A DNA stretch of 64,000 nucleotides from Pisaster brevispinus (Eukaryota; Echinodermata; Asteroidea; Forcipulatida; Asteriidae): the NCBI GenBank assembly GCA_023634235.1, contig JAMKCF010000188.1, positions 1-64,000 on the forward strand, given 5' to 3'. Below the pieces are notes generated by a model. It saw only the letters and a list, made by a program, of their open reading frames with translations, was not told where the DNA came from and made no database searches. Positions within the stretch are counted from its first letter, which is position 1. Every line of letters begins with the position of its first letter. This document shows positions 1 through 64,000 of this stretch, piece by piece. A program made the translations under genes and the position numbers.

Positions 1-1190
1 TTTACCCTTAAATCCTTTAAGTCAGAATTCAAAAACCCCAGGGGCTCATTTTTTTCTACTTTTCTACATTTCATAAAAGGCACGACCTTCAAATAGTTGA
101 ACTAGAGAAAAAGTTGTGGGTATACATTTTATTAATGAGGTTCCGCGCATGAATTTCTGTCATTTTAATGTGGAGCAAACAGCACTTTCCAATGACCTTT
201 TAGTGCGCCCTCAATAGACCTTTTGAGTTGCTAGTTGTTGTTTGGATAGTGTTGACGTTTGTTTCACTTGGCACTGAATCTATTTACAATGCAGGACGGT
301 ATTCACCATTTTGCACAGATTGATAGTATTGTTTAAGGTACAGTCATCACACGACAGGTGGGTACTGATTATCTGGAGTACTAAGTTTGAATTACAGTTC
401 TTGAAATTGTTAAGGAAAATTGTTACTAAACTAGACCAAACTCTACAATCAACTCTAGGGTTTTGTCAATACAGTTGCTATATCATGTGCTACTGTACTG
501 TATAACTTATTGTAACAAACCTATTACCTGTATACTACAGTTAAAGTTTTTTCCATTACGCTGTTTCTCAGTCATCGAGTGCAATGTTGTATTTAATTAA
601 AAATCATAAACAGCCATATGCCCTGCTTTTAAGTATAGTTACAAACAAAGTAGTTAATATTCAGTTCAGGAGCCAAAAACTTAAGAAAAAAAATGTTTAA
701 ATTAACTAACCACTAATCTCCAAGAACCACATTGAGTTGAGTTTTACAGGCAGTCTAGGCCTACGTACACCTGGCCAAAAAGACAAAACATCATCAAACA
801 ACCTAGCCCTCGTAGGACGTCAGTTTCTGTTGGACCCCTCTTTTGCTTCCAACCTGGGCTACAAATAACCACACCCACACACACTGGGTGCACCACCCAG
901 GCATAAACATGAGCACAAAGCTCCTGGTCCCAGATTAACACACAGGCTCCAAAAGTCCCAGCTACACTATTTACTACTTGCAATTTCTTGCATCATTCCT
1001 TGGGTATACCTATTTATGACTCATTATTGGATATAATACTAATCCATTACCACATTTCAAACACCTTCATAGAACACGTCATAACTTGGAAAAACCCACT
1101 TTGGAAACAAATTATGATACAAGTGAAGTCGGCCGGAATAGCACCAAGTGAAAACTGAGAGTGCCTTCGCTATACCTTACAAATGGGTGG
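1..1190. other. Non-coding stretch, no gene seen
   Basis: The sequence is AT-rich with many stops in all frames. The only open frames are short and have no recognisable domain, and no repeat or RNA gene stands out. Confidence 0.5.
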
Positions 1191-1204
1191 TGGGTGACAA
1201 CACC

Positions 1205-1560
1205 CATGTGTTGTGGCCGGACGGTCTAGTTTTCCGGACCAAAGCTTTGGTGTTGTCGGCAGCAGAGTAAGGTTCCAATCCCGGTCATGACACTTGTGCC
1301 CTTGAGCAAGACGCTCAAGGGCAGTTAACCTTAATTGCTTCATACAAAGTTGGGAAGGTATTGCATTCTGCTCTACCTGTCGGGGGTCCTAGTGGATGAT
1401 ACCCATGACTACATCCTTACGGACTGTGAAGGGATCAACCCCATTTCAGCCCCAGGAGTAGGTGGCCCTTGTGTCAGTTGATTTAGGCCGACAGCCAAAA
1501 TCAGGTGTAGCCCTTACCTTGAAGTGGCTGTCAGGCCCTGGCACAAAGTGAGGTGCACAC
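1205..1560 (+). mobile_element. tRNA-derived SINE copy, head and body
   Basis: A box-A-like stretch near 1208 (GTGGCCGGACGGTCTAG) is followed by a box-B-like motif at 1271-1281 (GGTTCCAATCC). This is the internal promoter layout of a tRNA-derived SINE. The text after box B (CTTGTGCCCTTGAGCAAGA) is shared with the copies near 31.1 kb and, on the other strand, 16.5-16.8 kb. The 3' part (1380-1560) differs from those copies, so this may be a subfamily or a chimera. The exact ends are uncertain. Confidence 0.65.
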
Positions 1561-1924
1561 AGCACAAATTTGCTGTGCTTGGCAGTGTTTTTTTTTGTTC
1601 TTTGTTTATTCAAACTTTATCCTGAAATTTAAATGGATATTATTTACCTTCTCCTTTTTCAGATTATTGGCTTTGGAGGATTTTTGTTTTGGGGGAACTA
1701 AAGTCTGACATAATGGTCCAAAAACTGTCAACTGTGCATGTCCAGTGCTAAATGTACAAAGCCAAAACTTAAAGGTAGGCGGTGTATTGTTGTTGTTTTT
1801 TTAGAAAGACAGTAAAAATTGTATTTCTGAAAAATAATGTGTAGGGGGATTCGAATGCTGAGCAAGGAAATTGTGAAGTGGGAGCAAATCCACCAGGCTA
1901 TGTGCTGATCTGAAATTGTAGTTA

Positions 1925-2400
1925 TTTACAATAACATATCATTGTGCTTTATGTCAGTGCCCTAATCACTGGGCCAATAACATTCTTGTTATTTCTCTCA
2001 GTATCCAGGGGCTACTCATATATAGGTCAAAGAGGGCGCTATACAATCTGACAGCTTTAATACCAGCATAAAAAACTTGGACAATGCTGACAATGCTGTC
2101 CTCCATCTCACAATCACAGTAAAAGAGCAAACATCCTGTCTCCTCCTAGAACTTTCATATATGATTACAGATTGAAGCTAACCTCAACTCAGAGAAGGAG
2201 GAAAATGTATCAAGAAGATGAAATTACATAACAATTTGACTAAACCAGCTGTTACTTCAAGTAACATCCAAACAAGGCAAGGAAGCCCAGGGCTGTATAC
2301 TCCCCTGGGAGTTGAGAAAGATAACAGGAATGTTATTGGCCCAGTGACTAGGGCACTGACATAAAACCCATTGAGATGTTATTGTAAAATGTTCTATAGA
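1925..2400. repeat. Head-to-head pair of SINE 3' fragments (inverted repeat)
   Basis: Positions 1930-2015 are the reverse complement of about 2290-2395. Both carry the SINE 3' text GGCTGTATACTCCCCTGGGA and GGCCCAGTGACTAGGGCACTGACAT, broken here into its shared parts. The two arms are about 85-105 bp and enclose about 275 bp of other sequence, so a transcript of the region could fold back on itself. Most likely these are two independent SINE insertions in opposite orientation. Confidence 0.6.
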
Positions 2401-2473
2401 TGAATAAAGCCTGAGTTACTGTTTCATAACTACAATAACCAAGTGATGTTTGTTTGTTTGTTTGTTTTTACAG

Positions 2474-3133
2474 ACTTCAGAAAGTAGAGAAAGGAATACA
2501 GTTATGAAGATCTGGAAACAATATGGTATGCATCCAAAGCAGATGACCAAAGAGACTTTTGATTGGTGAGTGTAAATATTTTCAAGTGAAATCAACCTGA
2601 GATTTCTATAACGTATTACAAACTGAGATAAACAAGAACCATTTCACCCTATTACTCTCAATATACTCTCCTGCCCAACTGGCTCTTGCCACAAAGTTGC
2701 ACAGGAGACTGTTGAGACTAAATCCCAGTAAACAAGCTTTGGGGTTTCCACATATTGCTAGCTGTACAAACGGAAGAAACTCATGCACCAAGTTCTAGCC
2801 TGGAAGGTATTAGGCACTTTGTGGTAGTCTGTGGTATCAGTGTATTGACCCCTTGCATTGGCCGCCATTGTGAGGCCAATCAATGCAAATGTGCAAAATG
2901 TCAACTGGATATAAAAATGGATTTGCTTAAACTTTTGTATAAAGTACATGTAACTAGTCATAATATTCTATCATTCAAACAGGAAGACATCCCAATCACC
3001 TCAGCCTCTTACTTCTCCTGTATCACCATGAAGCAACTACAACCACATCTTCCACTCATCAACAGACGCTGATATCCCACTGTTAGATAAGAGAGTACAG
3101 CATCTTCATCAGGCAGGAAAAATGCTACTGGAG
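2474..3133 (+). pseudogene. QNG1: QNG1-like pseudogene, copy 1 (two exons)
   Basis: Exon 2474-2565 lies between a pyrimidine-rich TTTTTACAG acceptor and a GTGAGT donor. It is open and ends in MHPKQMTKETFDW, matching the QNG1 segment just before its conserved DTLNFSFW motif. Exon 2983-3133 (acceptor CAAACAG, donor GTAGGT) starts EDIPITSASY, a hallmark of the queuosine 5'-phosphate N-glycosylase/hydrolase family, which salvages queuine. After MKQL the frame breaks, and the homology resumes in another frame as ADIPLLDKRVQHLHQAGKML. The exon carrying DTLNFSFW, expected between these two, is absent from the 417-bp intron. First and last exons are also missing. I judge it a dead partial copy. Confidence 0.75.
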
Positions 3134-3289
3134 GTAGGTCATTTGATTGAAATCACTCGCAAGTTTTGTTCTCAATAACAGATTGAAAGAAACAGCTTTT
3201 TTTTCAAAGGGAAGCAAGATGTGAACAAACTTGGTTGAAAAAAAATTTCTAATTTCAATGCATTCTCCTGCCCATTTGGCTCTTTCTAT

Positions 3290-3415
3290 CAGGACAATTG
3301 AAACAATTTCAACTGGTGGAAGCCATTTTGAAGAAAATAAAGACCTGTGACAGCTTCCTGACTGTTGATGAGAGCACAACCCACATCATCACATCTCATG
3401 AGAAATCTAGCTGCT
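3290..3415 (+). pseudogene. QNG1: Likely decayed third QNG1 exon, copy 1
   Basis: After a TTTCTATCAG acceptor-like site the sequence parallels the exon-like segment at 24.58-24.71 kb. One frame reads LMRAQPTSSHLMRNLAAN followed by a stop, similar to the QNG1 helix after the GSFLNC motif. Another frame is also open for about 38 codons (QLVEAILKKIKTCDSFL onwards) and gave a weak BRCT-like impression that I do not trust. The match is short and broken, so the assignment rests mainly on position after the previous exon. Confidence 0.4.
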
Positions 3416-3593
3416 AACTGAGTTGAGCTGAGCCATCGGATCGCTGTTTCAAACACAGCAGTGATGTCTTAATTCATGTCTTGTGTGTTTCAAAGGGGCT
3501 TCCACAGTTAGAATTTGTTTGCACATAAAAGTCTATGGAGACCAAGATTGATGACCGATATTTTTTAGAAAATGGTGCATAAGATGACTAGTC

Positions 3594-3761
3594 ATGACAG
3601 TTGTGGACAGCAAAGACGTCAGAGAACACATCCAGACCATTAAACATGCTGCACAGATAGGCCTACCCCACTGCAGGATTCTTGAAGTTCACTCCACAGG
3701 GCATATTGATGACATGTGGCTAAGGATCAGTCAGTACACCAAACTCCACCAGCCAAACTAG
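3594..3761 (+). CDS. Short ORF, unrecognised, possibly exon remnant
   Basis: A 55-codon open frame starts MTVVDSKDVREHIQTIKHAA and ends at TAG. I do not recognise it. A diverged, frame-broken relative lies at 24838-24960, in the same order after the QNG1-like exons, so it belongs to the duplicated segment. It may be an exon fragment of a neighbouring gene or chance open sequence. Confidence 0.3.
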   Translation: MTVVDSKDVREHIQTIKHAAQIGLPHCRILEVHSTGHIDDMWLRISQYTKLHQPN

Positions 3762-3764
3762 TGG

Positions 3765-4640
3765 GGCTATAATATAGAGACATACAGTGTATGCAGCACC
3801 CTGTTGTTGATGAGCAGATTTTATATAAAAACTAATTTAAATTGTAAATCTGTAGTGTTTTCTCTTCAAAGCTGACCTTAATTTCCGCCTTATGCATGAC
3901 CCTAAAGAACATGGACTAAAAAAGCGAATATCGTAATCCCTGACATAAACGCATGCAAACTCGAGCAAGCTCCTACAATTTAGTGCAGTTGACACGGTTT
4001 GCGAAACACAGTTGGCGTAAAATTGCAGTTTGGCGCTTCACACCGGTAAATGGAGGTCGAGTACTATTTCTTCACATTCGCTTAAGTTTCCTGTTTTAAC
4101 ATTTTATATATTTTTATTACGTTGTTAGTTTTGAATTAATGTTGAACAATCAACAAATATGATTTGGGGATTGAAAAATAGTTATGTGAGAGGAATAAGA
4201 TTCGGCAAAAATTGTACCCCCATAGCTGATGGCTCAGAGGTGCCCGGAAGCTCAATGTTGACCTTTTCACCGCATGACTTACACAGTCCTTTCTACAATT
4301 CGTAAAATTGGGTGTTGCCAACTTCACAAAATAGCGCCCTCCGTATAATAGCTATACAGCAAATTTTATTTTAATTTAACACTACCATACAATTCTATCA
4401 AAAACAAGTTTTATTTAAAAGTAAAAGTTGGATGTGTTTCTCTCTAAACATAAAATAAAAAGCTTGTTTGAAAAAAAAAGTTTCATAAAAATTTCTCAAC
4501 AAACCAAGCACACCAATACACTAATGTTTTGGAATGCACCTTTTGTGAGAAAAAAATGGTTAACATTTTTTCTATTAGAGAAGACGGTGAGTTCAAAGCG
4601 CATGCATGTATTAGCTTCAATCCACTCCGATTGCTTCTGG
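3765..4640. other. Non-coding stretch
   Basis: The sequence is AT-rich with no convincing coding frame, RNA gene or repeat. Short open frames on both strands lack any domain. Confidence 0.5.
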
Positions 4641-4920
4641 GTCTATGCTTGACATGTATTAAAGGCGCTACATAAGTCTATGCTTTACATGTATTAAAGG
4701 CACTACATAAGTCTAGGCTTTACATGTATTAAAGGCACTACATAAGTCTAGGCTTTACATGTATTAAAGGTGCTACATAAGTCTATGGTTTACATGTAAT
4801 AAAGGGGCTACATAAGTCTATGCTTTACATGTATTAAAGGCGCTACATAAGTCTAGGCTTTACATGTATTAAAGGCGCTACATAAGTCTATGCTTTACAT
4901 GTATTAAAGGCACTACATAA
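4641..4920. repeat. 35-bp satellite array, left part
   Basis: About eight head-to-tail copies of a 35-bp monomer (core GTCTATGCTTTACATGTATT then AAAGGCGCTACATAA). It is continuous with the large array that resumes at 5571; the two were one array before the 4921-5570 element inserted. Variable positions are TATGC/TAGGC and GGCGC/GGCAC. Confidence 0.97.
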
Positions 4921-5570
4921 CGTCGCCAACACCACGAACTGACACACTGTGTACAAAACCAGGGTTTTTTTAGTTTTCAGTTTTGTGCATGTTTAGACCA
5001 TGTTAACCGAGGCCTACAATTTCATGAAGTTTCAACGCTTCAGGAGCTTGACTTTTTTAATTACGATGATGAGGCTAAGCAACTTTGCACCAGAACTGGA
5101 AATTTTCGCCACCACAAACTGACACAGAGGTTCAATTTACCATTGCAACACACGGCGCACACAAACCTCAAAAGTGAAAAAAACGTTTTCACAAACTGAC
5201 ACAAACCCTTGGTGTGTAGCGTGCGCGCTACCTACATTTTCACGAACTGACACAACCGCATTGTAATACATTGGATGGTGTCAGTTCGTGGCGACGGAAA
5301 ATGCCTGGTTGCGTAAATTTTTGTCGCCACGAACTGACAAAAACCTTTCTTACTTTATTGCTTATTAATTTAGGACAAAAAGCAGTAAAAAGCACCGTTT
5401 ATATGAAGCTGAAAGCATCAAGTTCCCACTGTAAGAAAACTAGTTGAAAATACCTCGGATTTTTGCAAGAAAACTTCATTTTAGAAAACGTTCAATTTGA
5501 AACGCTGTTTTCTCAGATTGCTACTTTTTACTAGTATCTACGTGTGTGTCAGTTTGTGGTGTCGGTGACG
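4921..5570. mobile_element. 650-bp TIR element (MITE-like) inside the satellite
   Basis: The ends are inverted repeats. The left end CGTCGCCAACACCACGAACT and the reverse complement of the right end CGTCACCGACACCACAAACT match at about 24 of the first 27 positions. The satellite tetramer ATAA is present on both sides (4917-4920 and 5571-5574), and removing the element plus one ATAA restores a perfect 35-bp monomer. The interior carries several further copies of the CACGAACTGACACA motif in both orientations (for example near 5103, 5243, 5278 and 5324), which could be transposase-binding sites. No protein is encoded. The superfamily is not recognised. Confidence 0.9.
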
Positions 5571-8500
5571 ATAAGTCTATGCTTTACATGTATTAAAGGC
5601 GCTACATAAGTCTATGCTTTACATGTATTAAAGGCGCTACATAAGTCTATGCTTTACATGTATTAAAGGCACTACATAAGTCTATGCTTTACATGTATTA
5701 AAGGCGCTACATAAGTCTAGGCTTTACATGTATTAAAGGCACTACATAAGTCTATGCTTTACATGTATTAAAGGCACTACATAAGTCTATGCTTTACATG
5801 TATTAAAGGCGCTACATAAGTCTATGCTTTACATGTATTAAAGGCACTTCATAAGTCTAGGCTTTACATGTATTAAAGGCACTACATAAGTCTAGGCTTT
5901 ACATGTATTAAAGGCGCTACATAAGTCTAGGCTTTACATGTATTAAAGGCACTTCATAAGTCTATGCTTTACATGTATTAAAGGCACTACATAAGTCTAT
6001 GCTTTACATGTATTAAAGGCACTTCATAAGTCTAGGCTTTACATGTATTAAAGGCACTACATAAGTCTATGCTTTACATGTATTAAAGGCACTTCATAAG
6101 TCTAGGCTTTACATGTATTAAAGGCACTACATAAGTCTATGCTTTACATGTATTAAAGGCACTACATAAGTCTATGCTTTACATGTATTAAAGGCACTAC
6201 TAAGTCTATGCTTTACATGTATTAAAGGCGCTACATAAGTCTATGCTTTACATGTATTAAAGGCGCTACATAAGTCTATGCTTTACATGTATTAAAGGCG
6301 CTACATAAGTCTATGCTTTACATGTATTAAAGGCACTACATAAGTCTATGCTTTACATGTATTAAAGGCGCTACATAAGTCTATGCTTTACATGTATTAA
6401 AGGCGCTACATAAGTCTATGCTTTACATGTATTAAAGGCACTACTAAGTCTATGCTTTACATGTATTAAAGGCGCTACATAAGTCTATGCTTTACATGTA
6501 TTAAAGGCGCTACATAAGTCTATGCTTTACATGTATTAAAGGCACTACATAAGTCTATGCTTTACATGTATTAAAGGCACTTCATAAGTCTAGGCTTTAC
6601 ATGTATTAAAGGCACTACATAAGTCTATGCTTTACATGTATTAAAGGCACTTCATAAGTCTAGGCTTTACATGTATTAAAGGCACTACATAAGTCTATGC
6701 TTTACATGTATTAAAGGCACTACATAAGTCTATGCTTTACATGTATTAAAGGCACTACTAAGTCTATGCTTTACATGTATTAAAGGCGCTACATAAGTCT
6801 ATGCTTTACATGTATTAAAGGCGCTACATAAGTCTATGCTTTACATGTATTAAAGGCACTACATAAGTCTAGGCTTTACATGTATTAAAGGCGCTACATA
6901 AGTCTAGGCTTTACATGTATTAAAGGCACTACATAAGTCTATGCTTTACATGTATTAAAGGCGCTACAAAAGTCTATGCTTTACATGTAATAAAGGCGCT
7001 ACATAAGTCTAGGCTTTACATGTATTAAAGGCACTACATAAGTCTATGCTTTACATGTATTAAAGGCACTACATAAGTCTAGGCTTTACATGTATTAAAG
7101 GCACTACTAAGTCTATGCTTTACATGTATTAAAGGCACTACATAAGTCTAGGCTTTACATGTATTAAAGGCACTACATAAGTCTATGCTTTACATGTATT
7201 AAAGGCGCTACATAAGTCTAGGCTTTACATGTATTAAAGGCGCTACATAAGTCTATGCTTTACATGTATTAAAGGCGCTACATGAGTCTAGGCTTTACAT
7301 GTATTAAAGGCACTACATAAGTCTAGGCTTTACATGTATTAAAGGCGCTACATAAGTCTATGCTTTACATGTATTAAAGGCGCTACATGAGTCTAGGCTT
7401 TACATGTATTAAAGGCACTACATAAGTCTATGCTTTACATGTATTAAAGGCACTACATAAGTCTATGCTTTACATGTAATAAAGGCACTACATAAGTCTA
7501 GGCTTTACATGTATTAAAGGCACTACATATGTCTAGGCTTTACATGTATTAAAGGCGCTACATAAGTCTAGGCTTTACAAGTATTAAAGGCACTACATAA
7601 GTCTATGCTTTACATGTATTAAAGGCGCTACATAAGTCTATGCTTTACATGTATTAAAGGCGCTGCATAAGTCTAGGCTTTACATGTATTAAAGGCACTA
7701 CATAAGTCTAGGCTTTACATGTATTAAAGGCGCTACATAAGTCTATGCTTTACATGTATTAAAGGCGCTACATAAGTCTAGGCTTTACATGTATTAAAGG
7801 CACTACATAATTCTATGCTTTACATGTATTAAAGGCACTACATAAGTCTAGGCTTTACATGTATTAAAGGCACTACATAAGTCTATGCTTTACATGTATT
7901 AAAGGCACTACATAAGTCTAGGCTTTACATGTATTAAAGGCACTACTAAGTCTATGCTTTACATGTATTAAAGGCACTACATAAGTCTAGGCTTTACATG
8001 TATTAAAGGCACTACATAAGTCTATGCTTTACATGTATTAAAGGCGCTACATAAGTCTAGGCTTTACATGTATTAAAGGCGCTACATAAGTCTATGCTTT
8101 ACATGTATTAAAGGCGCTACATGAGTCTAGGCTTTACATGTATTAAAGGCACTACATAAGTCTAGGCTTTACATGTATTAAAGGCGCTACATAAGTCTAT
8201 GCTTTACATGTATTAAAGGCGCTACATAAGTCTAGGCTTTACATGTATTAAAGGCGCTACATAAGTCTATGCTTTACATGTATTAAAGGCGCTACATGAG
8301 TCTAGGCTTTACATGTATTAAAGGCACTACATAAGTCTAGGCTTTACATGTATTAAAGGCGCTACATAAGTCTATGCTTTACATGTATGAAAGGCGCTAC
8401 ATAAGTCTATGCTTTACATGTATTAAAGGCACTACTAAGTCTATGCTTTACATGTATTAAAGGCGCTACATAAGTCTATGCTTTACATGTATTAAAGGCG

Positions 8501-11500
8501 CTACATAAGTCTATGCTTTACATGTATTAAAGGCACTACATAAGTCTAGGCTTTACATGTATTAAAGGCGCTACATAAGTCTAGGCTTTACATGTATTAA
8601 AGGCACTACATAAGTCTATGCTTTACATGTATTAAAGGCGCTACAAAAGTCTATGCTTTACATGTAATAAAGGCGCTACATAAGTCTAGGCTTTACATGT
8701 ATTAAAGGCACTACATAAGTCTATGCTTTACATGTATTAAAGGCACTACATAAGTCTAGGCTTTACATGTATTAAAGGCACTACTAAGTCTATGCTTTAC
8801 ATGTATTAAAGGCACTACATAAGTCTAGGCTTTACATGTATTAAAGGCACTACATAATTCTATGCTTTACATGTATTAAAGGCGCTACATAAGTCTAGGC
8901 TTTACATGTATTAAAGGCGCTACATAAGTCTATGCTTTACATGTATTAAAGGCGCTACATGAGTCTAGGCTTTACATGTATTAAAGGCACTACATAAGTC
9001 TAGGCTTTACATGTATTAAAGGCGCTACATAAGTCTATGCTTTACATGTATTAAAGGCGCTACATGAGTCTAGGCTTTACATGTATTAAAGGCACTACAT
9101 AAGTCTATGCTTTACATGTATTAAAGGCACTACATAAGTCTATGCTTTACATGTAATAAAGGCACTACATAAGTCTAGGCTTTACATGTATTAAAGGCAC
9201 TACATATGTCTAGGCTTTACATGTATTAAAGGCGCTACATAAGTCTATGCTTTACAAGTATTAAAGGCACTACATAAGTCTATGCTTTACATGTATTAAA
9301 GGCGCTACATAAGTCTATGCTTTACATGTATTAAAGGCGCTGCATAAGTCTAGGCTTTACATGTATTAAAGGCACTACATAAGTCTAGGCTTTACATGTA
9401 TTAAAGGCGCTACATAAGTCTATGCTTTACATGTATTAAAGGCGCTACATAAGTCTAGGCTTTACATGTATTAAAGGCACTACATAATTCTATGCTTTAC
9501 ATGTATTAAAGGCACTACATAAGTCTAGGCTTTACATGTATTAAAGGCACTACATAAGTCTATGCTTTACATGTATTAAAGGCACTACATAAGTCTAGGC
9601 TTTACATGTATTAAAGGCACTACTAAGTCTATGCTTTACATGTATTAAAGGCACTACATAAGTCTAGGCTTTACATGTATTAAAGGCACTACATAAGTCT
9701 ATGCTTTACATGTATTAAAGGCGCTACATAAGTCTAGGCTTTACATGTATTAAAGGCGCTACATAAGTCTATGCTTTACATGTATTAAAGGCGCTACATG
9801 AGTCTAGGCTTTACATGTATTAAAGGCACTACATAAGTCTAGGCTTTACATTAATTAAAGGCGCTACATAAGTCTATGCTTTACATGTATTAAAGGCGCT
9901 ACATGAGTCTAGGCTTAACATGTATTAAAGGCACTACATAAGTCTATGCTTTACATGTATTAAAGGCACTACATAAGTCTATGCTTTACATGTAATAAAG
10001 GCACTACATAAGTCTAGGCTTTACATGTATTAAAGGCACTACATATGTCTAGGCTTTACATGTATTAAAGGCGCTACATAAGTCTATGCTTTACAAGTAT
10101 TAAAGGCACTACATAAGTCTATGCTTTACATGTATTAAAGGCGCTACATAAGTCTATGCTTTACATGTATTAAAGGCGCTGCATAAGTCTAGGCTTTACA
10201 TGTATTAAAGGCACTACATAAGTCTAGGCTTTACATGTATTAAAGGCGCTACATAAGTCTATGCTTTACATGTATTAAAGGCGCTACATAAGTCTAGGCT
10301 TTACATGTATTAAAGGCACTACATAATTCTATGCTTTACATGTATTAAAGGCACTACATAAGTCTAGGCTTTACATGTATTAAAGGCACTACATAAGTCT
10401 ATGCTTTACATGTAATAAAGGCGCTACATAAGTCTATGCTTTACATGTATTAAAGGCGCTACATAAGTCTATGCTTTACATGTATTAAAGGCACTACATA
10501 AGTCTATGCTTTACAAGTATTAAAGGCACTACATAAGTCTAGGCTTTACATGTATTAAAGGCGCTACATAAGTCTATGCTTTACATGTATTAAAAGCGCT
10601 ACATAAGTCTATGCTTTACATGTATTAAAGGCACTACATAAGTCTATGCTTAACATGTATTACAGGCACTACATAAGTCTATGCTTTACATGTATTAAAG
10701 GCGCTACATAAGTCTATGCTTTACATGTATTAAAGGCGCTACATAAGTCTATGCTTTACATGTATTAAAGGCACTACATAAGTCTATGCTTTACAAGTAT
10801 TAAAGGCACTACATAAGTCTAGGCTTTACATGTATTAAAGGCGCTACATAAGTCTATGCTTTACATGTATTAAAAGCGCTACATAAGTCTATGCTTTACA
10901 TGTATTAAAGGCACTACATAAGTCTATGCTTAACATGTATTACAGGCACTACATAAGTCTATGCTTTACATGTATTAAAGGCGCTACATAAGTCTATGCT
11001 TTACATGTATTAAAGGCACTACATAAGTCTATGCTTTAGATGTATTAAAGGCACTACATAAGTCTATGCTTTACATGTATTAAAGGCACTACATAAGTCT
11101 ATGCTTTACATGTATTAAAGGCACTACATAAGTCTATGCTTTACATGTATTCAAGGCACTACATAAGTCTATGCTTTACATGTATTAAAGGCACTACATA
11201 AGTCTATGCTTTACATGTATTAAAGGCGCTACATAAGTCTATGCTTTACATGTATTAAAGGCGCTGCATAAGTCTAGGCTTTACATGTATTAAAGGCACT
11301 ACATAAGTCTAGGCTTTACATGTATTAAAGGCGCTACATAAGTCTATGCTTTACATGTATTAAAGGCGCTACATAAGTCTAGGCTTTACATGTATTAAAG
11401 GCACTACATAATTCTATGCTTTACATGTATTAAAGGCACTACATAAGTCTAGGCTTTACATGTATTAAAGGCACTACATAAGTCTATGCTTTACATGTAA

Positions 11501-12358
11501 TAAAGGCGCTACATAAGTCTATGCTTTACATGTATTAAAGGCGCTACATAAGTCTATGCTTTACATGTATTAAAGGCGCTACATAAGTCTATGCTTTACA
11601 TGTATTAATGGCACTTCATAAGTCTATGCTTTACAAGTATTAAAGGCACTACATAAGTCTAGGCTTTACATGTATTAAAGGCGCTACATAAGTCTATGCT
11701 TTACATGTATTAAAAGCGCTACATAAGTCTATGCTTTACATGTATTAAAGGCACTACATAAGTCTATGCTTAACATGTATTACAGGCACTACATAAGTCT
11801 ATGCTTTACATGTATTAAAGGCGCTACATAAGTCTATGCTTTACATGTATTAAAGGCGCTACATAAGTCTATGCTTTACATGTATTAAAGGCACTACATA
11901 AGTCTATGCTTTACAAGTATTAAAGGCACTACATAAGTCTAGGCTTTACATGTATTAAAGGCGCTACATAAGTCTATGCTTTACATGTATTAAAAGCGCT
12001 ACATAAGTCTATGCTTTACATGTATTAAAGGCACTACATAAGTCTATGCTTAACATGTATTACAGGCACTACATAAGTCTATGCTTTACATGTATTAAAG
12101 GCGCTACATAAGTCTATGCTTTACATGTATTAAAGGCACTACATAAGTCTATGCTTTAGATGTATTAAAGGCACTACATAAGTCTATGCTTTACATGTAT
12201 TAAAGGCACTACATAAGTCTATGCTTTACATGTATTAAAGGCACTACATAAGTCTATGCTTTACATGTATTCAAGGCACTACATAAGTCTATGCTTTACA
12301 TGTATTAAAGGCACTACATAAGTCTATGCTTTACATGTAATAAAGGCACTTCATAAGT
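5571..12358. repeat. 35-bp satellite array, main part
   Basis: About 194 near-identical tandem monomers of 35 bp, measured from the spacing of successive GCTTTAC words (for example 9004 and 9039). Rare variants recur at fixed distances and reveal higher-order units: CTACAAAAG at 6964 and 8641 (1,677 bp), CTACATGAG at 7383 and 9060 (1,677 bp) and again 839 bp later, and TTAAAAGCG at 10591, 10871, 11711 and 11991 (280 and 1,120 bp). A few monomers lack one base (CTACTAAG). No coding potential. Function unknown; such arrays can be pericentromeric or dispersed minisatellites. Confidence 0.97.
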
Positions 12359-12949
12359 TGTCTTTCTTTTTGTTTTTTGCTTTTTTAACTTCATGCTCTT
12401 TATTGAGCTCAAATCATTGTGAGAGTTCATTAAAGGTACTGTTAGACTGGTGTGTACTTTAATTGACAGTTCATTGTCCGAGTGGAAAAAAAAATTAATC
12501 AAACTGTTGGAAGTTTCATACTTTGGAAGGGAAAATTAAGATAAAATAGAAAATTGTCTGAAAAAGAATAAAACATTAAGTGAAGGAGCTCGTTTTCCTC
12601 TACCCCAATGTTTTAAATACAAGTCCTCGTTTGAAATTTAGATTGTCGTGTTCTCTCTGAAAATCATTTTTTGTTTTTTCCCCACTAGCTAAGTAACATA
12701 AAATCATTGTGTTTTATAGCAATTAAAAAGATCGTATAGAGCATTGATAACATTTTTAACAAATTCACAAACATATTTCATGTTCTATGAAAAAAAAACA
12801 TGTACGGAAGTGTCTCTGTGTTCTGCATTCGTTGGACACTGGTACTTACCCATACACTCAAGCATAGCTACTTACCTGTCTTGATATTGTCTTTTATTTA
12901 ACTATATATTAATAGGCCAAATGCAAATGGAAACTAGTTTTTAATAGGC
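12359..12949. other. Non-coding stretch after the satellite
   Basis: AT-rich sequence without a recognisable gene or repeat. Confidence 0.5.
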
Positions 12950-13045
12950 CTGAAGTGCCCCTCCCCCTAGAAAAAATGGTGCACTCCCTAATTATATGCC
13001 CCACCCCCTAAAGCTGTGCCTTAGTTTCAGCGCTGTCCAAATCAT
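12950..13045. mobile_element. Fragment of C-run MITE family
   Basis: CCCCTAGAAAAAATGGTGC followed by CCCTAATTATATG matches the right part of the element at 53.88-54.10 kb (CCCCTAGAAAAAATGGTGCC). Only the one side is preserved. Confidence 0.5.
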
Positions 13046-16000
13046 ACAACATTGGAGAAAAAAATAATAATTTGTTCGCACAATATTTATAATAATAACT
13101 AATAATAACAATAGTAGGCATTTGTAATGCGCCAAATTAATCTAAACTACTATGAATTAAAGAAATACATCCAGAAAAGGTGAGTTTTGAGAGTAACTGG
13201 AAATGTTACGAATATCTTGAGGAAGTTTGTTCAACCAAACAAAATATTATAACAATTGTTTTACACCAAATATTACACTTCTTTTTCTGTTACAAACGTG
13301 AAGCATCATTTTAATTAATTAATATCGCTATCAGTAAGCATACATCTTACAATAATAATAACAGAGTCAATTATACCTTTACATAAGAAATTCTGGATTC
13401 ATTCAAACTTGAATGGATGCCATTCAGTGGAACATCAGATTGAGACAAAAGAATTACGCAATCATTTTTATCCAACTTGAACAGAGGACACCGTCAAATA
13501 TTTTGTGTAGTTACACATTGGGGTGTCTTGGATTTCCTTGAGCGTATTCGCCCCCCCCCAAACTATGTAAACGAAACAAAATAACGTGCATTTGTTATAT
13601 TGTTTTTTCACAGGACTCGGAAAAGTGCCTAGGTTTCGGGCAAGACACTCATGAGTGTATGGGTAAGACACAAATAACATTCTTTATCCCAGATGCAAAC
13701 TTAACATCATAACACCCTTTAATTGTTCCCAACCTTAAAACATATGTAAGAAATACACTTTGTTTTAGTCAATTTTTTTTATATTTCCCTTTTTATTTTG
13801 AAATAATGATATTTTATTGTGTACGCATCACCACCTGCATCTGTTGTATAGCGGGTAAAACATAAACAAAATCAAAGTCCAGGCTTTTAAACAATAAACA
13901 ATAGCACTGATAAGCTAGTTATTTGTAAGCCGCACAAATAAAGGATATGAATCTTTCAACCAACTTCAAACAGCGTAGCTAGGCCCATTTCATTATTCCG
14001 ATTACTGATTTATCTGAAAGGAACAGTTTCACTCGGAACTTTACTCACTGATTATAATCCAGAAACCAGTTGAAACATTTTTGTCTTTTGTACCATCAAA
14101 GTTGAGCAAATTGCATAAAAGACCATAAAATTACCTTTACTTGTTTTGATTGCAATAATCTAAATAACCATGTATTTTAATGAGTTTGCATAAATTATAG
14201 CCCCGTTTTATTTAATTGAATGGATATTTTCTCGGGCGGTTGATAGAGGTCGCCCCTTTAGCGTTTATCACATAATTATTTGTAGACATTTATGTTGTAT
14301 GGGACGTTCACCCAACTCCACAAAGCTGGTAAGCTTAGCTGAAGCAGGGTTAAAATCAAATTCCAATCATTAAAATACACTACTGGACCAAGCCCAGTGT
14401 CATATGGGATGTTGTTACATGGTATGTGTGCATGTGTCCCATACGGTAAATCAACTTGGGCTGAAGGAAGTTGATTCCAAGAAATGTTGACGCAATTCAC
14501 CATTGGGGGGGGGGGGGGGGGACACAGAAGCTCCTGCCACACCGGCAAAGGCAAAAACAGAAACAAAAGTACAGTGTAATGCTTCTGAACTGCTGGTAAG
14601 CTGCTTGACATGGAAACACGCATAGCCGACTATAACTATTGTGTCAAGAAAAAAAAGGTTCCCCAATGAGAATATTAATCCTGAAAGTTGTTACTTTGAA
14701 AAGTACTTGTGCCAGAATTTAACAACTTTGTACTAAGCAATAATAATGCAATCGTTAAATTCGACTAAACAAGCAATGAATAATATAATTATAACAGCTA
14801 ACTATAAATAGACCTAGTAGTTAACTGATACATTTACCTACAAGGTTTCTCTGTCATGTACAAAAATAAACATTGTTTGGATGTAATATATTGGTTATGA
14901 TATAGACTAAATATGTCAACTTGATTTGACATATGTAAATATTTCTTGAATAAACATATTACGGGTACAAACAATGCTCCCCCGCAAAAAAACATTCTAT
15001 ATAAATATACATAAATACATAATAACCTGTTCTCTCCACTGATTTATGTTTACCCTTCTTTCTCTTAAGAAGTTCTTAACAAATCAACTTGTTAATAACC
15101 TATTCCTTTTGCAGAGGATTTAAAAGAATTTTTAAAATGATGGTAAACAAATAATGCATTAATATTTTCATTAGAATAATGTAGTCGTAAAAATTCAGCC
15201 CAATAGAGTGAAACAACAAATAGTAAGATCAACTATATTACACACGCATAACAATTATTTAACCAGAGATTTAACAAAATAATAATCCCTAGCCGATAAA
15301 AAGAAAAAAAACCACAATGCTGGAAACTGACCTCCCCCCTAGATGGGTGGAAAGTCCAGTCTAGAATATCAAGGGCGGTCAACTCGCTGCCGGTTTGTAA
15401 ATGGAGAAAACAATGAAATACATGGGACCCTGTATAGAAGGTACACAACAATCAGAGAAATTGTTCTGTGACATTTTTAAGTTTTTTTGAAACTTTAAAA
15501 ATGAAACTAATTGAAAACTGGATTATGGAACTAAATGTGATTATCACGAGTGTAATAGGCTGGGTTAAGTGAAAAGTTCAGACAGAACGTTGTTTTTTTC
15601 TACTTCCGAAAATGGCGTTAAGCCAGAAAGTGTGCCACATCCTTTTCCTGTACTGCCTACACGTCTGTATACCACAAACACTAAACAAGGACCCATGTTT
15701 GTATTTTTTTAACAATCGTTTCCTTGTGAAAGTCAAATTTAGTTCACAGCCAGACATTCAATCTAATTGTTATTACATAGGAACGAATGACTGCAAAAAA
15801 ACAGTCATAAATATAAAAACGCCTCTCTGTGTAATTGTGTTTACATTAAAGGAACTCTTGGCTGGAAAATCCTGGTTAACATTCAATACATGAAAGTATA
15901 GTTAATTTTAAAGATGGAAAAGACACGCCATGATCTAAAACGTAATAAATAATCGATGAGTAATTTTCAGACAGTTTCATAGATTCAAAATAGACTTTTA

Positions 16001-16480
16001 AAAAATAGTTTTGGCTTTAAAGTTTTTGAAGCTATGCCAAATATTATCTCTGAAATCGGCTTGACTGCAAAATAACAAAGTACCGTATATTGATTCTTAG
16101 ACAAAGTTTTGCACACAAAATGATGGAAATGATAATAATTCCAAAATGCACAAATGTACGCTTTACATTCAAGTTGAAAAGTGATTAACTTGGTGTGATA
16201 CTGTTGATTCAAGTATGTTTATTCATGAGTTTATCTTGGAACTGTTTTGGGGAATGATGCAGTTCAGACTTCAGACATACAAAAAGGTCGCCCGGATATT
16301 GTTTCGATAGAGAGGTCTGTTTTAAATTAAAAGATCCCTAATACTTATGACAACATCTTTGACCATTATTAGACCTGATCTTAAAAGTATTGGATATGAT
16401 TTGGGGTTTAGTCTTGAGAATTGACATGGACCGTGGCGTTATTGGGCTACTTGTGCTACGAATGTTGGCATAATAATAAT
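13046..16480. other. Non-coding stretch with a G-run and microsatellites
   Basis: Several kilobases of AT-rich sequence with AAT microsatellite near 13085 and a run of about 17 G near 14505. Open frames on both strands (for example 93 codons at 15612-15893) have no family resemblance and no supporting splice sites, so I annotate no gene. Confidence 0.5.
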
Positions 16481-16800
16481 AATAATAATAGTCAAGTGAA
16501 TTCTTATATAGCGCCCATGGCGCTCCAATATTATTAGCCCTGATCACTGGGCGATTTCTTTCAATCCTTAAACCATCATGCATCAGCTCCCTCGGGAGTA
16601 TACAGCCTGTGCTGCCAAGTATGTAGCGCACTAAGCTAAAACAATTACTTAAGCACCTCTGACCTCATTGGTACCCAATTACCTCTGGGTGAAAAGAAGT
16701 ATGTATTTAGTTAAGTATCTGGCTCAAAGATGCAGTTGTCATGACCAGGATTCGAACCCACCTCCTGATATCTCAGCCACCAGAACTTGAGTCTTGTGAC
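16470..16800 (-). mobile_element. tRNA-derived SINE with ATT-repeat tail
   Basis: Read on the minus strand, a box B (GGGTTCGAATCC, at 16748-16759) is followed by CATCTTTGAGCCAGATACTT, a GGTAATTGGGTACC segment, GGCTGTATACTCCCGAGGGA and GCGCCATGGGCGCTATATAA. It ends in an ATT microsatellite at 16470-16490. This is the most complete SINE copy in the window. Related copies lie at about 1.2 kb and 31.1 kb. Confidence 0.85.
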
Positions 16801-17260
16801 TCAGTCGTTCTTTATGAAAGAAAGCATGCACACATTGTACGTCAATGTTATTGAAACATTATTGTTTAAGTCTGGTCTGAAATCTTGCTGATTATGACGT
16901 TCATAAAAGAACCATTCTATGTGTGAATTATTCCCTCTAAAATGAAGTCATATTCGAGAGAACTGTGTCTAAAAACCTGTAGAGAAAAATAACCCTGCAT
17001 CATCTCATTTCGGTTGTTACCACAAAAATGAAGGACAATGTGTTTACACGCTGAAAACTGTGCATGGTTTTTCACTATTTTTTCCGGACTCACACATTGA
17101 ATTTAGCCTATATATGTAAAGTTATTTTGTGTATATGATTGCTCAAACAAAACATTAACACAGTGGCTATATTTCAGCTTTACCAATCCTATATTATACT
17201 CTTAATGTGCAGTATCTCTCAACCATACCTTAGGTGAAGTAGAACTTAACAAACATCTAG
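16801..17260. other. 3' flank of the Ig receptor, non-coding
   Basis: No coding frame or repeat is evident. On the minus strand this would hold the receptor's 3' untranslated region; I did not find a clear AATAAA signal. Confidence 0.4.
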
Positions 17261-17263
17261 TAC

Positions 17264-19046
17264 CTACATGTATTTATCACGTCGGATTTCAGCATACTCA
17301 CTCTGCTCCTCCAACTGAAGTGTTTCTGTGTTCCTGGCTGATGAGGGGCGATGTAAGTCCAAGTCCGCATATACCAGTCCCTCCACGTTTTTCTTGCGTG
17401 ACACAACATCTTCTTCAATGGGTGTGTCTGATTCTTTGCCGTCCTCATCTGGTAGTTGATTGACTTTGTGATGGTCATTCTTCCCTGGGTGGTTTGGTTT
17501 GGTATTCATAGGTTTGTTCACCATTGTGTATATCGCTTGGTCCCTTGCGTGCCCAATCTCCTCGTCCACGCTGTCTCCATTAGTGACTGTGTAACCATCT
17601 TGACTAGTTGTTGATTGAGCAGGCACGCCATATCTCTTGATTTCGATACGTCCAGTCTTATCGGCACACGCGTACAACACTTCAGCCTCTTTCGTAGCAC
17701 CACTTGACATCCTGGCATTCCGATCCCCTGCAACATCCAACGGGATGTCGTCGTACGTTTGACCATTTTGATCCTCGCTGCTCACAGTTACTCTCTCACC
17801 TGTAGGCGATCTCTGCTCATGTGTAGCCGCCGTCTGCCCTGGTCCAGTGGGGTTGTGTTTGTGTTTAATCAAGTAGCATCCAAGCAAAGCTATGATTATC
17901 AGAAAGAAGATTGCACCGATGATTCCACCAACAATAATTATAACACCAGAGCCTTGCAAGGTGTTTTCGTCATTGTTGGAGGCTATCGTTGTCTTTGGTG
18001 TGGCCGCAGGTAAAGGCAAGACGAATAACAGTGAATCATTGACACTTGAAATTGTTGTACTGCCTTGAAATGCAATGCATCTGATCTTAGAATTGTTGAA
18101 TTCTCCAAGAGTGACGTCAATAATCTGAAGAGTTTTTCCATTTTGGTCAAGTTTAAACCGACCAACCAGGTTCTGCACGGTGTCTCGGTTAACCTTTACT
18201 TTGCCTTTGTCAACCAGGAACACGCGCCATTCATCTACGCGCCATTCACCTATCTGCTAGCTGTTGTGGTGTAGACTTCAAGTCACATGTGAATGTCGCG
18301 TTCTGGTGTTCAAGTAGCTTCAAATGAGAGGGTGAGATTGAGACAGTCGTTGGTATCTGAAGAGGCGTAATGGAGCAATTTGGACCTTTAAGGTGGGGAC
18401 CAGCTACACATATAAACTCTCTCATATTGTCAGACTCAGTCAACTCTTGCTCAACTGCGTAAGTCTCACCTGGATTGACTTCTGTTTTATCTTCAATCTG
18501 GAAAGCATCGCTTGATGTGGATTGGAACCAGGTCAACAAGCTAGGAGGGTCGCGTTCTGAGAGAGTGCAATTAAGTGAGACGGATTCACCGACTCTTGGT
18601 CGACTTGGATAAATGTTACAGGAAGGTTTATACTCGGGGAGAAGTGGATTAACTGTCAATAAAGCTGTCTCACTGCTGTGTTGCCATTTTGTCTCAACCA
18701 TATTACACCAATAAGTCCCACTGTCATCTCGTTGGACGTTATTGATTTGCAGCTGATAGCGCTCACTGTCCTGCTCAACAACAATGCTACGTCTTGCAAA
18801 GTTTAATTTTAGACGGGAACAAACAGAAATTTGCTGGATGTTAGAATGTTGATAAAGTTTTCTCTTCCAACTGAATTGATAAACAGTACAGGTTGTTAAA
18901 TACAATGATCCACAAGTGAGTGTAACATTACTCCCCTCGGTGACTGTAACACTCTGTGGGTTCAAGTTGAAGGGCTGAAATTCTGCCTTACAGATCAATG
19001 CAGTCAAGACAATGCTCATCAACATACACAATGTTATGATATCCAT
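17264..19046 (-). CDS. ITIM-bearing Ig-superfamily receptor, one frameshift
   Basis: A type I membrane receptor in two abutting frames (19046-18246 and 18274-17264). The ATG at 19046 has a strong context (AAGATGG) and opens a signal peptide, MDIITLCMLMSIVLTALICK. Three Ig domains follow: the first has LTC and DDSGTYWC, the second SLNC and FICVA, and the third FTC, an EWRVF core and IRCIAF. There are several N-glycosylation sites (NVT, NCT, NCS, NAT). A membrane helix (GVIIIVGGIIGAIFFLIIIA) precedes a tail of about 200 residues. The tail holds two canonical ITIMs, LVYADL and SEYAEI, 25 residues apart, plus other tyrosines (TYDDI, AIYTMV, GYTV), suggesting SHP-type phosphatase recruitment. The frame breaks inside Ig domain 3 near 18245-18260, next to a 15-bp direct duplication (GAATGGCGCGT twice). 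No introns are visible, unusual for Ig receptors. It is a retrocopy, a recent pseudogene, or an intact gene with an assembly error. No named orthologue is claimed. Confidence 0.8.
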
Positions 19047-19091
19047 CTTCACACGTCTGGTAACATTGACAGCCCGGCAATATCTTATCAA

Positions 19092-20593
19092 CCAGAGCGA
19101 AGTAAATCAAAATAGCTCCAGGCACTCACGGAAACAAATAAGTGTACTGATGCTGTGCCAATGTTCCATGCGATGACAGTCTGGTCTTCACCGTTACAGT
19201 ACTAACAGGCCAAATTAACAGTCTAGATGCGTCATGTTTCTTCCAATAGTTATAATGAAATGAGGGGCTTGTTTTCTGTTGTTTCCCTATGCACAATGAT
19301 ATCACTTCTTTACGGATGCCAAATGGGAAGTGGTTGTCTTGCTTTACATGACAAAGTCAAACGCTAACAACTATTTGTTTTTTTTTATTTATCTTTTGAG
19401 GGAAAACTCAGTTGTTTTTGTGGTGACTTCAGGTTTTTACTGCGTCCCTTCCTCATTTTTACCGATTTTTGATGTGAAGTTGGTTTGAAGTATCTAAAGG
19501 TTTTTGCGCATTACTTCCTTTTTTAACCGAAGTCTAGGCAAAATTAAAAGGTCAACTGTGTTTTTCTAAAAAGAGGTTTTTTTTTTTCTTTTTATCTCAA
19601 ATAAGTTTTGTTTTTACTATGAGTCGTTACAAGGGCTGTGAATACGTTACAAGGGTTTGATGAGTTGGTAATTATGTTTAAAAGGTCAGATAAGTGGTTT
19701 AATTGACTGGTCTAGGAAGCAGGGCTACACTGACTAAGCCTCAGTACTTGGCTTTCTGGGATTTTAGTTTAAAGATTTGTGTAATGGTCTTACTACATTA
19801 TAAGATTTTCGGGAGCCTACAAAATTTACTTCACTACAATTTTTTTTAAATCATATCAGAAGGGTTGGATTTGTGGCTGTCGTTCCTACACTGTTAACTT
19901 GCAGTATCTACACATGCATTCAAAGACCGAGTTATTGTGTTCGAAGGGATTTCTACTTTTGCAAATCGAACTGAACTTAGAGGGCGCATGTCAGCAGAGG
20001 CTAAGGGTACATTATAGTAAATAGTTTCATAGCCTCTCTGTGTATTCGAAAATGGGTAAGGTTCAGAGGTTTCTCTGGTTTTATTCTTCGAGCTAAGTTG
20101 AGTTTGTGAATAAACGTCAATGAACATTATATTATAATTTTCATTGCACATCTAAACGGGTGCAGTAGCTGAGAAGCAAGGAAACATCCATACTTACACT
20201 TATCAAAATCATATTTTTTTACGATCTTGTTAAAGCTATTTTCTCGTCTAGCAGTCCTCAGGTATCAATCATCAAAATGAACAATTTTGAAAAGCATTTT
20301 TTTATTTTTTATTTATCATTCCATCTCGGGAGACAAGCAAAAACAAAGGCGTTTGGGCAAAGCCTTGACACAGCTGAACAGGCTGAATGAAGACTCTCAG
20401 ACAAGTGATAAATGTTCCTGTATGTTTGTGTTGATATATGTGCAAAGACTTTACACCAAAAAATAACATGAACATATTTGATTTAAAAAAATGGTTTCTA
20501 TATTCACAATAGAGTGGTTTTGTACGCTCATCTAGAATAGATGTGTCACTGTGCAGGGTTCCTCAATAAAACTGGTTTTACTGAGACAGACCC
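19092..20593. other. 5' flank of the Ig receptor, non-coding
   Basis: No convincing gene. A minus-strand open frame of 85 codons (19894-20151) shows no domain. T-rich tracts near 19380 and 19580 are the only notable composition. Confidence 0.4.
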
Positions 20594-21820
20594 TTGTCTT
20601 CAAGTTTTTGGACGGGAAGGAATCCGCTCAGAACAAACAGGTATAGTGTTGAACTTGACTGCCAAGCTGTCAACACATCACCACAGGAGATTGAGCAAGT
20701 GCTCGGGATGAACTTACTTAAGGGCGTTGTTCAAATGCCCATTAATCATACCTTTTGGGAGATCGAGACATGCTATGATCGCATCGCCAATGTCAAGACG
20801 CGTTCAAGATTTGAGAAGCTACAAATTACATAAGTGGGAAATCAAAATGTGTGGATGCTCTGGGTGTACCGGCTTCCTGTATGATTTTGGTGCATACCAA
20901 GGGAGGACTTCAGAGACAAGAGATCTTGGTGTGAGCAGCTCCATTGTCACCAAGCTGAAAGACACAACCAGCTGGAATGAATTTTAAGGTGTGCGCTGAT
21001 AACTATTTCACTAGTATTCCTCCAGATGAGAAACTAAAACAACTGGACATCCTTTACAATGGCACCCTAAGGATGAACCCTGTGAAGAATATCAAGATAT
21101 CTAATGACCAGGCCATGAAGAAACGAGGACGTGGTGCAAGAGCGGAACAGGTTGAAGACAACACAAATACAGTCTTTGCCAATGGTGTGACAACAAAGTC
21201 GTCAGCCAGGTTTCATCGCTAGTGGGTGTTGAGCCCCTTGGGAAAGCAAGAAGATGATGGGACAAAAAAGAAAAAGAATATGTCGAAAGCCTGCCATCAT
21301 CAACGAATACTATAAGTTCATAGGAGGAATCGATTTTGTCTATATGTGTAATAATATGTACATGTACAAGTGTGGCATGAGATCATGCAGACGGTATACT
21401 CATCTGTGGTGGCACTCTATCGTCATGTCAGTTGTTAACGCCTGGATGCTGTACCGACGTCACCACAAAGAGATCGGAACTGATCAAAAGCAAATATTGC
21501 CACCACAGAAGTTCCAGTCATCTTGTGCCCTACAGTCTTTGAAATCTGCAGGGATAGAAAAACCACGGGGACGAGGAAGACCGTCACCTGAAGAAGCTGC
21601 AATCCTTGCACACCAGCCTCTTCCACTCAAAAGACTTGCACTGAATGTCACAGAAGATGTAAAAAAGGACAACTTCGACCATTTTCCGGCATGGGATAAC
21701 TCTCGTCAGCGATGCAAGTTTTGCCCTCCAAGTGTATTTTCCTTCGTCAAGTGTATCAAGTGTAATGTTCATCTGTGCCTGAATAAAACCAGGGACTGTT
21801 TCTTTGCATACCACAAGTAA
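20594..21820 (+). pseudogene. Decayed piggyBac (PGBD-type) transposase
   Basis: Homology to the DDE_Tnp_1_7 transposase family is spread over three frames. Segment 20600-20830 shows the TNRY and PINHTFWEIETCYDRIANV block and RSRFEKL. Segment 20823-21222 shows HKWEIKM, CADNYFTSIP (second catalytic Asp) and RGRGARAEQ. Segment 21297-21820 shows YYKFIGGID (third catalytic Asp), VVNAWMLYRR and the cysteine-rich C terminus CKFCPPS through CIKC to CFFAYHK. RFEKL runs straight into HKWEIK, so the block holding the first catalytic Asp has been deleted. With the frameshifts, this makes the copy inactive. I could not identify its terminal repeats. Confidence 0.9.
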
Positions 21821-21824
21821 CTTT

Positions 21825-22700
21825 GTCTGTGACATGAAACCAATATCTCTGTAGTTTTTGCCCCCATCTTTATTTGTTATCTTGTGCTAACCTGTTTGTT
21901 AACATTTTTGTTTATAAAGACTAAAGAGTGCATCAGAAATAAAATCTCGGGGTGGGGGGGGGGGGGGAGTGGAGTGGGCAGTGGCATAACCAGACAGTCT
22001 CAATGGGGGTGGGAGCCTAAAGACATGTTTGGGGGTGGTTTTCTTTGCAGTATCAAACCATGACTTCTCTTGGGGTTTTCGATCTTCTTTGGGGAAATGG
22101 AGCAACGGTGCTGATAAGCAGGGAAGGAGGGAGGGGAGGCTCCCACCCGTATTCCCACCCGGTAGTTGGATCTGAGGAATTGCAATAAATTAGTATTCTC
22201 TAACAGGTTGAATGTACATGTACAATGTAATTCCAGCCCCACCCCTTCCCTTCCAGCACCCCATTTTCCTGCAACGCCCACTACAATCATCCCTTTTAGG
22301 TCAGCGATGAGTATTTTAGCCACAAATTCATGAAGAGAAATGTTAAAAAAAGAAAAATAGTATAAAGCCCAAACATAAACAATTTAAAAAAATCACTTGG
22401 AAAGAGGCGGTCGTATATAATTGTTATAGTTACATAAATAGAAGAGAACGTTTGTCATACCTGCCTTATTACCAGTTTTCTAATTCGCTCCATACTAAAT
22501 TGAACACTGAAGTAACACCAGCCTAAAGTAAAAGTTATAATACACAGGATAGTTGAAGGCTAATGTTTTGAACAATTTTGGTAATCCTACAATTTTCTCA
22601 ATGTTTATTTGAATAGGAATTAAAATTCGGTTAGTTTTTTGTTTTTTTTAATGCCGATTATGATTCATCCCTAGTTGTATGTTTTCTTGTTTTTGTACAG
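21825..22700. other. Non-coding stretch with G-run
   Basis: A G-run at about 21953-21967 followed by GTGGCATAACCAGACAG resembles the edge of the G/C-run MITE family. The rest is AT-rich and non-coding. Confidence 0.4.
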
Positions 22701-24710
22701 GATCTTTGTGGTAGACACATTGAATTTCTCCTTCTGGGAGGAGACCAATGACTAGAGATTCTTAATAGACTACTGAGGGGCAAGCACAGCAGCTACTGGG
22801 CCTTGTGTGCTGCAATCACTAAGGCCCTGGATGTAAGTATGTATTGCTGAAGTATTTAGGATCTAACATTTACTTTAGAAACATAGGACACTTTTCTTAT
22901 CTGTAGCTTTTGTCCCTTAATGATTGATTCTTGATTTGCATTTTTTTAAAGCACTCACTGTGCATGTTTATTGTGCAAGATCTCAAGACTTGGTCCCAGT
23001 CTCAAGACCTTATTTTGGTCTTAGTCTCAGTCTCTCTCGATTGAAGACTTGGTCTCTAAAGGGGAAGTCTCCCCATCAGGAGGGCTGGTTTGGATCTTGA
23101 TCTTAAAGGGGCTGTGATGTCATTCTCAAAGCAGGCCTGGTGGCTGTACATGGAATTATGAACTCTCACCCAGCAACTGGACGCGTGCGCCCTCCTTCTG
23201 TATCAACTCTATGGATTGCACGCATGCAGTAACCGGGTGAGGTTTTATTATAATTCCATATACAGCCACAGGCCTGCTTTGATCATGATGACAAAGCCCC
23301 CTTAAAATGATTTGGTCTCAGTCGCTGACTTTCAGGTTTCACAATAGCTCGGCCCACTGTTCTTGTTCAAATCTGATGGCAGGTCACAAATTCGAGGAAA
23401 AAATCCACAAGACTGCATTGCTTGTAGCTAAAATATTTTACTGCACCAGACATTTTTTCCTCAGACCATAATCAAAATGATGAGAAATAAGTTTCAAAAG
23501 CAAATTGATCTCATTTTTAATTTGGGTTAGTATCCATCGATATTCAACAAATTGCAAGATAATTGTCAGACCCAAAGTCAACATGAACAACATGTGTTTT
23601 TTTATATTTTAATTTAGGTACTATAAACAGTGTCACATTATTATTCAATTAAAAAACAAAAGGCTGCTGGTCTTGTTTAGTAATGAATTTACTGGCCCAA
23701 CACTAAAGTCACTGGCCTTGGGCCTACTACCCAGTGTAAATTATGAGCCCTGCCTGGGATGGGCTAATGAGTTCCTATTCGCTTTTTGTTTATGATGTAG
23801 TGTTGCATGATGGGACTGATGTGTACTGCTGATAAGCACAATACGTACAATCACAGCGCACACACATGGTGTGATAATGTAACTGTAACTTAAAACCTTT
23901 TTGTTTCAAACCAAAGTCGCAAGAAGAACAAAACTTTCTAAGAAAATTACTACTGTTGCAATAGATTCCTATATTCAGCACAAGTCACAAGAATGACAAA
24001 AATAACTTGCAATGGATTTACACAACACAACTATATTTTTAATGATAGAGAAGGACTATTTCCAAAACAGGAAGCTGTGACTGATGATTGCTAGGTCAGG
24101 AGAGAGGGTTTAATGAGCATGTACGGCAGTCCATCCCAGTGCCTTGGGTTCAGGCACTGGAACTGAGCGAAACTAACACAATGGGACTGGATTGATTTAA
24201 TATGTTTAATTTATAAAGTTCATGTACACCCAAATAGTCAAAACATATTGTCTTTCAAACAGGAAGACATCCCAATCACCTCAGCCTCTTGCTTCTCCTG
24301 TATCACCATGAATCAACTACAACCACATCTTCCACTCATCAACAGACGCTGATATCACACTGTTAGATAAGAGATTACAGCATCCTCATCAGGCAGGCAA
24401 AATGCTACTGGAGGTAGGTCATGTGAAGTAAGTCACCCAAAAGTCTTTTTCTCATCAACAGGTTGAAAACAACAGTTTCATTCATTTTTTTATTTCAGTG
24501 AGAAGCATGATTGGAAGAGAATATATTTGTTCCAGTTATTTAAATTTCCTACTATTTGTGCAATTTCCAATCCAACTGGCTCTTCCACCAACATTTCAAA
24601 CAATTGCAACCATTTTGAAAAAACATCAACCACAAAAGCTTCCTGACTGCTGTTTGATGAGAGCACAACCAACAGCAACACATCTCATGAGAAGTCTAGC
24701 TGCAAGCTGT
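22701..24710 (+). pseudogene. QNG1: QNG1-like pseudogene, copy 2 (three exons)
   Basis: Exon 22701-22832 (acceptor TTTTTGTACAG, donor GTAAGT) starts IFVVDTLNFSFWEE, the signature of queuosine-salvage hydrolase QNG1. It then shifts frame and continues KHSSYWALCAAITKALD. Exon 24263-24413 starts EDIPITSASCFSC and shifts frame at the same place as copy 1, resuming ADITLLDKRLQHPHQAGKML. A third segment at about 24600-24710 reads LMRAQPTATHLMRSLAAS, like the helix after GSFLNC. The exon order and the phases at exon junctions fit the family, for example FDW of copy 1's first exon joining IFVVDT here. Frame breaks and missing N- and C-terminal exons show it is not a working enzyme as it stands. Confidence 0.8.
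23107..23301. mobile_element. 195-bp foldback MITE with TTAA flanks, copy A
   Basis: Nearly the whole element is inverted repeat. The left arm begins AGGGGCTGTGATGTCA and contains GCAGGCCTGGTGGCTGTACA; the right arm is its complement, ending AGCCCCC. TTAA lies directly on both sides (23103-23106 and 23302-23305), the target-site pattern of piggyBac and Kolobok elements. It sits inside the intron between the first two exons of QNG1 copy 2. Confidence 0.8.
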
Positions 24711-24713
24711 AAT

Positions 24714-25330
24714 CTCATTAAACAACCATTGGAAAGCTTTTTCAAACACAGCAGTGTTGTCACGTTCATGGTTTGTGTTTGAGATCAAAATAAATGACTG
24801 TTAATTTGGCAAATGGTGAGTAAGATGACTGACTAGTCATGACAGTTTTGGATAACTTGAAGACTTTCGAAAACACGTCCAGAGTGTTGAAAATGCTGCA
24901 CAAATAGCACTGCCTCACCACAAGAGAATTTGTGAAGCTCACACCACAGGGTGAATTTGACTATGAATCAGTGTTAAATAGGTAGTAGTTTAGTTTGGTA
25001 GGGGTTACGAGGGGGAGTGTTTGGGGGAGGGGGTCATAGGCAATTGTTGTGTGTTTTTTGGGGGGTTTGTCAAATATGCTTCTTTTTAATCTTCACTGCA
25101 GTTCTGGACAAAATGTGAGGTCAGATAGAGTATTGTTGATGACAAAACAGTAAGTCTCCAAACATGTATCAGAACAAATCATGTTTGTTGCTTAAAAGGA
25201 AACTTTAGGGTCACTCAGGTGACTGGAACTAAAGTATTAAGCTAGTCCACGAGGTCTTGCTTAAAAACAGATAAAATATAACGTGGTCATGGACAAAAAG
25301 GTGAACTTGGGATATAATGTTTGTTTAATG
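24714..25330. other. Non-coding flank of the QNG1 copy
   Basis: 24810-24960 is a diverged duplicate of 3566-3720, with the reading frame seen there broken here. A G-rich stretch lies at 25008-25065. No gene. Confidence 0.5.
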
Positions 25331-25334
25331 TGCA

Positions 25335-25580
25335 CCAAAGCTAAGAAATGATCTCCCCTATCAACTCTGTACTCTTGACTCCGTACTGTTCTTCAAAAGT
25401 CAGCTTAAGACTCATCTCTTGGAATCTGCTCGCATTTAGTCCATTGCTCTTGTCAAATCCACGTGAAATTCTGTAAACCAGTCTGTCTTCAATTTGTCCT
25501 TCACCTTGCTAAGTGCTTTGGAATAGGCAACTTGATTGATGGTGCTCTACAAATGTCTGACGATTGATTGATTGATTGCC
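25335..25580 (+). mobile_element. 3' end of a non-LTR retrotransposon (LINE)
   Basis: One frame reads FFKSQLKTHLLESA before a stop, the usual end of reverse transcriptase proteins of CR1/L2-like LINEs (FKxxLKTHL). It is followed by an untranslated tail ending in a GATT microsatellite (25561-25578), as expected of a LINE 3' end. It is strongly 5'-truncated. The clade is uncertain. Confidence 0.6.
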
Positions 25581-26830
25581 ATTTGTTTTCTTCTTTTGTT
25601 TTATGTCTGCTCCTCTCAGTTTATGTTCTGCTCTACTGAGGGATGTTGATGCCTGCCTCATGCAACATTTTCCTTCAATCTTATCATAGTGTTGGATGTC
25701 CCTTTCTGGTAGGATATACATTCCCCTCAGTCCTGAGCACTACCTGCTCCTAGAGGACACTGTCCATCCAATGTCCCTCTATTGGTTTATTCAGTTTGGG
25801 TTTTGACAATCTCTTTTTGGCATCATCTGTAGTCATATATGAGAGGATGAAGAGGGAAGAATGAAGTGGTACACAATTGTCATCCTTTGTGTGTTTAATC
25901 CCCTTATCCCCTGAGAGAAAAACAAAGTGTTTCTTTTGTCTTGAATGTGTTGGGATGCAAAACTCTATGTGCAACTTCTTCACATTGTTACATCTTGGAA
26001 CTTTGCAAATGGTTAATCTTCTATCTTAGACAGCTGTTGTCCTCAAATATTTCATCTTTACTCTTTTGGAGGATTGCTTTAATTCTTTCTACCTTACAAT
26101 GTCAGCCTATTTCTTTAGTTGCAGTCTGCTGTCAATTTGAGCTTTCCTCTCTCCTGTTATTATCTCACCTTGAGAGGTTCTTAATCTCTTTCATTGATGA
26201 AGATATTTCTGATTTGAAAATTTGATGAATGACAGTTTAAAACATGTTAGACAATCATGCCAAAGATCTAACAAAAGCCTACAACAAAATATGGTTGTTC
26301 AGTTGATTAAGCCTTGTGCATCTTTTTCATGCAAACTCATGTCAATTTCCAAACCTGGGATTATTTCCATTATTTTACTGCTGCCTCCTCAGCAATTTAA
26401 TAATTTAACTGAAAACATTTCCAAGAGAAACCTTGGCACAATTTCCTGGCGCTGCTTACCAGAGAATTCTGCGCTTACAGCGCCCCATAAAGCGCATACT
26501 TCTATGGGCCTTGGCTGGGCATAAGCACAGACTTCCACAGTAAGAAGTGACAGGCAATTGAGCCATGATCACAAGTTTGTGTAGTCAGGTGATTATTCAG
26601 TCTACTATTGAGTCCTATGATATTATAAATGAAAACAGAAAGTGTAACATTGGAAACCAAATCATATTCACATGTTCCAAAATCATTACTAGTAGAACAG
26701 TGGTCAGTGGTAACTGATATTTAGCAAATTTTCTGTGCATACATGTATGTAGTTGTGTCTTGTTTGCCAAGAGTTGTAATGGATTTTGATGAAACTTTAA
26801 GAGCTTGGTTTGATAAGTTAAACCTCTTTA
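25581..26830. other. Non-coding stretch
   Basis: T-rich sequence with open frames up to 100 codons (26222-26524) that lack domains or coding-like splice context. No gene annotated. Confidence 0.45.
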
Positions 26831-26833
26831 TAA

Positions 26834-27022
26834 AGGGGCTGTGTGGTCATGATCAATGCAGGCCTGTGGCTGTACATGGAATTATGAACTCACACCCAGT
26901 TACTGCACACATGCGCCTTACCTCTGTATCATATCTATGGAGAGTGTGTGTGCAGTAACTGGGTGAGAGTTTATCAATGATGTACAACCACTGCCTGCTT
27001 AGATCATGACGATGCAGCCCCT
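26834..27022. mobile_element. 189-bp foldback MITE, copy B
   Basis: Same family as 23107-23301. It shares AGGGGCTGTG at the left, GCAGGCCTGTGGCTGTACAT inside, and CAGCCCCT at the right. The flanks are ATAA and TTAC rather than a perfect TTAA pair, consistent with an older insertion. Confidence 0.75.
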
Positions 27023-27518
27023 TTACTGATAAAGTGAATAACAGAGGGTTGTTTCCGTAATTTTCAGAATATCAATCGCGGCTTATGAATGAATTTTTAT
27101 GCCGGCAACAAGCTCTGTGGCTTGCATTATGGGCAGCTTATACAGGAGTAATTTAAGTAATCTTAAACCATTTTTTGCTAGAATTATAACAGAGAATTGG
27201 TCTGTTTTCACTTATCTGGTCACGTACCGATATTTACAAATGACCGTCTGAAACTGAAGAAAAGTTTCACATCTTTTGTGCATTTGAAAATATAATCGGG
27301 TGCTGGCTTATACACAGGCATCTTAATTTATAAAAAAAATTCTGATGCTGCGACTTATATTCTGGGCAACTCATATTCAGAAAGTTGTGGTAACTTCAAT
27401 CAATTACTGCTATATATCTTCCCTGATCTTTGCAATTGTCAAACTATTTAGTTAAACTATAACCCTAAAACATTGATCAGACATCCAGGTTGTGTTTTGT
27501 ATGTTTTTTGAGGATTTT

Positions 27519-27687
27519 CAGGCCTGGAATTTCATCTTTGAGAGGGCAAAGGCCATTTTCATTTTTCAAATGGCACTTCCATTAGAAACTCTTAAAATCT
27601 ATGTGAAACTACTGAAGGGACACCAAGGCCAAGACCAGGGGCAACAGAGGCCATGGCCTACGTGACCACCGTGTAATTCCAGGCCTG
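27519..27687. mobile_element. 169-bp MITE with CAGGCCTG ends, copy A
   Basis: The termini are CAGGCCTGGAATT and its complement AATTCCAGGCCTG. GATTTT stands on both sides (27513-27518 and 27688-27693) as a probable target duplication. The interior GACACCAAGGCCAAGACC corresponds to GGCACCAAGGCAATGAC in the copy at 30654-30821. Confidence 0.75.
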
Positions 27688-27924
27688 GATTTTGGTCTAA
27701 GTCTTGGAATTCAAGACTTAGTTGATAAAGAAGGAATGAATGTATTATACTGTATGGAATTGAAGGATTGAGGGCATAGGATGATTCAACTATGTGTAGA
27801 TCAGAGGATGAATGGTAGCATGCAACTGAGGATGATTGGATTGGGTCACCAACAAAATTGCTCTCCAGACTGTAAAGTTTGTTTCTGTCAAATGATGTTC
27901 TTGCACACCAGGTTGGGGAATGGC

Positions 27925-28030
27925 CTCCCTGCGCTGTGGTACTATGCCGCCTGCGAACCAAGGGTTGGCGGGGTCCAGAACCCTTAAATTGCTGACTCGA
28001 CGGCGGGGTACGCACAGTGATTTGGTCAGA
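27925..28030. other. Compact GC-rich block, possible structured RNA
   Basis: This block is much richer in G and C than its surroundings. It contains a good hairpin, CCGCC-TGCG-AACC-AAG-GGTT-GGCGG (27948-27974), and ends near TGGTCAGACC. I do not recognise it as any known RNA class. It may also be part of a mobile element. Confidence 0.25.
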
Positions 28031-29170
28031 CCTAATTGGGTGCATAGGTCATCTATTTGTACAAAAGAACACAAAAAAATGCTATCAAACCCATCTACTA
28101 TATGACCAATTTATGGATTATAATATTGAAAGAGAAATCTATGCAGATCACACATGTTGTACTGGCTTTGTTTGTACACAAACAAGTTTTTGTTCAGCTG
28201 TTTCACTCTACACAACCTGTGCATTTGCATGGTTTCAAATTAATGGTTGGTCAACTCACTGGAAGTTTAAGAAGAGGAGGGTTTAAACTAAGGAATGTAT
28301 GAGATAATCCATAAGTACATAGATTCCAAACACTTTCTACATAATCACATGCCTTCAATCCTCTGATATACAGAAGCAGTACCTAAGAATTTACAAGAAA
28401 CTAGTCAGCTGTTTAATAATGTAAACTATTTCCTAAGGACTTTTTGTATCAAAATGTATGTAATTAGAAATGTGGATAGTATTTGATGTAGCTCTAAGTA
28501 CAGAAGTACATGTTAGAAATACTCAGTGGTCATTTATTCAAAAATATTGGATGCAAATGAGTGCAATATTGCAGAACATAATCACAAGGTGAAATGGAAA
28601 AGCCAGGTTTTAATAAGTGATTATATTCTACAACACAATGCACAAATCAAATGCATTCAATGTTTGTTTCATGGAAACACATACTCACACAGTGATCCTT
28701 GTCATTTGAAATGTGTTCCATAAACACAAAAATGAATTGACTCAGAAGCTCATCCACCCCATCTGAACACTTTGGATGACTCTGTATGGACATCAACCTT
28801 GTTCGCTGTAATATAGGACCTTTCATCATTGGGACAAATGGCAGGGAACAGTTATTATGGGAAAGACACTGCAAAGCATCCAATAGTTTCCATATATGCC
28901 TCCAATATTAACTTGCTGAGCATCGCATCAGTAAATAAATACCCCAAATAAATGCCCACAAAGATATAATTGTTGGGCTGATAACTAACTATAGTTTTCA
29001 GCCTCTGAAAATGGTTTATTACAAAAATCATTTTCATGCATTGTAATTCAAATTTATATTGTAAAGCAATGTTGTACCTAGTAATTATTATTAATTTGGG
29101 GTTAAACAAAGACAAACTGATTAGAGTGTGATTTAAACCAACAAACTCCGGAATAAGTTAACATGCAAGA
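28031..29170. other. Non-coding stretch
   Basis: AT-rich, with overlapping short open frames on both strands and no domain or repeat that I recognise. Confidence 0.45.
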
Positions 29171-29176
29171 ATTTAA

Positions 29177-29345
29177 AGGTTGTATGGCTTCTGACTGGCA
29201 TCCCTGAACAAAGATATTGACAAAAACAGGGGGAGATGGCCAACATAGGGCTAGATAGCTAAGTTGGTAGAGCACCAGCCTGTTAAACTGGAGGCTATTG
29301 GTTCAAATCCCACTCTAGTAAATTTTTCTTTGTTGAACCCAAAGT
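29177..29345 (+). mobile_element. tRNA-like SINE, copy A (Asn-type anticodon loop)
   Basis: A tRNA-like body at 29250-29319 has a D-arm (TAGCTAAGTTGGTAGAGC), an anticodon stem-loop with loop CTGTTAA (GTT, asparagine) closed by CCAG/CTGG, a T-arm (GGTTCAAATCC) and a short acceptor stem (CTAGA/TCTAG). The same 70-bp upstream (TTCTGACTGGCA, AACAAAGATATTGAC) and downstream (AATTTTTCTTTGTTGAACCC) text recurs around the copy at 55.5 kb. It is therefore a dispersed element rather than a free tRNA gene. Confidence 0.8.
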
Positions 29346-30013
29346 TATTACATATTTACCAAGTCAGTTTCCCTTGTGTTTTATAACTTGATATATAATT
29401 ATTAAATTGATAATGTCATGTTGTTGGATTCAGAGGTTGTTCCAGAGAAACACATGCAAGGTCCAAAGTGATTTTGCTTGTTGGAGGAGTGGGGGGGGGG
29501 GGGGGTAGGGAGGGAGGGAAGTACCTGTATGATTTCTGACCCATACAGTGTAAAGTCAAGTTATGAGATGTTAAGCTAATGTTGGGGGGGACTGGGCTGT
29601 AGGGTAGGGAACTGTCTTCCTCTGAATCTAGCACTGTGATGTAAAAAGTATTTCTTATTTTAAAATGGTGTTAGGATGGGATACAAAATGGGTACTTCAT
29701 TTATCGCAAGTAATCAAGTTTTCATTTGTTCTCTTGTAAAGTATTTGCTTTTACTCTTGATATGCAATTCAGAAAATGAAGAACAACAATTTCTGGTCTA
29801 AAGATGCATTCTCCATGAAAAACTAACAATTAATAAATACAGACTCCTTGATAATTACATCAAAACTTACATTAAACATTTTCAGTTGAAATCAAGGGGT
29901 TTAGATTTACAAATACAGTTTTGCTGATTTTGTTTTCAATGTTGTGCCTCAGCTATTTGGGGGATGTTTGGAATGCCTAGTTTGATCCCTTAGAAGCCTC
30001 ATGCTTAAGTTAA
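29346..30013. other. Non-coding stretch, part of a local duplication
   Basis: A G-run lies near 29490-29506. From about 29750 onward the text (ACTCTTGATATGCAATTCAG) is paralogous to 32555-32830, so the unit copies at 30.0 and 32.8 kb were duplicated together with at least 250 bp of upstream sequence. Confidence 0.5.
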
Positions 30014-30653
30014 GTCAGCAGCTGGACTTGGATTTGTTTGGTGATGGTCACCAGACTAACAATTCCAATTAAGTCCTGACTTCCATGCATCCAATCTCTT
30101 TAAGTTTGACCAACCTGTGTGGGGGTCCATTGTACTCTGTGTATAATTAATACATTATTTTTCTTCTGGTCAAGAAAACTATGTTTGAATTCAGTTTGGA
30201 TTCAGGTTCTTTTGGCGATGGTCATCAGAATAATGAGTACAAAGTCTGACTTTTGTTAACTTGACCAACCCGTTTGATGGAAAATCACTTGGTACAAATC
30301 TTGACAAATTTATCATTAAAAGTGTGATGAATAAGTCATCTCAATATCAACACTGATCATACACCCATGTTCCATATGTAAGCCTATGGGTGTACTTTGC
30401 TTCTTGATGGGGGATTATCACAATTTAATTTGTCAGCAGTTGGATTCAGAATCTTGTGACGATGGTCATCAGAATTCTGAGTCCGAGGCCATCATAAGTT
30501 TGACCAACCTGCATGACCTGTGTGGTGATGTTGCATTATTTAGGTACAAATCTTCATCAGACTAAACATTTGATCACTACATGTACATGCAGGTCATCAC
30601 CCCATGGACCAGTGGTGTTCTTACATCCTTTTGGGAGTGTAATGACTATCATG

Positions 30654-30821
30654 CAGGCCTGATGCTTTGTTTTTGAAACAGCAAGGTCACCAAGACCTTG
30701 TCTCCTTGGTAAAGGGCACCTCTAAGAAGAAATAGTAAACTTCTATTGAAGTATGTCAAGGGGCACCAAGGCAATGACTAGTGGCAATGGAGACAGTTAC
30801 CTCCATAAAGCATCAGGCCTG
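30654..30821. mobile_element. 168-bp MITE with CAGGCCTG ends, copy B
   Basis: The ends are CAGGCCTGATGCTTT and AAAGCATCAGGCCTG, flanked by ATCATG and ATCACG (a near-identical 6-bp pair). It has the same architecture and length as 27519-27687. Confidence 0.75.
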
Positions 30822-31080
30822 ATCACGTTCAAGATCAGTCTGACTGAACTTGTAATTACATGATGCTGACTAGAAGCAGCTGGATTCAGATTCTTGTGGC
30901 GATGGTCATCAGAATAATGAGTCCAAGGCTTGACTGTCATAATCATGACCAACCTGCATTGTGATGAATCTTACAATATAAATCTTTATTTATTTAATTA
31001 ATATGTTTGACCACTGTGTCATTCTTTTGATTAACACTGATCCTACATCCATGTTGGTGAGGTTTGCTTCTTGTCATAGG

Positions 31081-31390
31081 TGGTCGTGACCAAGTGGTTT
31101 GGAGCAATGAATTCAAATTCTGGTGGTTAGTTCATCAGTGTGTGGGTTCGAACCCCGGTCACAACACTTGTGTCTTTGAGCAAGATGCTTTACTATAATT
31201 GCTTAACTTCACCCAGGGGTGTAATTGGGTACCTGTGAAGGTAGAGTTTGATATTGTGTATGAAAAAGCCTTTGGAGCAACACGGCAGCCCGAGGCTGTG
31301 TACTCCCCAGGGAGCTGAGAAAGATTAAAAAGGAATGCTATTGGCTCAGTGACGAGGTCATTAATGGAAAGCGCATTGATACGTTATTAT
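31081..31390 (+). mobile_element. tRNA-derived SINE copy
   Basis: It has a box-A-like start (GTGACCAAGTGGTTTGG), box B GGTTCGAACC at 31145-31154, then CTTTGAGCAAGATGCTT, GGTGTAATTGGGTACC and GGCTGTGTACTCCCCAGGGA. It ends in an ATT-rich tail. Same family as the minus-strand copy at 16.5 kb. Confidence 0.85.
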
Positions 31391-31400
31391 TAAAAACTAG

Positions 31401-31575
31401 AAATGCAAAAAAATAGTTAGTGGCCTGACGTTTCGACCCTAGCAGAGTCTTTCTTGAAGGCTAAATGACAAAACTACAAACATAAACAGGTACATGTTTG
31501 TAGTCTTGTCATTTAGCCTTCGAGAAAGACTCTGCTAGTGTCGAAACGTCAGGCCACTACTATTTTTTTGCATTT
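31401..31575. repeat. 175-bp near-perfect palindrome (foldback element)
   Basis: The left arm begins AAATGCAAAAAAATAGT and the right arm ends with its complement, ending TTTTTGCATTT. Within the arms, GGCCTGACGTTTCGA and TCGAAACGTCAGGCC are exact complements. Arms of about 82 bp surround a loop of about 10 bp (ACAGGTAC region). It lies immediately after the SINE tail. It is probably a foldback-type element. No coding capacity. Confidence 0.9.
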
Positions 31576-31913
31576 ATACCATAGGTCCTTTTGGTTGGTA
31601 AGCAGTTTGCAACAGCTTATTCTATTTTTTATTAAAAACTACTTATTATTATTATTGATTTTATTATTATTGTCTGGAGCATCACATTTGACTTTGTCAG
31701 TAGCTGGGCTTAATTAGATTCTTGTGGCGATGGTCATAAGAATATTGAGTCCAAGTCCTGACATTTGTAGTATACAAAAGACTTGTCTCCAGGAGTATTA
31801 GATTAAAGTAATTGGGCTTATTGGGGAAGGGAGGGAAAGGCTTTGAAGCCAATGATTACAGCTCAATGCAGTGTGACATCAGACGGGGCTTATTGTGTTG
31901 TAAGACCCGGTTC

Positions 31914-32203
31914 AGACAGGTGCTCTAGAGTTGCGCTAAACCAAATTATTGAATAATTCATGAAAAGTTCAACGTCTGAAACAGTTAGGAGCCACTTGGA
32001 TGCGCTGGAAGTCTAAAGATCGACTGTTGCAGTCGCTCGAAACCACTCTGGAGAGTCTTGGTTTCAGACAAGATTGTCATGAGCCAAACCTAATGTAAAT
32101 GTTATGTTTAGTTGGTTGGCCTGCCTGAAACCAAGATTTGTTTGGATTGACCTAGAGTCACTCCTAATCTATTTTGTTCAGCGCAACTCTGGAGCACCTG
32201 TCT
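31914..32203. mobile_element. 290-bp MITE with AGACAGGTGCTC ends
   Basis: The left end AGACAGGTGCTCTAGAGTTG and the complement of the right end AGACAGGTGCTCCAGAGTTG match at 19 of 20 positions and continue as CGCT. The interior has further partial inverted repeats (GAAACCA and TGGTTTC). No target duplication is clear. Confidence 0.75.
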
Positions 32204-32214
32204 AGGGAACTGGG

Positions 32215-32390
32215 GCAAATTTGCATAGAGCTGCTTTAAAACCCAACATTTTACCAATTTCTAAACAATTTTGCTTACTGGAAAAGGGACCAGCCAAAAA
32301 TACCAATCATAACTGGTTCCCTGCTTATTTTTGGTTAGCAGAACTTTTTTAAGCAATATTTTTTGCTTAAAGCAGCGCTATGAATTTGGG
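32215..32390. mobile_element. Short foldback MITE
   Basis: CAAATTTGCATAGAGCTGCT at the left and AGCAGCGCTATGAATTTG at the right are near complements. The interior TTTTGCTTA and TAAGCAA words are also inverted. It abuts the preceding element. Confidence 0.65.
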
Positions 32391-32899
32391 ATCATGTCTG
32401 CCCCTGGATCTGCGGCCTTGATTTTAAAGTTGTCACCATTTTAAAATAAATGTAGGGAAAAACAGAACAAAATGTGTATTTCATAATCATAGTTCTGACT
32501 TTTACAAAAATGGACAAGATGCTGTTTAATGTCTCCTGAATCAGTCAGGTTTTCTCTACTCTTGATGTGCAATTCAGAAAATGAAGAGCAATAAAGCCTG
32601 GTCTGAAGATTCATTACAGAACTTGAAGACAAACAGGATATGTCACAGACCCCTTGAGAATTACATCCAAACTTGAAGTACAAAATGAGACGTTAGATTG
32701 CATGCATCATTTGCTGATGTTTTCAGCAAGTTTACTTCAAGGATGTTAGATTTACAAGGGCAGTTTGGTCAATACTACTTATTGGTTTATCTCATGTTTG
32801 CTTCTTGTTGGAAGTGTCATGATTGAGTTGAGTCAGCAGCTGGACTTGGATTCTTGTGGCGATGGTCATCAGAATAACAATTCCAATTTAAATGCTGAC

Positions 32900-34540
32900 T
32901 TGCTTCATAATCTAAAGTTTGACCAATCTCATTTACATTATTTTATCAATTTCATGATTATAGTTGAGAGCTTTTGTCTTCAATAGGCAATTGGTTAATT
33001 TAAAGTATAATTGTTTGGCATTGTCTGCTGAGTTTGTAAAACACAAGTTTGCTGACAGGGTTGATGTAGTTCTTGCATCTAGACACTATGTAATGTATCA
33101 TGAGGTTTGGTTTTTCATCTGTATTGGTTGGAACTTATATTTTCTGCCCAATCATGAGTTGATTTGTAATGCTTATTTGGAACCCATCACATGGTAATTT
33201 GTTTTCATTTTAGCTTCTACTTACCAAATATTCATTGATACTGAACTCTTTACAAATAGCCTCATTCACTATAGTGTGAACCGTTGGATTAATTCTCCAA
33301 CAACATTTGAAAAACTGTACTGAGCTTCCATTCATTTGAAATGGTCACTTTTATCAAATGAAAAGTTTCACCATGTGAAGGGTTTTTGCAGATCATGTAT
33401 ATAATTAAATTTTGCCATTTAACATGTAAGGTACTGTTCCAAAGACTCAAAGGTAGACTGAAACATACTTAACTACACACAATCAGAAAATGAGAAAGAT
33501 CAATAACATGAACACTTTTCCCCACAGTTTTTTAATTGACAGTGTGCTTTGTCGAAAAAAAAAGCAGAAGGGACACCAACATTCAGATTCTTTTGATTCT
33601 GGAATTTTATAGCCAATGTTGATCAGTAGGAAAAAAAGACTGTTTTGCTCAAAAACCTGCAACACTGTCTGCTTTTGTAGGAGCTACATCTAGCACTGTC
33701 TAATTCTCAAATTCAAAGTGCTGCACCTTGCTTTCTCTTTACTTCTCTATGGAACTGGATTGAACATCCATCTTTAAATCTCGACAGCAAGCTGTGAAGG
33801 AGGGCTTGACATTTCTTTCTTTCCTGTGTTTTCCTCAATGGACTCAGGTGATTCTATTCCACATTTCTCCAAATCTAAAATATCTTCTTCTTTTTTTCTA
33901 TCATCAGGATAGACTTGACCTGAGTCAAACTTTTGTCAGGTTCTTGGTTGTGCTTTTAATCCACTGCATGCACTCCAAGTATGTAAACATCATCACAGCT
34001 TTGTTTCTCCACTTTGTTTCAACTTTGCTATTCGCGGTCCAACTCATTGGATTGGCAACTAGTTGACACCAGAGGGTGCACATTCAAAGAGCTCATCAGA
34101 GCTAGCTGTGTAGCCATACATTATTGACTCGATTAGCACCAGACCTGACTTGAACCAAGTCTATCATCAGAATGAACCTCAATCCAACAGTTCAATAGTC
34201 TGTTTCATACTTGAGTGCCTGAACTGTCCTTCACTTTCATTCTCATCAGGACAGAAACAATACTTTTTTCTGTGTTACTTACACTGAAATTTGATTGTTA
34301 TTTCAAACTTGAACGTGATGTCAAACTTGTCATGGATCTGTGTTCTTGTAAATGTATACACGTACTACTTTTTCTCTCTAACTCTTCTTGGTCAACATCT
34401 GTTTAGACCTCAACTTAAACACACTATTACCAAAGCCAACTGTGAACTGTTTGGTATTTATTCCTTTCTTTTATCTTAATGAGGTTATCTCTCAGTAGAA
34501 TTTATTTAGTAAAACATCCTCAATAAAGTGAACTATCTAC
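32900..34540. other. Non-coding, T-rich stretch
   Basis: No convincing coding frame. A degenerate relative of the clustered units may lie at about 34145-34190 (TATCATCAGAATGAACCTCA), too diverged to count as a copy. Confidence 0.4.
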
Positions 34541-34694
34541 CTGTTAATTCTTTCCTGCCTTGTCGTCACTAGACACTGGTCCTGCATTTCATGCATTCCC
34601 ATCAACAATTCTCTGAGTTGTTTCTCTTTTAGCTGTTCAACTTTGCCAAGGCGTTCAAAAAGGGACTTTTGTTGCTTTTCAGTTCTGTGTAGTT
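34541..34694 (-). CDS. Candidate coding exon, coiled-coil, unidentified
   Basis: On the minus strand, an acceptor-like TTCCCAATGCATTTAG precedes 154 nt that are open in one frame. The exon ends at AACAG before GTAGAT. The peptide is highly charged and helical (LFERLGKVEQLKEKQLRELL, then MGMHEMQDQCLV), as in a coiled coil. The composition is unlike the surrounding AT-rich non-coding frames. I cannot name the protein or find its neighbouring exons within the window, so it could be an isolated exon or a fragment. Confidence 0.4.
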
Positions 34695-34979
34695 CTAAAT
34701 GCATTGGGAAGACAACACTCACCCGGAGTCAATCTCTTCTTCATCTTACATTGCCTTCTTCAAGCTTGTATCAGCTCCCTTTGTTTTATTCCAAGAATCC
34801 CTGATGTTGAGTAGTTTTAAACACTGAATACTAGGCTACTGGGGACAAACACAACATGGTAATGACTCTAAGAAACTGAGATGCTCCTAAAAACAAATAC
34901 ATTGTCTCTGTGCAAGAGAAAAATCGTTTAAAAAACATTGTCACAGTAGAGCTTTAAAAAAGGATCATTCTCTTGTTAT

Positions 34980-35280
34980 CCCTTATCGGGGTTGGCGTGG
35001 GGGGGGGGGGGGGGCACGGACATCAATTGAGTGCCCCCCCCCCCAGTTGCACCACTGATTCAATGGTCAAGCAGGGTAACTTTTTCAATGCCAAGTCAGT
35101 GTTTTGTAATATCCATCCTAAACCACCAGAGTCCCCTTTCCAAAATAAAAGCATGACCCCCACCACTGACAAACCCTAGCTCCCCTGCCCCCCCCCCACT
35201 AAAAAGCAATGCCCCCCCCCCCTCGGGCCTCCCCTCCCCCAACTGAAAGAGTCTTGGCTACGCCGCTGAGCCGAGACAGG
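34980..35280. mobile_element. G/C-run MITE-like sequence
   Basis: A G-run (about 35000-35013) and several C-runs (35034-35044, 35190-35222) flank sequence ending in GGCTACGCCGCTGA, similar to the GTTACGCCACTGA ends of the family at 53.9 kb. The boundaries are uncertain. Confidence 0.4.
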
Positions 35281-35709
35281 ATTCAGGATTTGATTGTGTT
35301 TAGTCAAAACAAGTTAATCATCATATCTTAAGAAGTTTAAAGTCAAAGAATGTAAATTGACAGATGACAAGTAAAACTTTTCAACATTAGACACATCTTA
35401 AAACGAAAATGCACATTTTGTTTTTAATTTGAAACAATAGAAGTAGTAGCTTTCAGATTGTTCATGGTATTAATGAGAAAGATGACCTTATCACTAATAA
35501 CTCCAATATTTGAATTCAGATGACCTTGATGCCAGAAGAAAATGCTAACGGTTTTTTTTTCTTCAAATTAAACAAATTTGCATTGAAACCTATCCAGAGA
35601 AAATGATGGCTTTATCCTGAATCCTGCCTTTATCAAAAATGCCTAGAGTTTTACAATAATGTATGTTTCATCTTTATTTTGTAATCCCCTGCATGTGTTG
35701 TTGGTGTAG

Positions 35710-35759
35710 AGGAGATTTGTGAGCTATGGGAAGACTACAAGATGAGGACTGACGTCTGA
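35710..35759 (+). CDS. Candidate 3'-terminal exon ending in TDV, copy A
   Basis: After a TTGTTGGTGTAG acceptor-like site, two bases plus 15 codons read EICELWEDYKMRTDV, then TGA. A second unit at 36911 has the same phase, the same length and the same last three codons. The C-terminal T-D-V fits a class I PDZ-binding motif. The upstream exons are not identified. Confidence 0.35.
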
Positions 35760-36499
35760 TCTTACTGGACTTGTTAACCTGTTGGATCTTCATCATTGCT
35801 CTGATTAAGAGTGCAAAAAACAGCATCCAAGCAGTTTGAGACCCTTGTTCAAATACACACAGACAAAACAGTTCCCACATCCAAAACCAGTTACTCATTG
35901 CCTCAACTGTGTCAAAGTGTAGAGCAATCTTGTAGATGTAGAAGTTTTGTTTATGTGTTCAGGAATCTGGATACCTCTGAAATAACTCAATTCAGTCCAG
36001 GCTGGGTACGGGATTGTAAGTGTTTCAGGCAAGTACTAAAAGCAGCTAAGCACAACAAAATTATGCTTACCAGATTAAGGTTAACAGCTACAATGTTAAA
36101 TGTACAATGTTTGCCTGGTACTCTGCATATTTTGATAAGCTGAAAATGCTTAGGCATTTTGTTTTGATGAAATTGGGTGCTGAATACAACCAGAGCATAC
36201 TGATCGAAACACTGATTAACAAGCCAGGGCTTTTCTGAGCATTACAAGGTATTATCACATGCTCTCTTATCACATTGTGCTTCTGCAAAAAGTTACTGAA
36301 AAAAGCCATTTAAAGAAGACAATAAGAATTTTACCTTGAATGACAAATTTCATTTAATTTATTAAGTCTGGCTGTGAAGGACTCTCATAAAGGCCAACTT
36401 TATCACTTTACTTTCTAGCCACAAATCCCATGGAGAGAAGACAAGAAGGGGCATTATGTTTGTAATTTGATGAGAGTGAAATGTTGAGGACAATTTGCA

Positions 36500-36712
36500 G
36501 CAGCGTTACTAACGTTATTTATTTTTTTGGGGGGGGCACAAATCAACTATAGGTAAATCAACTAGAGATTCCATTTGCTCTTTATAAAAAAACAAGATCT
36601 TGATCTGCGTAATGGCAGGTTCCAATTTAGTGGGGGGCACCTTGGGGGGCACTGACAATAATTGTTAGGGGGCACGTGCCCCCCCCCCCCCTTAGTTACT
36701 TCACTGACAATT
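36500..36712. mobile_element. C-run MITE with GTAACTAA-type ends
   Basis: The left edge AGCGTTACTAACG and the right edge TTAGTTACTTCACTG are imperfect inverted repeats of the CAGTGGCGTAACTAA type. The interior holds G-runs, GGCACGTGCC and a C-run. It is related to the element at 53.88-54.10 kb. Confidence 0.6.
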
Positions 36713-36910
36713 TGGTCAAAATGTTTCCTTCGTCTCATCACTTAATATGAAGTGATGTAGGTATGTTTCATCCTTGGTGTAATCCAGCTCTTTGAAGAGC
36801 ATCCATTCATGTCTGTTTAGGTCTCTGTCCTGTAGTTTGCCTTTCAGTCATTCATAATTTCAAACTTTTATTTTACTATTCTTTTTCTTTCTTCTTTTAA
36901 TTGTATGCAG

Positions 36911-36960
36911 TGGAGAGTGATGAGCTAGGGAGAGAACAACCTGATATAACTGACGTCTGA
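36911..36960 (+). CDS. Candidate 3'-terminal exon ending in TDV, copy B
   Basis: A strong pyrimidine-rich acceptor (TTCTTCTTTTAATTGTATGCAG region) precedes two bases plus 15 codons reading ESDELGREQPDITDV, then TGA. It is the paralogue of 35710-35759. Upstream text (GTATGTTTCATC, TGTAATCC) is also shared, so the duplication includes the intron end. Confidence 0.4.
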
Positions 36961-39900
36961 GCTCAACAAGGCAGCAACATGCAAGGTATTAGTATTCTCA
37001 GACAGCTCTGTCTCGAAGCATCTACATTGTCAATCCATTGCAATTACACTCTAAGAAATGACTGGAATTCCAGCTGCTGATTCAGAAGTGATTTAAAATG
37101 GGATTTTAGCTCAGATTCCACTTCAGTTTGACCCATAAGTTGGTCAGCAGAGTTGCCAACTCTTCCTGATTCTGCAAAATTTTTCTTGAAAATAACCCAT
37201 TCTGTCCATGTTCTGATCAATAAATTTGAAAGTCTACCTGAAATTCTCACTGATTATGTTCCCTATTATGCTGAATCTAGTTCTGATTGTTGTACAAAAT
37301 CTCTCTGATTGCAAGATGCAAATGTTGGCAGCTCTTGGTCAGGCCACACTGACCCGGAATTGAGTCCGAGATGACCGAGATGTTCTAAGAGTGAGCAAAT
37401 TAGTCTGGTCCCACTTTGGTATGAGGATATCTATTATTATTGCAAGCAGGGAACGTGACAAAGAAGGAGGCTGCAGTGCAATAAAGGTCTACAGAGATTC
37501 ATTGATTTTCATGTTTTAGATGAAGGCATCACATCTCATAAAGAATACAACACGTTTAAGTTGGTTTTCTATTGACTCATAAATATTTGTCACTAACTAC
37601 ACATTTTATCATGGGTTGGCAACTCATACAAAAGTTACATCTTCGAGTATTTGTTTAATAAGTTTAGTTGTAAGGTCAGTGTCGAAAAGGATGCCTGAAT
37701 GGAATCATGCAAACCTCAATGGAAGTCAAAATAGGATTCTAAAAACAGTGAAACCAATCTTCTCTCTCTCAATATTATTTGTGAAAGTATTAAATCTTGT
37801 TGTACTTTAACACATTTTAGTTATGATTGAAACCCTTATAACGAATGTCACATTACAATGTTTTACAACTTGACTCTCTGTAATGAATCACGAGGAAAAC
37901 ATGAACCTTCATTACTGAAAGCACTGATTAGAAGACAACAATTTTACAAAACAGTTTGATGGTCAAATGCTGGTTAACCTAAATCACTTCAGTGTGGTGT
38001 GTGTTTCTAATTCATATCCAGCTTATAATGTGTGACATGTGGCTTTGTGTATCTTTTTTCAATGAAATAAAGGAAAATAAATTGTGTCTTTGTGTGTTTT
38101 TTGTTGTGAAATAAAAGAAAATAAATTGTACTTGTGTGTCTCCCCCCCCCCCCCCCGTGGATTAGAATAAACCTGCATTGTAATGTGTTTGCTGTGCAGA
38201 CCTTTCACTCACAGTCAGCAGCCATCTTGTACTTCAATATTAGACAAGTTTGTAACATAAGTAGGACATGCAGAGCACAGTGTACTTCAAAGCAATATAA
38301 CGGGCAATTTAATGAAACATTTTTAAAATGGTCAACACTCTTTATCAAGTGCTGCCGTTTGCAAAACGAACAATTTAACTGAATGAAAGTCAAGTACAAG
38401 ACTAATGTGCAGTTAGAGGATACTGGAACAAGTTTGCATTGAGTGGGCTCAACAAGTGTCAATAAAAGATAGCAAAAAGGGGTGAAATGCTTGAACATAA
38501 AATGAAGGTCAAACAAAAGGTAGTACAACCCTAGAGGGAGTATCATCTGAAACAAAACAGTCCAATACCTCATTGATTGAACTGGTTTATAACAACTGAA
38601 TATCATTCTCGGAAGCAATTAATTTGACCAAAAATGTCAGTGTAAAAAAAGGTGAGATTCATTTGTTGGGGGAGCCTTGGATTACAACTTGGGTTGCGGT
38701 GGGGAAGGGTGTTAGGGTCTCGTCCTGGGGTGACGTCGGGAGGGTGAGTTTAGGCATTAATTAATTGTGGTTTCAGTTTGACTTTCACAATAACTTGGTC
38801 CCTTTTTTCAACTGTTCCAGGCCACTATACTTTCCTCCAAAAAGTCAACCAATTATTTACTATCGTCGTACACGCATGACCACAAAATTTATAAAACTTT
38901 CAGAACAATTTGGCACCTCTAGATGCCATTCATAATACATTGCATTCCAAAGTCATCAAGACGAAATGTTGATGCCCGTCGGGTATCACTGTTCGGCCAT
39001 TGTGTTTGTATCATTTCAAACCAACACAACCAAAGCGAGGCTGGAAGGGAAAACGTAATTGTGATTATCATTAAGTGTCATGATCAAAGAGTTAGTATGA
39101 ATCTCCTTTACCATCCTCTCTCGACTTGGCTAATGTTTCGCAACACCTATAACACCCCCGTTACAAAAAAAAATCACTGCACATTATTTTTTGTTGCCTT
39201 GCTTTTTATTTACTATTTTTATTTTGTTATAGCCTAGCCTTAGCCTTACCCAAAAATAAAACGTTTCTCCACAAAAATCAACAGAATGAATGTACAACAA
39301 ATCATTGTAGTTAACTATTTATGTCAATAAATTGGCTCATCTAATATTTTTAATGGTCGTATTAGCCATTCTCCTTGGCCGCTCGCATCCCCTACAAAAA
39401 CGTCACAATAACAAATAAAAAATAAGAAAACGAAAAAGAAAACAAACGAAGACAAAGTGAGAGCCCATGAGATGATCAGATCCAGCATTATTCTGAGGCT
39501 GATTTGACTGTCTTTGTTTTTGTATTTCGATCTTTGACAGCTCTGTGTACAAAAATCCCGTTGAAGATACTTTTGTTAGGCATCATTCGGAGTATCCCAA
39601 CTTGCTGGTCATTTCCGGTCTGAAGATGGCACAAAGTGGCCCCAAAAAGCCTGATTTTCGAATGGAGGAATACCAAAGGAAGAGTCAGGTACAAGTTGTG
39701 TCTCTCTAGCACGCTTAGTTCAGGAGTTATTGTCAAACATATCGTAGAATATTATTTCAAACTACTTCTTGCTGAAATTGAACTGGGTCCCAAGGGGGCC
39801 TGACTGTTTTGAGGGTCAGTGTGACTCGAAATATTGTTCAAAATTACCCACAAATGGGTCGACTTAACTGACGCAGAATCCGATCTAGAATCCAATTTTT

Positions 39901-41120
39901 ATTTAACAGTTTCCGAGTCGGCCAAGAAATGGATCAGGCTCCCTGGGGTTGGGGGGGGGGGGGGGTCAAATATGCCGGGAGTTTTCAGAGTAGTGTGATG
40001 TTATGTGCAATGGGAATGTTTGCTGTCGGGGGCTCGTGTACCAAGTGTGTGTGGTCTCAACAATTTAAGGTAGGGTACATTTGTAATACTCTTTTGTACA
40101 TTTGTAATATTCGGAAACCACTGGTAATACTGGTCATTTCTAGTTTACTAAGTGCAATAATAATAACAATAACATTATTGGTAAATTGCTAAATTTGTTA
40201 TAGCGTTACAAAACGTGTTTACACTATTTGAAAACGAAGGCTATTAATATTACTTTAAAAAAAAACTTAACTTGAAGTATCACTAATTTGAACTGTATGC
40301 ACTTTAAATAGCCTACCTGGTTTAAATTCAACTTGGGTGGGATTTCTTATTTATAGGTAAATTGAATTATTTAAACACAGTTTACAATAGATCTTATTAT
40401 GAATAGTTTTAACTTTAATAGCTTTTTTAGTGGCCATTTTTATTATGTGGACGTTTTGTAATGACTGAGATATTCAAATATGCAAACTAGTTTCGAATAG
40501 CGCCCTCAATTATCCTTGATTTTTAAACAATTTAAAATAAAACAACCAGGCATTTTGCCACATTTACAATTATTTTCAGAAAAGGGATAAAAGCTCTAAG
40601 TTGTGGTTATTTCCTTCGGTATTTATTAATTTGTAATTTACGGGACAACACGGCTTTTCGGGGTAAAGTTTGATAGCTATGTAGGACTGCAAAAGTTACC
40701 GTTAATTTAGGACATAGGCCCTATGAATTTCATGTAAACCGCTGCGTTTTCTTTCTAGAATTAACACTAAAAAAAAATATGACATTTTGAAATCAACGGC
40801 AATAGAATAAAAATGAAAATGTCTCAAGAATAGAAAGAATGACAGGAATGCTATTTTGAAAACATCGTAGAGTTTCTGTCAATGGATTACGGTTTGTGAT
40901 GATTCTTGGGGGGTGGAATGGGGTCAGTGATTTTTGATGGGGGGAGTGGAATCGGGTTGGTGGTCTTCTTTAGAGGAACTGTTTACATTAATTATTAAGT
41001 GAAGTTGAAAAGCTAGTCGCTTTACATGAAACTGCACAGTAGTGGTAATAACATCAAACTATAGGCCTACACATATTGGCTGCAAAGTTAAAGGAGCGCA
41101 TTGTTGCAGAATTTATGATA
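36961..41120. other. Non-coding stretch
   Basis: Mostly AT-rich, with a C-run near 38143-38156 and a G-run near 39950-39965. Open frames of up to 137 codons show no domains. The frame at 39488-39736 on the minus strand has a reading-frame-like composition but no recognised family. Confidence 0.4.
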
Positions 41121-41559
41121 ACGAGGTGAAATCTGGACTATTCCATTTTACGAGGTAAAAACCGAGAAAAAAATGGAATAGCCGGTAACTGTTTTCTGCG
41201 ACAAGTAACGAAATGCATTCAATGTTTTATTTCTCCAAATTCCGAAATGTCTATTTTCAGACAAGTTCCGAAGACCCCCTCGTGATTTGAATGCTATGAT
41301 GAGGGTTGGGGTTAGGGGTAGGGGTAGGGTTAGCATAAGGGTTGAGTCGTAAGGGTTAAGTGTGGGGGTGGACAAGTTTCCTTGCCTATTTTTATTTTAT
41401 TTTAAGGGATTTGTGTGTGAAAAGTACTGGTATATAAAACAAACGTTGAATGCGTTTTGTTCGTACATTGGTTTCAGATTATAACCAATCGATGAAATCT
41501 GGTTTTTCCGATTCACTCAGCTTTGCCTCGTGAAAAGGAATGTCCAGATTTTACCTCGT
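41121..41559. mobile_element. 439-bp TIR element with telomere-like core
   Basis: The left end ACGAGGTGAAATCTGGACTA and the complement of the right end ACGAGGTAAAATCTGGACAT match at 17 of 20 positions, and the similarity runs for about 34 bp. Inside lies GTTAGGGGTAGGGGTAGGGT (41308-41332), a degenerate telomere-like stretch. No coding frame. Confidence 0.7.
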
Positions 41560-42483
41560 GTTTATATCTAAGACCAATGCACTCAATTGCATCCAATATT
41601 CGCATATATTCCTAAATTTAGTCTCTGCTTAAAAGGTTTATATAAGAATAAGAAGGACAAGAACATGATTGCATCAAAAGTTTCTGGTAGCTGTAAGTAT
41701 TGTAAATTGATATAGAAAGTTTAAAATCCAAGTTGTGTCTGGATGTTTTATTTGCTTGTATCGTGTATTTGTCTGATATGTATTATGTTTTATTATTCGT
41801 CTTTGACAACAATAAAATAAATTTATCAGCATTTCCCCAAATGGAAAGCAAAACAAAACGTAGATGCCTAGTTACTATTACCTTTATACTATTCTGAAGC
41901 AAAATTATTACAGCCTACCTTGTTTGTATTTTTAATCATTTTTTTCACCATCAATAAAGTGTTTTACACACAAAGATTATGGAGATATTGGTTTGAGTCC
42001 ACTAAGTAACTTTGATGGTAATATTAATGAAAAGGGGAACAAACTTTTCTTATTGCAGGAAAGAGTCTGAACCAGTGTAGTCTGCTTGGAGCAGCATCCA
42101 TGAAGACGCACGGTAGCAAAGAACCCATTGGGTGGGAGGAGGGGGGGACTTTAAGAACCGATGAAGGGGTGACGATGGCGGCGTTGAGAATGTTTAGACT
42201 GTGGGTAAACGCGGATGACTTGAAACAATTTAGGAATGTTGGAACACAAACTGTATGGTTAGTTGTGAAGGAAATGGTAATTTATAAGACACTCCATGAT
42301 TTGGTACGGGTGATTTTGATTGATGTTCAATGTTTGTTTGCTTGTTTTTTAGGTGTTTTTTTACTGTGTGTAACTATGGTTAAATGTAGTATTTATAACG
42401 GAAGATGCAAGAACACTGCACTGTTCAGTTTTGGTGTAGTACGGCTGGCTGGTAATAAAACTATTCGGTTATTATGCAGTATA
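41560..42483. other. Non-coding stretch before the large transposon
   Basis: A plus-strand frame at 42100-42501 runs into the transposon's inverted repeat and is probably chance. The TA at 42482-42483 forms the left flank of the transposon. Confidence 0.4.
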
Positions 42484-42660
42484 GTGGTGCGGCATAGCTA
42501 ACCTATCGTGCATTTTGTGATAAAAGCATCAAATTTGGCACAGATGTAGAGAATAGTGTTCTGAACAAAAATGGATATTGGGCCATCGCAAATTCCGTCC
42601 CTGAGAGCCGTGGCGGCCATTTTGGAAAATGGCCGCCGTTTTAGGGACATATTTGCTTAC
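42484..42660. repeat. Left terminal inverted repeat of the 6.4-kb transposon
   Basis: It pairs with about 48715-48893 in inverted orientation. It includes a near-perfect 26-bp palindrome at 42612-42637 (12-bp arms GGCGGCCATTTT and AAAATGGCCGCC around GG). Confidence 0.85.
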
Positions 42661-43163
42661 ATATCAACACCAGAATTTACTAATGCCATTAATAGGCACT
42701 AAACATCATCTGAAATGATTATTTAATAATTTAAGCAATGTTAAAATAATCTTAAAGGGGTATTTTGCATCTTAAAGGGGTATTTGCCACTTTTCACAAA
42801 ATTCTTCCATTTTGAAATCGTCTTTTTCACATAATGAAAACAGCCATAAAACTCAGCAAAAAACTCTGGAATGACATACCTTAAAATTTTGATCGGACTC
42901 AATTAAAAGTTTGCACAAAAATAATAATACCCCCTATAGTCAAACATTAATACCCCTTTAACATATTAGTAATGTTAAAATCAGTACAATTTAATTGTTT
43001 CTCACGAACAACAAAATGCTTCATTAATCATTATCAACTATACCTTTCGATAAAATAATCATTCTGTCGGGATTGCTCTACTATTCGGCCACAGGAGCTC
43101 ACAATCATGATAGAAATATTGAAAGTACGACACCCCATCGTGGACATGGGTCAAATAAACTTG

Positions 43164-46100
43164 TCAGCAAGCCCCTTCACAACCACACATGTCTGTGCAT
43201 TCAAGTGCAGATATTTTGCATGTACACTTATTCTCAACGCAACCTTTCTTCTTCAAGTTGCAGTTACATCGTACTAGTTCATAGCAGGCTTTAGAGGCCT
43301 CTGGTAGTGCTGTCCAGTACGGTTCAAAAAGACCATCATCTGTCTTGGTCCAGCCCCAGCTGGTCGGTGAAGGAAGTGTTGGATTGGCTAGCAGTGTCTG
43401 TCCCCATACATGGCCTCCTTGGTACGTGGCTCGCTTCACATGTTGCTCTAGAGCTGCTCTTGTTGGCGGAATTTGTTTCACATTTGGCTTCCTTGAGAAT
43501 ATTTTTTGTCGTGCCTTGTTGATGTCTGCACCTGTATTTGTCCTATCATAGAGCAAGATTACGAACCTCTCGATAGTAGGCATGACATCTTCTGGTATGA
43601 CACTTGGTGCCGAAGCTAATTTCAGAAGAACATCAGTTAGTTCTGGCAGAGACTTCCAGGTTTTCCATGCAGTCTTCTTACCATGTCCAACAAAGCTAGA
43701 GACAGTGTCACAGCCGCTAAGCGAGTGGAACATTGGAAGTGCTCGTGCTTTGTTGGGGCCAAGGCGATGTGCGATTGTGTGAGCTGCCAAGTACCGAAAA
43801 CTCTTCCCGGTCCCAAATGCTAGCCAGAGTTCAGTTTCTGGTTCTAGACATTGTACTACAGAAACAGCCAAGACCACAACATCGGTATCTACAGTCCGGA
43901 TGAGTATTTTGTTATGGTTGTGATGAGCTGCATGGGCTACATGCAACAGCATACGGCTATCCGCCTCTTCGTGACTGCATGGGGCGAGCGAAGTAGTATT
44001 CTGCAGTGGTGGTTTGCTCAGTACAGATTCCCCATCAGTGATGACAAGTTGTTTATCCTCAAGATCAAATGACATGAGAAGAGCATGAGACAGGAATCTG
44101 AAGAGCTCTGTCTTGTTGCTGTCTACACGAAGAAAGTCTTGCCAATTTCTTGGTATGGCAGTTTCTGCAACCACACGTCTGCGTACGCCCTTCCCACGCT
44201 TTGCTCTAGCTGTACCTTTCAGGGAATTATCAATATATCTATCCCATACCAGATCTACACGTGACGCTTTATGAAACTGTGAGGTAATGTATGGAACGAA
44301 GGTATTGTGTGCATACTCCTCAAAGTTCTTAGCAGCAGCAGGCCTTATCATCTGGACGATGACTGATCCATCAAGAACTACACTGCTTGTCGTAGGAGCC
44401 TCAGATTGTACCTCACTAAATTCTTCCAAGCACACAAGAAGATCACTTTTGGTACCTAGATACAGATTTCTGCCATCAGAGAGTGCTGGAGGAAATGCTT
44501 GGTTCTCGTGTCGAAAAAATTCTTCCAGGTTTCCGTATCTATTCTGACAACCAATATAGAGCCGCGAGAAGAGTGCCAGGTCAGATTTTAGTGAAGTTAT
44601 CTGCTGCTTTCCTTTGCTGGTGGTTGGTTTAGTAGAGCCTTTAAACAGCTTCAGTTTATTGCGATGGATCACATCATTGATGGGTTTTGACCTTTCCATG
44701 AGACATTCTTTGATGAAACCTTTGAATTGATCTTGACCAATTTTCTTAGCATTTCGCACACTTTGTACTGAAGCATGGTCTGCAATCTCTTTAGTATCAA
44801 GTACCAGGAGGTCAGTGCCTAATTCTTCAAATGGGTTGCCAAGGTCATCAATCACGCGAACGAGGGAGCGGACATCTTTAGCAAATGTAGCCTGAACACT
44901 TGGTGTTTGCTCATGATGACGTGTATCTGTCTGTCTCTTTCTGTAATGCTGCTCATCGTGGAACTCTTGTATTATTCTCGCAACCTCTGGTCCGGCTACC
45001 ATCCAACGGAGTAGGGCTCTTGGGTTGTTGGTGAGGCCAACAGCTCCTCAATCGTCTTTTATGTATGCGTTGTTTTGTTCGTGTGCCTGATCTATAGGGA
45101 TTGCGGAGAAGACCTTGTTGGTTTTTTGCACAGTGAAGTTTCCAGCAGTAAACATCTTATTCACTTCAGGGTATTTGGTTGGGAGTTCAGCCATATCTCT
45201 CAGGTGAACAGGAATCCATCTAGCATAGTTTGTGTGATCTAAGGCATGGAACCAAGTTGCCAGCTCTGTCACGGCATCAATATACATTGGGAAGGATCCT
45301 ACCCGCTGAGAGCGCACATAGATCAGTATGCGTAGTTCCAGTTCCATCACAGTTGCCCAGTACTGAAAATGTGGACAGGACTGCTCTCGTTGTTTGCACC
45401 AGTCTTCGAACTCCAGCGTTTTATGGTCATCTTCGGCGCAAGTCAGGCAGTAGTGGTCATAAGCACGTCGTTGAAGTATGTACAATGCTGACACTGTCAC
45501 TTGGTGTGCTCTTCTTGTACGAGAAAGATGTGCTGCCCGTAAGAAAGAGTCGGCTGTCCCTGGGGTTGTAATATCTGCCTGCACCAGTGCTTGCACCCAG
45601 CCACTACCTTGTAACCAGTCACCAAGAGTCTTGAGAGCAGCCATTTCAATATGGAGACCGCCAAACATGATGACAATTTTGTCTTCTCCATATTCTTCTG
45701 GCCATTTCCACTGGATTTGTTTTGCCATTGCATACAGTGGCTGATCAAAGGTGATTACTGGCGTCTGCCCTAGGTTCAGATGCTCTACTGCATTCCAGAT
45801 CACATCCATGGAGTGCTTGATCATTGCCACTGTGTGGGCACATTCATGAAACAGTGGAAGCAGGGAACTAGGGCATATGGCATGACCCACAGGTGGTTGT
45901 TGGCGTGCATGGTATGCAGCCCATGACGTATTTTCAAAAGTCTCAGTTTCACTTGCGGACTTGTCTAGGACTTGTCGAGTATGATTAAGCCAGCAGTATT
46001 CTACCTCAGTATGTTGCTTTAAGTTGTCCCGTCTGAAGGATGTCACACTGGTAGCGGGTACAGGTTGATTCTTTATGCTGCTGGTGACAGGAGGCACATC

Positions 46101-47747
46101 AGTGTAGAAATGTGGCAGATGATCCACTGATTTGGACTGTGAATCTCCAAATCTCCCAGCTATGACAATGTTTCGATCCAGTCCTTCACCATCTGAATGT
46201 GGATGCTGGATCAGGGAAATACCAGTGCCATGAAATGACTCTTTTGAAGTAGTTGAGCTGGGGTTATGATCAATGTTGTCCACAGCAGCAGTGGTGAACA
46301 CACGGCCTCGCAACTTAGGAGGACAAACCACCTTTTCTCTGCAATACTGCTCACATACACTGTTTCCTATCTGTGCTGAGAGACGAAGAATGCGGTCATA
46401 TGAGATGCTCAATCCCAGGTGAGAAAGTCGGTCTATTAATTCTCTTTTGCGTGTATGAGCATGCATCATCAATCCTGTGTAAATGGGGATTGGTGTCTCC
46501 TGTGCAGTGCTGTGTCTCACACTGGAAGGTTTTGTTGCGGATCCTGTACGTTTATGTTTGATGCTGTTGAACTTTAACAGTTGGGCAATTGGTAAAGCAG
46601 CAGGTGTTCGGTCTTCACTTTGATCCTTGATGCTGGGTCCCTCAAGTACCATATTGACGAGAGAAACCAGCATTGGTGGAACGGAGTCTTGTTGACATCC
46701 AGCAGGAAACCCAACAAAGGGTTTAGCATCTTCAAACATATGTCGACGAACAATTTGTGCTGCACGTGCAAGATGGACTGCATCATTGTCTTCATCAAAC
46801 TCACAGGCTTTGGCTAAGGCAGCACCGATGTCTTCTTCAAATGCTAACAAGACATCCCTGCCTCTCTTCTGGGACTGCATATGTGGAAACTGCGTCAGAA
46901 GGCGCTGCTTGAGTCGAGTTGTATGTACTTTGGCATCTAGAGTGACCCCAAGCTGTTCCATTCTGGACATGTATAGCTTTGCCAGATCAGCAAGTTTGAA
47001 CACTGGAGCTGTGTCTTCGTCTAGGGTGGTTTCCTCGATGTACATTACTAGCTCTGCAAAGACAATTCCTGCCATTGTTTCCTTTTCATTGGTACACTTG
47101 AGTCTTTCAGTCTTTGCCGCTCTTACACGATTGTACAAGCTTACTAGGCATTTGGCATGGTACTTGGCTTCCAGGGCCACCATGTCTCCAGGACTTAGCT
47201 TTGCTAACAGCTCTGTATCCTCAAGAAAAACAGCACTGTCGCGTACTCGTTTGTCCATCTGCAATGTAGCTGCTTCATGGAAACCATCTGTACCTGGAGA
47301 TTCTCCACAGAAAAAGCACCTGGCTTCTTGGAAGCCGATGTCGATACTTTGAGACCGTGTGCGCTTGCAAAGACTCTGAGTCTCACTGCCTGTTTTCAAC
47401 ACTCTTTTTTCTGCTCTTACTAACTTTGTATTGTTGTATTTAAGTCTGCATGATTGATGGTAAAGAGCGTTGTTAGCAATCATAGCTGCTTCAATTCCGT
47501 GCCCTTCATCTAGTTTTTCCAACTGAATCGGTAATTGTCCAATTTTATTGAAATCCACCAAGTTTTTTGCCAAAGAACTGTATCCACTTCCAGAGTCTTT
47601 CCTTTTAGATTGTGTTGGAATCGTCAGTGGCTCTAAATTATCTTCTTGACAAATCATACACAGCTTCCAGTTTGTTTGAGGTGGATGTTGTTGTGAAGTT
47701 TGAGGGGCTAAGCACCTTGGGTCAATCAGTTTAAATGTCTTTGACAT
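43164..47747 (-). CDS. Transposon protein: zinc modules, possible DDE core, FEN1-like nuclease, CXC
   Basis: A continuous frame of 1,527 codons with one internal TGA at 45048-45050; both halves and the 15 codons between them are in phase. The ATG at 47747 has context ACCATG. The first half (899 residues) has two CxxC...HxxC modules (C30/C33/H97/C100 and C144/C147/H197/C200), then AAVDNIDHN (about 487-495), VITFDQPLYA (664-673) and IDQAHEQNN (885-893), a possible DDE series. The second half, numbered from its first Met, matches FEN1/XPG chemistry: VVLDGSV (D211), RVDLVWDRY (D254) with SLKGTARAKRG, HEEADSR (E345/E346/D348), VDTDVVVL (D372/D374) and SGCDTVSSFVGHGK (D432). Residues 579-612 form a cysteine-rich tesmin/TSO1-like domain (RCNCNLKKKGC to CGCEGAC). 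It probably acts on DNA in the nucleus as the element's recombinase. The TGA, after AYIKDD and before GAVGL, makes this copy defective or dependent on readthrough. Confidence 0.85.
45003..45050 (-). other. In-frame TGA and linker joining the two halves
   Basis: TGA is followed by 15 sense codons (GAVGLTNNPRALLRW) leading directly to the Met that opens the second half. Frame and composition are continuous across it. A Gly codon (GGA) turned into TGA by one change is the simplest explanation. Confidence 0.85.
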
Positions 47748-48714
47748 GGTATTTTTGTCTTGTTAGTCCTGTTACATGTTAATCAACCGCTGTTCTAGCA
47801 ACACTTTTATCTCATATAAGGCCTATTGATCACCAAGCATTAGTCCTTCAAAGAAACAACTTATTTTACTGGCTAAAAGAGTGTGACACAAGCTAAGCAA
47901 TCCTAAGCACGACTGAAGCGCTTTATAAGATTTATTGTTGTTATTTGCAAAAGCACAAATCCGCCTGAAACAACTACACAATAACCAAGGTTATATTTCA
48001 TACAGTTATGGGTATTAAAACAACAACAAATAACTAAAAGACCATCAAATTTTATGCCTCAAAAATTCTCTATTTTCAAAGACTTTAAAAGTACACATAC
48101 ACCTACATGTACAGTAAGCTGCTGTATGCCCTGATTCCACAAGTAAAGTTGCCATAAATGTATCACAAATGTATCACAATTGTTATACAATACACGTATT
48201 ACTTAATGTAATACATAAAACTTGACCTGGTGATCTATTTCGGTGCATGCAGTGGCCCGCTGTTACCAGGCAGATCCAAATCAGAAGTAAACGTGTTGTT
48301 CATGTCAGCTTTCTTATCACGTTGTTACCAGGCAGATCCATAACAGAGGGAAATGTGTAGTTAATGACCATTTTGAATAGTGGCTGCCACAATAATATTA
48401 AAATAGCCAGTTTGTGAAATAAACCTGAGTCATACTTTTTATAATTGTTTATACCTCTGAATATTATAAAAGAACTTCTCCATGTAGTATCGCTGATTAT
48501 TTTGAAGGATTTTATATGCAATATAGGGGAACTTATGATAAATGGTACATGGCGGCCATTTTGGAGGGTGACTTTTGCCAAACAAATTGACCCGTCTATC
48601 TGTACAAAGTGTGTAGTCACTTATTAATAGTTGCCAACACCTTTTCAGACAAGTTAAACAGTATCGTAGCCTCATAGAAGCTCACATTAAGAAGGTTTTG
48701 CATTTAATATAGAG

Positions 48715-48893
48715 AGAAAAGTGGCTTTTGGCGGCCATTTTCGAAAATGGCCGCCAAAGCCGCTAGGAGCAAAAATTGAAATGGCCCAATATCCAAATAT
48801 TTTTGTAACACATTAATTTACCTGTATACCAAATCCCTTGCTTTTATCACAAAATGCACAATTGTTATTATATTTTGTGTTATGCCGCCTTAC
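48715..48893. repeat. Right terminal inverted repeat of the 6.4-kb transposon
   Basis: It is the inverted partner of 42484-42660. It contains a perfect 32-bp palindrome at 48727-48758 centred on TTTTCGAAAA. A further half-site, GGCGGCCATTTTGGA, lies at about 48551. Confidence 0.85.
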
Positions 48894-49560
48894 TAGTATT
48901 AATTCAGTAAATAAGAGACTCTCCGTGATTAGGCTGTTGGGTGTTGATAATGAATGTTTTTCCTTCTTTTCTTGTTTGAGGAAAGTTGGAAACAAAAGTA
49001 TGATTTTAGTGAAGGAAAAATTAATTAGGGTGAGTGATTGATTCGTGTATGGGTGTGTTTCGGTTGGGTTGGGGTTAAGGTTATGGTTAATTTGGAAATA
49101 CAACTCTGCGTTTACAAACAGCTAGATTCATGAGAAAATATTTATGACAGTAACTCCGTGATTCAGATGTTGTGTTTTCAGTTAATGTTAACGTTAGTTT
49201 TTTTTAAAGTTTTTTTAGGAAGGTTGGAAATAAATTATTCAGTTACAAACAGCAGTTTTAAAGGAAAGAGTAATGTCACAGTAACTCCTTGATTAGGTTG
49301 TGTGTGTGTGTGTGGGGAGGGGGGGGGGGGGGCATTCGGCAAAGAAACTCTGCCGTTGCAGGTATTATTCATGAGGTAAAGATTACTATGCACGTGAAAT
49401 TTCATAATACGGGTTGTTTTATGTTGTTCAATCTTCTTTTTTAGATTGTTGGTGAAATAAAACTACGGTTACATGCTCTTTCTTTCTGTTTCTTTTTGAG
49501 GACATTTGGTAACAAAATTATGCAGTAGTACGAGCAGTAGTCACGAATGAAAGAAAACTG
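48894..49560. other. Non-coding flank with G-run
   Basis: No gene is seen. A short TG repeat and a G-run lie at about 49297-49332. Confidence 0.4.
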
Positions 49561-51790
49561 TAAGTGAAATTCGTGCGTGGGATGTGGGGTGTTTTCAATA
49601 GGTGTTGAAATGGGGGGGGGGGTAAGTTTACAACAAAATATGAAACTGCATTTTACTAGTAGTATTCAAGAAGGAAAGATCAGTGTACGAGTATTACTAT
49701 ATGGTTCGAAATGCTTGCACGCTTGTGTCTTAATTTTTAATGTTTTTTCTAAGATTATTGATAATAAAAGTAGTCATATGAAGTAGTGAGTAGCAATAAA
49801 AGACCGAATGATTCGGGATGTGTGCAATTTTGTTTCTTGGTGTTCGTTATTTCTTTGTAAGATTGTTGTTATGATACAAATGTTTTTCTGGACGGTTGGG
49901 AATAAAACTTTGTGGTTAAAAACAGCAGTCCAGGAGGAAAGAGTATGCAAAAGAAAATCCATGATAGGAATAAGGGTGTTTTGGGGTGGGTTATTTGGGG
50001 TAAGGGTTAGGGTAAGAAATAAAACTCTGCAGTTCAGAGGAAGAGTAATGTAAAAGGAACTCTATGATAGGGATTAAGGTGTTTTAGGTCGGTTGTTTGG
50101 GGTTAGGGTTAGGGTTAGGGTTAGGGTTAGAAACAAAACTGCAGTTCAGCGGAAAGAGTCATGTAAAATAAACTCTATGATAGGGATTAGGGTGTTTTGG
50201 GTCGGTTATTTGGGGTTAGGGTTAGGGTGAAGTTTAGAAATAAAACTCTGATAGGGATTAGGGTGTTTTGGGTGGGTTGTTTGGGTTATGGTTAGGGTTA
50301 GAAATAAAACTCTGCAGTTCAGAGGAAAGAGTCATGTAAAATAAACTCTATGATAGGGATAAGGGTGTTTTGGGGTGGGCTTATTTGGGTTAGGGTTAGG
50401 GTGAAGGTTAGAAATAAAACTCTGATAGGGATTAAGGTGTTTTGGGTCGGTTGTTTGGGGTTAGGGTAAGGGTGAAGTTTAGAAATAAACTCTGATAGGG
50501 ATTAGGGTGTTTTGGGTCGGTTGTTTGGGGTTAGGGTTAGGGTTAGGGTTAGTATTAAAACTCTGCAGTTTAGAGGAAAGAGTAATGTAAAATAAACTCT
50601 ATGATAGGGATTAGGGTGTTTTGGGTCGGTTGTTTGGGGTTAGGGTTAGGGTAAAGTTTAGAAATAAAACTCTGATAGGGATTAGGGTGTTTTGGGTGGG
50701 TTGTTTGGGTTATGGTTAGGGTTAGAAATAAAACTCTGCAGTTCAGAGGAAAGAGTCATGTAAAATAAACTCTATGATAGGGATAAGGGTGTTTTGGGGT
50801 GGGCTTATTTGGGTTAGGGTTAGGGTGAAGGTTAGAAATAAAACTCTGATAGGGATTAAGGTGTTTTGGGTCGGTTGTTTGGGGTTAGGGTAAGGGTGAA
50901 GTTTAGAAATAAACTCTGATAGGGATTAGGGTGTTTTGGGTCGGTTGTTTGGGGTTAGGGTTAGGGTTAGGGTTAGTATTAAAACTCTGCAGTTTAGAGG
51001 AAAGAGTAATGTAAAATAAACTCTATGATAGGGATTAGGGTGTTTTGGGTCGGTTGTTTGGGGTTAGGGTTAGGGTAAAGTTTAGAAATAAAACTCTGAT
51101 TGGGATTAGGGTGTTTTGGGTGGGTTATTTCAGTTAGGTTAGGTTAGAAATAAAACTCTGCAGTTCAGAGGAAAGAGTCATGTAAAATAAACTCTATGAT
51201 AGGGATTAGGGTGTTTTGGGTGGGGTGGGCTTATTTGGGTTAAGGTTAGGGTGAAGGTTAGAAATAAAACTCTGATAGGGATTAGGGTGTTTTGGGGTGG
51301 GTTATTTGGGGTTAGGGTGAGGGTTAGAAATAAAACTCTGCAGTTCAGCGGAAAGAGTCATGTAAAATAAACTCTATGATAGAGATTAGGGTGTTTTGGG
51401 TCCGTTGTTTGGGGTTAGGGTTAGGGTGAAGGTTAGAAATAAAACTCTGCAGTTAAGAGGCAAATAGTAATGTAAAAGAAACGTTTTGATAGTGATCGGG
51501 GTATTTCGGGGTTGGTTGGTCGTGCTTAGGGTTAGGGTTAGGGTTTTTCACGGGACGGTTGGAAATAAAACCCTGCAGTTACACACAGCATTCCAGGAGG
51601 AAAGAGTAATGTAAAAGAAACTCCATAATAGGGAATGGGGTGTTTTCTGTTTGGTTAGGGTTAGGGTTAGGGTTATGGTTAGGGTAAGGGTTAGGGCTAG
51701 GGTTATGGTTAGGGTAAGGGTTAGGGTTAGGGTTATGGTTAGGGTAATGGTTAGGGTTAGGGTAAGGGTTAGGCTTTTTGTGATGGTTAG
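49561..51790. repeat. Interstitial telomere-like compound minisatellite
   Basis: Tracts of TTAGGG and variants (TAAGGG, TTATGG) alternate with a conserved unit containing AATAAAACTCTGCAGTTCAG, GGAAAGAGTCATGTAAAATA and GATAGGGATTAGGGTGTTTT. Blocks repeat with a 424-bp higher-order period (for example 50251 and 50675). The end, 51655-51778, is almost pure telomere-like repeat. Long open frames on both strands here (MVRVRVRV and TLTLTITLT types) come from the repeat and are not genes. Confidence 0.9.
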
Positions 51791-53728
51791 AAGAAAAGTA
51801 GGGTTACACGCTGTATCCATCCATGAATGGGTAATAACAAAAGACTCAATGATTCGGGTGAGTTTTTGTTTTTGTTTTTCTATGTGTATTGTTAAAATAA
51901 ATACAGGAGTTACACACAATAGTCGTGAAGAAGAGGCACTGCTGGGTTGTGGGATGTAGCACGGATGAATCTTCGGGTACGGAAAGCTAGGAATTTTCGA
52001 GTGTGTGTTTTTCCTCGTTAGAAGTGTGTTTCTTAGGCGGGTGTTTATAAAACTACATGCTTAAGTTTTTGCATATTCGTGGAGGGAAAGGGTTTTTTAA
52101 ACGCCTCAAAAGCCCCTGTGGGAATACTGGTGGATGCGGCCTAGTGTAGAAATTTGTGGATTTTGTGGAGGGGGTTACAGGGGTAAGGTAATTTATTCCG
52201 CAAAAAAAGTATTTGAGTGGACTACTATAATCCTTATCAACTAAAACTTATGATTGTATCTAAAATGTTTACCAAAAATTTAAACCACCCCCTTAAATTT
52301 GGAGTTTAAAACCTCAGTTTTGCCATAAAACTTTGACCAATCCGTGTGAGGGCGCTTAAAGTGTATGGACCCTGAAGTCATCATGGGGAAAATGCATAGG
52401 AAATACACTTATCTGTGTGAAAATGGTGACAAGGAACCAGTCTATTTACAAACGAAGAGGGGCTTTTTATTTTTGGGTCAGCGGCAACCTAAACTTATCA
52501 ATTTCTTCATGATTTCGTAGACGAGTGATATTTTAAACCCATGCAATGAATACATAATCAGGTAAGGACCACGTTGGTGATTTCAAAATTAGTAAATTTG
52601 GACCGTTTGAATATCAACCCACGAATGTTCAGGCTGAGACTACAGCACTCCCACCACTAGCCCATGGCTGTCCCACCACGTGCACGTGCACATGTACATT
52701 CCACCGGTGCATTGCACGGTGCCCACTTAGTGTTCTGTTGCTTGTTGGTCTACACAATGCATACAAAGCATGCACCTCCATGTTTTACTCACACAAGTTG
52801 AGGGCACTTTGATTTTTTTTGCACAGCACCCAAACAAATTTGTTATCAATAGTGATTTGGTCATACATTAAATTAAATGGATACAATTTTAATACCATGA
52901 TCCATTTAATTTTTTTTTTCGGGGTGGAGATTTAGAGGAAAACTGTCATACACATCAAACAAATCAACAAGCATTGGTTTGGTTTTCAATAATTTATTCC
53001 AATAAATTCCAATATGTCATAAGAAAACATACACTACTTGAACAAAGACCTAACAATAGGTTTGCCCCCATTTGAGGGTAAATACAATGGATCCCCTAAA
53101 CACAAAGTACAGAAATGATAATCAACAAAATAACAATTCAAATAGATACAAATAATTGAATGAATAAGTCTCAATGTGATAAATCACTGATTACATTACA
53201 TTCATACTGATACTAATCCAAAGGTGAAACAATATTATCTTCAAATTTTGACAAACTTTTTCACAGATAGTGTATTTAGTGGGTTTTTTTTGTCCCGGCA
53301 AAAGTGAGATTGCACACCAGAAAAGAGAGACCATCCTTCATTTAGACATAGTTGGAAAGTTACACAGAATTAAGCGTGCAAAAATAGTTTAAAATAAGAA
53401 TTTAAGAAATACAAAAAAAAATTAAATTTGTCATACATGTAAGAAAAACTCAACAATAGTAGCATAAATATTATTAATGTAGACAAAAACCTTTAATTTG
53501 TCATACATGGAAGGTTGTCACTAAAATACTTAGGGGTTTTCCCGTGTAAGGAACCAGTGCAGACAATAGATCTGCATTACAATGGTTAAAAAACAACAAA
53601 CTGATGGTTGAATGCATTCCATTACACTTAAATAATTACAGACTAAAAAACTACCATAAAGTTAATCAGATTAACAAAATAATTAAAATAAAATAACAAT
53701 CAAATAAATAAGTAAACTAGAGCAGTGT
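51791..53728. other. Non-coding stretch
   Basis: AT-rich, with GTGCACGTGCAC-type palindromic words near 52680. No gene recognised. Confidence 0.45.
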
Positions 53729-54300
53729 GTAAAACTGCACCTTTAAGGTGACATCACGTGACATTTGATGACGTCATTATAACAGGACCTCAAATTTTGG
53801 TTGTAACACACCCTGGCATGAACACATGCAATGGTTTCAGCTTGAATGTATAGATCTTGTAAAACTGCACCTTTAAGCAGTAGTGTAACTAAGAGGGGGG
53901 GGGGGGACACAGGGAGACACGTGCCCCCCAAATAATGTCAGTGACCCCCGGGTCCCCCCCCCCCCCAATTTGGAACTCACCATTACCTAGATCAAGATCC
54001 AGTCTTTTAAAAAGTGCAAGTGGAATCTATGATTGGTTGGCCAACAGTGCTCCCCTAGAAAAAATGGTGCCCCTAAAAAATATGACATTAGTTACGCCAC
54101 TGACTGCTGATGTCACGTAACACTTGATGATGTAAATAGTACAGAACCTCAAATTTTGGATGTTTCACATTCCAATCTTTGAATACATGCAAAGATTCAG
54201 TTTGATCCCCCTTTTTTCCTGTAAATACAAAAATCTTTGAAAAGTGCACCTTTAAGGTGATGTCACGTGATGCACGATGACGACATGATGCCAACATTGT
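53729..54300. repeat. Tandem repeat unit (three copies), middle one split by a MITE
   Basis: The unit starts at CTGCACCTTTAAGGTGA and continues with ATCACGTGACATTTGATGAC and CCTCAAATTTTGG. Copies begin at about 53733, 53863 and 54244. In the second copy the text breaks after CACCTTTAAG and resumes at TGATGTCACGTAAC after the inserted element. Confidence 0.75.
53880..54106. mobile_element. G/C-run MITE with CAGTGGCGTAACTAA-type ends
   Basis: The left end CAGTAGTGTAACTAA and the complement of the right end CAGTGGCGTAACTAA match at 13 of 15 positions. The interior contains G-runs, ACACGTGCC and a C-run. CAGTG-type ends suggest a hAT-like element, though I cannot see a clean 8-bp target duplication. 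Confidence 0.75.
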
Positions 54301-54459
54301 AATATGAACGAGGTCTCATCAAGGTCATAACATGGTGCAGTTGTGAAGTTGATCCTTTTAACGAAAGTAACTTCATTGTGAAATGATGACACTGCTGTCA
54401 GACAATTGGACACTCTAAAAAGTCCCTGGTCAGAGCTAGTCCGGACTCCAGGCCCCCAT

Positions 54460-54859
54460 TTAGTCCGGTGGCTTAAAATGGAAAAATTGTGACACGCCGG
54501 ATTAAAGCACCAAATTTTGCACACTTGTTTTAGGAGTCCCAAAGAAGCATATTAGAGGGGGGTACCCGGTCTGTCATCTCCAGGTCAGTAAACTAAAGGG
54601 ATCAACTTTTTCCACATAGCTCTGCCTGAGTGTCTGAAATAGAAGCTGCTTGGTCATTTGTTATAAGTTCTAATGATATGCGCAGTATTATAATACCACA
54701 TGAACTTTGACGTTATCCTGACCTTGACCTAGGTCACCCAAACAGGGCACCCCCTCTAGAATGATTCTATGGGATGTATGGAATAACTGTACACAATGTT
54801 GTGCTTTAATCCAGCGTGTCACAATTTTGCCCAAAATTTGCTGTAAGCCACCGGACTAA
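54460..54859. mobile_element. 400-bp TIR element
   Basis: TTAGTCCGGTGGCTTA at the left is exactly complementary to TAAGCCACCGGACTAA at the right. Inverted similarity continues inward for about 70 bp (AATTGTGACACGC, GGATTAAAGCAC). No coding frame. Confidence 0.85.
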
Positions 54860-55168
54860 TGACCTAACTTTAAAATGTTAACTTAAAACAGAAGTTAGCT
54901 TCAGATGGATATTGACAAAATAAACCCAAGGCTTTATTTCCATTTGCAGTTTCTTATGGCCAACAAAATAGCTGCTATATTTAAGAAACTTGTGTTTGAT
55001 TCTCAAACAAAATGACTTTTATATTTGAGAAAATTATTTTTGATTCATACCAGATTATGGCCAGACAGTAACATAAAATGTTTCTTGAAAACAAGAGAAC
55101 ATCAATGTAGATGCTTCATAAATTTTCTGTTGGCAAATGCCCTTAAACTGCCACTTCTGTTCTGTCAG
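54860..55168. other. Non-coding stretch
   Basis: AT-rich sequence between the 400-bp element and the exon-like stretch. No feature recognised. Confidence 0.4.
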
Positions 55169-55333
55169 TATGACCCAGAAATGGGTCAAACTTACACAGA
55201 ATCAGAGTCAACATCAGGTCAGCATGACCCAGAAAAAGCTCCAAATCTGTCCCAGGAGTTTGTAGAGAGCATGCTGCCAAAATGTTCCCTGACTGCAATA
55301 GCAATCATAAATACTTATTCTAATTATCTCTAA
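55169..55333 (+). CDS. Candidate terminal exon, unidentified
   Basis: After an acceptor-like ACTTCTGTTCTGTCAG, an open frame reads YDPEMGQTYTESESTSGQ, then HDPEKAPNLSQEFVESML, and stops at 55333. The composition is protein-like and contains an internal repeat (YDPEMGQ, HDPEKAP). There is no known family and no other exon nearby, so this is weak. Confidence 0.3.
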   Translation, partial: YDPEMGQTYTESESTSGQHDPEKAPNLSQEFVESMLPKCSLTAIAIINTYSNYL

Positions 55334-55442
55334 AATGCACCAATCTGTTCTGCCTGCCAGCCTCGTTTTGATTACGTTGATTTGACCCCTTCCCAGGTTG
55401 TATCGTAACTTGGGTGTGATCCCTGGCTACACGGCAGCTTAC

Positions 55443-55608
55443 GGTTGAATGGCTTCTGACTGGCACTCCAGAACAAAGATATTGACTAATAGGGAGACCG
55501 CCAACATAGGGCTGGATAGCTCAGTTGGTAGAGCGCCAGTACGTTAACCCGGAGGTTGTTGGTTCAAGTCCCGCTCCAGTCAATTTTTCTTTATTCAAAC
55601 CCAAATGA
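55443..55608 (+). mobile_element. tRNA-like SINE, copy B
   Basis: The tRNA-like body at 55510-55581 has a D-arm (TAGCTCAGTTGGTAGAGCG), an anticodon loop ACGTTAA (GTT) on a mismatched stem, a T-arm (GGTTCAAGTCC) and acceptor stem CTGGA/TCCAG. The flanking text on both sides is shared with 29177-29345. The C in place of the invariant T33 and the weak anticodon stem argue against a working tRNA. Confidence 0.8.
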
Positions 55609-56720
55609 TTTAAACAAGAGACAAACAAGATGGCTGCTCCATGATACAAGTCTACTGGCCTGGCCAGCTAGTTCGATACTTCCCAAAGCCTCAGTACATA
55701 CATTGTAAACCACTCCTCACATAGATTGTTCATATCCATAGAACATTAGCTGTGTTTGGTTAGGCTTCTGTCTCTGAAGATGGCTGTAAATGAAAGGAGA
55801 GGCAATAAACATCATTAGCGATAAACAAATAGTAAAAAACCATAGTGCAATGTAAATTTATTGGTTGCATTATTTTATATAGCAATGTGAAAGTTGTTTG
55901 AAATTGCAAAAACATTTTCATACACAATATCCTTCCCAATTTAAGAATTTCTGTAAATTCTGTTGAGTCTGAGAAATATATTTCAATTCTATTGAGTATT
56001 GAAGTATCCTTAATATCCAAAGAGAAAAATTAGATAAATCTTCTTTTACGTGTCTTAGTGCAATTATTGGTCAAATAAAAACACTTTGATTCTGGTCTTG
56101 AAAATGTTTTGTCAAGTAAACAACTTGATCTACAAGCTCTGTGTTCCTGTGGATTTTTATCTCCAATCCAAGCCCTGGCTTGTAATTTTGTCCCCACTCA
56201 CATGAAGATCCTATCTAATGGAAAATGTGTACATTTTCTTGCTCTTTAGTGGCAAAAACAATTTGAGGAGCTGCTGTTAATGGACTCCACTTTGGCTCAG
56301 TTTATTTACAGCGGTCAACCAGTGACCAACCTGGTCAATACCATGCAGTAAATCCCAGCTCCTTACACAGCTAAATAAGCTACAATTCACAATTTCAACA
56401 CAATGAAGGTTCAGTTTTTACAAGTAGCATACTCCTTCGAAGTTTTTGGGGTTAAAAAACAAGTAGTTTGTCCATTACTGTATATGTGTATCTGCCGTCT
56501 GAATAGTAACACTTTGTTTTCAGCTGCAACCATTTGTGGCATTGATTTAAACTATTTAATAACATTTACTTTCTGTAAATAGTTTCAAAGATTAGTTGTC
56601 AGTAGTAGATAATTTCAGCCAGCTCAATACTCAATGACTCAAAATAGTACAGAGAGATTGACTTAACAGTCAGTCCCTCTTAGAGCTTAAGTTCATGCAA
56701 AAACAATATCCTAACATTAG
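55609..56720. other. Non-coding stretch
   Basis: No gene or repeat recognised. Confidence 0.45.
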
Positions 56721-57065
56721 AGTTGTAGTTGAGTCACCTGTGTCGAGTCTGAGTCCGAGTCCCTAGTCACAAGTCACTTGGGTTGAGTCCGAGTATCAAG
56801 TCACTTGGGTCAAGTTTAAGTCACGAGTCACTTGGGTTTAGTCCAAGTCTGAGTCACAAGTTACTTGGTTCGAGTCCATGTCCTGAGTCACTTGGGTCTA
56901 GCCACTTAGCTCGAATCTTATTGTCGAGTCACTTGGGTCGAGTCTTGAGTCCCAGTTCCTAGCCATTTGGTTTGAGTCCGAGTACCAAGTTACTTGGATC
57001 GAGTCAGAGTCTGAGTCCAGAGTCAATTGGGTAGAGTCCAAGTCCAAGTCACGAGTCACTTGTTT
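56721..57065. repeat. GAGTC-type minisatellite
   Basis: Degenerate tandem copies of a motif like GAGTCACTTGGGTCGAGTCC, with internal 6-bp GAGTCC/AAGTCC sub-repeats. Copies differ by several substitutions and vary in length. Confidence 0.8.
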
Positions 57066-60000
57066 AAATCACTTAAAGTAAGAACACTTTAGCCATTTCA
57101 TTTAGATGACTGGAATGCAAACCAAATGTTGTAAAATAGGAATTGAAAATGACAAACTTTGCTACAACACATTTAGTCTAAACTAAGTTCTGCAATATGC
57201 AACTAAAATGTTTTTTAAGGCTCAGTTCTGGTTGTTGCTTTACCAATACCCCTTGCCCCCTCTCCAGAATGTCTTTATGCGACTAATTGCCTAAGCTTTT
57301 ACTTTATAGCACATCTATCTCCCCCTCCCAGGGATTGTGAGTGACTAAAAGAGGGACCTATTTCCTGAGAATGCAGGCCAAAAGGTAGTAGGTCCCTCAC
57401 TTCTGTTGACTCAAGGGCCCAAGAAATGTCAACAATTAATTCATTACCAATTAAATCATAAGCATTTCAACACTTCACGGAATGCTTTAGTTTCCCCAGT
57501 TGTTGTTTTTTAATTGTTGTTCACTGTTCACATCATGAGGGGGCGCTGTATCATGTCAAAAAGTTTAAGTGTAATGCCTCGTTCGGAAACTATTTCCCGC
57601 AAATTATGCGTACCTGCATCTAGTTTACGGTGGTGCAAATCTCATGCACTAACCCAACGTGACCATGTTTCAGCAAACCAGACCACAGAACTAGCAAGAT
57701 GTGTGTTATAATGCAATTTTTGTGGGGCATGACCATTTTAACTGTTTTTATTCCAATATCTGATTGAAAGGAGTGAGCTTTTTGAAAAAGCGCAGAATAC
57801 ATGTTTTATTAAGTTATAGGGTTTTGTCTTCGTTAGTAATTCTTTGTGCATGATAGAATCACGCTACCAATTGTCTCTTAAACTTTAACTACAAACTTGC
57901 AACAAATATTTATTTCACCAACATTTACATGATGACATTAAACATTTTATATGGGGTCCTGATCGAACATTTCTATTATTTCTTGTTAAAGTTTTAACCC
58001 CTACATACAGGCTTGAAACACAAAATCCAAGATGTTTGCCAGATATGACGGCCATGTTGAGTTCCCACAATGCAGTGACCACCATCACATGACACATGAC
58101 ACGTCACCACTAAATTGGCCATAAATTTGGTCAGTTGTAAACAAAATTAGTTTTGTTTTCTCCATCAGTAACACATTCCATTGCAATATTTGTGAAATAA
58201 AATTAACTAGTTTGTCTATTACTAAAACTGCTGTAAGAACTAGTTTTGTTTTGCTTTGTTTTTGTTGCATTTATTTTTGGCAGTAATTCTAATAATTGAA
58301 CATTCTCAGAGTTTCAGATAGTATTGTCTGGATTTATTAATTTGTCAAAAACAGGTAATTTCAGCAAGCTCGTTACTCAATGCTTTTAGATTTTTCACTC
58401 ATCAAAAACATTTATTTTAATAATAAAAACCTATCTTTAAAATAGTCAATAGTAATTGATTCAAATTGAAAACCATTGTTGCCTGTTTCTCTAAATGGCT
58501 TTTTTATGTTGAGGGGGTGAGGGAGCTTAGATAGCCAAGCAAGATTATTGATGCAATGGTACAAATTTGGGCTTTTCGTTGGGCATACTCATTTAAACCA
58601 ATGGCTAATAAGAGTGAGCTGTTTGAAAAAGTGTAAATTAATAGTACTTTTTATAACTATAAAGCGTTGTTGTTGTTAATAGTAAATTTTTGAGATTTTA
58701 AAGTAAACATTTGAAATAAGACAGAAATAGGAGGAATATCAAACATGCAGTAACAAACTCCTTTGCAATAGGTGTTTTCAAAAAATCATTTATTTAATTA
58801 TTTGTGTGTTGTTTATTTGTTGTTTTAAAATAGAGACTAACTTAATTTTCATTCTCTCTTAGAATTTAAGTTCCTTCAAAACCATATCCTAAAATGTGAT
58901 TTATTTTTAGCAATCTTCAGTAGCTCAGTTGACGCTAATTAGAAGAAAAAAAAAGTAATTGCTGCCTGTTTCAACATTTTTCCCCTTCAAAAAGTTGGAA
59001 GGGTGTTGGCTAAGTTACCTCAGCAAGTTTGTTGTTGCAATTGAATTTTTTTTTATCTGTTGTATGTTGTGCACGAAAATTTTAACTATTATTATTCCAT
59101 TATCTGATTTTAACCCTTGTGTTAAAAAGGGTCAACAATTCCTACCACACCATCTAATGCATCTTAAAAAAATTGATGTGCTTTTCCTAAAATTTGTTAC
59201 CTCTTTAAGTGACTTCTTTACATGCCCCGCACTTTACCCTGACGAGCGAAAAGGCCAATTATTTTTACCAAACCATCCAAAATGTAGTTTGAAAAAATCC
59301 TGTAAAAAAAACCTCTAGGGTTGACCACCCCCCCCCCCCTCTGAGACACATAGACTGATCAAAGGATAACAATAATCTTGATCAGTTGAATTTTGTTTTT
59401 ACACCAGTAACAAATTCCGTGATTTAAAAACTACTACTTTGGCCTTTACTAAAACTTAAAATTAGTATTGCTTTGTTTTTAGCTGCTACTAAATGACATA
59501 TATGGCATTTATTCTAAGAATTTAACATTCTTTTTCGTACAAAGAGGTGTTGGTAGTAAAGACAAAAAAGTGATGACAATAATATTAAATTGTAAATAAA
59601 AGCTACTTTCTGCCAGGTCATTACTCAATGCTTTTAGATCTTACACTCATTAAAAACATTTATCGTCAGAAGAAAAATAGTCATTATTAATTCACTAGAT
59701 GAAAATATCAATTGAAAACATTGTCATTGCTGCCATTTAATTTTGTAAAAATATTTTTATCCCTTTTTGTTCTTTCTTTTTTTTCAGAGGGGGGGGGGGT
59801 AGGGTGCGGGTGCTTGGGTAGGACAACAAGTTTATTGTTTAAATGGTACACATTTTGTTGTGGTACATGGTCACTAAAGCAACAGGATAATTGAAGTAGA
59901 AAAACATTTGGAAAAGTAAATTTTTTGCATTTTTTTGGAAGTGTAGGGTTTGGATGTTTTGTTAAATATTTGCGTTGCCTTTTTAAAATTTTGTTTTTAC

Positions 60001-62099
60001 TTTGCTCCGTGAAACTTTAAACGCCATTAAATGTTATTAGCTATAGCAAAAACTAAACAATTTTAAGGTTCATGTTGTTTTATAAAACAGTAACAGGCAG
60101 TACATTGGTCCTTGGAAATAAGTAGGAAACTTATATGGGCTGACCAATGCCTACATGTACATTTAATGTAGGCTTTTTTTTACTTTTTAAAGTCTCTTTA
60201 ATAAGAGTTTTTATGATTTTTCCAAAGAAATTATACTTAAAAGTTAGAATATCCTGCCTGCAGTAAAAGTTTGATTGTAAAAAGTGAGTTTAAAATAACA
60301 TGTACTAAACAAAAATACTTTATAGTTTGTAAGTAATTGTTTTTACTGACCTATTAATTTTGTATTTGTTTGTTATTTTTATTAGTTATTTATTTTTATG
60401 TTTTAAAATTACTTCTTTTGGTGGTAAAAACCACCAGTTTGTGAATTTTTCAACCAGCTGAAACCATTTTTGACAGGAATTCAAAATGTTCACACTAAAA
60501 TACTTTTAGTTAATTTGGTGGTTAGGCGGGAGGGGGGGGGGGGAGAAAGTTGTTACAATGGCACAAAGTTGGGTTTCTGTGTTGGCCTGATCATTTTTTA
60601 ACCATAATTTCAATGGCTTAAAAAAAGAAGAAAAAAAATTAATTGCCTCATTATTTTTATTAAATTAAGATAAAATTGTTTTGTTTTATTGCTTGTTGTT
60701 TGTTTGTTTGCTTTTTATGGAGCATTTAAGAAGATTTTGGTTCAGATTAACCGAAATACTCATGCAAAGGGCCAATTTATTTGAATAAAAAAAAAACTTT
60801 AAAAATAAGAAAATTAGTACTACTTTTCTAGTCTTAAAAAATATATAATTGAATTACTAAACTAGTAATTAATACGAATAATTAATATTCTACTTTCTCA
60901 AACAAATTGAGGCTTGCAAAATAAATATTCCACTAAAGATTAAATAATAATTATCAACAAATTATAAAAAGTATTTACCCTGAAAAACTGGGTTGTTGTT
61001 GAGCTCAGCCGACTGACTTCCAGTCATAACAAATTAACATAAACCATGTGCTCTTTCCACCACTGCAGTGTGTGGTATTGTTTACTTAAATAGGTACCCT
61101 GACTCACTAAGTATGTCATAGCATGCACAGCTTAAGATTGGAACCATGTTATTATGCTCTATTAAATATTTTTTTATGTTAAATTATGACAGTTTTGTTT
61201 TAAATTGTTATACCATATTGTTACCTTAAATTATTCAAAAGGATCTTGTTTGGGGGTTTTAGAAATTTAAATTATTTTGAGCTTTTTAAGTTTTTAGAAT
61301 GGACATTTGAAAATAGCGCCACCTATTGATAATGGCTTCCTTAATTTAATTGTGCATGCAGCATGTGGGATTTTTTGTACACGCTGTTTGGGAAACTTAA
61401 TTTTGTTATTTGGAGATTGTAATATAATTCGGAATTACCCTGAAGTTTCTTATGAGGAACAGTCATTTTGTGGAGTCAAAATTCAGGTAAAAATGCACTT
61501 TCTGGCTTATAGATTAAGGTCAACATTCTGCCTACATAATGTACAAATGATTAAATCCAATTTTGTACGACATCCTCTAATGCATAAACATGTCATGTAT
61601 GTGTTCATTTTCCATATTCTAAAAAATTACTGGTGTACACTGTCCTGTTCCATTAGCAGGATAATCATATTTTCAGTTTAAAAGACGACAGTTGGTATCA
61701 GGGGACAAGGAAGCCCCACCTACATCCAAAGCCTAATCAAAGTTCGGTACTTTTAATAAAGCGAATTTTGTTTAAGTGACAATGTTCTTTAATCTAGTTT
61801 GCGTAGATTGTCATTAAACCGCGTTGGCCCTATTTTAACATCAGTTCACCTTTGGATATGTGCCCCTATAAATATGCAGACTGCAATATCTTTTAAAAGT
61901 GCAGAAATAAAAAATAAAATGTATTTGCAGCATGCTTTTACTATCCAGGCTTTCGTTTCGTTGCAAAAATTTAATGAAAAGGATCAGATACGTGAACTTG
62001 AAATTATAAATAAACAACACAAGACAATGATGATGAAGCCTTGGTACCGATGTAATTACCAAAACTTATGATATCAATTACTTAAATGCCATACAAAGA
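57066..62099. other. Long non-coding, T-rich stretch
   Basis: Several kilobases with no convincing gene. C-runs and G-runs occur near 59329, 59787 and 60532. Open frames (for example 119 codons at 58959-59318 and 124 codons at 61307-61681) show no domain and are AT-driven. Confidence 0.45.
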
Positions 62100-62411
62100 A
62101 ATGTGATAAAAAATGCAACAATGAAATGATTCAAGAACAGATCAATAACGTGGTTAAGAATTGAACGTGAATTGGGCCAAACACATTGTTATTGGTTAAT
62201 ACAACAAATACAAGAACAGCCAAAAACCTGATTATTAGGTGTAAAAAACTGGAGTCAAATATTGGTCAATAACGTGAATATTGGTATTGTGAAAAATGAC
62301 ATTTTTGTGTCAATAGCGTGAATACTAAGTTTGCATCACTTGATTCAAAACTTTTCAATAACCTGATTAATAAATGTGCAGAACACGCCATTGACGGGGC
62401 AGATAGTGTCA

Positions 62412-62435
62412 TTATGTGATTACGTAATCACATAA
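62412..62435. repeat. Perfect 24-bp palindrome
   Basis: TTATGTGATTAC followed by its exact complement GTAATCACATAA. It sits in a stretch (62100-62850) that repeats words such as AATAACGTG and GAACGTGA. Confidence 0.8.
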
Positions 62436-63230
62436 AAAATCTTTTGATTTTGTATGTGATTATGCGGTTAAAACGCATTACTGCCTATCGTTAGAATATC
62501 CTATTAGTGTTGAACGTGATTAGTACTTAATGGGCTTGACGTTATTTTAGCTTTGTTTAAGGCCAACATTGGGTGTGAAAAAGGGATTTACTAACAAGTC
62601 AGTAACATAACCATCAGTTTATAACCACCAGATTGAAGAGTGTTATGAAGGTTACGAAGTGTGTTAGCGTAAATGTTGATTCCAACAGCACAGAAAACGC
62701 ACTAACGCAAATGGTAAATGCCTTAACGAAATTTGTTAACATGACTATGCGATAAAAATGCAATAACCCTTATATAGCTCGATTATCCCATGAAGCTACA
62801 AACAGTGTGTGATTATAAAGATCATGAACGGTACACAAAATGCCACAGCATGCGCATGTGTGTGTAGGCCGTGACCAGCCCACAGCACAGAGGTCTCAAA
62901 AGTCATGAGTATTCATTAACTTGCTTATTCCAGTTAAAAACAAAAGCGCATGCATCTAAAGCTCCCAATGTTAAAAGTTGTAACGTTTTTATTGATGTTT
63001 CAAAATCTATAAAACAAAATCCTATCATCTAAACACCAGCCATGCATCTTCAAAAGTATTCCAGCCCCGTGGTCCATCAGCTAAAAATTAACTGGCTTTG
63101 CCAAAAATACACCTAGTTTCTGTAAGAAACATCCCGTTAACCAACAAGGCATGTATTTGAATCTGAGGTAGGATTGTAGTGTGTCTACATAGATAACTAA
63201 TTCTTTGATTTTGAAACTTTCTTTCTTTTA
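62436..63230. other. Non-coding stretch
   Basis: AT-rich; no gene recognised. Confidence 0.4.
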
Positions 63231-63238
63231 GATTGATT

Positions 63239-63439
63239 TGTCTACATTCCCCATGACGTTTTGCAACATAAGATGTCGACACCAGCAGCACACAATATAC
63301 AACAGCATGTTAAAGATGTAGAGGCACCACAGAAATGAACTGATGAACTGATGGAAACCATGGATGACTACACTGAGTAGTTGATTGTAACGATGACCAG
63401 AATGAACTGATCACAACACAAACCCAGGAGGTAACCAAG
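63239..63439 (+). pseudogene. Exon-like stretch with broken frame
   Basis: A good acceptor (TTTCTTTCTTTTAG) and a good donor (ACCAAG then GTACGT) bound about 200 bp. One frame reads MSTPAAHNIQQHVKDVEAPQ to a stop, then TDELMETMDDYTE to a stop. The last part is open in another frame as DDQNELITTQTQEVTK. This could be an untranslated exon of a host gene or a decayed coding exon. Confidence 0.3.
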
Positions 63440-63779
63440 GTACGTGCATTTTAAACTCTTATTGAACTCATGTCTATCTCAGAGAGAGGTTTGCTGCATT
63501 TAATCTCAGAGCAACGAATCAAGAGAACTTCACAACCTTTGTTAAGTGCTTTCCCAGATAACATTCATACATTGGGCCAACATTGGCTTTTGGTTGGCAA
63601 TGTTGGCATTGGTATTGTATAAGCCTGTGACCCTACGTTTAATTTACTATCCGTTTAAACGAAACTTTTCGAAACGGTTAACCGTTTAAACGTTTGTCAG
63701 CGGCAAGTCAATGTTCTAAAATACACGAACACCAAAGACAATCCTCCATGGTACAAGGAAGTCCCAATGTTTTGACTAT

Positions 63780-63865
63780 TAACGGCCGCCCTCCCAAAGT
63801 TTAAGGTCGCCCTGCCAAAGAATTGGTCGCCCCGCTAAAATAATTGGCCGCCCTGCCAAAAAAAT
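63780..63865. repeat. Short GGTCGCCCTGCCAAA tandem repeat
   Basis: Four degenerate copies of about 20-24 bp (CGCCCTCCCAAAG, CGCCCTGCCAAAG, CGCCCCGCTAAA, CGCCCTGCCAAAA). Confidence 0.6.
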
Positions 63866-64000
63866 GACAAACCACGGAACGAAAGCAACTTCGACGGCAG
63901 CGCCGAACACTGGTTTAAGCTTCCTTTACACACAAACTATTTTTCGCCTGCACTTAATACGACCAAACGAGCAGCCGACAAGCCATGCCCGACTTCCAAA

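What the first reader, a model, noticed from the sequence alone, without database searches (positions are those of the whole stretch)
42484..48893. A TIR transposon whose protein carries a FEN1/XPG-type nuclease active site
The sequence shows about 170-bp inverted termini, TA flanks and one 1,527-codon frame. In the C-terminal half, five blocks appear in the order and with the character of FEN1: DG (human D34), VWD followed by LK and basic residues (D86, VFDG), EEAD (E158/E160), DTD (D179/D181) and GCD followed by a GxGK-like helix-turn (D233). A transposon protein built on a flap-endonuclease fold is not something I know of. It could process flaps or hairpins at transposon ends, with the CXC domain binding DNA.
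Basis: partly seen in the sequence, partly recalled or inferred. Interest (0 to 1): 0.92.

Follow-up and report, generated by a model that had tools for sequence, protein, structure and literature searches.

The report
Transposon carrying its own FEN1-like nuclease
This is a 6.4-kb jumping gene whose single protein joins a likely DDE-type transposase to a nuclease predicted to fold like the DNA-repair enzymes FEN1, Exo1 and XPG; it likely belongs to the already named Academ group of nuclease-bearing transposons, and a copy with an unbroken gene elsewhere in the same genome makes the nuclease's role testable.

The parts
42482..48895 (-). whole transposon, 6,414 bp, begins TAGT and ends ACTA
   Evidence: limits shared with copies L009 and others
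42479..42481 (.). 3-bp target site duplication GTA, left
   Evidence: 10 of 13 copies with both ends found have a 3-bp duplication
48896..48898 (.). 3-bp target site duplication GTA, right
42482..42637 (+). terminal inverted repeat, left (about 156 bp)
48730..48895 (-). terminal inverted repeat, right (about 166 bp)
43164..47747 (-). transposase-nuclease gene, 1,527 codons plus stop, broken in this copy
   Evidence: open over 1,527 codons in L009
45048..45050 (-). in-frame TGA, codon 900, that breaks the frame in this copy
47133..47669 (-). N-terminal Cys/His-rich region (two CxxC...HxxC-like clusters), likely zinc-binding (approximate limits)
   Evidence: conserved Cys and His columns; positions; zinc binding inferred
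45051..46313 (-). likely DDE (RNase H-like) transposase domain with helical insertion; its later part matches Pfam DUF6589 in some homologues
   Evidence: model; Foldseek HzTransib rank 14 and RAG1 rank 23 (weak); DUF6589 in homologues, not in the window's own protein
46278..46280 (-). first Asp of the likely DDE triad (VDNIDH), model residue 151
   Evidence: D in 98 of 98 rows with a letter, 102 rows in all
45744..45746 (-). second Asp (DQP), model residue 329
   Evidence: D in 99 of 100 rows with a letter, one N
45078..45080 (-). Glu of HEQNN, model residue 551
   Evidence: 102 of 102
43365..44453 (-). nuclease domain with predicted FEN/XPG/Exo1 fold, model residues 760-1122
44370..44372 (-). 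Asp of LDG, model residue 787 (FEN1 D34-like)
   Evidence: 102 of 102
44241..44243 (-). Asp of VWD, model residue 830 (FEN1 D86-like)
   Evidence: D 101 and E 1 of 102 rows, and D in 10 of 10 distant own-genome rows
43959..43970 (-). EEAD, model residues 921-924 (FEN1 E158/E160-like)
   Evidence: E921, E922 and D924 each 102 of 102
43881..43889 (-). DTD, model residues 948-950 (FEN1 D179/D181-like)
   Evidence: D948 and D950 each 102 of 102
43677..43709 (-). Asp of GCD (model 1008) and the following GxGK stretch, likely helix-two-turn-helix
   Evidence: D1008 and K1018 each 102 of 102
43167..43274 (-). C-terminal CXC cysteine cluster
   Evidence: pattern in 97 of 102 rows; sources name some relatives 'Tesmin/TSO1-like CXC'

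Best explanation
It is a terminal-inverted-repeat DNA transposon whose one protein carries a likely DDE transposase, a nuclease domain predicted to have the FEN1/XPG/Exo1 fold, and a CXC cysteine cluster; it likely belongs to the AcademX lineage of the Academ superfamily. Shown: the element, its ends, the 3-bp target duplications, the invariant acidic residues and the other copies. Predicted: the nuclease fold; the DDE fold rests on the conserved triad, the strand order of the model and a weak structural match. Inferred mechanism: the Cys-rich N-terminal region and the CXC cluster would bind DNA; the DDE domain would cut the ends and join them to target DNA with a 3-bp stagger; the FEN-type domain would then trim the 5' flaps left at the two gapped junctions, so that fill-in and ligation give the 3-bp duplication. 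I hold the identity at about 0.85 and this particular role of the nuclease at about 0.4; the confidence below is for the two together, the role counted as 'acts on branched 5' ends during transposition'.
Against: No sequence-level link to FEN proteins: no Pfam nuclease hit in the window protein or in 11 homologues scanned; profile search of PDB sequences found no FEN-type nuclease; hhalign against T5 D15 gave 0.1% and against 119 archaeal FEN-1 proteins 0.5%, below reversed-sequence controls at 2.3 and 16.8%. Foldseek against the PDB has no match at E 0.001 or below. The DDE fold match is weak (HzTransib E 0.14, probability 0.47; RAG1 probability 0.06), and the window's own protein does not match DUF6589. 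3 of 13 copies show no 3-bp duplication (L010, L011, L014). No Academ reference sequence could be compared. The biochemical role is untested. Low-divergence pairs give dN/dS up to 2.6 on few changes.
Confidence: 0.68

Rival explanations
1. The nuclease makes the second-strand cut: the DDE domain would cut the 3' ends only and the FEN-type domain the 5' strands, as TnsA does beside TnsB in Tn7 (Tn7 is recalled).
For: The nuclease is fused to the transposase and its active site is kept in relatives; Academ has two lineages with different enzymes and different duplication lengths (PMC10045372 passage), so the second enzyme may act during cutting or joining.
Against: A sister lineage is said to carry a helicase instead, so the nuclease is not required by all Academ transposases (passage); FEN enzymes usually need a free 5' flap or branch, not an uncut duplex (recalled).
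Confidence: 0.25
2. The nuclease opens hairpins or branched intermediates on the donor DNA left by a RAG1/Transib-like DDE domain.
For: Transib and RAG1 structures appear, weakly, among the matches; both make flanking hairpins (recalled).
Against: Match probabilities of only 0.47 and 0.06; no excision footprints were examined.
Confidence: 0.15
3. The element is not Academ but a separate, undescribed superfamily that also combines a DDE transposase with a FEN-type nuclease.
For: No Academ reference was available to compare; Pfam offers only a family of unknown function (DUF6589) for part of the DDE half of some homologues.
Against: Nuclease plus 3-bp duplication agrees with what is printed for AcademX; the length, 6,414 bp, is somewhat above the mean of 5,565 bp given for curated bivalve Academ elements (PMC10294476 passage), so does not speak against it.
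Confidence: 0.1
4. The nuclease domain is a dead scaffold that only binds DNA.
For: Activity is not shown; one distant own-genome copy (L024) has Tyr at the first Asp.
Against: The acidic positions are kept in 102 of 102 rows (VWD 101) and in most of ten relatives as distant as 24% identity.
Confidence: 0.05

Closest known systems
AcademX lineage of the Academ DNA transposon superfamily (Kojima 2020, Mob DNA 11:15; paper not held, known here through a passage of PMC10045372)
   Same: DDE transposase (likely here), extra nuclease, 3-bp duplications (AcademX: 3 or 4 bp)
   Different: No reference sequence compared; CXC cluster and TAG-starting ends not checked against AcademX
AcademH (same source)
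   Same: Same superfamily if the filing is right
   Different: Helicase instead of nuclease, 9 or 10 bp duplications
FEN1/XPG/Exo1/GEN1 structure-specific 5' nucleases
   Different: No detectable sequence-profile similarity; fused to a likely transposase
Kolobok lineages with accessory nucleases (KolobokE, D, P; PMC9587614 passages)
   Same: A DDE transposon that brings an extra nuclease
   Different: Other nuclease folds (PD-(D/E)xK, DEDDh, His-Me)
Transib / RAG1
   Same: Likely RNase H-like DDE core with an insertion before the Glu (weak Foldseek rows)
   Different: Transib has 5-bp duplications and no FEN-type domain (recalled)

Membership tests
AcademX (Academ superfamily) | target duplication of 3 or 4 bp | tested here: met
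   3 bp in 10 of 13 copies with both ends found, none longer; definition from PMC10045372
AcademX (Academ superfamily) | nuclease encoded with the transposase | tested here: met
   predicted FEN/XPG fold in the same open frame; activity not shown
AcademX (Academ superfamily) | conserved D, D, E triad | tested here: met
   D151 98/98, D329 99/100, E551 102/102
AcademX (Academ superfamily) | DDE (RNase H-like) fold | tested here: inconclusive
   strand and helix order fits; only weak matches to HzTransib and RAG1
AcademX (Academ superfamily) | DDE sequence groups with Repbase Academ proteins | not testable with these tools
   no Repbase sequence is held; the defining paper is not held
FEN/XPG nuclease superfamily | FEN-type fold | tested here: met
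FEN/XPG nuclease superfamily | conserved acidic metal-binding residues in order | tested here: met
FEN/XPG nuclease superfamily | recognisable sequence profile (PF00867/PF00752 or FEN-1 alignment) | tested here: inconclusive
   no Pfam nuclease hit; hhalign 0.5%, not above controls
FEN/XPG nuclease superfamily | metal-dependent 5' nuclease activity | not testable with these tools
   needs a bench assay
Tc1/mariner | TA target duplication (recalled) | tested here: not met
   3-bp duplications of varied sequence; TA is the tip of the element
KDZ (Kyakuja-Dileera-Zisupton) | 8-bp target duplication (recalled) | tested here: not met
   none of 13 copies matches at 4-10 bp

The most novel reading that the evidence does not exclude
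A self-sufficient transposon protein: a DDE transposase with a built-in flap endonuclease that finishes its own integration junctions, freeing the element from host FEN1, in a superfamily of its own marked by TAG-starting ends, 3-bp duplications and a CXC cluster.
Probability: 0.12. Interest if true: 0.75.

Novelty: new member of a known kind. Interest (0 to 1): 0.4.

Why it matters
Here the fold prediction, an invariant active site, clear 3-bp duplications and a nearly identical open copy (L009) make the question testable: does a transposon bring its own flap endonuclease to finish integration, or to make the second-strand cut?

Tried and rejected
TA target duplication: rejected, the duplication is 3 bp. 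Chance occurrence of the acidic blocks: rejected. Host gene rather than transposon: rejected by the ends, the duplications and 87 matching stretches in one genome (some copies give several). KDZ on account of the CXC cluster: rejected on duplication length. Sequence-level proof of the FEN link: tried against PDB sequences, against T5 D15 and against 119 archaeal FEN-1 proteins (the 120 listed less one short one), all without a significant match; the DDE half as control gave 0.4%. Single-sequence AlphaFold2 of the C-terminal half: useless, pLDDT 33.6. Search of viral contigs with A2: 135 stretches matched a pattern, none a relative by tblastn. Requests for the DUF6589 family (PF20231, a way to a helicase-bearing sister), for the organism's own FEN1 (PF00867), for the N-terminal half and for the left flank did not complete by the genome search, so the AcademH comparison and an empty-site test are not done. 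The AcademH paper was asked for by three ids and is not held; a survey of fungal transposons is not held. Papers: PMC10045372, PMC10294476, PMC9587614, PMC10799480, PMC9004415 and PMC8290104 were seen as passages only; all others as search listings.

Rows left out: the right end of L013 and the ends of L020, L021 and L022 were not resolved, so these four of 17 copies are not in the duplication count. Six listed homologues bear a precomputed DUF6589 tag; five were rescanned (P0107 was not).

Full report
What is there. Window 42482-48895 is a 6,414-bp element with imperfect inverted ends (about 156 bp on the left, 166 bp on the right). Comparison with six closely related copies from the same genome (L009-L014) fixes the ends: the element begins TAGT and ends ACTA. 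The window insertion is flanked by GTA on both sides.

Copies. A search of the window's own genome (549.7 Mb, 512 contigs) with the C-terminal half gave 87 matching stretches at E <= 0.001 (a lower bound by the tool's statement, and some copies give several stretches). I fetched 16 places (L009-L024). With the window this makes 17 copies considered; both ends were found in 13, and 10 of these 13 have a 3-bp duplication (GTA, CTT, TTA, TTA, TTT, TTG, TAG, GAC, AAT, AAT) that does not extend to 4. L010 and L014 show none, and L011 matches at 1 and 2 bp only. The 3-bp duplication is also present in families as distant as 24% protein identity (L023, L024). In the 10 copies with the duplication both ends start TAG, read inwards.

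The gene. One frame of 1,527 codons runs from 47747 to 43164 on the minus strand. In the window it is interrupted by a TGA at codon 900. The copy in L009, 99.67% identical over an alignment of 6,414 columns, is open over all 1,527 codons. In L011, L012 and L013 dN/dS against L009 lies between 0.16 and 0.68 in both halves; in the window, L010 and L014 the values scatter from 0 to 2.6, several of them on few changes.

The nuclease half. From the protein searches (921 and 583 hits, best 120 listed each) I aligned 101 mostly full-length proteins with the window's (A1, 102 rows). D787, D826, E921, E922, D924, D948, D950, D1008 and K1018 are identical in 102 of 102 rows. The Asp of VWD, D830, is Asp in 101 and Glu in one; its Trp is Phe in 18 rows, giving a FEN1-like FD. 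K838 and R845, after VWD, are 102 of 102, R842 is 101. In ten distant own-genome rows (L015-L024) VWD's Asp is kept in all ten. The other blocks are kept in most rows that reach them; exceptions are Tyr at D787 in L024, Gln at E921 in L020, Asn at K1018 and a missing GCD block in L021, and gaps in the broken copies L017 and L018.

The transposase half. D151 (98 of 98 rows with a letter), D329 (99 of 100) and E551 (102 of 102) sit at the end of the first strand (145-152), just after a later strand (325-328) and in a helix (546-558), with a helical insertion between the second Asp and the Glu. This is the order of an RNase H-like DDE transposase (recalled). Foldseek lists HzTransib (rank 14, probability 0.47) and RAG1 (rank 23, probability 0.06), which is weak. 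Six listed homologues carry a precomputed DUF6589 tag; of five rescanned, three exceed Pfam's cut-off and two fall just below it. Two further homologues match it only at E 0.11 and 0.54, and the window's own protein does not match it. In all five rescanned the matched stretch covers the HEQNN region. The C-terminus has a CXC-like cysteine pattern in 97 of 102 rows.

What it is. PMC10045372 (passage) says that AcademH makes 9 or 10 bp and AcademX 3 or 4 bp duplications and that the difference seems related to the helicase and the nuclease that they encode, citing Kojima 2020, which is not held here. That AcademX's nuclease is called XPG is recalled. A likely DDE transposase, a FEN/XPG-fold nuclease in the same protein and 3-bp duplications fit AcademX. 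PMC10294476 (passages) reports many Academ elements in bivalves, with a mean length of 5,565 bp for the curated ones. I could not compare with a Repbase sequence, so the filing is likely, not proven.

How it likely works (inferred). The DDE domain cuts and joins. Strand transfer with a 3-nt stagger leaves short gaps and, if the 5' strand is cut outside the element, 5' flaps. A FEN-type domain held in the same protein would trim these so that host polymerase and ligase can finish. Rivals are a TnsA-like second-strand cut and hairpin opening. Nothing here separates them.

Limits. The genome search stopped answering, so the search for AcademH relatives, for the organism's own FEN1 and for an empty site was not done.

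Noticed in passing
window 5571-12358 (and 4641-4920): A 6.8-kb tandem array of a 35-bp unit, about 194 copies at 95% match, with a smaller array of a near-identical unit before it.
   Followed up: no
window 49998-51773: Nested tandem repeats rich in GGGTTA, with a run of GGTTAG units at 51653-51773, about 1 to 3 kb from the transposon's right end.
   Followed up: no
window 18246-19091, minus strand: A 281-aa open frame with immunoglobulin domains (Ig_3 E 1.1e-17, V-set, I-set), likely part of an animal surface-protein gene.
   Followed up: partly
window 29249-29321 and 55510-55582, plus strand: Two tRNA matches above the Rfam cut-off.
   Followed up: no
model medc378349a54 against viral structures: Predicted herpesvirus proteins of fish and frogs (Allo54 of Lake sturgeon herpesvirus and Cyprinid herpesvirus 2; uncharacterized proteins of Ranid herpesviruses 3 and 4) are among the ten best structural matches, beside viral XRN nucleases.
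   Followed up: no
P0160, P0171, P0068 (homologues): Pfam DUF6589, a family of unknown function, matches the part of the protein around the likely catalytic Glu, so DUF6589 may include a DDE transposase domain; one paper search for it returned only an unrelated paper.
   Followed up: partly
L020 (own genome C3:14326900-14334900): A distant relative (28% identical) with one open stretch of 1,372 codons between stops; its ends were not resolved.
   Followed up: partly
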